The translations under genes were made by a program, and so were the position numbers. Below, in pieces: positions 1 to 42,656 of a DNA stretch of 42,656 nucleotides (its first letter is position 1; the number at the start of each line of letters is the position of its first letter). The stretch is taken from NCBI GenBank assembly GCA_013204455.1, contig JABMNW010000183.1:1-42656 (forward strand), written 5' to 3'. This DNA is from Acidimicrobiaceae bacterium (GTDB taxonomy: Bacteria > Actinomycetota > Acidimicrobiia > Acidimicrobiales > Ilumatobacteraceae). Below the pieces are notes generated by a model, which saw only the letters and a list, made by a program, of their open reading frames with translations, was not told the origin of the DNA and did not search any database.

Positions 1-1
1 C

Positions 2-262
2 AAAGAAGCCAACGAACTGGCACAACTTTCTGGCGGCGCTGAGGTTTTGATGCGGCGAGCACTCGAACTAATGAACTCCGGCGATCTCCGACTTGCCTGC
101 CATTTGGCGGACTTTGCAGGATGGTCTGCACCAGACGACAAAGCGATCCATGCCGATCGAGCAATCGTTTACAACAAGCGACGCGATGTTGAAATGTCGC
201 TGATGAGCAAAGGCATCTTCAAAGCCGCCGCCCGCGAATCCGAAGAAATCGCCAAACCGTAA
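2..262 (+). CDS. C-terminal part of an alkyl sulfatase-like (metallo-beta-lactamase fold, dimerisation domain) protein, truncated by window start
   Basis: Frame open from base 2 (KEANELAQLSGGAEVLMRRALELMNSGDLRLACHLADFAGWSAPDD...); LACHLADFA-type motif resembles the alkyl sulfatase dimerisation region. Confidence 0.6.
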   Translation, partial: KEANELAQLSGGAEVLMRRALELMNSGDLRLACHLADFAGWSAPDDKAIHADRAIVYNKRRDVEMSLMSKGIFKAAARESEEIAKP

Positions 263-600
263 CAACACATCAAGATAAAACTGAATAACCAAAACTGAGC
301 CCAGAAATACGGCCGGACCTGACCGTAAGGCCAGGCCCGGGACCCATTCCCCCGCAAGAGAAGGGTGGTTCAGTAGTCAAGGATAGCGCGATGGTGCGCC
401 GCAACAATTGGATGTGAGGCTGAGCGCAAGTAGCGGTGCCGCGATCGAACAATGACCGAACGAGTCCGTGCTGTAGAAAAACCTGCGCTTTGCGCAGTCA
501 GTACAGCATCATGCAATTGATTCCATGTTGCCGCACCTTGATTGAATTGGATATCGATGATCACGCGAAATTCAGTATGGCACAATGACCAATTTTGCTC

Positions 601-1566
601 TCAAAGGAGGTGCCTGTTGCTTCGGACTATGTCAATTGCCTCGTCGAAGGTAGGCAGTTTTCCCCACACCAGATTGGCTAGTTGTTTGTAGCCGTCTCGT
701 AACGCGGTGGTAACTGCCTCGTCTCCCCCAAACGCGACGCTGGTGGCGAACCCCCTCTCGGGTCGCGGAGTGAAAGACCATCCGGCGACAGCAGTGCGCC
801 GATCAATGTCGACCATGAGTTCGACGATTCCACTGTCAGCGAGTGCCCCGATAACACGGTCGCATTTGAGGAGCATCGCCGAGTCGTATAGGTGTCGAGC
901 ACCTTCCCTCAACTTGTCGTAGTCGCCGACCGTGGATCGGTGATGCAGGAACGCCAGCTTTTCAGCGAGGGTTCGTTCAGGTGCGAGTACCGTGATCTGG
1001 AATACCGCAAGATCCGCGTAGTCTTCAACAGCGGTAGGATCCGTTTCGCCAGCCACTTGCGACATCAGAGAGCGAATTGGTAGTTGCTCGTTCGGGGACG
1101 GGCCACCTCGCGAGCCCATTTCAAACAGGACACCTGGCGTGAGGAAACCGACGGAGCGTCTGGCCGTGTAGGAGTAGCGCGCGTTGAGGAATCCCTTGCC
1201 CTCATCCTCGTGTTCATAGCCCACACCGAGTTCATCGCTGGCGCGTTGAGCAACAGCACGCAAGAGGCGCTTCAACGCGTGCCCGGTCTGTTGGCAGACA
1301 ATGATTACATCGATGTCCTCCGAAAAACGCTCGATAATTCCGTAGGCCTTGGAAAGGCTGGTACCACCCTTAAACACGAGATCGTCGACGCCGACGAATG
1401 GAGCGATAGCACTTCTGAGAACTTCAGTGACCCAGTAGTCCTTCTCAACTGCACCAGGATCGACTTTGAGCCTTTCAGCCGTTCGATCTCGTAGGGCGTC
1501 GAAAGCGTCGGGGTCCTCTCGCAGGAGGTTCCCGACGCGTCCCGAGTTGCCCGCTTCGGGACTCAC
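601..1566 (-). CDS. Nucleotidyltransferase AbiEii/AbiGii-type toxin
   Basis: VFKGGTSLSKAYGIIERFSEDIDV nucleotidyltransferase signature; GTG start overlapping the upstream antitoxin frame's stop (GTGA). Confidence 0.85.
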   Translation of the reverse strand: MSPEAGNSGRVGNLLREDPDAFDALRDRTAERLKVDPGAVEKDYWVTEVLRSAIAPFVGVDDLVFKGGTSLSKAYGIIERFSEDIDVIIVCQQTGHALKRLLRAVAQRASDELGVGYEHEDEGKGFLNARYSYTARRSVGFLTPGVLFEMGSRGGPSPNEQLPIRSLMSQVAGETDPTAVEDYADLAVFQITVLAPERTLAEKLAFLHHRSTVGDYDKLREGARHLYDSAMLLKCDRVIGALADSGIVELMVDIDRRTAVAGWSFTPRPERGFATSVAFGGDEAVTTALRDGYKQLANLVWGKLPTFDEAIDIVRSNRHLL

Positions 1567-2152
1567 CCAGAAACCAGATCGGCGATGCGATTGGTAAGGC
1601 CGGCTCGACGTTCAGACGCGGCGACCAAAGCGAGCATCTTGAGGTCAACGCGGCCGTCGCGGACCAGCCGACGGACGCGAGCGCGTGTCGCTGGCCAGGT
1701 CAGTTCGTTGTGGTTAGGGAAGTCACGGAGAACCTCGAGCAACGTGACCTCAAGTTGACTGAGCTTGATGCGCTGCGGATTTGAACGGCTCGTAAACTGG
1801 ACGCCTGAAGTCCTTTAGGGGACTGTCCGATTACGGCGATCATTGGCTGGCGGCTGACCTGAGTAGACAACCCAAGCGCATTCGCTGCCGAGGCTCCGGC
1901 CAGACCTGCGCCGGGCCCGGCAACAGCGAACGCCGCGGCGGTCGGATCAGGACGCGCCGTGCCGAACCGTGTTTGTGACGGCTTCTTCCAATACAGACCC
2001 TGCCGGATCCGCTCGATTGGTCCGGTCGAACCAGCGAGACGGGACAGCGATGACTCCACTGCTCGAACGGAACCCGGAACATTGTGGTTGGTAAAGAACG
2101 AGCGACTCGGTTGCGCTGCAACCCAGTCGGCAACACCATTCTTCGTACTCAT
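1563..2152 (-). pseudogene. AbiEi-type antitoxin, apparently frameshifted near 1810-1825
   Basis: N-terminal part MSTKNGVADWVAAQPSRSFFTNHNVPGS... (ATG at 2152, AGGAGG upstream). The C-terminal part continues in another frame as GVQFTSRSNPQRIKLSQLEVTLLEVLRDFPNHNELTWPATRARVRRLVRDGRVDLKMLALVAASERRAGLTNRIADLVSG* ending at 1563. Confidence 0.7.
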
Positions 2153-2295
2153 TTCATACCTCCTGTCTGCGAGGAAAGTATAGCACTCTTCTCGCACGAT
2201 ACAACCGGGGCTGCGGAGGTCCAATAAATGTCTCCCGCTGTCCTCTCCTGATTGCGCGCATCCTCTCGGGAGCATCACTGACAAAATAAACGAAC

Positions 2296-2973
2296 TCAGG
2301 CGAGATGACGTAGGTCATTCAATGAAAGACGTCCTGTATAGATCGCCATACCAACTGCGGCATTTATGTCCATTGACTTGAGTGCTTTGATGTCATCCAA
2401 CGTCGTGATCCCTCCGGCAGCGGTGATCTCGTGAGTCGTTGTGGCCCGAAGTTGCGCAAACCATTCCAGATCGGTGCCCTGCATCATGCCTTCCTTGTCG
2501 ACATAGGTGCACAAGAATCCACTACACGATGAGGCGAGGGTGGCCATCGCCTCTACTGCTGTAATTGTGGTGGATTCTTTCCATCCTTTGACGACAACCT
2601 TTCCGTTCTTCGAATCAAGGGCGATCACAAGTTTTTCTTTGCTCACGGCATCCACTATGCGAGATAACTCCGGGGTAAACGCCGCCGTGCCGATGATCAC
2701 CCGATGTGCACCGAGACCAACCAGTTCGGCTGCTCGCTCGGCACTTCGCACTCCTCCACCAACACGACAGCGAGCACGCTCACAGAGTTGTGCGACGATC
2801 GCGGAGTTCTCGCCGGTTCCCATCGCCGCATCCAGATCGATGACCTGAATTTCAGGGAAGCCAACAAAAAGTTCCAGCATCTCAAGCGGTGGCGCACCTT
2901 CGAGTGCCTTATCACGGCCCTGCACGAGTTGCACAACCTTGCCACCCATGAGATCAATGCAGGGAAAAATCAC
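2296..2973 (-). CDS. hisA: Phosphoribosylformimino-5-aminoimidazole carboxamide ribotide isomerase
   Basis: [22 protein letters not shown]-barrel HisA; overlaps hisF by 4 nt. Confidence 0.93.
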
Positions 2974-3719
2974 CTGCGCACCGCGATGCGCTCATCGGCC
3001 AAAAACTTCTTAATCCCCGCAATGGTCAGTGATCCGAAATGGAATACCGAGGCGGCGAGAGCCGCATCGGCAACCCGTAAGATATTGCAAAAATCCTCCG
3101 GTGATCCAGCTCCACCGGAGGCAATCACGGGCACCCGGGTTGCGTCGTGCACCGCTGTGGTGAGTGCCAGATCAAAACCGCCCTGCACGCCGTCAGTGTT
3201 CATTGAGGTAAGCAGAATCTCGCCCGCACCAAGTGCTTCGCCGCGCTGTGCCCAACGCAAAGCATCCATACCTTCATCGTGGCGACCGCCGTTCGTAAAT
3301 ACATTCCAGCCCAACACCGACCGTCGGGCATCAATTGCGAGCACGACGGCTTGGCTACCAAATTCCTCGCTGAGTTCGCGCAATAGTTCTGGTCGTCGCA
3401 CCGCAGCGGTATTCACACTCACTTTGTCAGCACCGGCATGCAAGATCTTGCGTGCGTCTTCCACCGAACGAATTCCCCCACCAACAGTTAGGGGGATGAA
3501 TACCTGTTGGGCAGTGCGTGACACAATGTCGATCATCGTTTGGCGATTGTCGCTCGAGGCAGTGATGTCGAGAAATACCAGCTCATCTGCTCCTTCGTCG
3601 TTGTACCGCTTCGCCAGTTCCACCGGATCACCAGCATCGCGAAGATTGACGAAATTGACACCCTTAACGACTCGACCTTTATCGACGTCCAGGCACGGGA
3701 TGATGCGCTTAGTCAACAT
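2970..3719 (-). CDS. hisF: Imidazole glycerol phosphate synthase subunit HisF
   Basis: [49 protein letters not shown]. Confidence 0.97.
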
Positions 3720-4313
3720 CTATAGATCTACGAAATTCTGGAGCACACGCAAGCCCGCGCGACCCGACTTTTCGGGGTGAAACTGAACACCGAAAATGTT
3801 GTCGCGCTCGATGACCGCAGAAAACGACACGCCATGGGTGGTGGTCGCCGTGGTTGATGCAGTGACGGGACAGAAAAAACTGTTGGCAAAATAGAAATGC
3901 TGACCATCCTCAATATTGCGCAATAAACGAGAGGCTCCGTTGATTGAGATGCTGTTCCAGCCCATGTGCGGAACGCGTTGCGGAGCGCCGAACTGCGCGA
4001 CCGTCCCAGCAAGAACACCGAAACCGGGAACTCCTATGGCTTCGTCACTTTTCTCGAAAAGCACCTGCATTCCAAGACATACACCGAGAAACATTGCCCC
4101 CGAGGCAATGTGCCCGACGACGGCCTCACGAAGCCCGCGGGCATCAAGTTCGCGAGCGATCTGGGCAAAGTGCCCGACACCGGGAAGCATTATTTTCTGG
4201 GCCGAGTAAATGTCATCTGCGTTGCTGACGACTCTGAACGACGCACCCATCGATGACAATGCATTTTCAACCGAGCGCAAGTTGCCGGCGCCATAGTCGA
4301 CAACTGCGATCAC
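3720..4313 (-). CDS. hisH: Imidazole glycerol phosphate synthase glutamine amidotransferase subunit HisH
   Basis: [45 protein letters not shown] start at 4313 overlaps the hisB stop. Confidence 0.95.
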
Positions 4314-4897
4314 AGCAGACCCTTCGTGGATGGTAATTGCTTCTTCAACTGCGCGTCCGTTGAACACGCATATCGCAACGCACGAGCAAAGCACTTGAAG
4401 ATGCTCTCGATTTTGTGGTGATTGGAGCGGCCATACATCACCTTGAGATGCACGTTGGCCAAAGCATGGTTGACAAATCCACCGAAGAAGTCTTCAACAA
4501 GTTCTGTTTGCAAGTCGCCGATCAGTCGCACTTTGATCAGACTGCTGTATACCAATGCAGGGCGACCGCCAAGGTCGACTGCCGAGACGCACAGTGTTTC
4601 ATCCATCGGCAGCACGAAATAACCGGCTCGATTGATGCCCCTGCGCGTACCAAGTGCCTTGGCAAATAATTGCCCAAGCACGATGCCCACATCTTCAACG
4701 GTGTGGTGCTGATCTATATCTAGATCACCTTTGGCCTTGATCGTAAGATCGAAACCACCATGTTTGGCAAAAAGTTCCAGCATGTGATCCAAGAAACGAA
4801 TGCCTGTTGAGATGTCGTACTTTCCGTGACCCTCGATCACCAACTTTCCACTGATCTGGGTCTCTTTGGTGTTGCGCTCGATCGTTGCTCGTCTCAT
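4310..4897 (-). CDS. hisB: Imidazoleglycerol-phosphate dehydratase
   Basis: [38 protein letters not shown]. Confidence 0.96.
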
Positions 4898-5952
4898 AGT
4901 ACTTTCTCCAATTCATTGAGGAACTGCTTCATTTGTGCCCGCGTTCCGATTGTCACCCGCACACAGCCGGAAATTTCGTAACTACGATCGCGAATCAGGA
5001 TGCCGGTCTGTTTGAGTTGATCACGAATCGTGCTAGCCCGACTGCCAACATTGAAGAGAATGAAGTTTCCAGCACTCGCGTACCAGCGAAGCCCCAGAGC
5101 GCCGAGCCCTTCTTCGAGGAACGATCGAGCCGCCAGTACTTCGTTCACATAGTTGCGCACATAGGCAACATCGTTTACTGCGGCTACCGCGGCGACAACC
5201 GCCACGACATTCACGCTGTAGGGGGATTGCGCCTTGCGCAACCAGGCGATGTTCTGCTCTTGGGAGCACAAACACCCGCATCGAATACCCGCCATCCCGA
5301 ATGCTTTGGAAAATGTGCGGCTGACAAATAGTTGTGGATACTCGGCAAGCCAACCCATTGCCGTGATGCCTGAGAACTCGACATATGCCTCATCCACGAG
5401 CACTGCCGCATTTGGTGCGGCGGCGATCACTAGGCGGAGTTGCGATTCGCTCACCGGCGTACCCGTCGGATTATTCGGGTTTGAAATACACACGGCTCGA
5501 GTCTTTGGACCGATGGCGCCAAGAACGGCCTCGAGCGGAAATGCCAAGTCGTCAAGCACCTTGTACTCGACCTGGCGTACGACGGCTCCGGCAAGTTCGG
5601 CATAAAACCGATACATCGCATATGACGGGCTAAGTACGAGCACTTCCGACCCTGCTTCAACGAATGTGTTGAAGAGCAACTGGATCGCTTCATCGGTGCC
5701 GTTGGTAAATGTCATCTGATTTTCATTGATTCCCAAAAACGACGACACGGCACTGCGTGCTTGCGAGTATTCGGGATACATACTCAGGGACTCACCAGTG
5801 AGGGCATTCGTGATTGCCGCAATGACAGCCGGCGAACACCCCACGGTGTTTTCATTGAAGTCCAGTCGCAACTTTCCACCGCGACCGTTTTGTGGTGGCG
5901 AATACGCTTTCATCTGGATTACCGCAGTCCGCGGGAGTAATTCATTTGTCAT
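4894..5952 (-). CDS. hisC: Histidinol-phosphate aminotransferase
   Basis: [40 protein letters not shown]; likely start MTNELLPRT at 5952, shorter than the supplied ORF. Confidence 0.93.
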
Positions 5953-7171
5953 AACGCACCTCCACCGACCTGGCATGTGCTTCGAGACCTTCAGCCCGGG
6001 CAATTGTGGTGATCGTCGGCACAAGTTCACGCAATCCATCTGCCGAAAGTTCTTGCACTGAGATGACTTTGACAAAATCTGCTGCCGATAATCCGCCACG
6101 CAACCGTGCCTGACCCGAGGTTGGTAAAACATGGTTGGGACCACTTGCATAATCCCCCGCCGCCTCCGGACTGAAGGGCCCGAGAAACACCGATCCGGCA
6201 TTTGTGATACCAGAGAGCCACGATGCATCGTACAAAACCAAGTGTTCAGGGGCGAGCGAATCGGAAAATTCAAGCGCCTGTTCGATCGTCTCACAGAGCA
6301 CGATTGCGCCGTTGCTGTCTATCGAGGCACGGGCGGTTGATGCCGTTGACAGATCAGCAAGTTGCGTCTCGATCTCGTTTTGCACGGCACGTGCCAATGA
6401 CGCAGACGTAGTCAGCAAGATTGCTGACGCATCCACATCGTGTTCTGATTGAGCAAGCATGTCTGCGGCAATCCATGCCGGATTTCCATCTTTGGCGATG
6501 ATCAACACCTCCGATGGTCCGGCGATGAAGTCGATCGCGCAATCGCCGGAGATTAGTTTCTTTGCCGCGGCGACATAGGCGTTACCGGGACCGACAATAC
6601 GCTCCACCCGGGGAACCGACTCGGTTCCGAAAGCGAACGCGGCAATCGCCTGGGCGCCCCCGATGCAGAAGAACTTGCTCACGCCCAACTTTGCCGCAGT
6701 TCCGAGAATCTCGGTGCTTGGCCGCGGGCAGGCAACACATGTCATTGGCACCCCGGCAACTTGTGCCGGGATGATCGTCATCAACAGTGTGGATGGAAGC
6801 GGGTATCGACCTGCCGGAACATATGCACCCATCGATGCAATAGGGCGAACAACCTGACCGAGGCGGCGACCATCGCTGAACTCGATCATTTTCTCTTGCG
6901 GAAGTTGCATCTGCGCAAATTCGCGAATGTTGCGTGCCGCAGTTTCGATCGCTTTCTCGAACTCAGGTTCAAGCACACCTTTGGGCTGAATTAGCACAGA
7001 GTCACCGTCAAAGCCATCAAACTTTCGTGCATAGTCGAGCAGTGCCGCATCACCGCGGTCGCGCACATCGGCAATGATTGGCGCGACCACTGCTTCGGCA
7101 TCGCTTAGCAGCCGCGCCTTGCGAGCACGCAGCACACCCGCTTGGGAAATTGGCAAGATCCGAATCATCAC
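5942..7171 (-). CDS. hisD: Histidinol dehydrogenase
   Basis: [73 protein letters not shown]. Confidence 0.96.
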
Positions 7172-8073
7172 ATGATGATCTTGTTAAGTGGATATTCAAC
7201 GATGCCGCTCGCCCCTGCCGCCTTCAGACGGGGCACGATTGTTCGAACTGTTGCTTCATCGAGAATCGTGTTCAGCGCCAGCCAGTTTTCATCAGTGAGA
7301 TTCGAGATTGTGGGTTTCTTGAGCGCCGGCAACACTGCAACAACTGCCTGCAGATTCTGTTTTTCGACGTTCATCATCAGACCTACTTTGCCCATCGCGT
7401 TAATCGCCCCCTCCAGCAGCATCTTGATATCCAGCAATTGGTTGCGCTTGGCTTCGTCTTTCCACGAATCCACATTGGCGATGAAAACTGTGTTCGATTC
7501 AATCACCGTTTCGATGATGCGCAGGTTGTTGGCACGAAGCGATGAGCCCGTCTCTGTAACCTCAACAATCGCATCGGCCAATATCGGGGGTTTCACCTCG
7601 GTGGCTCCCCAACTGAACTCGACCTTGGCCCGCACCCCATTTAGGGCGAGATAGCGGTTCGTTGTTTGAACCAGTTCGGTAGCGATGATTTTTCCTTCGA
7701 GATCACGGACCGACTGCACCGGTGAAGATTCAGGAACTGCCAGCACCCAGCGCACGCGACCAAAACTCTGTTTGGAATACACCAGATCGGCTATCGGCTG
7801 GACGATGGCGCCACTCTCGGCGATCCAGTCCTGGCCGGTGAGCCCGGCATCCAATACGCCGTCTTCGACATACCGCGCCATTTCTTGTGCTCGAATCAGC
7901 ATGCATTCGATATTCGGGTCATCGATTGCAGGGAAATACGACCGATCGTTCACCGTGATCTGGAACCCCGCACGGCGAAATAAATCAACGGTGGCATTCT
8001 CTAGACTCCCCTTTGGGATTCCGAGTTTCAAGATTCCTGGTTTTTGTGTCATTGTGCTCTCCATATTCATCAT
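7168..8073 (-). CDS. hisG: ATP phosphoribosyltransferase, long form with C-terminal regulatory-like domain
   Basis: [53 protein letters not shown]; overlaps hisI by 4 nt. Confidence 0.94.
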
Positions 8074-8474
8074 TTGGCGTATACATCATCTGGTTGAAAT
8101 GTTTGTGTTTCGGTAACCACCCATTCATCGCCGCGTAGTTCGCGCACGAAGCAACTTTCGTAACCCTCGTGGCACACACCAGGCCCGAGAACCTCGACCG
8201 AAATGAGCAGAGAATCGCGATCACAATCGGTGGTGATCCCCCGCACGGCCAGACGATGACCAGACGACTCGCCCTTTAGCCACAAGGTGTTGCGGGATCG
8301 GCTATAGAACACGACGTAACCAGTTTCGATGGTCGCAACGATGGCTGCATGATTCATAAAGCCGACCATCAGCACACGCTTGGTGTTTGCATCTTGTACG
8401 ACGGCGGCAACGAGGCCATCAAGTTTTGTAAAGTCGAGTGCTGAGACCGACTTCGGTGTGATTATATTTGTCAT
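8070..8474 (-). CDS. hisI: Phosphoribosyl-AMP cyclohydrolase, no fused HisE domain
   Basis: [58 protein letters not shown]. Confidence 0.93.
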
Positions 8475-8505
8475 AAACTGACTCCTAATTTGATTCTGGG
8501 AAAAG

Positions 8506-8532
8506 AAAAAACCCGCCGGTGAATCCGACGGG
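8506..8532 (-). terminator. Rho-independent terminator hairpin of the his leader (attenuator)
   Basis: Minus strand CCCGTCGG-ATTCA-CCGGCGGG-TTTTTT: 8-bp stem with one G-T wobble followed by six T, about 30 nt before the hisI start. Confidence 0.88.
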
Positions 8533-8573
8533 CTCTGAAACGGAATGAAAACTTGTGCGTTACACGAGAGCCC
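8530..8573 (-). promoter_or_regulatory. Candidate his antiterminator hairpin
   Basis: Minus strand GGGCTCT (8573-8567) is perfectly complementary to AGAGCCC (8536-8530); the latter includes the first bases of the terminator 5' arm. Confidence 0.75.
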
Positions 8574-8616
8574 TGTGTGTCATGTGATGATGGGCCGCGT
8601 GATGTATTACGAACAT
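8560..8616 (-). CDS. Histidine-rich leader peptide MFVIHHAAHHHMTHRALV
   Basis: ATG TTC GTA ATA CAT CAC GCG GCC CAT CAT CAC ATG ACA CAC AGG GCT CTC GTG TAA: 6 His in 18 aa, directly upstream of antiterminator/terminator and hisI. A GTG at 8625 is an alternative in-frame start. Confidence 0.88.
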   Translation of the reverse strand: MFVIHHAAHHHMTHRALV

Positions 8617-8730
8617 GCCCGTCACGATAGTGGGCTTGATGGCGATGTACAACTCGGTTATCGCACGCCGATCGAATTCGAGTTAACCTATGAAAAATCA
8701 TCCATCCCAGCCTGATATTCACATCACAGC

Positions 8731-8785
8731 GGGTAACCAAACCGTAGGGCAGGTCAAGTGGGTAACCAAACTATGGGACAGGTCA
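8731..8785 (+). repeat. Tandem direct repeat, two 26-nt copies with 29-nt period
   Basis: gggtaaccaaaccgtagggcaggtca (8731-8756) and gggtaaccaaactatgggacaggtca (8760-8785), 22/26 identical. Confidence 0.85.
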
Positions 8786-9057
8786 GTAAGTTCGATCGCA
8801 TGAACCGTTCCGACGCCCTTGGCTGGCAGACCCGAGGGGTCTCCCCGTGTCCGAGCGACGACCATCCGAATTTACCATCACAGTCGAAAGACAGAGTAAG
8901 GGTAAAGAACATCCACAATATTGCGGAACGCCCAATGTCCCCTATCCTCGGAGGAGTAGCCCCTGAATCCCTGGGCCGGGAAAAGTTATAGATACAGTCA
9001 GGAAAAGTCATCCCCTACTAAAAGAAAACGCGTTCCCTACCCGAGAACTATCAGTCT

Positions 9058-9085
9058 TAGGGGTTGGCGTATCGGTCAACCCCTA
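9058..9085 (+). other. Strong stem-loop upstream of the ion channel gene
   Basis: TAGGGGTTG ... CAACCCCTA, perfect 9-bp inverted repeat with 10-nt spacer. Confidence 0.75.
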
Positions 9086-9115
9086 CCCCGAGTTGAAATG
9101 AGTAAGAATCATTAG

Positions 9116-9811
9116 ATGCCTGAGCCCGCTGATTCTGATTACTTGATTAGGTGGAAAAAGTGGACTGACCTACCTCTACTTATTCTTGCAATTGGCAGTC
9201 TTCCGCTACTGCTCCTTGATTTTAAATCTGACCGCCTGACCGAGCTAGATACAAATTTTCTATTTGCGGTCAATGTTGCTGTGTTCGTTGCATTTGCTAT
9301 CGACTACGTCGTTGAACTCATGTTGAGTAAGCGACGTCTTCATTACATCAAGACAGAATGGGCAAGTTTTTTAATCGTAATTGCTCAGTTGCTCGCGCTC
9401 TTACCATCTCTCGGATTTCTGGGTGTGTTACGTGGAGTGCGTGCGCTCCGGGTTATTGGCACACTTACACGACTCGTTGGAATTGGAGTTGCAATTCGAG
9501 GTGACGGCAAGAAATTATTCAAAAAGCATGCAGCATCTCTGGCCTTCGGAATTTCTGGGTTCACTCTCATCTCATCTGCTGTTGCATTCACGCTGGCAGA
9601 AAATGTAGGCAAAGAAGGCCGAATAGGTTCATTCTTTGATGCACTGTGGTGGGCAGCGGCCACCATCACCACTGTCGGTTACGGCGATATCTACCCTATA
9701 ACTTCAGCCGGTCGAGTTATAGCGGTCTTCACAATGGTCGTAGGTATCAGTACCCTTGCAGTTGTCACTGCCAGAATTGCCCAGTTCTTAATGCGGAGCG
9801 ATAGCAACTAA
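9116..9811 (+). CDS. Voltage-gated-like potassium channel
   Basis: Multiple TM segments, arginine-rich RGVRALRVIGTLTRLV S4-like segment and TITTVGYGDIYP selectivity filter. Confidence 0.92.
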   Translation: MPEPADSDYLIRWKKWTDLPLLILAIGSLPLLLLDFKSDRLTELDTNFLFAVNVAVFVAFAIDYVVELMLSKRRLHYIKTEWASFLIVIAQLLALLPSLGFLGVLRGVRALRVIGTLTRLVGIGVAIRGDGKKLFKKHAASLAFGISGFTLISSAVAFTLAENVGKEGRIGSFFDALWWAAATITTVGYGDIYPITSAGRVIAVFTMVVGISTLAVVTARIAQFLMRSDSN

Positions 9812-9895
9812 GTCGCCAATCCCACCTGACAGCACACGTTTATAACTTGCCTCTATTGCGCACTCAATTGTCTTCTTCTCTCACTCATGTCTGTG

Positions 9896-10690
9896 TTACG
9901 GCTTCATGCCATTAACTAATTCAGCCAGCTCCTGAATTCGCCCAACAGCGTCCACTTCCATCTCATCAGAGGCATAAGCAGCATCAGAGAAATCGTCGAA
10001 AATGTAATCACAGACTGACATGACGTCTTCCCACTTTTGCGTGTCCTGACCTTCGGGATTTTCTTCAACCCACTTGGCATGTGATACAAAAAGCGCAGCA
10101 ACACCCACTGCTTTCTTGCACAAGGACTTCAACTGAGTGATGGTCTCAGGTTCATTACATGTATTTGAGAGGTTGATTGCCTTTTCGATGGCCTTGCCTA
10201 AAGCTGCATCGGTCATCTTCTGAGGAATGAGTTCTTCAACTTCTCGTCCGACCTTGGGCATGTAGATAGACCCAAAAATACCGGTGTTGGCTGTGTCTTC
10301 CGCTGAGACTACCTTGGCCATGCCCCAAAGGAGTTCGCCTCTACTAATAGCTTCATTAACCCAATTGAACCATTGCGTATTCGCAGGCTTTCCTATGTAA
10401 CCAACGTGTACATTTGCCGCATAAACAGCCACAGCCCTCTTGTCGTACTGATTGTTCGGTTCAGGGACTAGATAAATTTCGAACTGCTTGCCCTCTGCAG
10501 CCTTTGCAACTGCAGAAATGTTGGCAACTCTGAAGGACTCACCGACAATGTCGATTTCCACCGGCTGCCCAACTTGGGCTTTCTTCAAAGTGAGCCCAAG
10601 CTTATCTGTCGCAATCAAATCAGGCAGCGTCAAGTCAGCTGGGTCAATAACGATTTCCTTTGCACCAAAGACCTTTTTCAAAAACCCCAT
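9896..10690 (-). CDS. HIRAN-domain-like protein
   Basis: ESFRVANISAVAKAAEGKQFEIYLVPEPNNQYDKRAVAVYAANVHVGYIGKPAN resembles HIRAN (LVPEPNNxYDxxAVAV...VGY). Confidence 0.65.
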   Translation of the reverse strand: MGFLKKVFGAKEIVIDPADLTLPDLIATDKLGLTLKKAQVGQPVEIDIVGESFRVANISAVAKAAEGKQFEIYLVPEPNNQYDKRAVAVYAANVHVGYIGKPANTQWFNWVNEAISRGELLWGMAKVVSAEDTANTGIFGSIYMPKVGREVEELIPQKMTDAALGKAIEKAINLSNTCNEPETITQLKSLCKKAVGVAALFVSHAKWVEENPEGQDTQKWEDVMSVCDYIFDDFSDAAYASDEMEVDAVGRIQELAELVNGMKP

Positions 10691-10846
10691 AACTCTCCTT
10701 CATCACCCATTAAGACAGAATAGTTAGACATTCTGACAATCTAATCAATATCGAGTTGCAGTCGCAAAAATATCGACAAAAGCTTTAATAGTCGTTTCGG
10801 ATGGTCACAGTACCATCAGCAGAGTTTTGTTTCATCTCAAAGGATT

Positions 10847-11182
10847 TCAGATTGAAATCCAACATCTCCGAAATTCCTGTACCGTTAACTCTCCTGATTG
10901 TGCTTGTGTATATCGGGCCACCATTGCCCCACTAGATCAGCCGGTGATAGCGCTGACAGAAGTTTCAGAGACACTACTTCGTAGCGCATGGACAGTCCAT
11001 CCGCGCCTCCATGCGTGCGCTGATGGTGCGCCGAGGTGTTGCGGACACAACCTGATTGGATTAGTCGACATATAAAACAAGGACCCTTGTGTACTCCTGC
11101 CGATATGTTTGCGAAGTGCATGACGCGCCGATGGAGACAGAGGCGCTAATGAGTATCGGTGTAAACAGAAGCGCCAACGCAC
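10847..11182 (-). pseudogene. Relic tyrosine recombinase/integrase, C-terminal catalytic region
   Basis: Minus-strand frame reads LGAPSAHAWRRGWTVHALRSSVSETSVSAITG*SSGAMVARYTQAQSGELTVQEFRR; HxxR and RY(T) boxes present; in-frame TGA at 10937-10939 where GW is expected. Confidence 0.75.
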
Positions 11183-11474
11183 TCCTGGAAATGACTCTTG
11201 ATTTCGAATGACCCCTTTTGATTCCTAGATGTGGCCGGTCATTTGATGCCGAATATCCGGCCGAACTTTGACCGCCGACCAGACCGACTCAGCGGGACTC
11301 CGGTCGCACGAGAAATTTTGCGAGTCGCTTTCGTGACGCCAAGGGCTCTCTTCCAAGAGAACGTCAACCCACGACCAAGTCTCATATGAGACGAACTATA
11401 CACCTGTCTGTTTAACCCGCTGAATCAAGTTGATACGAGTAACTCCACGAGATATTCATCTAGTCCAAACCTTG

Positions 11475-11548
11475 TGGGCACGACGGGGCTCGAACCCGGG
11501 ACCTCCACCATGTCAAGGTGGCACTCTAACCAACTGAGCTACGCGCCC
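11475..11548 (-). tRNA. tRNA-Val(GAC)
   Basis: GGGCGCGTAGCTCAGTTGGTTAGAGTGCCACCTTGACATGGTGGAGGTCCCGGGTTCGAGCCCCGTCGTGCCCA; cloverleaf arms intact, anticodon loop TTGACAT. Confidence 0.95.
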
Positions 11549-11649
11549 TTACTAGACCGCAATCATAGCGCCCACGTGAGGGTTCGTGCCAAGAAAGTCC
11601 GAGGTGCGAGGATATTGAATAATTATCGGGATCAAATACGGGGGCTCGT

Positions 11650-12456
11650 ATGGCCAAGTTAACGCTTAAGGATCTCTTCGAAACCAAAGGTAAACGACAT
11701 CTAACTCAAGTTTTTGTGCGCACACCAAATGAGGCGAGCGCGTGTGAAGAAGCGGGTATCGACATGCTCGTTGCCTCGGAATTGCACGATGGCCAATCAA
11801 GTGATTACGTCGGTATTCGCAAAGCAGCGCCAAACACATTTCTAACGATTGGTCTGGCGATCAATAAATACGCCGGTCACGACGAAGTATTACGCAATGC
11901 GTACCGATTGATGGGCGTTGGCGCCGACACACTTTATTGCGGATACGGAATCGACACCGTTCACGCACTCGCAAGCGAACACATTCCGGTTGTTGGACAC
12001 GTGGGATTAGTCCCCTATCGCAATTCTTGGTTCGGAGGAATGAAGGCCGTTGGCAAAACGAGCGCAGAGGCCCTGAAGGTTTGGGAATTGACTAAACGGT
12101 ATGAAGATGCCGGCGCAGTCGGTGTTGAAATGGAAGTTGTCCCTTCTCAAGTCGCCTCAGAAATCTGCAAGCATACGAAAATGCTGATCATCGGCATGGG
12201 TGCAGGACTTAACTGCGATGTGCAATATCTTTTTGCGACGGATATTCTCGGTGATAACGAAGGTCATGTGCCGCGCCATTCGAAGGTTTATCGTGACTTT
12301 AGAAGCGAGTACCACCGCCTACATCGCGAATCTGTTTCGGCTTTCAAAGAATTTAGAAGTGATGTCTTGACGGGTGCGTATCCGAAGAAAGAAAATGAGG
12401 TTTCGATCGAGAAGAGTGAACTCGACGAGTTTCTTAAAGCGATTAAATCTAAATAG
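11650..12456 (+). CDS. Ketopantoate hydroxymethyltransferase (PanB)-like protein
   Basis: VVGHVGLVPYRNSWFGGMKAVGKTSAEALK, GAVGVEMEVVP, IIGMGAGLNCDVQYLFATDILG: PanB/PEP-mutase superfamily pattern with deviations. Confidence 0.75.
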   Translation: MAKLTLKDLFETKGKRHLTQVFVRTPNEASACEEAGIDMLVASELHDGQSSDYVGIRKAAPNTFLTIGLAINKYAGHDEVLRNAYRLMGVGADTLYCGYGIDTVHALASEHIPVVGHVGLVPYRNSWFGGMKAVGKTSAEALKVWELTKRYEDAGAVGVEMEVVPSQVASEICKHTKMLIIGMGAGLNCDVQYLFATDILGDNEGHVPRHSKVYRDFRSEYHRLHRESVSAFKEFRSDVLTGAYPKKENEVSIEKSELDEFLKAIKSK

Positions 12457-12470
12457 AGTCAACAAGTCAC

Positions 12471-12495
12471 CGAATCAATTAGCCGCAGCGCGACT
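12471..12495 (+). repeat. Left copy of the hemW 3'-end direct repeat (candidate island boundary)
   Basis: CGAATCAATTAGCCGCAGCGCGACT, 24/25 identical to 37957-37981. Confidence 0.9.
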
Positions 12496-13504
12496 AACTA
12501 CGGCTAACTCGACTAGCAATAGTGTCGCCAATCTCCTTGGTTGATCCAAACGCAGGCTCTTGGCAAGCAGCGGTAATCCGCGTAGCTGCCTCATTCTCGC
12601 CAAGAAAATCGATCATAAGTGCCGCTGAAAGAATCGCTGCAGTCGGATCGGCTATTCCTTTACCTGCAATGTCAGGAGCTGAACCATGCACGGGCTCAAA
12701 CAAAGATGGGTTCGAACGCATTGGATTTAAGTTCGCAGATGCAGCACGACCAATTCCTCCACTGATCGACGCTCCAAGATCGGTAATAATGTCGCCGAAC
12801 AAATTGTCCGTGACAATCACATCAAATCGATGCGGATCATTAACAAAATATATACATGCCGCATCAACATGAAAGTACGCAGTCGTGACTGTAGGGAATT
12901 CCACTGCAACCTGGTCGAATATACGTTGCCACAAATCCCCCGAATACTGCAATATATTCGTCTTATGTACAAGCGTTAGATGCCGCCTCGGACGACTAGC
13001 GGCGAGCTCAAACGCATACCGAACGCATCTCGCAACCCCAAAAGCAGTATTTACGCTGCCTTGAGTAGCCACCTCGTAATCCGTACCTCGGCGCAATACT
13101 CCTCCTTCGCCGACATACGATCCCTCCGTATTCTCCCGTATGACTACAATTTCATGCCCCTTCGTCTGGCCTGGAGCAACACCTTTCACCGGACGCATGT
13201 TTATATATAGGTCTAAATCAAAACGGAGCTTTAATATAATTCCTCGTTCTAGGATGCTTGGCGGTACCTCTGGCGTGCCAATTGCGCCAAATAAAATTGC
13301 ATCAAATTTACGAAGCTCATGCACGGTTGTATTCGACAAGGTCTCGCCATCACGAAGATAACGCTCACCACTAATGTCAAACCTTTTCGAGTCAAAGGGT
13401 GTGCCGGTAGCGGTCAATACCTTAAGCGCTTCCTGAACTACATCTGGCCCAATACCGTCGCCGCCGATAACAGCGATTTGATATTTTCGTCCGCTTGCCT
13501 TCAT
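12494..13504 (-). CDS. Isocitrate/isopropylmalate dehydrogenase family (LeuB/tartrate dehydrogenase-like)
   Basis: IAVIGGDGIGPDVVQEALKVL, VIRENTEGSYVGEGG, DVIVTDNLFGDIITDLGASISGGIG, EPVHGSAPDIAGKGIADP. Confidence 0.9.
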   Translation of the reverse strand: MKASGRKYQIAVIGGDGIGPDVVQEALKVLTATGTPFDSKRFDISGERYLRDGETLSNTTVHELRKFDAILFGAIGTPEVPPSILERGIILKLRFDLDLYINMRPVKGVAPGQTKGHEIVVIRENTEGSYVGEGGVLRRGTDYEVATQGSVNTAFGVARCVRYAFELAASRPRRHLTLVHKTNILQYSGDLWQRIFDQVAVEFPTVTTAYFHVDAACIYFVNDPHRFDVIVTDNLFGDIITDLGASISGGIGRAASANLNPMRSNPSLFEPVHGSAPDIAGKGIADPTAAILSAALMIDFLGENEAATRITAACQEPAFGSTKEIGDTIASRVSRS

Positions 13505-13521
13505 TGAAAAATCCTTAAACT

Positions 13522-13926
13522 TTAGAGTTCGCTGCCGACAATCGCGGTCGCTTCGACTTCGATAAGTAGATCTGGATGCAGCAACTCGCTGATCACATAA
13601 AAAGCGCTCGCAGGCGGCACTTCCATATGCGCGAATGCCTCACCATGTGCACGACCAGCCGCCTCCCATTGAGTGACATCGGTAATGAATACTCTCGTTC
13701 GAATTATGTCTTCGACGGTGCCACCGAGATCTTCAACCGCCTTCACAATTATTTTGATTACCTCCTTGGCCTGTAAATACATATCTCTTGGATGAAGAAT
13801 CTGTCCATCCGGACCACTAGAGGAGCAGCCCGAAATCTCAATGAGATTTCCAACCCTCACCGCGCGCGAATATCCGACATTCGACCACGACCTATTCGAT
13901 GGCACACCTATTTTCTTGCCAGTCAT
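13522..13926 (-). CDS. RidA (YjgF/YER057c/UK114) family protein
   Basis: YSRAVRVGNLIEISGCSS...VEDIIRTRVFITDV...PPASAFYVISELLHPDLLIEVEATAIV. Confidence 0.85.
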   Translation of the reverse strand: MTGKKIGVPSNRSWSNVGYSRAVRVGNLIEISGCSSSGPDGQILHPRDMYLQAKEVIKIIVKAVEDLGGTVEDIIRTRVFITDVTQWEAAGRAHGEAFAHMEVPPASAFYVISELLHPDLLIEVEATAIVGSEL

Positions 13927-14069
13927 TTCTTCCCCCTTTTAATATCCACTGAAATGAATCCAACAGCACGTCCCTACGACTACAGACTCCTCTGCCACAT
14001 GACTGTGAACTACGTCGAATAATTGATATCGGTTTATTTGCATTCTCCTAAATATTAACTTTCATCTGA

Positions 14070-14312
14070 CTAATCAATTCTTCGTATTAAACAAATTGGC
14101 GAACCAGTAGTTACTTCATCACCAATATTGACCAGAATTTCTTCGACGACTCCCGACCATGGTGATTCAACATCAACTTCAACTTTGTCTGTTTCGACAC
14201 GGACTAGAGGATCACCTTGGCTAACTTGCGATCCAACAGAAACGAGCCAATCAAGCACCACCACTTCATCGACCGTGTCTCCGAGTCTTGGCAGGTTTAC
14301 TGGTTCGCTCAT
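14070..14312 (-). CDS. Stand-alone biotinyl/lipoyl-domain protein
   Basis: 80 aa: NLPRLGDTVDEVVVLDWLVSVGSQVSQGDPLVRVETDKVEVDVESPWSGVVEEILVNIGDEVTTGSPICLI; canonical ETDKVEV lipoylation site; no catalytic E2 domain. Confidence 0.9.
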   Translation of the reverse strand: MSEPVNLPRLGDTVDEVVVLDWLVSVGSQVSQGDPLVRVETDKVEVDVESPWSGVVEEILVNIGDEVTTGSPICLIRRID

Positions 14313-15304
14313 TGTCCACCTCCTATAGAAATATTTCTAAACATGGCAGAAACATCGGCGAGGGGGCTTGCCATCACTCGCTCAACAAGTTGAGCGATTC
14401 TCTCTTGAATTTCCTGACGAATTGTTTGAGCACGCTCTTTGCTTAGGAGTCCAGCTTCAATTAGTTGAGCTTCATAGAGATCAATCGGATCGCGTTTCAA
14501 CCACTCCTCCAACTCACCCGCAGGTCGATACAGGCCAGCGTCTGCGCGTGAATGGCCGGAGTAGCGATACGTCTTGCATTCAAGCAATGTCGGACCTCCG
14601 CCCGACCTCGCTCTTTCGACCGCGCGCGCAACCCCCTGAGCAACTTTGTCCACAGACTGCCCATCAATAATCTCTGTAGGCATTGAATACGATTCTGCAC
14701 GTATTGAAATATCTTCTACCGAAGTTGTGAGATTAATTCGCGAGTACTCACCGTAAACATTGTTTTCACAAATGAATACAACAGGAAGCTTCCACACCGA
14801 TGCGAGGTTGAGCCCCTCGTGAAATGCACCGATGTTGCTCGCGCCATCACCAAATACGGCCACCGCACAACGATCTTCACCTAGCACCTGAGCACTTAGG
14901 GCCGCTCCCGCCGCAACAGGGATACCGCCTCCAACAATCGCCGAAGTAGGTAGCAGGCCAATTGATGCATCACTTAGATGCATCGAGCCGCCAACACCAC
15001 CAATCGATCCAATCGCTCGGCCCATTATCTCACCTAATACAGAATCGGTTGTCATACCAAGGGCCAACGCAATTCCGTGGCTGCGATAAGTGCAGCAAAC
15101 ATTATCTGTTGGCCTAAGCGTCATCGCGATACCGATTGCAATAGCTTCTTGACCTTGATAGGTATGCGTCGTGCCATGGACTAGACCTTCAGCAAAAAGT
15201 TCTTTAATGCGATCTTCGAAATATCTGATCTCGAGCATTCTGTCCCAGCGTGATACTGGATCGTTTAGGGATTCTCTGCGTTGAAGTTGCTGTGACTTGA
15301 TCAT
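14309..15304 (-). CDS. 2-oxoacid (pyruvate/branched-chain/acetoin-type) dehydrogenase E1 alpha subunit
   Basis: AVAVFGDGASNIGAFHEGLNLASVWKLPVVFICENNVYGEYS thiamine diphosphate motif; ATG at 15304 overlaps the E1 beta stop. Confidence 0.9.
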   Translation of the reverse strand: MIKSQQLQRRESLNDPVSRWDRMLEIRYFEDRIKELFAEGLVHGTTHTYQGQEAIAIGIAMTLRPTDNVCCTYRSHGIALALGMTTDSVLGEIMGRAIGSIGGVGGSMHLSDASIGLLPTSAIVGGGIPVAAGAALSAQVLGEDRCAVAVFGDGASNIGAFHEGLNLASVWKLPVVFICENNVYGEYSRINLTTSVEDISIRAESYSMPTEIIDGQSVDKVAQGVARAVERARSGGGPTLLECKTYRYSGHSRADAGLYRPAGELEEWLKRDPIDLYEAQLIEAGLLSKERAQTIRQEIQERIAQLVERVMASPLADVSAMFRNISIGGGQ

Positions 15305-16314
15305 GACAAGTAGCCCCCCTTTACCCACCATGGTTGGTCTCGTTTATTTGTACTGACGAGTACGTCTATTTGCTCCCGGACATACTCCGACGATGGTAAG
15401 AAACGCTTTTCAAGATGTGGCGGATATGGCACCGGCACATCCGGACAGGTAATGCGAAGGACCGGCGCCTTCAGTTCACTGAAACATTCCGAAGCGACAT
15501 ACGAAGCAATTTCGGTACCCCAGCCTCCCGAAAATGGACTTTCCTCAACTAGCACCAAGCGGCCCGTACGCGCAACAGACTCGCAAACCATCTCACGATC
15601 CCACGGAATCAGTGATCTAAGGTCAATCACATCGGCGGTCCAAGTCGTACTTTGAGTTGCTGCAAGTGCTGTCCCAACAGTTTGGCCTAAGCCAACAATT
15701 GTTACATCATTACCTTTATTCAGTATCTCTCCAGTACCAATTGGAATTATTCCAGATTCACCAAGTACTACTTCTTCTCTTTCGGCATACAACACTCGAG
15801 GCTCGAATACTGCGACCGGATTTTCGTCGCGAATTGCAGCGCGAACAAGTCCATACGCTGTTCGCGCCCCAGATGGAACAACAAGCTTTAGTCCTGGTGT
15901 CGCGTAGAGCCAGGTCTCAAGTGTCTGAGAATGTTGCGCACCAAATCCCAATCCGGAGCCAACTGAAGCCCGAACTACTAATGGCGCACCATAAGCGCCA
16001 CCGGACAAATAACGAAACTTCGCCGCCTCTGTAACCAACTGATCCAACGCGACTCCTAGAAACTCTACAAACATAATTTCCACAACTGGCCTAAGACCGG
16101 TTGCGGCAGCACCGACTGCGGCGCCGAGAAAACCCATTTCTGAAATCGGAGTATCTCTAACGCGATTAGGCCCAAATTCCTCAAGCAAACCTTCGGAGGT
16201 CTTGAATGGGCCTCCTGCAGCAGCAATATCCTCTCCCATTATTATTACGCGAGCATCCTGCCGCATTTCATCGGCCAATGCGTGAGCAATCGCCTGCCTC
16301 ATTCTCAATTTCAT
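15301..16314 (-). CDS. 2-oxoacid dehydrogenase E1 beta subunit
   Basis: MKLRMRQAIAHALADEMRQDARVIIMGEDIAAAGGPFKTSEGLLEEFGPNRVRDTPISEMGFLGAAVGAA; AAAGGAGAA RBS-like sequence upstream of ATG at 16314. Confidence 0.92.
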   Translation of the reverse strand: MKLRMRQAIAHALADEMRQDARVIIMGEDIAAAGGPFKTSEGLLEEFGPNRVRDTPISEMGFLGAAVGAAATGLRPVVEIMFVEFLGVALDQLVTEAAKFRYLSGGAYGAPLVVRASVGSGLGFGAQHSQTLETWLYATPGLKLVVPSGARTAYGLVRAAIRDENPVAVFEPRVLYAEREEVVLGESGIIPIGTGEILNKGNDVTIVGLGQTVGTALAATQSTTWTADVIDLRSLIPWDREMVCESVARTGRLVLVEESPFSGGWGTEIASYVASECFSELKAPVLRITCPDVPVPYPPHLEKRFLPSSEYVREQIDVLVSTNKRDQPWWVKGGYLS

Positions 16315-16450
16315 GACTTCATTCTCCTTTATGCGTATGTTAAGCCTGCGTCTTCTTTGTTCCGTAATATGTGAAAGCAAGTGACCACATTCCAACTCCT
16401 CAAAGTATAAATTCAAGTTCGCTTCTGATTACTAATTTTGAGCGATTTTA

Positions 16451-16464
16451 TGGAATCGTTTCCA
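16451..16464. promoter_or_regulatory. Candidate LacI-family operator
   Basis: TGGAATCGTTTCCA: near-perfect palindrome with central CG, in divergent promoter region. Confidence 0.7.
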
Positions 16465-16598
16465 CTTAGAATACGGGCAAATCGGCGCACTGTCGAGTTC
16501 AAAATAGCATCAAATGACCCCATGAGCTTTAAAACCAGTCTTATTTAAAGGCTAGGACCTATAAAGGTCCAATTTATCGGCAAGATCCACAGGATTTC

Positions 16599-16612
16599 TG
16601 GAATCGTTTTCG
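16599..16612. promoter_or_regulatory. Candidate LacI-family operator
   Basis: TGGAATCGTTTTCG: same left half-site and core as 16451-16464. Confidence 0.6.
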
Positions 16613-16683
16613 GCTGGTCTATGCTAAATGACAGCAACTGTCGAAATACGAAGGGTCTAGTAAATCATGCAAAAAATTAAGTT

Positions 16684-17832
16684 GTGGAGTCAACTCAAAA
16701 TTTGGAATTTAATGAACTCATGAGCAGTTTAGATGTAGAGAGAATCGAAACGATTCCGTTACGAGTACCTCTTGGTCGTGTTTACAAGGGCAGTCATTAT
16801 CAGATGACCCATCGCGCGCCGGTAGTCGTCCGAATATTCACATCCTGTGGCATTGTAGGCGAGGCTTACGCCGCTGATGAAGACGGTTCTGTGGGCGAAA
16901 TTGCAAAAGTGATCGATCGCGAAATAACTCCGTTGCTTATCGGTAAGGACATAAGAAACATTGAGCGCTGCTGGGAATTAACTCGCCCAACAACATACGA
17001 TATTTTACGTGACCGCAGAATTGGTCTAATTGCTACTGCCGCGATTGATACCGCGATCTGGGACGCAATTGGCAAATCACTAAACGAACCACTCTGGCGA
17101 TTATGGGGCGGATACACAAACGAGCTCCCGGTAATTGAAATTGGCGGTTATTACGGAACGGGTATATCCATTGAGGACGAAATTGAGCAAGTTAAAAGTC
17201 GGGGCGCAGTCGGAATCAAGTTCAAAGTAGGCGGTCTCTCTCCCGCCGAAGATGCAAAGCGAGTTGCGCTGGTCCGAAAAGTTGGAGGGGAAAATTTCTT
17301 CTTGATGGTCGACGCAAACCAAGCATGGACTCCGCGTGAAGCAATTATTTTCGCTGAACTTGCATTTGATCAAAATATTTTCTGGTTCGAAGAACCATGT
17401 CATTGGGACAATGATTCAAATTCGATGAAAGATGTCAGACTTATTTCTGGGCTTCGAGTATGCGCTGGACAGACCGAAAACTCAGCTGCTGGGTGCCGAG
17501 ATTTATTGTCATCTGGCGCTATCGACGTCTGTAATTTTGACTCATCTTGGTCTGGTGGTCCAACAGAATGGCGACGCGTTGCTGCAATAGCCCAAACTTA
17601 TAAGGCACTCATGGCGCACCATGAAGAACCTCAAGTTGCGGCACATCTCTTAGCTTCAATTCCAAACGGTACTTTTTTAGAAACGTTCCACCCGGACCGC
17701 GACCCAGTGTGGCTGAACCTTGTAGCCAATCGCCCACCAATCATCGACGGAAAAATTCACCTAACAGACGCTCCCGGTCTAGGTTGGACGCTTGATGAAG
17801 ACTTTATCAAGAAGTACCGCATAGAAAATTGA
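16684..17832 (+). CDS. Mandelate racemase/muconate lactonizing enzyme family protein (enolase superfamily)
   Basis: GIKFKVGG (KxK), MVDANQAW, WFEEPCHWDND, CAGQTEN, MAHHEEPQVAAHL; true start may be MSSLDVERIET downstream. Confidence 0.88.
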   Translation: MESTQNLEFNELMSSLDVERIETIPLRVPLGRVYKGSHYQMTHRAPVVVRIFTSCGIVGEAYAADEDGSVGEIAKVIDREITPLLIGKDIRNIERCWELTRPTTYDILRDRRIGLIATAAIDTAIWDAIGKSLNEPLWRLWGGYTNELPVIEIGGYYGTGISIEDEIEQVKSRGAVGIKFKVGGLSPAEDAKRVALVRKVGGENFFLMVDANQAWTPREAIIFAELAFDQNIFWFEEPCHWDNDSNSMKDVRLISGLRVCAGQTENSAAGCRDLLSSGAIDVCNFDSSWSGGPTEWRRVAAIAQTYKALMAHHEEPQVAAHLLASIPNGTFLETFHPDRDPVWLNLVANRPPIIDGKIHLTDAPGLGWTLDEDFIKKYRIEN

Positions 17833-17835
17833 TCG

Positions 17836-18615
17836 ATGAGAGTTCGACCGATGCCTAAAATATTCACATCGCCCAATAATCACAATCAGGCAGTTCTCGT
17901 GACTGGTGCCGGCGGTGGAATTGGTCGTGCAACAGCCCTCGCATTTGCAAATGCAGGCGCACAAGTCGCTTGTCTTGACATTGACAAATCTTCCCTCGCC
18001 GAAACCGTCGAATTACTTAAAGGCGCTGGACATGCAATTGTGGCTGATCTCAGAATAATTAAAAATTTCCCCTCAATCCTGGATGAAGCCGAGTCAAAAG
18101 TAGGTCCGATTGATGCGCTTGCTCTTGTAGCAGCAGTATTGCGACGACTTAAAGTCGTCGACGTCACCGAAGATGACTGGGACTTTCACCTTGACCTAAA
18201 TGCTAAAGCAAGTTTCTTTCTCGGTCGAGAGTTCGCCGAGCGGCTTAAGCGGGGTAACCGCATTGGTGCTGTCGTTACAACATCATCTCAGAGTTGGTGG
18301 ACTGGTGGTCTAGATGGCGCCATCGTCTATGCCGCGTCAAAGGGTGCTCTGGTCACATTGACTCGTGGTTTTGCACGCCGGTATGGACCTTCCAATATCC
18401 GGTTCAATTCGGTTGCGCCTGGATTTGTTGACACGCAAATGTTGCGTAGTGGATTAGACGATGCGGCGATCGATCGGATGCTAAGTGCTACTCCATTAGG
18501 CCGATTAGCAGAACCAGATGAGGTCGCAAATGCAATTGTCTTTTTGGCTTCGCCTGCGTCGTCTTACATTACTGGTGCAACGCTTGTTGTCGCTGGTGGC
18601 CAATTGATGTTCTAG
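17836..18615 (+). CDS. SDR family oxidoreductase
   Basis: VLVTGAGGGIGRATALAFANAGAQVACLDID, YAASKGALVTLTRGFA, ASSYITGATLVVAGGQ. Confidence 0.93.
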   Translation: MRVRPMPKIFTSPNNHNQAVLVTGAGGGIGRATALAFANAGAQVACLDIDKSSLAETVELLKGAGHAIVADLRIIKNFPSILDEAESKVGPIDALALVAAVLRRLKVVDVTEDDWDFHLDLNAKASFFLGREFAERLKRGNRIGAVVTTSSQSWWTGGLDGAIVYAASKGALVTLTRGFARRYGPSNIRFNSVAPGFVDTQMLRSGLDDAAIDRMLSATPLGRLAEPDEVANAIVFLASPASSYITGATLVVAGGQLMF

Positions 18616-18645
18616 CCAACGCTAGAACCTGCGAATTCACGAGTA

Positions 18646-20706
18646 TCAGTCTCTCGAAAACCGTTCAGCCGATTCGCTCGCGTAGTGACACGCGGTTCCG
18701 TGTTCCGCTGATGAAAGCACATACGGAGTTTCCTTCGAGCACTTTTCCCGTGCCAAATCACAATGCTGGATGTAGGCGCAACTATTCTCGCCAGGGGAAC
18801 CGAACTCCATATTATTTACTTTTTGAATTCTTTGTCGAGTGCGCTCGATTTTCGGATCTGGAACTGGGACGGCAGAAATTAGTGCTTGCATATATGGATG
18901 CTCAGGGTGGACGAAGATTTCGTCGGCTGAGCCCGTTTCCACGATGCGACCCCGATACATCACTGCAACACGGTCGCAAACGTGGCGCACTGTGGATAAA
19001 TCATGCGATATGTATAGATAAGAGAATCCTTTGGCGCGTTGCAAGCTCGCTAGCAAATTGAGGATTTGACCGCGCGCAGACATGTCCAAAGATGCAACTG
19101 CTTCGTCAGCAATAATCAATTTGGGATCGGTTGAAATTGCGCGAGCAATTGCGATTCGTTGACGCTGACCACCAGACAATTCTGATGGTCGACGACGTGC
19201 CATCGACTCCCTAAGACCTACCTCAACGAGAAGTCGCGCAACGTTGTCTCGAAAGTCTTTCGCTTTTCCTCCGTCTCGCAAGACCAATGGCTCGCTTATG
19301 ATCTGCTCAATTGTCATTACCGGATTCAAACTGTCACCCGGATCCTGAAAGATAAATTGAACATCTCCTTTAGGTGATTTCTTTTCGGAAGTTTGGAGTT
19401 CACTACCGTGGACAAAAATTGAGCCTGAATCTTTTGACTCGAGCTCAACAATTAATCGCGCCAAGGTGGTTTTTCCAGAGCCAGACTCACCAACGAGACC
19501 AACTGATTCTCCTTCATGAATCAAAAGATCAACGTCTCGAACAGCAATAACTTGAGATCTATTGGCAGCAAGAAGTGAGCCGCGTCGAAACGTCTTGGAA
19601 ACTTTTTGAATCCTAACAACTGGTATGGCCCGATCAAACTCTCGCACTAGTCGCTTAGATGCATCGGTCGAAGGAAGATTGAATTTAACCTCAACTTGCG
19701 TGGCACTGCCACGAATATCAGCAACCGATCTGACTTCGTGCGAAAAATGACAGGCAACCCGACCGCCCGTTGGCAGTGCTTTCATTTCAGGAGTGGTTGA
19801 CTTGCAGAGATCCCTGCCCTTTCCAAAAGTACATCGAGGTTCGAAAACGCACCCAGAAAGTTTCTCAGTTAGGTCTGGCAACGTACCTTCGATACTGTCG
19901 AGTTCATGCTTCCTGTCAGCCCAAATATTTGGAATTGCCGCGAGCAAAGCTTTTGTGTATGGATGAGATGGTGTTGAATAAATTTCATCAACGGATCCGG
20001 TTTCGACAATATTTCCTGCATACAAGACCATCACACTTTGAGCAAATGACGCAACAAGAGCCAAGTCGTGTGTAATCAGCATTGTCGACATCTCACCGCT
20101 CTCACTTAACCTTCGAAGAAGGTCAATCACGGTTGCTTGAGTAGTTACGTCAAGCGCACTCGTTGGTTCGTCAGCGATCAGAAGTGATGGCCTTCCAGCG
20201 AGTGCCGCTGCAATCATCGCTCTCTGACGCATTCCCCCTGATAGTTCATGTGGGTATTGTCTGGCTACTAGTTCCGGTCTCGGGATTTCAACTTGCGTTA
20301 GAAGTCGATGTACTTCGGACTCAAATTGGTCTGATGAAACAATTTCATGAACCTTGAGGACTTCAGTAATTTGGCTTCCAATTGTGCGAAGAGGATCGAG
20401 TGATGCCTTCGCATCTTGAAACACCATTGCAATTTTCCTACCCCGCAAGGCTCGCACTTCACTCAGATTATTCATATTTACTGTTGAGTCATCAAGTTCG
20501 AGGTTCTCGAATATGACCTCTGCGTTGCGTGGCAATAAACCCATCAAGGCCAATCCAAGTGTGCTCTTTCCTGATCCAGATTCTCCGACAACTGCAATTC
20601 GATGTCCGGCTGGAATCGCGAACGAGAGCGCATTAACGGCGAGAAGTTTCGCTTCGCCAAGTCGATAATTAACACTAAGTTCTGAGATGGATAATTTTCC
20701 AGACAC
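18646..20706 (-). CDS. Dipeptide/oligopeptide-type ABC transporter, fused DppD-DppF-like ATPases
   Basis: Two Walker A motifs (GESGSGKSTL, GESGSGKTTL), two LSGG signatures, two Opp/Dpp C-terminal Cys motifs. Confidence 0.93.
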   Translation of the reverse strand: MSGKLSISELSVNYRLGEAKLLAVNALSFAIPAGHRIAVVGESGSGKSTLGLALMGLLPRNAEVIFENLELDDSTVNMNNLSEVRALRGRKIAMVFQDAKASLDPLRTIGSQITEVLKVHEIVSSDQFESEVHRLLTQVEIPRPELVARQYPHELSGGMRQRAMIAAALAGRPSLLIADEPTSALDVTTQATVIDLLRRLSESGEMSTMLITHDLALVASFAQSVMVLYAGNIVETGSVDEIYSTPSHPYTKALLAAIPNIWADRKHELDSIEGTLPDLTEKLSGCVFEPRCTFGKGRDLCKSTTPEMKALPTGGRVACHFSHEVRSVADIRGSATQVEVKFNLPSTDASKRLVREFDRAIPVVRIQKVSKTFRRGSLLAANRSQVIAVRDVDLLIHEGESVGLVGESGSGKTTLARLIVELESKDSGSIFVHGSELQTSEKKSPKGDVQFIFQDPGDSLNPVMTIEQIISEPLVLRDGGKAKDFRDNVARLLVEVGLRESMARRRPSELSGGQRQRIAIARAISTDPKLIIADEAVASLDMSARGQILNLLASLQRAKGFSYLYISHDLSTVRHVCDRVAVMYRGRIVETGSADEIFVHPEHPYMQALISAVPVPDPKIERTRQRIQKVNNMEFGSPGENSCAYIQHCDLAREKCSKETPYVLSSAEHGTACHYASESAERFSRD

Positions 20707-20712
20707 GAAAGG

Positions 20713-21597
20713 TCACACCCCGCCAAGATTTTTCGTGTTGCCGATAATCCCCTGATTGTCCCCGAACTTTCGTCTGAATCCTTCACCGATAAGGATGTAC
20801 GCACCAGCAACCATCGTGACGCAAACTCCAGGTCCAACCCCATACAACGGGGCCTGGTAAACAAAACTAAACGCGGCGCGTAACATATTTCCCCAACTTG
20901 GGTCTGGAGGTTGCGCCCCGAGGCCGAGATAACTCAACGATGATGAGATAAGAATTGCGCTTGCAGAAAGCACACTTGCGGCCACCAATAAGGTCGGCAT
21001 TGAGTTTGGCAGAATGTGTACACGAACAATGTGTGCTGTTGACGCACCAGATACTCGACTCGCCTCCACATACCCGCGCACGCGAAGAACAAGACCACTG
21101 CCTCTGCTAAATCGTGCCATCGAAGGGGTCATCACTAAAGCAATCGCGAGAATCTGCACCCACTGAGCACGACCAAAAATCACTATCAAGAATAATGCAA
21201 GGACTATTGTCGGAAATGAAAGAAACACGTCAACTGTCCTCATTGTGATTGTGTCCAGACGGCCCCCTATGTATCCAGAGAACAATCCAATTAATGTGCC
21301 GAGGATAAACGCCATCGCCGCGGCTGAAACACTCGTAAGAATATCTGCTCTCGCCGCGTAGATGACTCGACTCAAGAGGTCACGGCCAATTTCGTCTGTG
21401 CCTAGTAAATACCGTCCCGACGGTGTCAAGAATGGCTTATCTAATATTGCCAGCGGACTGTGAGGTGCAAAAACCGAAGGCAGTGCGGCTAAGACTAAGA
21501 AAGGAGCCAACATCAGAACCCCGTAAATCAATGGCTTCGGTTGTCCCAACAGAAACTTTATTTTGCGCTGGATAAGAGATTCTTTTGCGCCGTTCAA
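20713..21597 (-). CDS. ABC transporter permease (DppC-like)
   Basis: HSPLAILDKPFLTPSGRYLLGTDEIGRDLLSRVIYAAR; VSGASTAHIVRVHILPN. Confidence 0.92.
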   Translation of the reverse strand: MNGAKESLIQRKIKFLLGQPKPLIYGVLMLAPFLVLAALPSVFAPHSPLAILDKPFLTPSGRYLLGTDEIGRDLLSRVIYAARADILTSVSAAAMAFILGTLIGLFSGYIGGRLDTITMRTVDVFLSFPTIVLALFLIVIFGRAQWVQILAIALVMTPSMARFSRGSGLVLRVRGYVEASRVSGASTAHIVRVHILPNSMPTLLVAASVLSASAILISSSLSYLGLGAQPPDPSWGNMLRAAFSFVYQAPLYGVGPGVCVTMVAGAYILIGEGFRRKFGDNQGIIGNTKNLGGV

Positions 21598-22610
21598 GAC
21601 TTCCTCCGAGTGCGTGGGTCAACAAGCTGATAAATAATGTCAACAATGAATGCAACCACGACATAAGAAAATGCCGTCAATAAGACAGCCGCTGCAACAG
21701 TGTTGTAATCCTTAACTTCAACGCTCTTTACAATTAAGGCTCCTAGTCCTGGCCAACTAAAAACTGTCTCAACAATAACCAGACCGCTTATCAGCGACCC
21801 AGCCACCAATCCAATTACTGTGATAGTTGGCAAGGCCGCATTTGGCAATATATGACGATAGACAACCGCTCTCTCGCTGATGCCACGTGCGCGCGATGCA
21901 GTAACAAATGCCGAATTTTCGGCATCACGTAGTCCAGAGTAGAGGTATCGAAAGAACAATGCGATTTGCGGTAATGCCAAAGTGAGCACTGGAAGTATCA
22001 AAAAGCGAATGTGCTCCCATTTGTCTTCGCTAAATTCGACGTATCCTGCCGCCGGCAACCAATTCAATTTGCTCGCCCCAACGATCACCAAAATTAACCC
22101 AAGCCAAAATGCTGGCATAACTAAAAGAAGAGTCATTGAGCCTTGAACCGCACCTCTAACTGCACGAAATCGCGTCCGAAAGGCGAGAAGCGAAACCATG
22201 AGACTTCCCAGAACCCCAGTTACAACTGATAGAAATCCTAATTCAATCGTTGGCCACAATCTCGAACCAATAAGATCCGTGACCTTTAAACCCTGATATG
22301 TAAAACCAAAATCGCCTTGGAGTACCTGCTTAAGCCATAAAAAATATTGTTGCCATAACGGCTTATCGAGACCTAGTTGCTTTGTCAAAGACTCGACGAT
22401 CCGCTCACGTTCTTCTGGTGAGAAATTTGGCAATGGTCCGATTCGTGCGTCAACTATATTCCCTGGAGTAGCGCTAAGAATTAAGAACGTTAATAACGAA
22501 ACCGCCAGCATTACGAAAAGCAATTGAGCGAACCGTCCCAATAGCGACTTAGCCATCGCAATCTGATGGGGATGAATCCTCCAACTCCTAGTCGGTGAAT
22601 TCATCCCCAT
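21594..22610 (-). CDS. ABC transporter permease (DppB-like)
   Basis: LGLDKPLWQQYFLWLKQVLQGDFGFTY; TASRARGISERAVVYRHILPNAALPTITVIG; RRxDPRTRR end. Confidence 0.92.
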   Translation of the reverse strand: MGMNSPTRSWRIHPHQIAMAKSLLGRFAQLLFVMLAVSLLTFLILSATPGNIVDARIGPLPNFSPEERERIVESLTKQLGLDKPLWQQYFLWLKQVLQGDFGFTYQGLKVTDLIGSRLWPTIELGFLSVVTGVLGSLMVSLLAFRTRFRAVRGAVQGSMTLLLVMPAFWLGLILVIVGASKLNWLPAAGYVEFSEDKWEHIRFLILPVLTLALPQIALFFRYLYSGLRDAENSAFVTASRARGISERAVVYRHILPNAALPTITVIGLVAGSLISGLVIVETVFSWPGLGALIVKSVEVKDYNTVAAAVLLTAFSYVVVAFIVDIIYQLVDPRTRRKS

Positions 22611-22652
22611 CGCAATAACACTAAATGTATTCTGATGAACAGTTACTTAGTA

Positions 22653-24344
22653 TCAGTTAAAAATTGCCTGATCCCAGAAGACGTCACCAAATCCATTCGA
22701 AGCAACTCCGGTTAGGTTTTCTGGCAACACCAATCCCACCGGCGCGCCAAATCCCATTAGGGCGATTGCGTCATCAACGAACATCTTCTCTGCCTGAGCA
22801 AGAAGAGCATCGATTTCTGGTGAATCGAATGGCGTTGCATTTACTTTGCGATAAAGCTCTGCTACGGCTGGAACAACATCGCCTTTCTTATACTTGCTCT
22901 TGATTGAGGATGGGTTTACCAAATAATCGAAGAAGTTTTTACTTGGGAACGGAAGGTTCCCCGCATTAAACGTGATCCCCTCCCACGATCCATCTCCGTA
23001 TGTTCGTGCTAGCCAATCCGACGCCGGCGCAACTTCTACGCTGCTCTTAATTCCTGCAGCCTTGAAGCCTTCAAGCATGACTTGCGCTGCCGCAATGCCA
23101 TCCTGGTAGCCCTCGATACAGAGAATTGGAACGGTGATATCAGACTTGCCAATATCGGCAAGCATTTGTTTTGCTTTGGCTGGGTCGTATGTAACTTCAT
23201 CGGCATCAACACCCGAGTTGACAGCAAATAACTTGAACGGGTTCCACGTATGCGGCGTGCCTAGCCCACCAAATGCGGCTTGGTTGATGGCTTCGTTGTC
23301 AAAGCAGTATCGCAATGCTTTGCGAACTTCCGGGTTATCAAGTGGGGCCTTACCCATCTGGATAATCCACCAATACGCATAAGTACCAGTTGAACTAACG
23401 GTCGTACCTGCCACATCAGAGACTGCCGAGAGATTCTTTGGCGCCACGTCATAGACCGCATCAATCTGTCCACTTCGAAGACTGGTTGCCGCTGTTGCTG
23501 GATCTTTAAAGAAAGCCCAACTTAGGTTTGTGATTGGTGGTACTCCCGCCCAGTAGTCGGCATTTGCAATACCGTCCAAGCCAGTTCCACTGGTGAACTT
23601 AGCAAGTTTGTATGGTCCCGTACCTAATACTTCATTGGCGAAGTTCACCTTGCCGAACGATTCATTTGGCGCAACAAGAACTGGCTGCGGGTTAATCAAG
23701 AATTCAACTCGCTCGGTTGTGTTGACTTCAACTGTATAGTCGTCAACCGCGACTGCCGACACCCATTGGCTCGGTGTCATGAGCGGACGACCGGCTGTCG
23801 AGGCGATCAACTTCTCGTCGCTACGTGCGGCGATTGAGTAGGCGACATCCTTTGCTGTGAGCGGCGTTCCGTCATGAAACTTGACATCGTTTCGAATCTT
23901 GAGAACCGTCTTAAGCGGATCTGTCGTATCCCATTCAGTCACGAGCCATGGCAATAATTTTCCTGATGGATCTTTGCGCACCAGTGGGTCGTAAAACATG
24001 AAACCTAAGTTCTGCGACCAGACATAACCTTGAATTGCGAATGGGGTAAGTCCCTCAATTACCGCGTTCATTCCGACCGTCAGCGTGTCTTTGGTCGAAA
24101 CTATTGGCGCCGTCGTGTCAGAAGGAGCGACTGTGTCTGGGGTTACGGCTGCAGTTTTGTCTGCGGTCGATGTTGAGTCGTTATTACTGCAAGCAGCGAA
24201 TACCATCGCACCGATTGACGCACCGGAGAGACCTAGGAACGCACGTCGACCGATAGATTTATTTTTAGTTGTTTCTTCAATTTTCTGCTCGACTACTTTG
24301 TCCATTTTCATTCCCCCATTTTCTATGTGGTATGCCTTTTGCAA
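22653..24344 (-). CDS. ABC transporter substrate-binding protein, family 5, Tat-type lipoprotein
   Basis: SIGRRAFLGLSGASIGAMVFAAC N-terminal Tat/lipobox signal; VKFHDGTPLTAKDVAYSI. Confidence 0.9.
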   Translation of the reverse strand: MQKAYHIENGGMKMDKVVEQKIEETTKNKSIGRRAFLGLSGASIGAMVFAACSNNDSTSTADKTAAVTPDTVAPSDTTAPIVSTKDTLTVGMNAVIEGLTPFAIQGYVWSQNLGFMFYDPLVRKDPSGKLLPWLVTEWDTTDPLKTVLKIRNDVKFHDGTPLTAKDVAYSIAARSDEKLIASTAGRPLMTPSQWVSAVAVDDYTVEVNTTERVEFLINPQPVLVAPNESFGKVNFANEVLGTGPYKLAKFTSGTGLDGIANADYWAGVPPITNLSWAFFKDPATAATSLRSGQIDAVYDVAPKNLSAVSDVAGTTVSSTGTYAYWWIIQMGKAPLDNPEVRKALRYCFDNEAINQAAFGGLGTPHTWNPFKLFAVNSGVDADEVTYDPAKAKQMLADIGKSDITVPILCIEGYQDGIAAAQVMLEGFKAAGIKSSVEVAPASDWLARTYGDGSWEGITFNAGNLPFPSKNFFDYLVNPSSIKSKYKKGDVVPAVAELYRKVNATPFDSPEIDALLAQAEKMFVDDAIALMGFGAPVGLVLPENLTGVASNGFGDVFWDQAIFN

Positions 24345-24373
24345 CCAACTTGTTCATAAAGTATGACACAAAC

Positions 24374-24387
24374 TGGAAACGATTGCA
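24374..24387. promoter_or_regulatory. Candidate LacI-family operator
   Basis: TGGAAACGATTGCA, between divergent substrate-binding protein and dmfA-like genes. Confidence 0.65.
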
Positions 24388-24484
24388 AATTTTCTGGCTT
24401 TCTCCATAGTCTGAAGAATTGCCAAGACCGGCTGGATGCTAGAGTCAAATACATGCTAGAACCCTTGAAAAGTAGGGTTTAATC

Positions 24485-24772
24485 GTGTCAGACTTACGAT
24501 TGGCAACAGAGTTTCGAGATCATCCGTTTGGTTGTCATAGCCTTGAATTACAAGCCCTGCTTGACTTGATGCGATCTCAGCCAATTGCTGGAAAGCATTT
24601 TCTGTTTATGTCCAAAACCCAAGAACAATGGATTCTGGGACGTTTTTCAATTGAGATCCCAGTAAGGCCAGTGCTTGACTGGACGACCGTCTTTACCGAC
24701 ATTCGGGATGCCGAGTGGCATGTTTTTGAAGTCCGCTGGAACGATCTTTACGGCTCGGATCTAAATATATGA
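24485..24772 (+). CDS. Small protein, candidate N,N-dimethylformamidase light (alpha) subunit
   Basis: 95 aa, overlaps the large subunit start by 4 nt (ATGA); size, position and composition fit the light chain of DMFase; no decisive motif. Confidence 0.55.
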   Translation: MSDLRLATEFRDHPFGCHSLELQALLDLMRSQPIAGKHFLFMSKTQEQWILGRFSIEIPVRPVLDWTTVFTDIRDAEWHVFEVRWNDLYGSDLNI

Positions 24773-26958
24773 GTGTCGAACGGTGCCCTTTGATCCTCGG
24801 GTATGCATCGCGACGAAGTGTGCGAGCCGGAGAACGAATCGATTTTTTCGTAAGTAGTAAAGACTCTGACAGTTACAACGCCCAGATTGTCAGAATTATT
24901 TCGCCCGATATTGGGCCAATTGGTCCAGCATTTAAGCAGTTCGAGATTGACGCACCATTAAATGGACCCCATCAGGGAAAATTCCAACCAATTTTGCCAG
25001 GGTCTTACGCCGACATATCTGGACCATTACCGATTGCCACAGAATTCGCTATCGATCTCTTGGTATACCCCACGCTGCTTAACTCTCGAACTCAAGTAAT
25101 TATCGAAATCAGTTCAAATTCTGGAAGTGTTCTAGAAGTTAATCATTCCTCCGAAACAGGTCTAACAGCTCGGCTTTCGCAGTCTGGCGAAATTGTCTGT
25201 ACCACATCGATCAATTTACTTCGCGAACGCATGTGGAGAGAAATACGAATTTCAATAGATCCATCAAAAAGAATAATGACACTAAATTCAAATCCGATTT
25301 CAAATATTTCTCAGATGACGACAAAACCTCAACAATCCACAGGCGATTGGAAGAAAGACTTTTTGTTCGAGTGGCACGACTCAAGCATAAAACTTGCTGC
25401 ACGGAAATCGCCATTATCCGATCGCCATGATCCTTCATCCACATTCAACGGAAAGATTGAACGGCTGAGACTATTTTCTTCAAGTAATCCCGCGCAATCT
25501 CAGACCCCAATTGCCGAGTGGGATTTTTCTCTGGATATTCCGTCAAATCAAGTCACAGATATTGGAAAATATCATCTAGATGGGACTCTGCACAATATGC
25601 CCACGCGGGGTATCCGTGGATCAAAATGGTCAGGAAATACTCTTTCTTGGGTCCAAGAGCCAGAAAGTTACGCGGCAATCCATTTTCACGAGGATGACGT
25701 TGCAGATGCCAAATGGCAACTTTCGCATCACTTTCAGGTGCCAGAGGAATTAGCAAGCGGGTGCTACGCATTGCGCCTTAGTCCGACCAGTGGCGAGTCT
25801 CCAGATTTCTATGTCCCATTTTTTGTTCGCCCGATGCTCAACAAACAAAATTCAAAAGTTGCCTACTTGATTCCGACAACTACCTATGGGGCTTACGCGA
25901 ATATGAATCTACGAGTTACTGCACAGTTCAATGAACTAGCCCATGGCCGACTAACTGTTTTGGACAGTACTGACTTCTTGCTTCTGACAATGCCAGAACT
26001 TGGCAAGTCAACATACGACGTACATAACGACGGAAGCCCAGTTTTGTATTCCAGCATGAATCGGCCCGTGACGAACTTCCGCCCAAATGGGAGAATTTAC
26101 AAATTTTGTCTAGATCTAATGATCGTTGATTGGTTTGATTCGATGAACATTGGTGTCGACATCATTACCGATGATGACATACATCATGAGGGACTGGATT
26201 CTCTTAAGGACTACACCGTGTTAGTTACTAGTACTCATCCTGAATATATTACGCATGCGCAATCTGATGCCATACGAGGTTTCACCGAATCTGGAGGCCG
26301 ATTGATGTATCTAGGTGGAAACGGTTTCTACACAGCAGCCGAAATCTCATCAACTGATCCAGATATTGTCGAAGTGCGTCGACCCGGCCAAGACAATCTT
26401 TGGCGAGTCGACCATACAGAGGGGGTATTCAGCACGTCCGGACTTCCTGGAGGACTCTGGCGGAACCTTGGTCGATCGGAAAATGGACTCGTTGGTGTTG
26501 GCTTCATTACGCAGGGATTCGACGAGTGCACCTTTTATCGCCGAAACGTTGCTAGCAAAGACCCTCGACTTTCTTGGATTTTTGAAGGCATTGGATTCGA
26601 CGAATTAATTGGCAATTTTGGAATTCTTCAGGGTGGCGCCGCAGGATATGAGATAGACCGACATGACTTCGCCAGGGGATCACCACCACAAAGTGTTGTC
26701 GTCGCTTCTTCATCAAACCACAGTCCTCTTTACGGCCTAATGGTCTCCTCAATTTTGGATACCTTGCCACAAACTGGCGACTCACAAGATCCTATTCGTG
26801 CAGATATGGTCTTTTTTGAAACGAATAATGGTGGGGCGGTATTCTCGGTTGGCTCAATTGCCTGGGCTGGAAGTCTTAGCCACAATAATTACGACAACAA
26901 TGTCTCACGTTTGACGCTAAACGTACTCCAACGGTTTTTGGATAAACAAAACTTTTAA
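24769..26958 (+). CDS. N,N-dimethylformamidase large (beta) subunit-like protein
   Basis: 729 aa; AYLIPTTTYGAYANMN, YSSMNRPVTNFRPNG, GRLMYLGGNGFYTAA, VFFETNNGGAVFSVGSIAWAGSLSHNNYDNNVSR: DMFase large-subunit architecture as recalled. Confidence 0.78.
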   Translation: MSVERCPLILGYASRRSVRAGERIDFFVSSKDSDSYNAQIVRIISPDIGPIGPAFKQFEIDAPLNGPHQGKFQPILPGSYADISGPLPIATEFAIDLLVYPTLLNSRTQVIIEISSNSGSVLEVNHSSETGLTARLSQSGEIVCTTSINLLRERMWREIRISIDPSKRIMTLNSNPISNISQMTTKPQQSTGDWKKDFLFEWHDSSIKLAARKSPLSDRHDPSSTFNGKIERLRLFSSSNPAQSQTPIAEWDFSLDIPSNQVTDIGKYHLDGTLHNMPTRGIRGSKWSGNTLSWVQEPESYAAIHFHEDDVADAKWQLSHHFQVPEELASGCYALRLSPTSGESPDFYVPFFVRPMLNKQNSKVAYLIPTTTYGAYANMNLRVTAQFNELAHGRLTVLDSTDFLLLTMPELGKSTYDVHNDGSPVLYSSMNRPVTNFRPNGRIYKFCLDLMIVDWFDSMNIGVDIITDDDIHHEGLDSLKDYTVLVTSTHPEYITHAQSDAIRGFTESGGRLMYLGGNGFYTAAEISSTDPDIVEVRRPGQDNLWRVDHTEGVFSTSGLPGGLWRNLGRSENGLVGVGFITQGFDECTFYRRNVASKDPRLSWIFEGIGFDELIGNFGILQGGAAGYEIDRHDFARGSPPQSVVVASSSNHSPLYGLMVSSILDTLPQTGDSQDPIRADMVFFETNNGGAVFSVGSIAWAGSLSHNNYDNNVSRLTLNVLQRFLDKQNF

Positions 26959-26963
26959 GAAGG

Positions 26964-27911
26964 CTAGACGAACGGCGCAGGAAACGCAGGGGGCATCTCG
27001 GAAACTGACACCCAGCCCGGTCGAGCGCCAATGATCCGATCGATGGAATTAGCAACCATATTCTGCGACCCGATTTGGGCTCCAATTCCCGGTCGAATCT
27101 TGATCGAATGCAACGGCTTTTGATTCATCATCAGGTCAATATCGTCGCCCGGATCACGTTTGATCAACGGCAAGGCGACATGACCAAAAAAATGGGCAAT
27201 GAACCACGGCTGCCCTTCAACAATTCCCGTATAAGTCTGATTTACCCCAGCGCTTTGACCCTTTTTAATAGTCATACGACCGGATATCTCAATATCTTCA
27301 TCGGTGATGACTGGTATAAGTGTTTTCTCAATCCGATCAATTTTTACACCGAGAGCGTTTGCCACTACATGAATCGATTGGGGGAATCCAGCGTGACCAA
27401 GAATTTCTTCATGCTCAACTGCCTCTGCAAATTCTTCGGATGTCTTACCAACGCCAATACGGCGCAGAACTGTTACTCCAAATCCGGAAATATCAACGAC
27501 TCTACGAACATGGATTCTGCAATTACGAGGCACAGCGCCGAGTATCGTCAACACCAGCGCGTCAAAAATAAGGCCAGGATTTACACCAGTTCCGGAGACT
27601 GACACTCCTTTTTCACATGCCAGCGCGTCAAGACGACTTGCAAGTTCACTATCAACAATAAATGGAAACGCGGCTTCTTCCGCAGAAATCAAAACATTCG
27701 AACCAGCACTTATGGCTTCACGAGCATCTTCTGCCACATCACGCAAGCGAGTCGTAGTCGCGATAATCACAACATCAGCTCCGGACTTGAGTGCTTTGTC
27801 TCGTTCCGTACGTCCATATGGTCCACTTACATTGAGAGATGGACGTTCAGACAAAAGTTTGGCAACACTCGTTCCTAGCTGACCAGCACCATAGATCGAA
27901 ACTGTCGTCAT
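26964..27911 (-). CDS. Dihydrodipicolinate reductase-like/2,4-diaminopentanoate dehydrogenase-like oxidoreductase
   Basis: VSIYGAGQLGTSVAKLL; VSGTGVNPGLIFDALVLTI. Confidence 0.75.
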   Translation of the reverse strand: MTTVSIYGAGQLGTSVAKLLSERPSLNVSGPYGRTERDKALKSGADVVIIATTTRLRDVAEDAREAISAGSNVLISAEEAAFPFIVDSELASRLDALACEKGVSVSGTGVNPGLIFDALVLTILGAVPRNCRIHVRRVVDISGFGVTVLRRIGVGKTSEEFAEAVEHEEILGHAGFPQSIHVVANALGVKIDRIEKTLIPVITDEDIEISGRMTIKKGQSAGVNQTYTGIVEGQPWFIAHFFGHVALPLIKRDPGDDIDLMMNQKPLHSIKIRPGIGAQIGSQNMVANSIDRIIGARPGWVSVSEMPPAFPAPFV

Positions 27912-27930
27912 CCGAGTACTTCCATCACAA

Positions 27931-29151
27931 TTACTTCTTCCCGATTTCTACTGGGAGCTTTCCAACAAATCGATCGAAAAAGCGAGCTTCGGGATGAACT
28001 TCGGAAGTTAAGCGAACGCCCGGTGCTTGAAGAAGAAACTGTGATGTTGCCATTTCCGCCTCTCTTCGAGCTAGCTGATAGCCCATACAAAAGTGACTGC
28101 CCATTCCAAACGCCATATGTCCCGATACGCCGTTTTCGTGGATGCCACCCTTGCGTTCAACACCCATGAAGAGATCCGTTCGATCTGGATTGAATGATTC
28201 GGGTTCAGCAAACACCGAATCATCAGTATTTGCTGAACCAAGGCAGATCACCACGATCGAATCCTTTGGAATAGTGATGCCATACAACTCGATTTCGCAA
28301 TTGGTCATACGGTCTTCATTAATAATCGGACCATCGCGCCTCAGGGATTCAGAGAACGCTCTTGATATACGGGTTGGATCATTTCTACAGGCTTCTAACT
28401 GGTCAGGATCCGACAGTAAATTCCACCAAAAGTTTGCAATTCCTGTGTCAGTAGTTGGTCCACCTGCGACGAGCAAGAAACTTATAAACGAACAAATCTC
28501 ATCATCGGTAAGCGATTGCCCATCTGCTTGAGCATGCACAATTCGTGAAATGAGATCAGTGGTTGGCGCGTCTCTACGACTCGAAATTATTGGAGCAAGA
28601 TATTCAGCAAATTTGCGATGAGCCGACGCTCCGCGCTCAATCATCTCCGGCGTACTGCCAATCGCAGCAAGAATCGTGTTTCCTATATCAAAGACAAAGT
28701 CATCGTCCTTTTCTGGAATACCAAGCAAAGCAGTGATGACAGTTGACGGGAGTATATTCGTCATAGATTTAACTAAATCAACATTATTTTGCAAGAATAT
28801 TTTTTCCCCGATTCTTTCAATTGATCTTCTTATAAATTGTTCATACCCATCCAAACTCTTACCCACAAAAGCAGGAGCGACGATAGTTCTTTCACGAATA
28901 TGTCGAGCACCGTCTAATTCAGCAAGTGTTCGTCCAAAGATAGGTCGAAATCGTTCGATATAAGTTCTGGTGGAGTACCTTTCATGGTCACGCAATACAG
29001 CCATCACGTCCGTGTAACGAGTCAATATCCACCGATGTTCATTTGAATCATAAAATAACGGTTGCTCATCGCGCATCTGCCTCCAGATTGGAAACGGGTT
29101 GTGCTTATACTCCTCCGAAGAGAAATCATCAACCGTTATTTTTCTGGTCAT
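27931..29151 (-). CDS. Cytochrome P450
   Basis: FGMGSHFCMGYQLARREAEM heme motif; ESLR ExxR motif; I-helix LLVAGGPTTDTG. Confidence 0.95.
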   Translation of the reverse strand: MTRKITVDDFSSEEYKHNPFPIWRQMRDEQPLFYDSNEHRWILTRYTDVMAVLRDHERYSTRTYIERFRPIFGRTLAELDGARHIRERTIVAPAFVGKSLDGYEQFIRRSIERIGEKIFLQNNVDLVKSMTNILPSTVITALLGIPEKDDDFVFDIGNTILAAIGSTPEMIERGASAHRKFAEYLAPIISSRRDAPTTDLISRIVHAQADGQSLTDDEICSFISFLLVAGGPTTDTGIANFWWNLLSDPDQLEACRNDPTRISRAFSESLRRDGPIINEDRMTNCEIELYGITIPKDSIVVICLGSANTDDSVFAEPESFNPDRTDLFMGVERKGGIHENGVSGHMAFGMGSHFCMGYQLARREAEMATSQFLLQAPGVRLTSEVHPEARFFDRFVGKLPVEIGKK

Positions 29152-29486
29152 AATTTTTCCGCATCTACATTAAGATGCCAGATTAGGTCGTAAGTAAATA
29201 AATTGCCCTCGTTATCGGTCATCTTGGTAATTAGTGGCTCCATTTCTTTATTCCAACGCTCAACCAGATGAGAGTAATTTTCTTTCATCTTTGTCTGAGC
29301 AGTCGCGATATCAGGAATGCATTCGCAGTAACAAATAATTTCTGTTCCTCGTCGAAATAATGAATAGTTTCTGTATCCAACCTCGAGAATTGCTTCAGCA
29401 AATTCAGGCCAAATTTCGTTATGGGCTCTTTCATACACCTCTTCTGTCCCAGAATGAATTTCGAATTTAAAGCACATTCTTTCCAT
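29148..29486 (-). CDS. L-rhamnose mutarotase-like protein
   Basis: MCFKFEIHSGTEEVYERAHNEIWPEFAEAILEVGYRNYSLFRRGTEIICYCE. Confidence 0.85.
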   Translation of the reverse strand: MERMCFKFEIHSGTEEVYERAHNEIWPEFAEAILEVGYRNYSLFRRGTEIICYCECIPDIATAQTKMKENYSHLVERWNKEMEPLITKMTDNEGNLFTYDLIWHLNVDAEKL

Positions 29487-29488
29487 AA

Positions 29489-30559
29489 CTAAATAGTCAC
29501 TTTCTCGGGTAAACCTGATGAGATACTTCGATATACGGCCTCTAACGTTTCAACCGTTCGAGCTCCAAGTTCGATTGGTGAAAGGTTCTCAACCTGTCGA
29601 CCCAAAATAAGATCCAATAGCGCAAGTGGCGGTCCCTCACAGTGATAGGAACCGGCATCAATCGGAAGTGACGGCTCTTGTCGTTCGCCGCCCGCCCGCC
29701 AGTACATGAGCCGATCCCGCTCAAGATCCGCGTGTAGTTGTCCTTCACTGCCGAATACTCGATACTCCATCTGATGCCTGATTCCTTGAGCCCCATGTGC
29801 AGAAGCGCCACTTACCGTTCCGCTGGCACCACCCTCAAACCGCATCGCAATTGCGTCATGCAGTTCTACTGGGGCGCCATCTGGGCCACCAGAAAAACAA
29901 AAAGCGCTTCTAGCTCGCAAATGTGTAATGCCCAGAATCCACCCCAGCGCATGTGAAAGCTGGGCCTGACCGTACCCGCCGCCAGAGATCTTTGGGTCAG
30001 TCCAAGTTCGAGTATCAACAACATCGTTTGGATCTCCCGTTGAGCTAAGCGATGTCCCGGAAAGTAACTCTCTAATTCCAGAGCTCATATGAACCATGAC
30101 GTGTTCAATTTTCCCGACACCAGTCTTTCCCCAAAGTTCACGCGCACGTCGATAGGTCGGCAGATAATTCCACCCAAACGCAACGACGACATGGCGTTCG
30201 AGCCTTTTTGCTAATTCAACTAATTCCCAAGCATGTTCGGGATTGATGGTTACAGGTTTCTCGATCAACACATGTGCGCCAGATTCAAGAGCTGCCTTAG
30301 CGTGTTCAAAATGAAGACTTACTGGACTCGATACAACACATAGATCTATTCCTGCTTTCAACACATCTTGATAGTCCTCACTAGCAACCTTGAAGTTAAA
30401 TTGGGCGGCAACTTTCTCTAATTCATCTCCCCCTTTGCGACAAACACCTATCATTTCGATTTCGTTTGCGCGTTTCATGAGGGTTGGTAGATGGGATGTT
30501 GTTGCCCAGACTCCTGCACCAATAACACCTACACGAACTCTGCTCATAATTTTCTCCAC
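29489..30559 (-). CDS. Gfo/Idh/MocA family oxidoreductase
   Basis: VRVGVIGAGVWATTSHLPTLMKR; ALESGAHVLIEKPVTINPEHAWELVELAKR. Confidence 0.92.
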   Translation of the reverse strand: MEKIMSRVRVGVIGAGVWATTSHLPTLMKRANEIEMIGVCRKGGDELEKVAAQFNFKVASEDYQDVLKAGIDLCVVSSPVSLHFEHAKAALESGAHVLIEKPVTINPEHAWELVELAKRLERHVVVAFGWNYLPTYRRARELWGKTGVGKIEHVMVHMSSGIRELLSGTSLSSTGDPNDVVDTRTWTDPKISGGGYGQAQLSHALGWILGITHLRARSAFCFSGGPDGAPVELHDAIAMRFEGGASGTVSGASAHGAQGIRHQMEYRVFGSEGQLHADLERDRLMYWRAGGERQEPSLPIDAGSYHCEGPPLALLDLILGRQVENLSPIELGARTVETLEAVYRSISSGLPEKVTI

Positions 30560-30575
30560 ATTAACTCACTAATTT

Positions 30576-32066
30576 TCATGTGAAAAGTTTTTCCGAAAAT
30601 TCCGTGAGGTTGTTCACAATTATGTCTTCGCACTCTGGTCCTACGGTTTCCAGTCGATTGCCGTTGTGATACGAATGACCTGGCTCGTAACCACCAAATG
30701 GGTACTCAGCAGCGGTCGGAAAATAAGCAATGTATTCGTTTGAATAACCGCAAAAGAATGTATACGGGGCTGCGGATTTTTGCTTTACAGCAAGTCCAAT
30801 CTCGTTGAAAGGCTCTCCTGGCACCGCACTGAATGCGATGTCTCCAATCCGGATCACTTGAAGATAACCATCAACCGAAGTTTCTGCGTTGCCCGCACGA
30901 GCCTTTTTGACCGCTTTTTCAGCCCAGATTTTGTAATATTCGAGAGGATTCAATCGACCACGCATCTCACGCCAATTAAGGAAATCCTTTTCTTTGTCAA
31001 TTTTCTTGAGCGCGTTTGCAGCAACGTCATAATTGGCCGAATACTCCTCAAGTTTGTCTTCAACCTGCTTCACCGTCGGCAAAGGCTTCAACGGAAATGT
31101 CACATACTTGCCAATCCCGCCAACCGGCTGGCGCGATTGATCCTTCTTTGGGACATGCCTGAATAAATTAATGGGCGTTGCCGAACCGTAATCAATTTGA
31201 TTGATAGTGGTATCTGCTGTTCTGATACGACTGTAAGCCGCTAACGCCTCGTAACCAAGACGTTCACCGAAAAAGCGTTCGGGTCCTTCGTCTGCGTAAA
31301 AACCTTCAAGCGGAAGCACGTTGCCTGCTGCTCCCTGAAGAAATATGCAGGTCGCATCTGTTGCTTTCTCGACCACTTCGCGGACAACGCCGGGATAATC
31401 CGGTCCAACGTAACGATTTTCGCCACCCAGCACCACCGGATGACAGGCAAAGCCAACAATTACGACTTTCGCGGAGCCATCAGGCCTGTCAAAACGAACT
31501 ACTTGTACTTCGGTATCCAGAATTCCTTCGCGATTCCAGCCTAAAATTACCCGTCCATCTTTTGTGCGTTCGCGTCTATTTACCGAAATCCCTTCGGCTT
31601 TTCCAGATCCTGCTCCGACTCTGACTGGTTCCATATTTTGCGTCGCGAGATAAGCCACACTATTTAAACGATCGGGCAAACTCATTATGTAATTTCGGTT
31701 TTCTTCGCTTACATTTCGCAAGTCCCCACCCAATTTATGCAGAGTCATGTCATCAAATGGGTGCGGTCCTGCGTGAGTGTGCGAATAATTTAGCAACACA
31801 GAGTCTGGGGAACACCCAACGGTTTTCCCAATCAATTCACGGATCAACTTTCCTTGCTCAATTCCAATGGCAACTAAATCGAAACCAATGATTGCAACCC
31901 GATCGCCATTAGTTTCATCTTCAACGATTAGGGCCGTTGCCGTAAGCGGCGCCAGAACACCCTTTACTGGCTCGAACCTTCGAATAAAACCAACGCAGTC
32001 AATCGGAATTGGAGGAGTTATGTCCAACCGCGCAACACCTGCTTTTAGGTTCGTAGAAACTTCCAT
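30576..32066 (-). CDS. Neutral/alkaline ceramidase N-terminal-like hydrolase
   Basis: AGVARLDITPPIPIDCVGF; LLNYSHTHAGPHPF; VGFACHPVVLG. Confidence 0.8.
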   Translation of the reverse strand: MEVSTNLKAGVARLDITPPIPIDCVGFIRRFEPVKGVLAPLTATALIVEDETNGDRVAIIGFDLVAIGIEQGKLIRELIGKTVGCSPDSVLLNYSHTHAGPHPFDDMTLHKLGGDLRNVSEENRNYIMSLPDRLNSVAYLATQNMEPVRVGAGSGKAEGISVNRRERTKDGRVILGWNREGILDTEVQVVRFDRPDGSAKVVIVGFACHPVVLGGENRYVGPDYPGVVREVVEKATDATCIFLQGAAGNVLPLEGFYADEGPERFFGERLGYEALAAYSRIRTADTTINQIDYGSATPINLFRHVPKKDQSRQPVGGIGKYVTFPLKPLPTVKQVEDKLEEYSANYDVAANALKKIDKEKDFLNWREMRGRLNPLEYYKIWAEKAVKKARAGNAETSVDGYLQVIRIGDIAFSAVPGEPFNEIGLAVKQKSAAPYTFFCGYSNEYIAYFPTAAEYPFGGYEPGHSYHNGNRLETVGPECEDIIVNNLTEFSEKLFT

Positions 32067-32929
32067 TAGTTGCTCCCTTGTCTTTCGTGTTTTGCTAACA
32101 GTTGCTGTAGATAACCCCTTAGAAAAAAACTTTCTGTCGTATTATCGACGCGGTCGCATCCCCACTTTTCCATCCAGACGAATTCACTTGCGATCCATCC
32201 AACATAATTACTCTTGCAAAGTGCTGATACAAGAAGATCGAGATCAAGTTGATTATCTAGAAGTCGAGTCTGCATAACGCCCGACCCAGCCGGTCTTACT
32301 TGCACATGCCGAGTTCTAGCAATTAACGGCAAAATCGCATCCACGGAACAATTCAAAAAACCAAAATGTGATGGGTCAAGAGTTATTGTCAACTCCGGGC
32401 AGAGTTCAAGAAGTTTAAGAGTTGACTCTGGATCCTCAATAATTGAACCAACATGCGGCTCAACCGAAGTTGCAAGATTCTCTTTGGCAGCCATATTTGC
32501 AAGAACCGATAATCGTTCCGCAGAAATTTGAAGTGCGGTTTCATGTGAAGTACCTGGCTCAACTACCCCTGGAAGCAGTGTGATCCCGGATGAGCCGACA
32601 ATCTTCGTAAACTCGATTACTGCGCTAAATATCCTTTGCAGATGCTCCCAGTCGCCCTTATATAGGCTCGTTGGCGAGAGCCTTTCGAGAGTTGTATCGG
32701 AGGTAAGAAAAACATCTGCTACTGCTAGCCCCGCTTCTCGCGCCGCCCCGATTGTTCGCTCGGCTGCTAGTTGAGGATCATCTAGAACTGCAGGCACCGT
32801 TACATGGGTTTGCGTGTTAAATATTCCAATATCTACGGCTTGAAAACCCAAGTCCGAGATAACACTCATAACAGTTTCGTGCCCAAGTCGAGGCCATGTG
32901 TAATCACTACACGAAAGGCCAATCTTCAC
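32066..32929 (-). CDS. Sugar phosphate isomerase/epimerase (xylose isomerase-like TIM barrel)
   Basis: MKIGLSCSDYTWPRLG; LGFQAVDIGIF; ELTITLDPSHFGFLNC; RHVQVRPAG. Confidence 0.85.
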   Translation of the reverse strand: MKIGLSCSDYTWPRLGHETVMSVISDLGFQAVDIGIFNTQTHVTVPAVLDDPQLAAERTIGAAREAGLAVADVFLTSDTTLERLSPTSLYKGDWEHLQRIFSAVIEFTKIVGSSGITLLPGVVEPGTSHETALQISAERLSVLANMAAKENLATSVEPHVGSIIEDPESTLKLLELCPELTITLDPSHFGFLNCSVDAILPLIARTRHVQVRPAGSGVMQTRLLDNQLDLDLLVSALCKSNYVGWIASEFVWMEKWGCDRVDNTTESFFLRGYLQQLLAKHERQGSN

Positions 32930-32948
32930 GCGAACCCAACTTCCTGCT

Positions 32949-34079
32949 TCACGGCATCCGATATTTTTGAACTACCGAATCCTTCACTTCAACTCCAAGA
33001 CCAGGCCGGTTCGGCGCAGAGATATAGCCGTCGACATGCCAGAAAGGCTCCTCTACCAACTCATTCTGCATTGGATTATCTATCGGCTTTAGTTCGAATA
33101 ACAGACTGCGTGACGATGACGCCGACAATGCAAGGCTCGCAGCAGTAATAATTGCGCTGCTCCACGCATGCGCATTAAACCAGAGCTGAGACTGCTCGAC
33201 TAACCCGATCAATTCGCGAAAACCAGTTATCCCTCCGACCCGACCTGGATCACATCCAACCACATCTACGATCCCTGATTCGATTAATCGGCGATATTGA
33301 TCTGTTGTCCAACAACGTTCTCCAGTAGCGACAAGTGTCGTGCAATGTGAGCGAAGTTGTCTAAATCCCTGCAAGTCCCACGGCTCAAGAGGTTCCTCAA
33401 TCCAACGGAGTCCGTATTCTTCGAACGCCATCGTCAATCTTGTTGCATATGAAGCATCCCAACGCAAGTGTTGTCCGCGGTCAAACATTATGTCTGCTTT
33501 TGGCCCAACGCTCTCACGCAACATCTTCATAAAATTCACATCGCGGTCAAACTCATACCCGATTCGTGCATCACCTTTTTTCCCGAGACCAATCTTGAAT
33601 CCATGGAAACCTTGCTCAACATATTTCGCATGCTTCTTAACCTCGTCCTCAAGCGAAGCACTAAACGCGTGCGTTGACGCTATGACTGGTATCTTCGATT
33701 GAACTGCACCTCCAAGCATCGTGACCAGCGATTGACCGGAAACCTTTCCTCTGAGATCCCACAATGCAATGTCAATTGCACTTCGTGCAAACGCCGCAAT
33801 GCCCTCGGGACCGTACCACCAGGAACGTGCTGCGACATCTCGAATTATTACTCCATTATCTAATGGGTCACGGCCAATCAATAGATCGCTCATGCCACTA
33901 ATGACGATCTCTGTGGCCCGACATGCCTCTGGCCACATCGAAATTGCCTCACCCCAGCCAACGATGCCATCGGTGGTCTCAATTCGACAAAGGGTCAAGT
34001 TGCGGATCGCCCCATTGTCGTTGGGCTCTGGGTACGAGACAGAAATTGGCTCGACTTTCGCAATTTTTGACATTTGCAC
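32949..34079 (-). CDS. Mandelate racemase/muconate lactonizing enzyme family protein (enolase superfamily), second paralogue
   Basis: DIALWDLRGKVSGQSLVTMLGG; GFKIGLGKKGD; LRWIEEPLEPWDLQGF; ATGERCW; WFNAHAWSS. Confidence 0.9.
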   Translation of the reverse strand: MQMSKIAKVEPISVSYPEPNDNGAIRNLTLCRIETTDGIVGWGEAISMWPEACRATEIVISGMSDLLIGRDPLDNGVIIRDVAARSWWYGPEGIAAFARSAIDIALWDLRGKVSGQSLVTMLGGAVQSKIPVIASTHAFSASLEDEVKKHAKYVEQGFHGFKIGLGKKGDARIGYEFDRDVNFMKMLRESVGPKADIMFDRGQHLRWDASYATRLTMAFEEYGLRWIEEPLEPWDLQGFRQLRSHCTTLVATGERCWTTDQYRRLIESGIVDVVGCDPGRVGGITGFRELIGLVEQSQLWFNAHAWSSAIITAASLALSASSSRSLLFELKPIDNPMQNELVEEPFWHVDGYISAPNRPGLGVEVKDSVVQKYRMP

Positions 34080-34116
34080 TCCCTCTAGAACCCTTATAAA
34101 TAACGGTTGCTTTTAC

Positions 34117-34130
34117 TGGTAACGATTCCA
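34117..34130. promoter_or_regulatory. Candidate LacI-family operator
   Basis: TGGTAACGATTCCA, between lacI-type gene and the downstream enolase-led minus-strand operon. Confidence 0.65.
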
Positions 34131-34194
34131 ACCGTAGCGGTGTTTGGACCATGCTGTCAAATGGACACCCCAAGCGAACTTCGGTTATTTGGAC

Positions 34195-35223
34195 TTACTG
34201 CGGAGGGGGCGTTGATGTTGCGCGCGCAACATACTTAGTTGGCAGCACTCTTATTTGTGGTTCACTTCCATTAACGACATCCAATAGTACTTGGGCTGCG
34301 GATTTTCCAAAATTGTACGGGTCACGAGTTACAACACTTATGGGCGGCGTGGATAACTCCATGAATGGCACTTCATCACATGCAATAAAAGCAACTTCTC
34401 TACCAATTCGTAATCCCAATGTTCGCAGAGCCTTAAGCGAACCTTCAGTCGACTGAACGCCGGCTGCCAATACAGCCGTTGGCCGAAGGTCACCAGCGAA
34501 TAACTCGATCACGGCGGCCTCGGCAAAATCTGGACCGTAACTACCAGATCGCAGGAACTCCCTTTGGAATCTGAGACCGACCTCACTATATGCATCTTCC
34601 ACGCCACGTAATCTTTCTCGACCAGCACGCACAGTCACTGGCCCTGAAATCACGGCAATTTTTCTGTGGCCGAGTTGCAGCAGATGTCGCACTGCGTCTC
34701 GAACTCCAGAACGATGATCAATCTGAATGAATGATGCGGAGACGCCTGTCAAATCTCGATCCAGCACTACAACATGACCTTTAAACTGCCTAAGCGCTTT
34801 CAACATTTCCTCATCAGTTTCAGCCACAAGTGACGCAATTATGCCATCGGCACGACGGCCAGCAAGAAGATTTAAGTGACCAACTTCGACCGAAGTCTCA
34901 CCATCCGAGTTTGATACCAGCAACGAGTAGCCATGCTCACGTAAAATATCATCGGCTCCTTTTGCTATTAGAGCGAACAAAGGGTTCGAGATATCGCGAA
35001 CTATAAAACCGACCATCTGCGTTGACCCACTACGCAAACTCGAAGCAAGAAGATTAGGTTCGAATCCTAGTTTTTTTGCAGCATCGGTTACCCGTTTTTT
35101 AAGGCTCTCGCTTACATCCGGATGATCACTAAGAGCTCTGGAAACACTCGATATAGCCACGCCAGCCTTTTTTGCTACATCTTCCATTGTCGCTTGGCGG
35201 CTAACACTTTTCTTAATGGCCAT
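34195..35223 (-). CDS. LacI family transcriptional regulator
   Basis: ATMEDVAKKAGVAISSVSRALSDHPDVSESLKKRVTDAAKKLGFEPNLLASSLRSGSTQMVGFIV. Confidence 0.96.
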   Translation of the reverse strand: MAIKKSVSRQATMEDVAKKAGVAISSVSRALSDHPDVSESLKKRVTDAAKKLGFEPNLLASSLRSGSTQMVGFIVRDISNPLFALIAKGADDILREHGYSLLVSNSDGETSVEVGHLNLLAGRRADGIIASLVAETDEEMLKALRQFKGHVVVLDRDLTGVSASFIQIDHRSGVRDAVRHLLQLGHRKIAVISGPVTVRAGRERLRGVEDAYSEVGLRFQREFLRSGSYGPDFAEAAVIELFAGDLRPTAVLAAGVQSTEGSLKALRTLGLRIGREVAFIACDEVPFMELSTPPISVVTRDPYNFGKSAAQVLLDVVNGSEPQIRVLPTKYVARATSTPPPQ

Positions 35224-35257
35224 TAATATCTCCTTGATTATTTCAGTTTAAAAATCC

Positions 35258-36580
35258 TCAATCAAGACCAAGGTCGATACTCATACGCGAACGGCGCAAT
35301 TTGTCAAGAGCTGTGCGTGGAATACTCTCAACAAAAAAATACTCTTTGGGCCGCTTAAATGGCGCTAAATTTTCACGAGCGAATATACTCAATTGGTTTT
35401 CAGTAACGGTACCAACAATGGCGGCACATACTCTTTGCCCCCATTGCTCATCATCACGTGCAAATACAACTATGTCTGATACCCCGTCCAAATCTTGCAA
35501 TACCGCCTCAACTTCCACAGGATAAACATTTACACCGCCAGAGACAATTAGATCATCGCGTCTACCACGGAGAAACAAGTAGCCGTCCTGGTCAAGATAC
35601 CCGAGATCGCCAACTGTGAAGAACTCGTCGTGCCAAGCTGCCGCAGATCTAGCTGGATCGCGCCAATATTCCCAGCGAGCATACGGCGGACAACTGGACC
35701 AAATTATCTCATCTTCGTCAACTTTAAGTTTACGATTTTTCCTTGCTCGGCCTACCGTTCCAGGTCGTTCTAACCAATCGACCGACGAACAAACTGTAAA
35801 TTGGCCCTCTGTGGAGCCATAAAATTCCCAGAGATTTTTTACTCCAATCGCTTCAATCGCCTGACGTTTTATTTTTTCTTCGCACTTTGAACCAGCGTGT
35901 AACACCAACCGCAGGGAACTCAAGGCACTTAGTTTGCCTGCCTCCGCGAGTCGTTGAAGATGAGTCGGAGTGCAAAATGTAGTTGTTGGACCTGTTTCGC
36001 GAATTGCGTTTACAACTGTTTCCACATTAAACCGACCAGGGACAACGATTGAACCCCCTGCCAATAAGGTGCTAAGCGAATGACGAATTGGAGCTGAGTG
36101 ATAGAGCGGCGAGCACACAAGGTGAATATCACTTTTGTCTATTGACCACTGATCAATCTCTTCGCTCCAAAGTTTTTTTGCGTCACTTTCGGAGAGTACC
36201 GGTGAAACGACACCCTTTGACCTGCCGGTTGTTCCAGACGTGTACAACATTGGACGAGTAAGTGGATATGGAGAAATTTCATCAATTCCGTGGTTAGATA
36301 GTGTTGCAAACTTTGCTTCTGAATCAATCATTATGACAACTTCAGCATCCTTGATAATCAGGTTGCGTTCTTTGGCCAAAAGTTGCGAATTAAGCACAAC
36401 CGGAATTACTCCACTACGTAATGCTCCACCTATCGCAAACAATAAATCAATCGAACTGGAGACACATAAACCAACCCGATCGCCTGGAACTGCGCCGAGC
36501 ATTCGGAATCCCCGCGCCGCCTGCGCCTGACGATAATCTGCCTCTATAGAATTAACGACTTCATATCGGTCTTGATTCAT
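35258..36580 (-). CDS. AMP-binding acyl-CoA synthetase/ligase
   Basis: MLYTSGTTGRSKGVVSP; LWEFYGSTEG; FTVGDLGYLDQDGYLFLRGRRDDLIVSGGVNVYPVEVEAVL. Confidence 0.93.
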   Translation of the reverse strand: MNQDRYEVVNSIEADYRQAQAARGFRMLGAVPGDRVGLCVSSSIDLLFAIGGALRSGVIPVVLNSQLLAKERNLIIKDAEVVIMIDSEAKFATLSNHGIDEISPYPLTRPMLYTSGTTGRSKGVVSPVLSESDAKKLWSEEIDQWSIDKSDIHLVCSPLYHSAPIRHSLSTLLAGGSIVVPGRFNVETVVNAIRETGPTTTFCTPTHLQRLAEAGKLSALSSLRLVLHAGSKCEEKIKRQAIEAIGVKNLWEFYGSTEGQFTVCSSVDWLERPGTVGRARKNRKLKVDEDEIIWSSCPPYARWEYWRDPARSAAAWHDEFFTVGDLGYLDQDGYLFLRGRRDDLIVSGGVNVYPVEVEAVLQDLDGVSDIVVFARDDEQWGQRVCAAIVGTVTENQLSIFARENLAPFKRPKEYFFVESIPRTALDKLRRSRMSIDLGLD

Positions 36581-36600
36581 TTCGAAAATTTCAGACTTGA

Positions 36601-37929
36601 CTAAGACTCATCGGTGAATATAACTGGCGGGCTTTTCGGTAGCTGCTTCGTATCTGCGACACCAAGGATCATCTCTGTTATCGCATCTTGCGGGTCGATT
36701 GCAAACTCTGCGTCACGTAAACCAACTAATTGGTCGCCCAAAACCACCTCTCCGCGATGACAAACAAACTGCACATTTGACAAATGCAAGATGTCCTCTG
36801 TCGGGTCACCTCCAATCCCTACTAGGTCGGCAATTGCTCCTGGTGCAATTACGCCAACTTCGCCAGTCAGTCCAAGAGCAGCGGCCGCACGCGAAGTAGC
36901 CATTTTTAGTGCTTCGATTGGCGCGATACCAGAATCAACGATTAGTGCGAGTTCGTCGTGCAGTCCAAAACCTGGTATCACATATGGCCACGGTGTATCA
37001 GTTCCGGTAATTATCTCGCAACCTCTTCGCCACATCTCATAAACAGCGCGTTTCATCGTGATTAAACTCTGTTGCCTCTTAAGACGGACTTCGGGATCAA
37101 GATATCTGTGTGGGAAACGCGCCCAGGCCGAGCGTACTTGTGGATGAACCCACCTAAGCCTGTTGTCGTTAATTAGGACACTCTCATTAATCCGACATAG
37201 CCGGTCCCAAACCATAAGGGTAGGACACATAATTGTTTGGTTCTCGAGAAATGAATCAATACACGCACTCAAATATTCTGGATCAACGAATGGGCTTTCA
37301 CCGCCATGTTCATGATGGACACACCCCGTCAGATGTTCAATCTCATCGACCTTAATCTTGGATGCATCGATCGCATTTACGCCACCGAGGTGCGCGAGAA
37401 CGAATTTATCAAGATTATGAGCAGTCGTGATCGCTGCATCCATCTGATCTTTATCGAGATTGACATACAACTTGATTGCATCAACGCCAGCACTAACGAG
37501 TTCTTCCACACTCCGGATTACCTGATTACAATCATTATTTTGTCGGCTAATTTTTGGCCAATTCGTTGTACGACCGTCAAGAACTGGACCACAGCATTTT
37601 ATTGTTGGCCCAGCAAGCGGATTTTTTCTAGTCCTTTCTCTTGCGTTTAGTACCCACTCAAGATTGTTCCCAGTATCGCGCACCGTTGTGACGCCAGCAG
37701 CTAAAAAGCCGGGCATCATCCAGTTGCTTAGGTGAACATGTGCATCTATTAATCCAGGAATTAATGTGCAATCTGGCAAATTGACAGATCTCATTTTGCC
37801 GACAGATCGACTGTCGACTAATTCAACAATGCGCTCACCTTCGATAATCAACGCTTTGCCTTTGGTGACTGTTGTCCCATTCCAAATCGCGTCAGGGACG
37901 ACTGCCCAATGTTTTAAATTTTCAGACAA
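36601..37929 (-). CDS. Amidohydrolase family protein (imidazolonepropionase-like)
   Basis: LPDCTLIPGLIDAHVHLSNWM; VLAHLGG; ITGTDTPWPY; GVIAPGAIADLVGIGGDP. Confidence 0.92.
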   Translation of the reverse strand: MSENLKHWAVVPDAIWNGTTVTKGKALIIEGERIVELVDSRSVGKMRSVNLPDCTLIPGLIDAHVHLSNWMMPGFLAAGVTTVRDTGNNLEWVLNARERTRKNPLAGPTIKCCGPVLDGRTTNWPKISRQNNDCNQVIRSVEELVSAGVDAIKLYVNLDKDQMDAAITTAHNLDKFVLAHLGGVNAIDASKIKVDEIEHLTGCVHHEHGGESPFVDPEYLSACIDSFLENQTIMCPTLMVWDRLCRINESVLINDNRLRWVHPQVRSAWARFPHRYLDPEVRLKRQQSLITMKRAVYEMWRRGCEIITGTDTPWPYVIPGFGLHDELALIVDSGIAPIEALKMATSRAAAALGLTGEVGVIAPGAIADLVGIGGDPTEDILHLSNVQFVCHRGEVVLGDQLVGLRDAEFAIDPQDAITEMILGVADTKQLPKSPPVIFTDES

Positions 37930-37953
37930 GACAACCTCCGAACTAATATTATT

Positions 37954-39030
37954 CTACGAATCTATTAGCCGCAGCGCGACTTCGTTGGCCATTAGCCGAC
38001 CGGCGCGAGTAAGTACTAATTTGTTGTCGCGCTGTTCAACTAGTTCGCTCATTTCTTCTAGATCGAATTGGCTAATCGATCCAAATGGCACACCGTCGCG
38101 CGTGCGTACCAATAGTTGTAGCGCTTCCCGTTTGCGAGTTTGAGCGTCCAAAGTTTCACTCGAAGATTCTGGCGACTCGCCGGCCATCACAAGTTCGATG
38201 TAACGCTCCGGAGTGCGGACATTCCACCAACGCCGGCCATCTAAATGTGCGTGCGCCGCGCTACCAAAACCGTGATAATTGCCTTGCTGCCAATACAGCG
38301 AGTTGTGCTCGCACTCATGACCAGGTTTGGCCCAATTAGAAATTTCATAGTTGAGCAAGCCACTTTGATTAAATAACTCATCGACGATTTCGTATTTGTC
38401 GGCTTGGTCATCGTCATCTGGATGACGATCAGGTTGCGATGCCAATGCCGTATTCGCCTCGACGGTTAATCCGTATGCAGAAACATGGGGTGGATCAAGA
38501 GCAACAACATCATTCACTGTTTTCCGCCAATCGTCTAACGACTCGCCGGCCGCACCGTAAATAATGTCGAGATTAAAAGTTTTGAAACCAGCCTGATGTA
38601 CTGCAGACACAGCGCGTTGCACATTCTCTGGATTATGCGTGCGACCAAGCGACGCCAGGACATGACCCACCGTTGACTGAACACCAACACTCACTCGGTT
38701 AACACCGCTACCGCGATAGGTGCGCATCATCGCCAGAGTTACATCGTCTGGATTGCACTCGACTGTGACTTCGGCGCCAGTCGCTAGCTTTATCTCGCCC
38801 AACACACTCATTAATTCGTTCGCTGGCACAAGCGTTGGCGTGCCCCCACCGATAAATACGGACGTTGCCGGTGGCATAGCAGTAGCCACACTTCGACGAA
38901 TATCGATGCGCAATGCCTCTAGATAGTTGCTTGTTAATTGATGGCGATCGGTAAAAGTTGCAAACGCACAGTAGTCACACTTTTTTGCACAGAACGGAAT
39001 GTGTACATACACACCATGACCGGGATGCAC
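37954..39030 (-). CDS. hemW: Radical SAM family heme chaperone HemW
   Basis: VYVHIPFCAKKCDYCAFATFTDR radical SAM CxxxCxxC motif; FIGGGTPTLVP; VSVGVQS. Confidence 0.93.
   Translation of the reverse strand: MHPGHGVYVHIPFCAKKCDYCAFATFTDRHQLTSNYLEALRIDIRRSVATAMPPATSVFIGGGTPTLVPANELMSVLGEIKLATGAEVTVECNPDDVTLAMMRTYRGSGVNRVSVGVQSTVGHVLASLGRTHNPENVQRAVSAVHQAGFKTFNLDIIYGAAGESLDDWRKTVNDVVALDPPHVSAYGLTVEANTALASQPDRHPDDDDQADKYEIVDELFNQSGLLNYEISNWAKPGHECEHNSLYWQQGNYHGFGSAAHAHLDGRRWWNVRTPERYIELVMAGESPESSSETLDAQTRKREALQLLVRTRDGVPFGSISQFDLEEMSELVEQRDNKLVLTRAGRLMANEVALRLIDS
37957..37981 (+). repeat. Right copy of the hemW 3'-end direct repeat (candidate island boundary)
   Basis: CGAATCTATTAGCCGCAGCGCGACT inside the hemW 3' end; 24/25 identical to 12471-12495. 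Confidence 0.9.
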
Positions 39031-39038
39031 AACGATTG

Positions 39039-39584
39039 CTAACTCTGAGTTGTCGGGGGCACGAACAGCAAGTCGAGTTCGGCTAATCGCACACCAACTT
39101 GATCTACAGGAATATCTAACATCACCGCAATTGCTCGTGTGTCATGCGCGCGCACGGTAATTACTTTGCCATTGAAGTCTTGTCGTTGCACTTGGATCAT
39201 CCGTAAGAATCGCTCGAGCATTTTGTACTCCACACCCACACGGGTAGAAAGTTTCGCCACATCGATTCGCAATTTGGTTGGGCCAGATGCGCCAGGCTGA
39301 TTATCTTCGACTCGTTGCGGATCCCGAGGCAAGAGTTGATCAACAGTTACGCCATAGAACTTTGCCAAACGCTCAAGCCGCGGCACCGAGATCGAGCGTT
39401 CGCCGCGTTCGTACGCCCCGAGCACGGACGCCTTGAACTCTTCTTGCGACTGAGTCTCAACCTCGTTGAGTGACAGATTTTTTTGTTGACGAATTGCGCG
39501 CAAGCGCTCGCCGACCATTCGCGAAAATGGCGATCGTTCAAGAAGTTCGCCGTCGGATTGACTCATTTCGTGATCACTTTGCAT
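39039..39584 (-). CDS. BldD-like transcriptional regulator with c-di-GMP signature
   Basis: MVGERLRAIRQQKNLSLNEVETQSQEEFKASVLGAYERGERSISVPRLERLAKFYGVTVDQLLP; C-terminal RQD-FNGKVITV-RAHD fits RxD-X8-RxxD. Confidence 0.88.
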   Translation of the reverse strand: MQSDHEMSQSDGELLERSPFSRMVGERLRAIRQQKNLSLNEVETQSQEEFKASVLGAYERGERSISVPRLERLAKFYGVTVDQLLPRDPQRVEDNQPGASGPTKLRIDVAKLSTRVGVEYKMLERFLRMIQVQRQDFNGKVITVRAHDTRAIAVMLDIPVDQVGVRLAELDLLFVPPTTQS

Positions 39585-40248
39585 TGCGCCTGTGCATTGT
39601 CATTAAAACTGCCGCACTTACCGCAGCCGTTTCGGCGCGTAACACGGTGTCGCCAAGCGAAACAAGGCCGGCACTACTCGAAGTCTCTTCGGCAGTAAAG
39701 CCACCCTCTGGGCCGATTGCGATTACTCGATGAGAGGCGTCTAACGGCTCGCCGCTCGGATCAGCAACGTAAAACGAACTCGATAAATGCGTTACATCGT
39801 GCACAATTGGCAACCATGTGCGTCGTGATTGCATTGCTGCTTCCCGTGCAATTCGTCGTAGACGCTCAATGTGTTTGTCGGCCTGACCATCTTCCCAACG
39901 CACAACACCGCGCTGGGTAGAACCGAGCGGAATAATATTGTCGACACCAATCTCCGTGAGTTTTTGCACCGTCCATTCGGGTCGATCTCCTTTAACCGGT
40001 GCAAACGCAACGGTCAACGCCCAACGTGGCGCAGAGTCTGAAACGACATCGCTAGTTGTCTCAAGCAATCCGCTTGCATCCAAAACACACGAGCGCCACT
40101 GACCGCGTCCGTTACTAATAGTTACCGCATCGCGTGGCGTAATTCGCAACACACGCAACAAATGGTGTGCGTCGAACTCACTAATCACCGGCGCGTCAAT
40201 CGAATCAACGAATATATGCGCTGTCGATTCGCGAAGTGTCGAGATCAC
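39574..40248 (-). CDS. rsmE: 16S rRNA (uracil1498-N3)-methyltransferase
   Basis: HLLRVLRITPRDAVTISNGRGQW; AIGPEGGFTAEE; LGDTVLRAETAAVSAAVL. Confidence 0.93.
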   Translation of the reverse strand: MISTLRESTAHIFVDSIDAPVISEFDAHHLLRVLRITPRDAVTISNGRGQWRSCVLDASGLLETTSDVVSDSAPRWALTVAFAPVKGDRPEWTVQKLTEIGVDNIIPLGSTQRGVVRWEDGQADKHIERLRRIAREAAMQSRRTWLPIVHDVTHLSSSFYVADPSGEPLDASHRVIAIGPEGGFTAEETSSSAGLVSLGDTVLRAETAAVSAAVLMTMHRRNAK

Positions 40249-41384
40249 GAAAACGCCGACTTAATTTTCGACTTCAAACCTTGTTCGGGTGGAGCAACTG
40301 GCTCGCCACGTTCTTTGGCAAGTCGATGTAATAGTTCACGCTGTGTCGCCGACAACTTTGTTGGCACCACAACTACAACCCTCGCTCGTAAATTACCGCG
40401 ACCACGACTGCGATTGCCTTGGTTAAGGTGCGGCACACCACGACCCTTCAATACAAATTCGTGCCCATGTTGCACACCTGGTGGAATCACTAAATTTTCG
40501 TCTCCATCCAAAGTTTCAAGTGTCAACTGCACGCCGAGTGCGGCTTGGGCAATCGTTACTTCAACATTCGTAACTAAGTCATCTTCTTCACGGTGATACA
40601 TCTCGTGTTCTCTAACAACGATGTGCACATACAAATCTCCTGTCGCACCACCGCGTGGTCCGACACCACCTCGACCACTAAGTCGCATTGTCTGACCAGT
40701 TGCGATACCTGCTGGAAGATCAAATTCGTGGGGGATCTCGCGCGTGGTGCGACCTTCGCCACGACATGTCGGACATGGTGAAGCGATTGTCTGACCGGCA
40801 CCACGGCAACGACCACAAGGCGTATTCGTAACCATTTGCCCGAGAATGCTTTGGCGTGTTCGACGAATTTGTCCTGAGCCACCACAATCCGGGCAACTTA
40901 TTGCTTTTGTGCCAGCAGCCGCACCCGTCCCACTGCAATCTTCACAACGCACCGCCGAGCGAACTGATACGGATGTGTTGCAGCCAAACACCGCGTCTTT
41001 GAAATCAATTTCTGCTTGTGTTTCTAGATCTGGACCACGAGGCGGACCAGATTGTTGTCGCCCGCCACCAAACGGAGATTCGCCACCAAAAAATGCGTCG
41101 AAGATGCTGCCAAAACCTGCGGAACCACCAAACGGATCGCCTCCGCCCGCACCGCCGCTACCGGATATTCCGGCTTCGCCAAATTGGTCGTAACGTGCAC
41201 GCATATTTGGATCAGACAGCACTTCGTAGGCATGACTCAATTTCTTAAATTCGTCTTCTGACTTTGGATCATTTGGGTTTGCGTCTGGATGCAGTTCACG
41301 AGCACGCTTGCGATAGGCGCGCTTTAGTTCATCTTGGCTGACAGACCGAGAGACACCAAGTAATTGATAAAAGTCTGACGCCAT
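40245..41384 (-). CDS. dnaJ: Molecular chaperone DnaJ
   Basis: DFYQLLGVSRSVSQDELKRAYRKRARELHPDANP; four CxxCxGxG-type zinc motifs. Confidence 0.97.
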   Translation of the reverse strand: MASDFYQLLGVSRSVSQDELKRAYRKRARELHPDANPNDPKSEDEFKKLSHAYEVLSDPNMRARYDQFGEAGISGSGGAGGGDPFGGSAGFGSIFDAFFGGESPFGGGRQQSGPPRGPDLETQAEIDFKDAVFGCNTSVSVRSAVRCEDCSGTGAAAGTKAISCPDCGGSGQIRRTRQSILGQMVTNTPCGRCRGAGQTIASPCPTCRGEGRTTREIPHEFDLPAGIATGQTMRLSGRGGVGPRGGATGDLYVHIVVREHEMYHREEDDLVTNVEVTIAQAALGVQLTLETLDGDENLVIPPGVQHGHEFVLKGRGVPHLNQGNRSRGRGNLRARVVVVVPTKLSATQRELLHRLAKERGEPVAPPEQGLKSKIKSAFS

Positions 41385-41391
41385 GGCTGTG

Positions 41392-42396
41392 TTAGTTCTC
41401 GGTCAGACGACGACCGAGGCGATCACTCACCGCTTCGACAGTGGCTAGTGCCTGCGAATAATTCATCCGCGTTGGACCGAGCACGCCAACTGTGCCAACC
41501 ATTGTTCCGTCGGCAATAACTGGCGCCAATACGACCGAACATGCCGAAAGTGGCTCAACGCCATGCTCGGCGCCAATTGCCACAGATAGACCACGATCCA
41601 ACATGTCGCGCACAAGGGTAACAACAACGTATTGCTGTTCAAGGGCATGTAAAACATTCCGGACAATTTCGACCGCATCAAATGCTTCCGCCATTTGTGC
41701 CGCACCACCAACAAAAAATGTTTCGTCACTTCGGGTACGATCCAACGATTCGAGCACACGCTCACATACTCGACTAACTACGTCGTTCGAGTGCTTGACC
41801 TGCAACCGATGCACTGGTACATCACGCAGTGGTTTACTAATCATCATCAACTGCAACTGAGAACTCGTCGCAGAGATATGTGCATCGGTGATGTCGATAC
41901 CAACTTCGATCTGCTCGTTTTCGACAGCACCGTTGGATAGAACGACAACCGCCGTGATGTGATGACTTGAGAGACGCACCAATTGCACCGAACGCACAAC
42001 TGCAACTTCAACGGTTGGACCGATTACAACTGACGCATAATTAGTTAGCTGTGTGAGCAAAGTTGACGTGCGCTGTAACGTTTCTTCCAAACGAAAGTGT
42101 GCGCTCTCGAAAAACTCTCCGACTTTTGCCTGCGCAATCGTGCCAAGTGTGCCGGCTGGGACAAGATTGTCAACAAAAAATCTATAACCCTTGTCGGTTG
42201 GAATACGCCCTGCCGATGTGTGAGTGTGAGTAAGAAATCCGTCCCGCTCGAGTATCGCCATATCGTTACGTACGGTGGCCGACGAAACGGCAAACTCGTG
42301 TGAGTTGGCGATGTGCGAAGACCCCACCGGTTGCGCGGTGGCGATGTATTCCTCGACGATTGCTCGGAGGATGGCGGTCTTACGATCGTCAAGCAT
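41392..42396 (-). CDS. hrcA: Heat-inducible transcriptional repressor HrcA
   Basis: MLDDRKTAILRAIVEEYIATAQPVGSSHIA...VSSATVRNDMAILERDGFLTHTHTSAGRIPTDKGYRFFVD. Confidence 0.97.
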   Translation of the reverse strand: MLDDRKTAILRAIVEEYIATAQPVGSSHIANSHEFAVSSATVRNDMAILERDGFLTHTHTSAGRIPTDKGYRFFVDNLVPAGTLGTIAQAKVGEFFESAHFRLEETLQRTSTLLTQLTNYASVVIGPTVEVAVVRSVQLVRLSSHHITAVVVLSNGAVENEQIEVGIDITDAHISATSSQLQLMMISKPLRDVPVHRLQVKHSNDVVSRVCERVLESLDRTRSDETFFVGGAAQMAEAFDAVEIVRNVLHALEQQYVVVTLVRDMLDRGLSVAIGAEHGVEPLSACSVVLAPVIADGTMVGTVGVLGPTRMNYSQALATVEAVSDRLGRRLTEN

Positions 42397-42426
42397 TTGT
42401 TATCTTTCAGACTACCGAGCGGTTGA

Positions 42427-42656
42427 TTACCTCCACGCCAAAGCCGCTATCGCCGCACTTATTAACGTGATCACACCACCATAACCAATTGACCACTCAA
42501 GCGAAATTTTGTCAGCAATAAGTCCAGTGATCGGACCACCAATCGGCGTGCTCCCCAAAAATGCAACCGCAGTTAGAGCCAACAAACGCCCCCGCATGTC
42601 AGGTGGAGATTCTTGCTGAGAGATTGCATTTCCCGAAGCAATCATCGCCGCCCCAC
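42427..42656 (-). CDS. MFS transporter C-terminal part (truncated by window end)
   Basis: SPPDMRGRLLALTAVAFLGSTPIGGPITGLIADKISLEWSIGYGG; frame still open at the window edge. Confidence 0.85.
   Translation of the reverse strand, partial: GAAMIASGNAISQQESPPDMRGRLLALTAVAFLGSTPIGGPITGLIADKISLEWSIGYGGVITLISAAIAALAWR

Follow-up and report, generated by a model that had tools for sequence, protein, structure and literature searches.

Introduction

Histidine attenuators have been described for Proteobacteria and for three lineages of Firmicutes, and his T-boxes are known from Actinobacteria and Firmicutes (PMC9413887). Within the Firmicutes, His-leader attenuators have been predicted in the Bacillus cereus group, Peptostreptococcaceae and Erysipelotrichales (PMC9413887), leaders of hisS and hisZ are known in bacilli (PMC2965389), and horizontal transfer of an operon together with its attenuator has been proposed for one case, that of Lutispora. 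Actinobacteria possess leader-peptide attenuators of trp, leuS and ilvB, but according to a survey of this group their histidine operons have no conserved RNA regulatory structure upstream of them (PMC1262725). In the trpL system (peTrpL) of Sinorhizobium meliloti, the 5' end of the attenuator RNA is the ATG of the leader peptide (PMC7298713).

We analysed a contig of 42,656 nucleotides from an Acidimicrobiaceae bacterium (GCA_013204455.1, contig JABMNW010000183.1), referred to as the window, in which the first-pass annotation had proposed a histidine attenuator upstream of hisI. The 18-codon ORF with six His codons, the terminator, its U-run and the complementarity between GGGCTCT and AGAGCCC are present exactly as it described them, to the base, and comparative genomics strongly supports the predicted ribosome-mediated transcription attenuator that depends on the His codons. 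Computational analysis establishes the anatomy, conservation and covariation of this element and the origin of its operon. The element is very probably a classical ribosome-mediated (leader-peptide) transcription attenuator of the his operon which was acquired together with the operon from Acidobacteriota. It is well supported and ordinary in its mechanism; its lineage, its transfer history and probably its mode of initiation are new.

Comparison with described systems

The likeness to the classic enterobacterial his logic, drawn in the first-pass annotation, holds for the predicted way of working. Like the enterobacterial leader (RF00514, His_leader), the element has a short peptide with His codons in tandem, an antiterminator and a terminator that exclude each other, and a complete his operon to control. 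The likeness does not extend to the family itself, as RF00514 gave no match up to E=1 between positions 6000 and 11000 of the window, nor at the gathering score in four related loci. Moreover, the first gene is hisI instead of hisG, the arms are short and simple, and the leader appears to be leaderless, its start codon lying at the predicted 5' end without a Shine-Dalgarno sequence. The hosts differ as well, being Acidobacteriota and Acidimicrobiia here and gamma-proteobacteria for RF00514.

The predicted Firmicutes leaders resemble the element in being lineage-specific His-rich peptides with a terminator and an antiterminator, found by comparative genomics; however, they carry three to five His codons, belong to another phylum and are likened here by description and not by sequence. 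The S. meliloti trpL, whose leaderless start is experimentally known, resembles the start predicted here from the -10 spacing, but it encodes Trp instead of His and its host is an alpha-proteobacterium. The trp, leuS and ilvB attenuators belong to the same mechanism class and the same phylum, whereas the native actinobacterial his operons of the earlier survey (PMC1262725) differ in that the element described here arrived with a foreign operon. A search of open-access literature yielded nothing on a his attenuator in Acidobacteriota or Acidimicrobiia, and priority is not certain.

Organization of the histidine operon

All eight genes of the operon are encoded on the minus strand in the order hisIGDCBHFA, a complete set for the synthesis of histidine, in which the leader is rich. 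The first gene, hisI (8070–8474, ATG at 8474), encodes phosphoribosyl-AMP cyclohydrolase (PF01502, NF000768) and exceeds the cut-off of the monofunctional model only; no hisE gene was seen within the operon (2296–8474) or beside it. It is followed by hisG (7168–8073), a long form with the C-terminal regulatory domain (TIGR00070 and TIGR03455), by hisD (5942–7171, TIGR00069), which falls inside an Acidobacteriota clade, and by hisC (4894–5991), located inside the ORF 4894–6294 with an approximate start and scoring over the TIGR01141 cut-off. Next are hisB (4310–4897, over the NF002111 cut-off), hisH (3720–4394, TIGR01855), whose start is probably downstream of the ORF start, and hisF (2970–3719, TIGR00735). 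The last gene (2296–2973) is a member of the HisA/HisF family and was assigned as hisA from its position after hisF and its best match, TIGR00007, at 187 bits, which is below the cut-off of 229. Directly downstream of hisA, inspection by eye shows an AbiEii-like nucleotidyltransferase ORF (601–1566) and a possible AbiEi-like partner (1700–2284), both on the minus strand, which may represent a toxin-antitoxin pair.

Anatomy of the predicted attenuator

The leader ORF (8560–8616, minus strand) encodes the 18-codon peptide MFVIHHAAHHHMTHRALV, which ends at a stop codon 85 nt from the hisI start codon; its His residues occupy codons 5, 6, 9, 10, 11 and 14, and homologous His-rich leaders are present in the genus of the window (g1) and in its sister genus (g5). 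When the 450 nt upstream of hisI were dinucleotide-shuffled 3000 times, just 10 of the shuffles contained an ORF with at least five His within 14 codons.

Four pairing arms can be recognized on the minus strand. Arm 1 (GGCCC, 8592–8596) pairs with arm 2 in a 1:2 hairpin, for which an equivalent GCCC:GGGC exists in the family consensus. Arm 2 (GGGCTCT, 8567–8573) lies in the last leader codons, its core GGGCTC being invariant in nine relatives, and is complementary to arm 3 (AGAGCCCGTCGG, 8525–8536). The complementary AGAGCCC covers 8536–8530, the very start of the terminator stem, so that arm 3 is common to the antiterminator (with arm 2) and the terminator (with arm 4, CCGGCGGGTTTT, 8508–8519, the terminator 3' arm). 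The terminator stem (8536–8508) comprises 12 pairs, is followed by a T6 tract (8506–8511) that is invariant in 9 of 9 relatives, and is the sole terminator returned by a terminator scan of 8460–8900. It is located 32 nt 5' of hisI, between the leader and the first gene.

A candidate -10 hexamer, TATCGT (8624–8629, minus strand), ends 7 nt 5' of the leader start codon. The candidate -35 hexamer, TTGTAC (8647–8652, minus strand), was read from the sequence at the edge of a truncated insertion sequence; it is a weak match and was not returned by a strict promoter scan. The resulting layout is TTGTAC-17-TATCGT-7-ATG, with 17 nt between the candidate hexamers. A transcription start downstream of 8560 had been named in the first-pass annotation as speaking against attenuation, and the predicted promoter sits upstream of the leader.

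The position of the terminator bears on two other modes of control. The hairpin could act on hisI translation, or on reinitiation after the leader ORF, without any termination of transcription, since 85 nt separate the leader stop from the hisI start and such leaders give translational control in other systems. This seems very improbable to us: an invariant T6 directly follows the hairpin, the hisI Shine-Dalgarno sequence (AGGAG, 8482–8486, minus strand, read from the sequence) lies outside it, and reinitiation coupling would call for a much shorter distance. Control by a tRNA-binding T-box or by a HisR-type repressor, with the His-rich ORF being secondary, has precedents in the his T-boxes of Corynebacterium and Lactococcus and in the HisR of some Actinobacteria (PMC9413887). 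However, a T-box would not fit into the compact leader, and the T-box model (RF00230) gave no match up to E=1 in 6000–11000 of the window, nor at the gathering threshold in four related loci. We give control of either kind hardly any weight compared with transcription attenuation. An Rfam mir-92 match at 8962–9052 was rejected as a sub-threshold chance match.

RNA pairing and covariation

RNA folding, which the first-pass annotation had suggested as a check, recovers the 1:2 pairing within the minimum-energy fold, GGCCC with GGGCT in the window and GCCC with GGGC in g1. In an alignment of 21 sequences from both phyla, 81% of the antiterminator cells (arm 2:arm 3) are paired, against 25–42% when the partner is slid, and double changes of UA to GC and of CG to UA or GC are seen; in the terminator 92% of the cells are paired. 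The shuffles used for covariation take no account of relatedness among the sequences. Taken singly, the antiterminator duplexes are better than shuffles at the 5% level in no more than 40 of 61 loci, and the duplex in the window between the leader 3' end and the terminator 5' arm beats 96.5% of shuffled leader ends. At equilibrium the terminator (-19 kcal/mol) is more stable than the antiterminator (-13 kcal/mol), and the switch must therefore act co-transcriptionally, as other attenuators do.

Conservation of the leader within the family and phylum

A hisI search covering 61 relatives found his operons of the same type in g1 and g5, with hisI proteins about 60% identical to that of the window. 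Every checked g1 or g5 genome with the operon retains the leader, with 6–10 His codons, and the hairpins; examples of the leaders preceding hisI are MNNFAIVAHHTHHHVHHVTRRAHL, MNTFAIAAHHNHHVHHVTRRAHL and MLITHVAHHHVHHVTRRAHL, after which the same terminator follows. Length changes among the g1 leaders are in whole codons, up to a nine-base repeat of CATCACGTG, and CAT and CAC swap freely. The conservation that was to be expected of a genuine attenuator in relatives is thus found for leader, His codons, antiterminator and terminator, together with covariation, and we take this conservation as the decisive argument that the element is real.

A covariance model built from nine leaders gave strong matches (E<1e-11) in 15 of 224 family genomes, all of them g1 or g5. 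A broader model, run on 348 genomes across the phylum, was convincing only in the window genome and in one g5 genome (G032), and ten of the next matches, in other Actinomycetota, were inspected and contained no His-rich leader. These ten and a weak match in G019 look like ordinary terminators at or after gene ends without a His-rich ORF. Further weak family-level matches lie in G002, G194 and G030 and, as second matches, in G020, G023, G024 and G008, besides shorter phylum-level ones. The native his genes of the order are without such a leader: among 21 hisI genes a single one is preceded by a His-rich ORF, which is due to chance, and among 29 hisD genes none is.

Origin of the operon

The first-pass annotation regarded the operon as actinobacterial in type, which the phylogenies contradict: both the HisD and the HisG trees place it with Acidobacteriota. 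The nearest hisI genes outside the lineage are also acidobacterial. In the HisD tree, the window and g1/g5 sequences lie among Acidobacteriota, separated from the native HisD of the order by a split with a support of 100, and are nested beside Bryobacterales, which favours a transfer from Acidobacteriota to this lineage.

The HisD of the window is 73% identical to Acidobacteriota and 62% to its genus mates, hinting at separate acquisitions by the window and by g1/g5. This was not supported, because the window and g1/g5 form one clade in the HisG tree (support 99) and a single HisD clade is compatible with the data (AU p=0.87); one acquisition is therefore the simplest reading. Since the trees place the operon in Acidobacteriota, where His-rich leaders also precede hisI, operon and attenuator probably crossed phyla together, and once, as judged from these comparisons. 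An acidobacterial contig contaminating the bin was considered as well. A gene only 3 kb away is 78–89% identical to genus mates, which carry the same operon type, and the contig is therefore taken to be genuine.

Histidinol dehydrogenase is present in 9 of the 29 g1 genomes; if these are restricted to a completeness of at least 90% and a contamination of at most 5%, it is present in 1 of 4. Most of g1 may therefore be His auxotrophs. The lack of HisD in 20 of 29 genomes suggests a patchy His prototrophy in the genus. The hisD match of G004 consists of three separate pieces and may represent a broken gene.

His-rich leaders in Acidobacteriota

Acidobacteriota were sampled through 80 loci picked by similarity to hisI of this lineage, and the distribution given here depends on that choice. 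Outside the family, 51 of 78 hisI loci are preceded by an ORF with at least four clustered His and 43 of 78 by one with at least five, compared to 55 positives among 3200 random stretches of the same loci at the 5-His setting. The 27 of 78 loci without a His-rich leader belong to Deltaproteobacteria, Verrucomicrobia and others, with only two from Acidobacteriota (L072 and L076). Counted by record labels and tree, about 48 of 50 acidobacterial hisI loci carry a His-rich leader, for example MTVALVARHHHHHHANLRRAVS and MSAARHHRHHHHHRHAAPRRAHS. Many of these leaders finish with CGACGGGC (Arg-Arg-Ala), which forms arm 2, and hisI is the first gene in the window and in the examined g1/g5 and Acidobacteriota loci. 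The his leader switch therefore appears to be widespread in Acidobacteriota, and no earlier description was found in the literature searched.

A metagenome bin labelled Bordetella parapertussis (L071) has the same His leader, and its his genes group with Bryobacterales, so that the label is probably wrong. In an Armatimonadota bin (L074), the region upstream of hisI (4001) holds a His-rich leader accompanied by a distinct hairpin (AGCCGAGCCTGC...GCAGGCTCGGCT), and the arrangement may therefore extend beyond Acidobacteriota.

Probable leaderless start of the leader peptide

Of 60 distinct leaders, 53 have a TAnnnT motif that ends 6–10 nt upstream of the start codon, in 28 of them at exactly 8 nt, whereas shuffles give a mean of 7.0 and a maximum of 17 such placements. 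A Shine-Dalgarno-like motif precedes the start in only 4 of the 60. The usual spacing from the -10 element to +1 puts the leader start codon within a few nucleotides of the 5' end. Because of this spacing and the scarcity of Shine-Dalgarno motifs, the message that encodes the leader peptide is probably leaderless. This suggests that leaderless initiation is the normal reading mode of these leader peptides.

Proposed mechanism

In the mechanism that we infer, comprising the transcription start, ribosome stalling and the direction of the response, transcription would begin at the leader ATG or a few nucleotides upstream of it, and the first ribosome would load on a leaderless message. With ample His-tRNA, the ribosome would reach the UAA and cover arm 2, arm 3 would pair with arm 4, and the polymerase would stop before hisI. 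With scarce His-tRNA, it would stall with His codons 9–11 in the A site, covering arm 1 and leaving arm 2 free to pair with arm 3 before arm 4 is made; no terminator would then form and hisIGDCBHFA would be transcribed. If no ribosome were present, arm 1 would pair with arm 2 and the terminator would form by default.

The stall geometry, with arm 1 covered and arm 2 free, was worked out by hand, taking the ribosome to cover about 12 nt downstream of its A site (PMC4833913), and should be read as an estimate. Within the ORF, His codons 9–11 occupy nt 25–33, arm 2 nt 44–50 and the UAA nt 55–57. A stall at His codon 14 would cover arm 2, being too close to leave it free.

Such an attenuator would keep working after transfer, because it needs only the RNA polymerase and ribosomes of the host and no dedicated regulator. 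At this locus, the passage of a regulator-free switch from one phylum to another along with its operon can be traced. With moderate confidence, we favour the broader proposal of a phylum-wide leaderless histidine attenuator family in Acidobacteriota that moves between phyla with the operon, still works, and may provide some members of a mostly His-auxotrophic genus with a His pathway that regulates itself.

Insertion sequence and state of the window copy

The plus strand upstream of the leader (8642–8777) carries the truncated 3' end of an IS3-like element, consisting of a transposase C-terminus (...QLGYRTPIEFELTYEKSSIPA, stop at 8713–8715) and the right end. In G024, a longer transposase ORF ends in a sequence with 86–88% identity to this remnant, which also matches Rhodococcus pNit. 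As its broken edge is only 26–33 nt upstream of the leader ATG and the plus strand there encodes transposase, the leader ORF could be imagined as a chance antisense reading of transposase DNA, with the terminator merely ending antisense or read-through transcription. We consider this next to impossible and reject it, because the G024 homology stops at 8642–8649, outside the leader ORF, and homologous leaders are conserved in genomes without an insertion sequence at this place.

The remnant edge lies on the candidate -35 and may therefore have altered the promoter strength. With 6 His codons and 67 bits, against about 130–143 bits for the others, the window copy is the most diverged in g1, and for both reasons it could be less active. 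A stronger version would make it a decaying relic whose original promoter was removed by the insertion-sequence event, only the copies of the relatives being functional. Its family score is the lowest in g1 and its His codons are the fewest; it has also lost the inner antiterminator hairpin that g1/g5 have, and a truncated insertion sequence sits at its -35, all of which agrees with such decay. On the other hand, the reading frame, the four arms, the T6 tract and a -10 at the family spacing are all intact, as are the his genes, and the divergence may be mere age since the window HisD branch is long and separate from g1/g5. We regard a relic as unlikely, though worth keeping in mind, and a working attenuator in the window as the better reading. 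Between 8642 and 8790 on the plus strand, the IS3-like element has beyond its right end another one resembling it (GGGTAACCAAACcgTAGGGCAGGTCA, GGGTAACCAAACtaTGGGACAGGTCA), as if two insertion-sequence ends were arranged in tandem.
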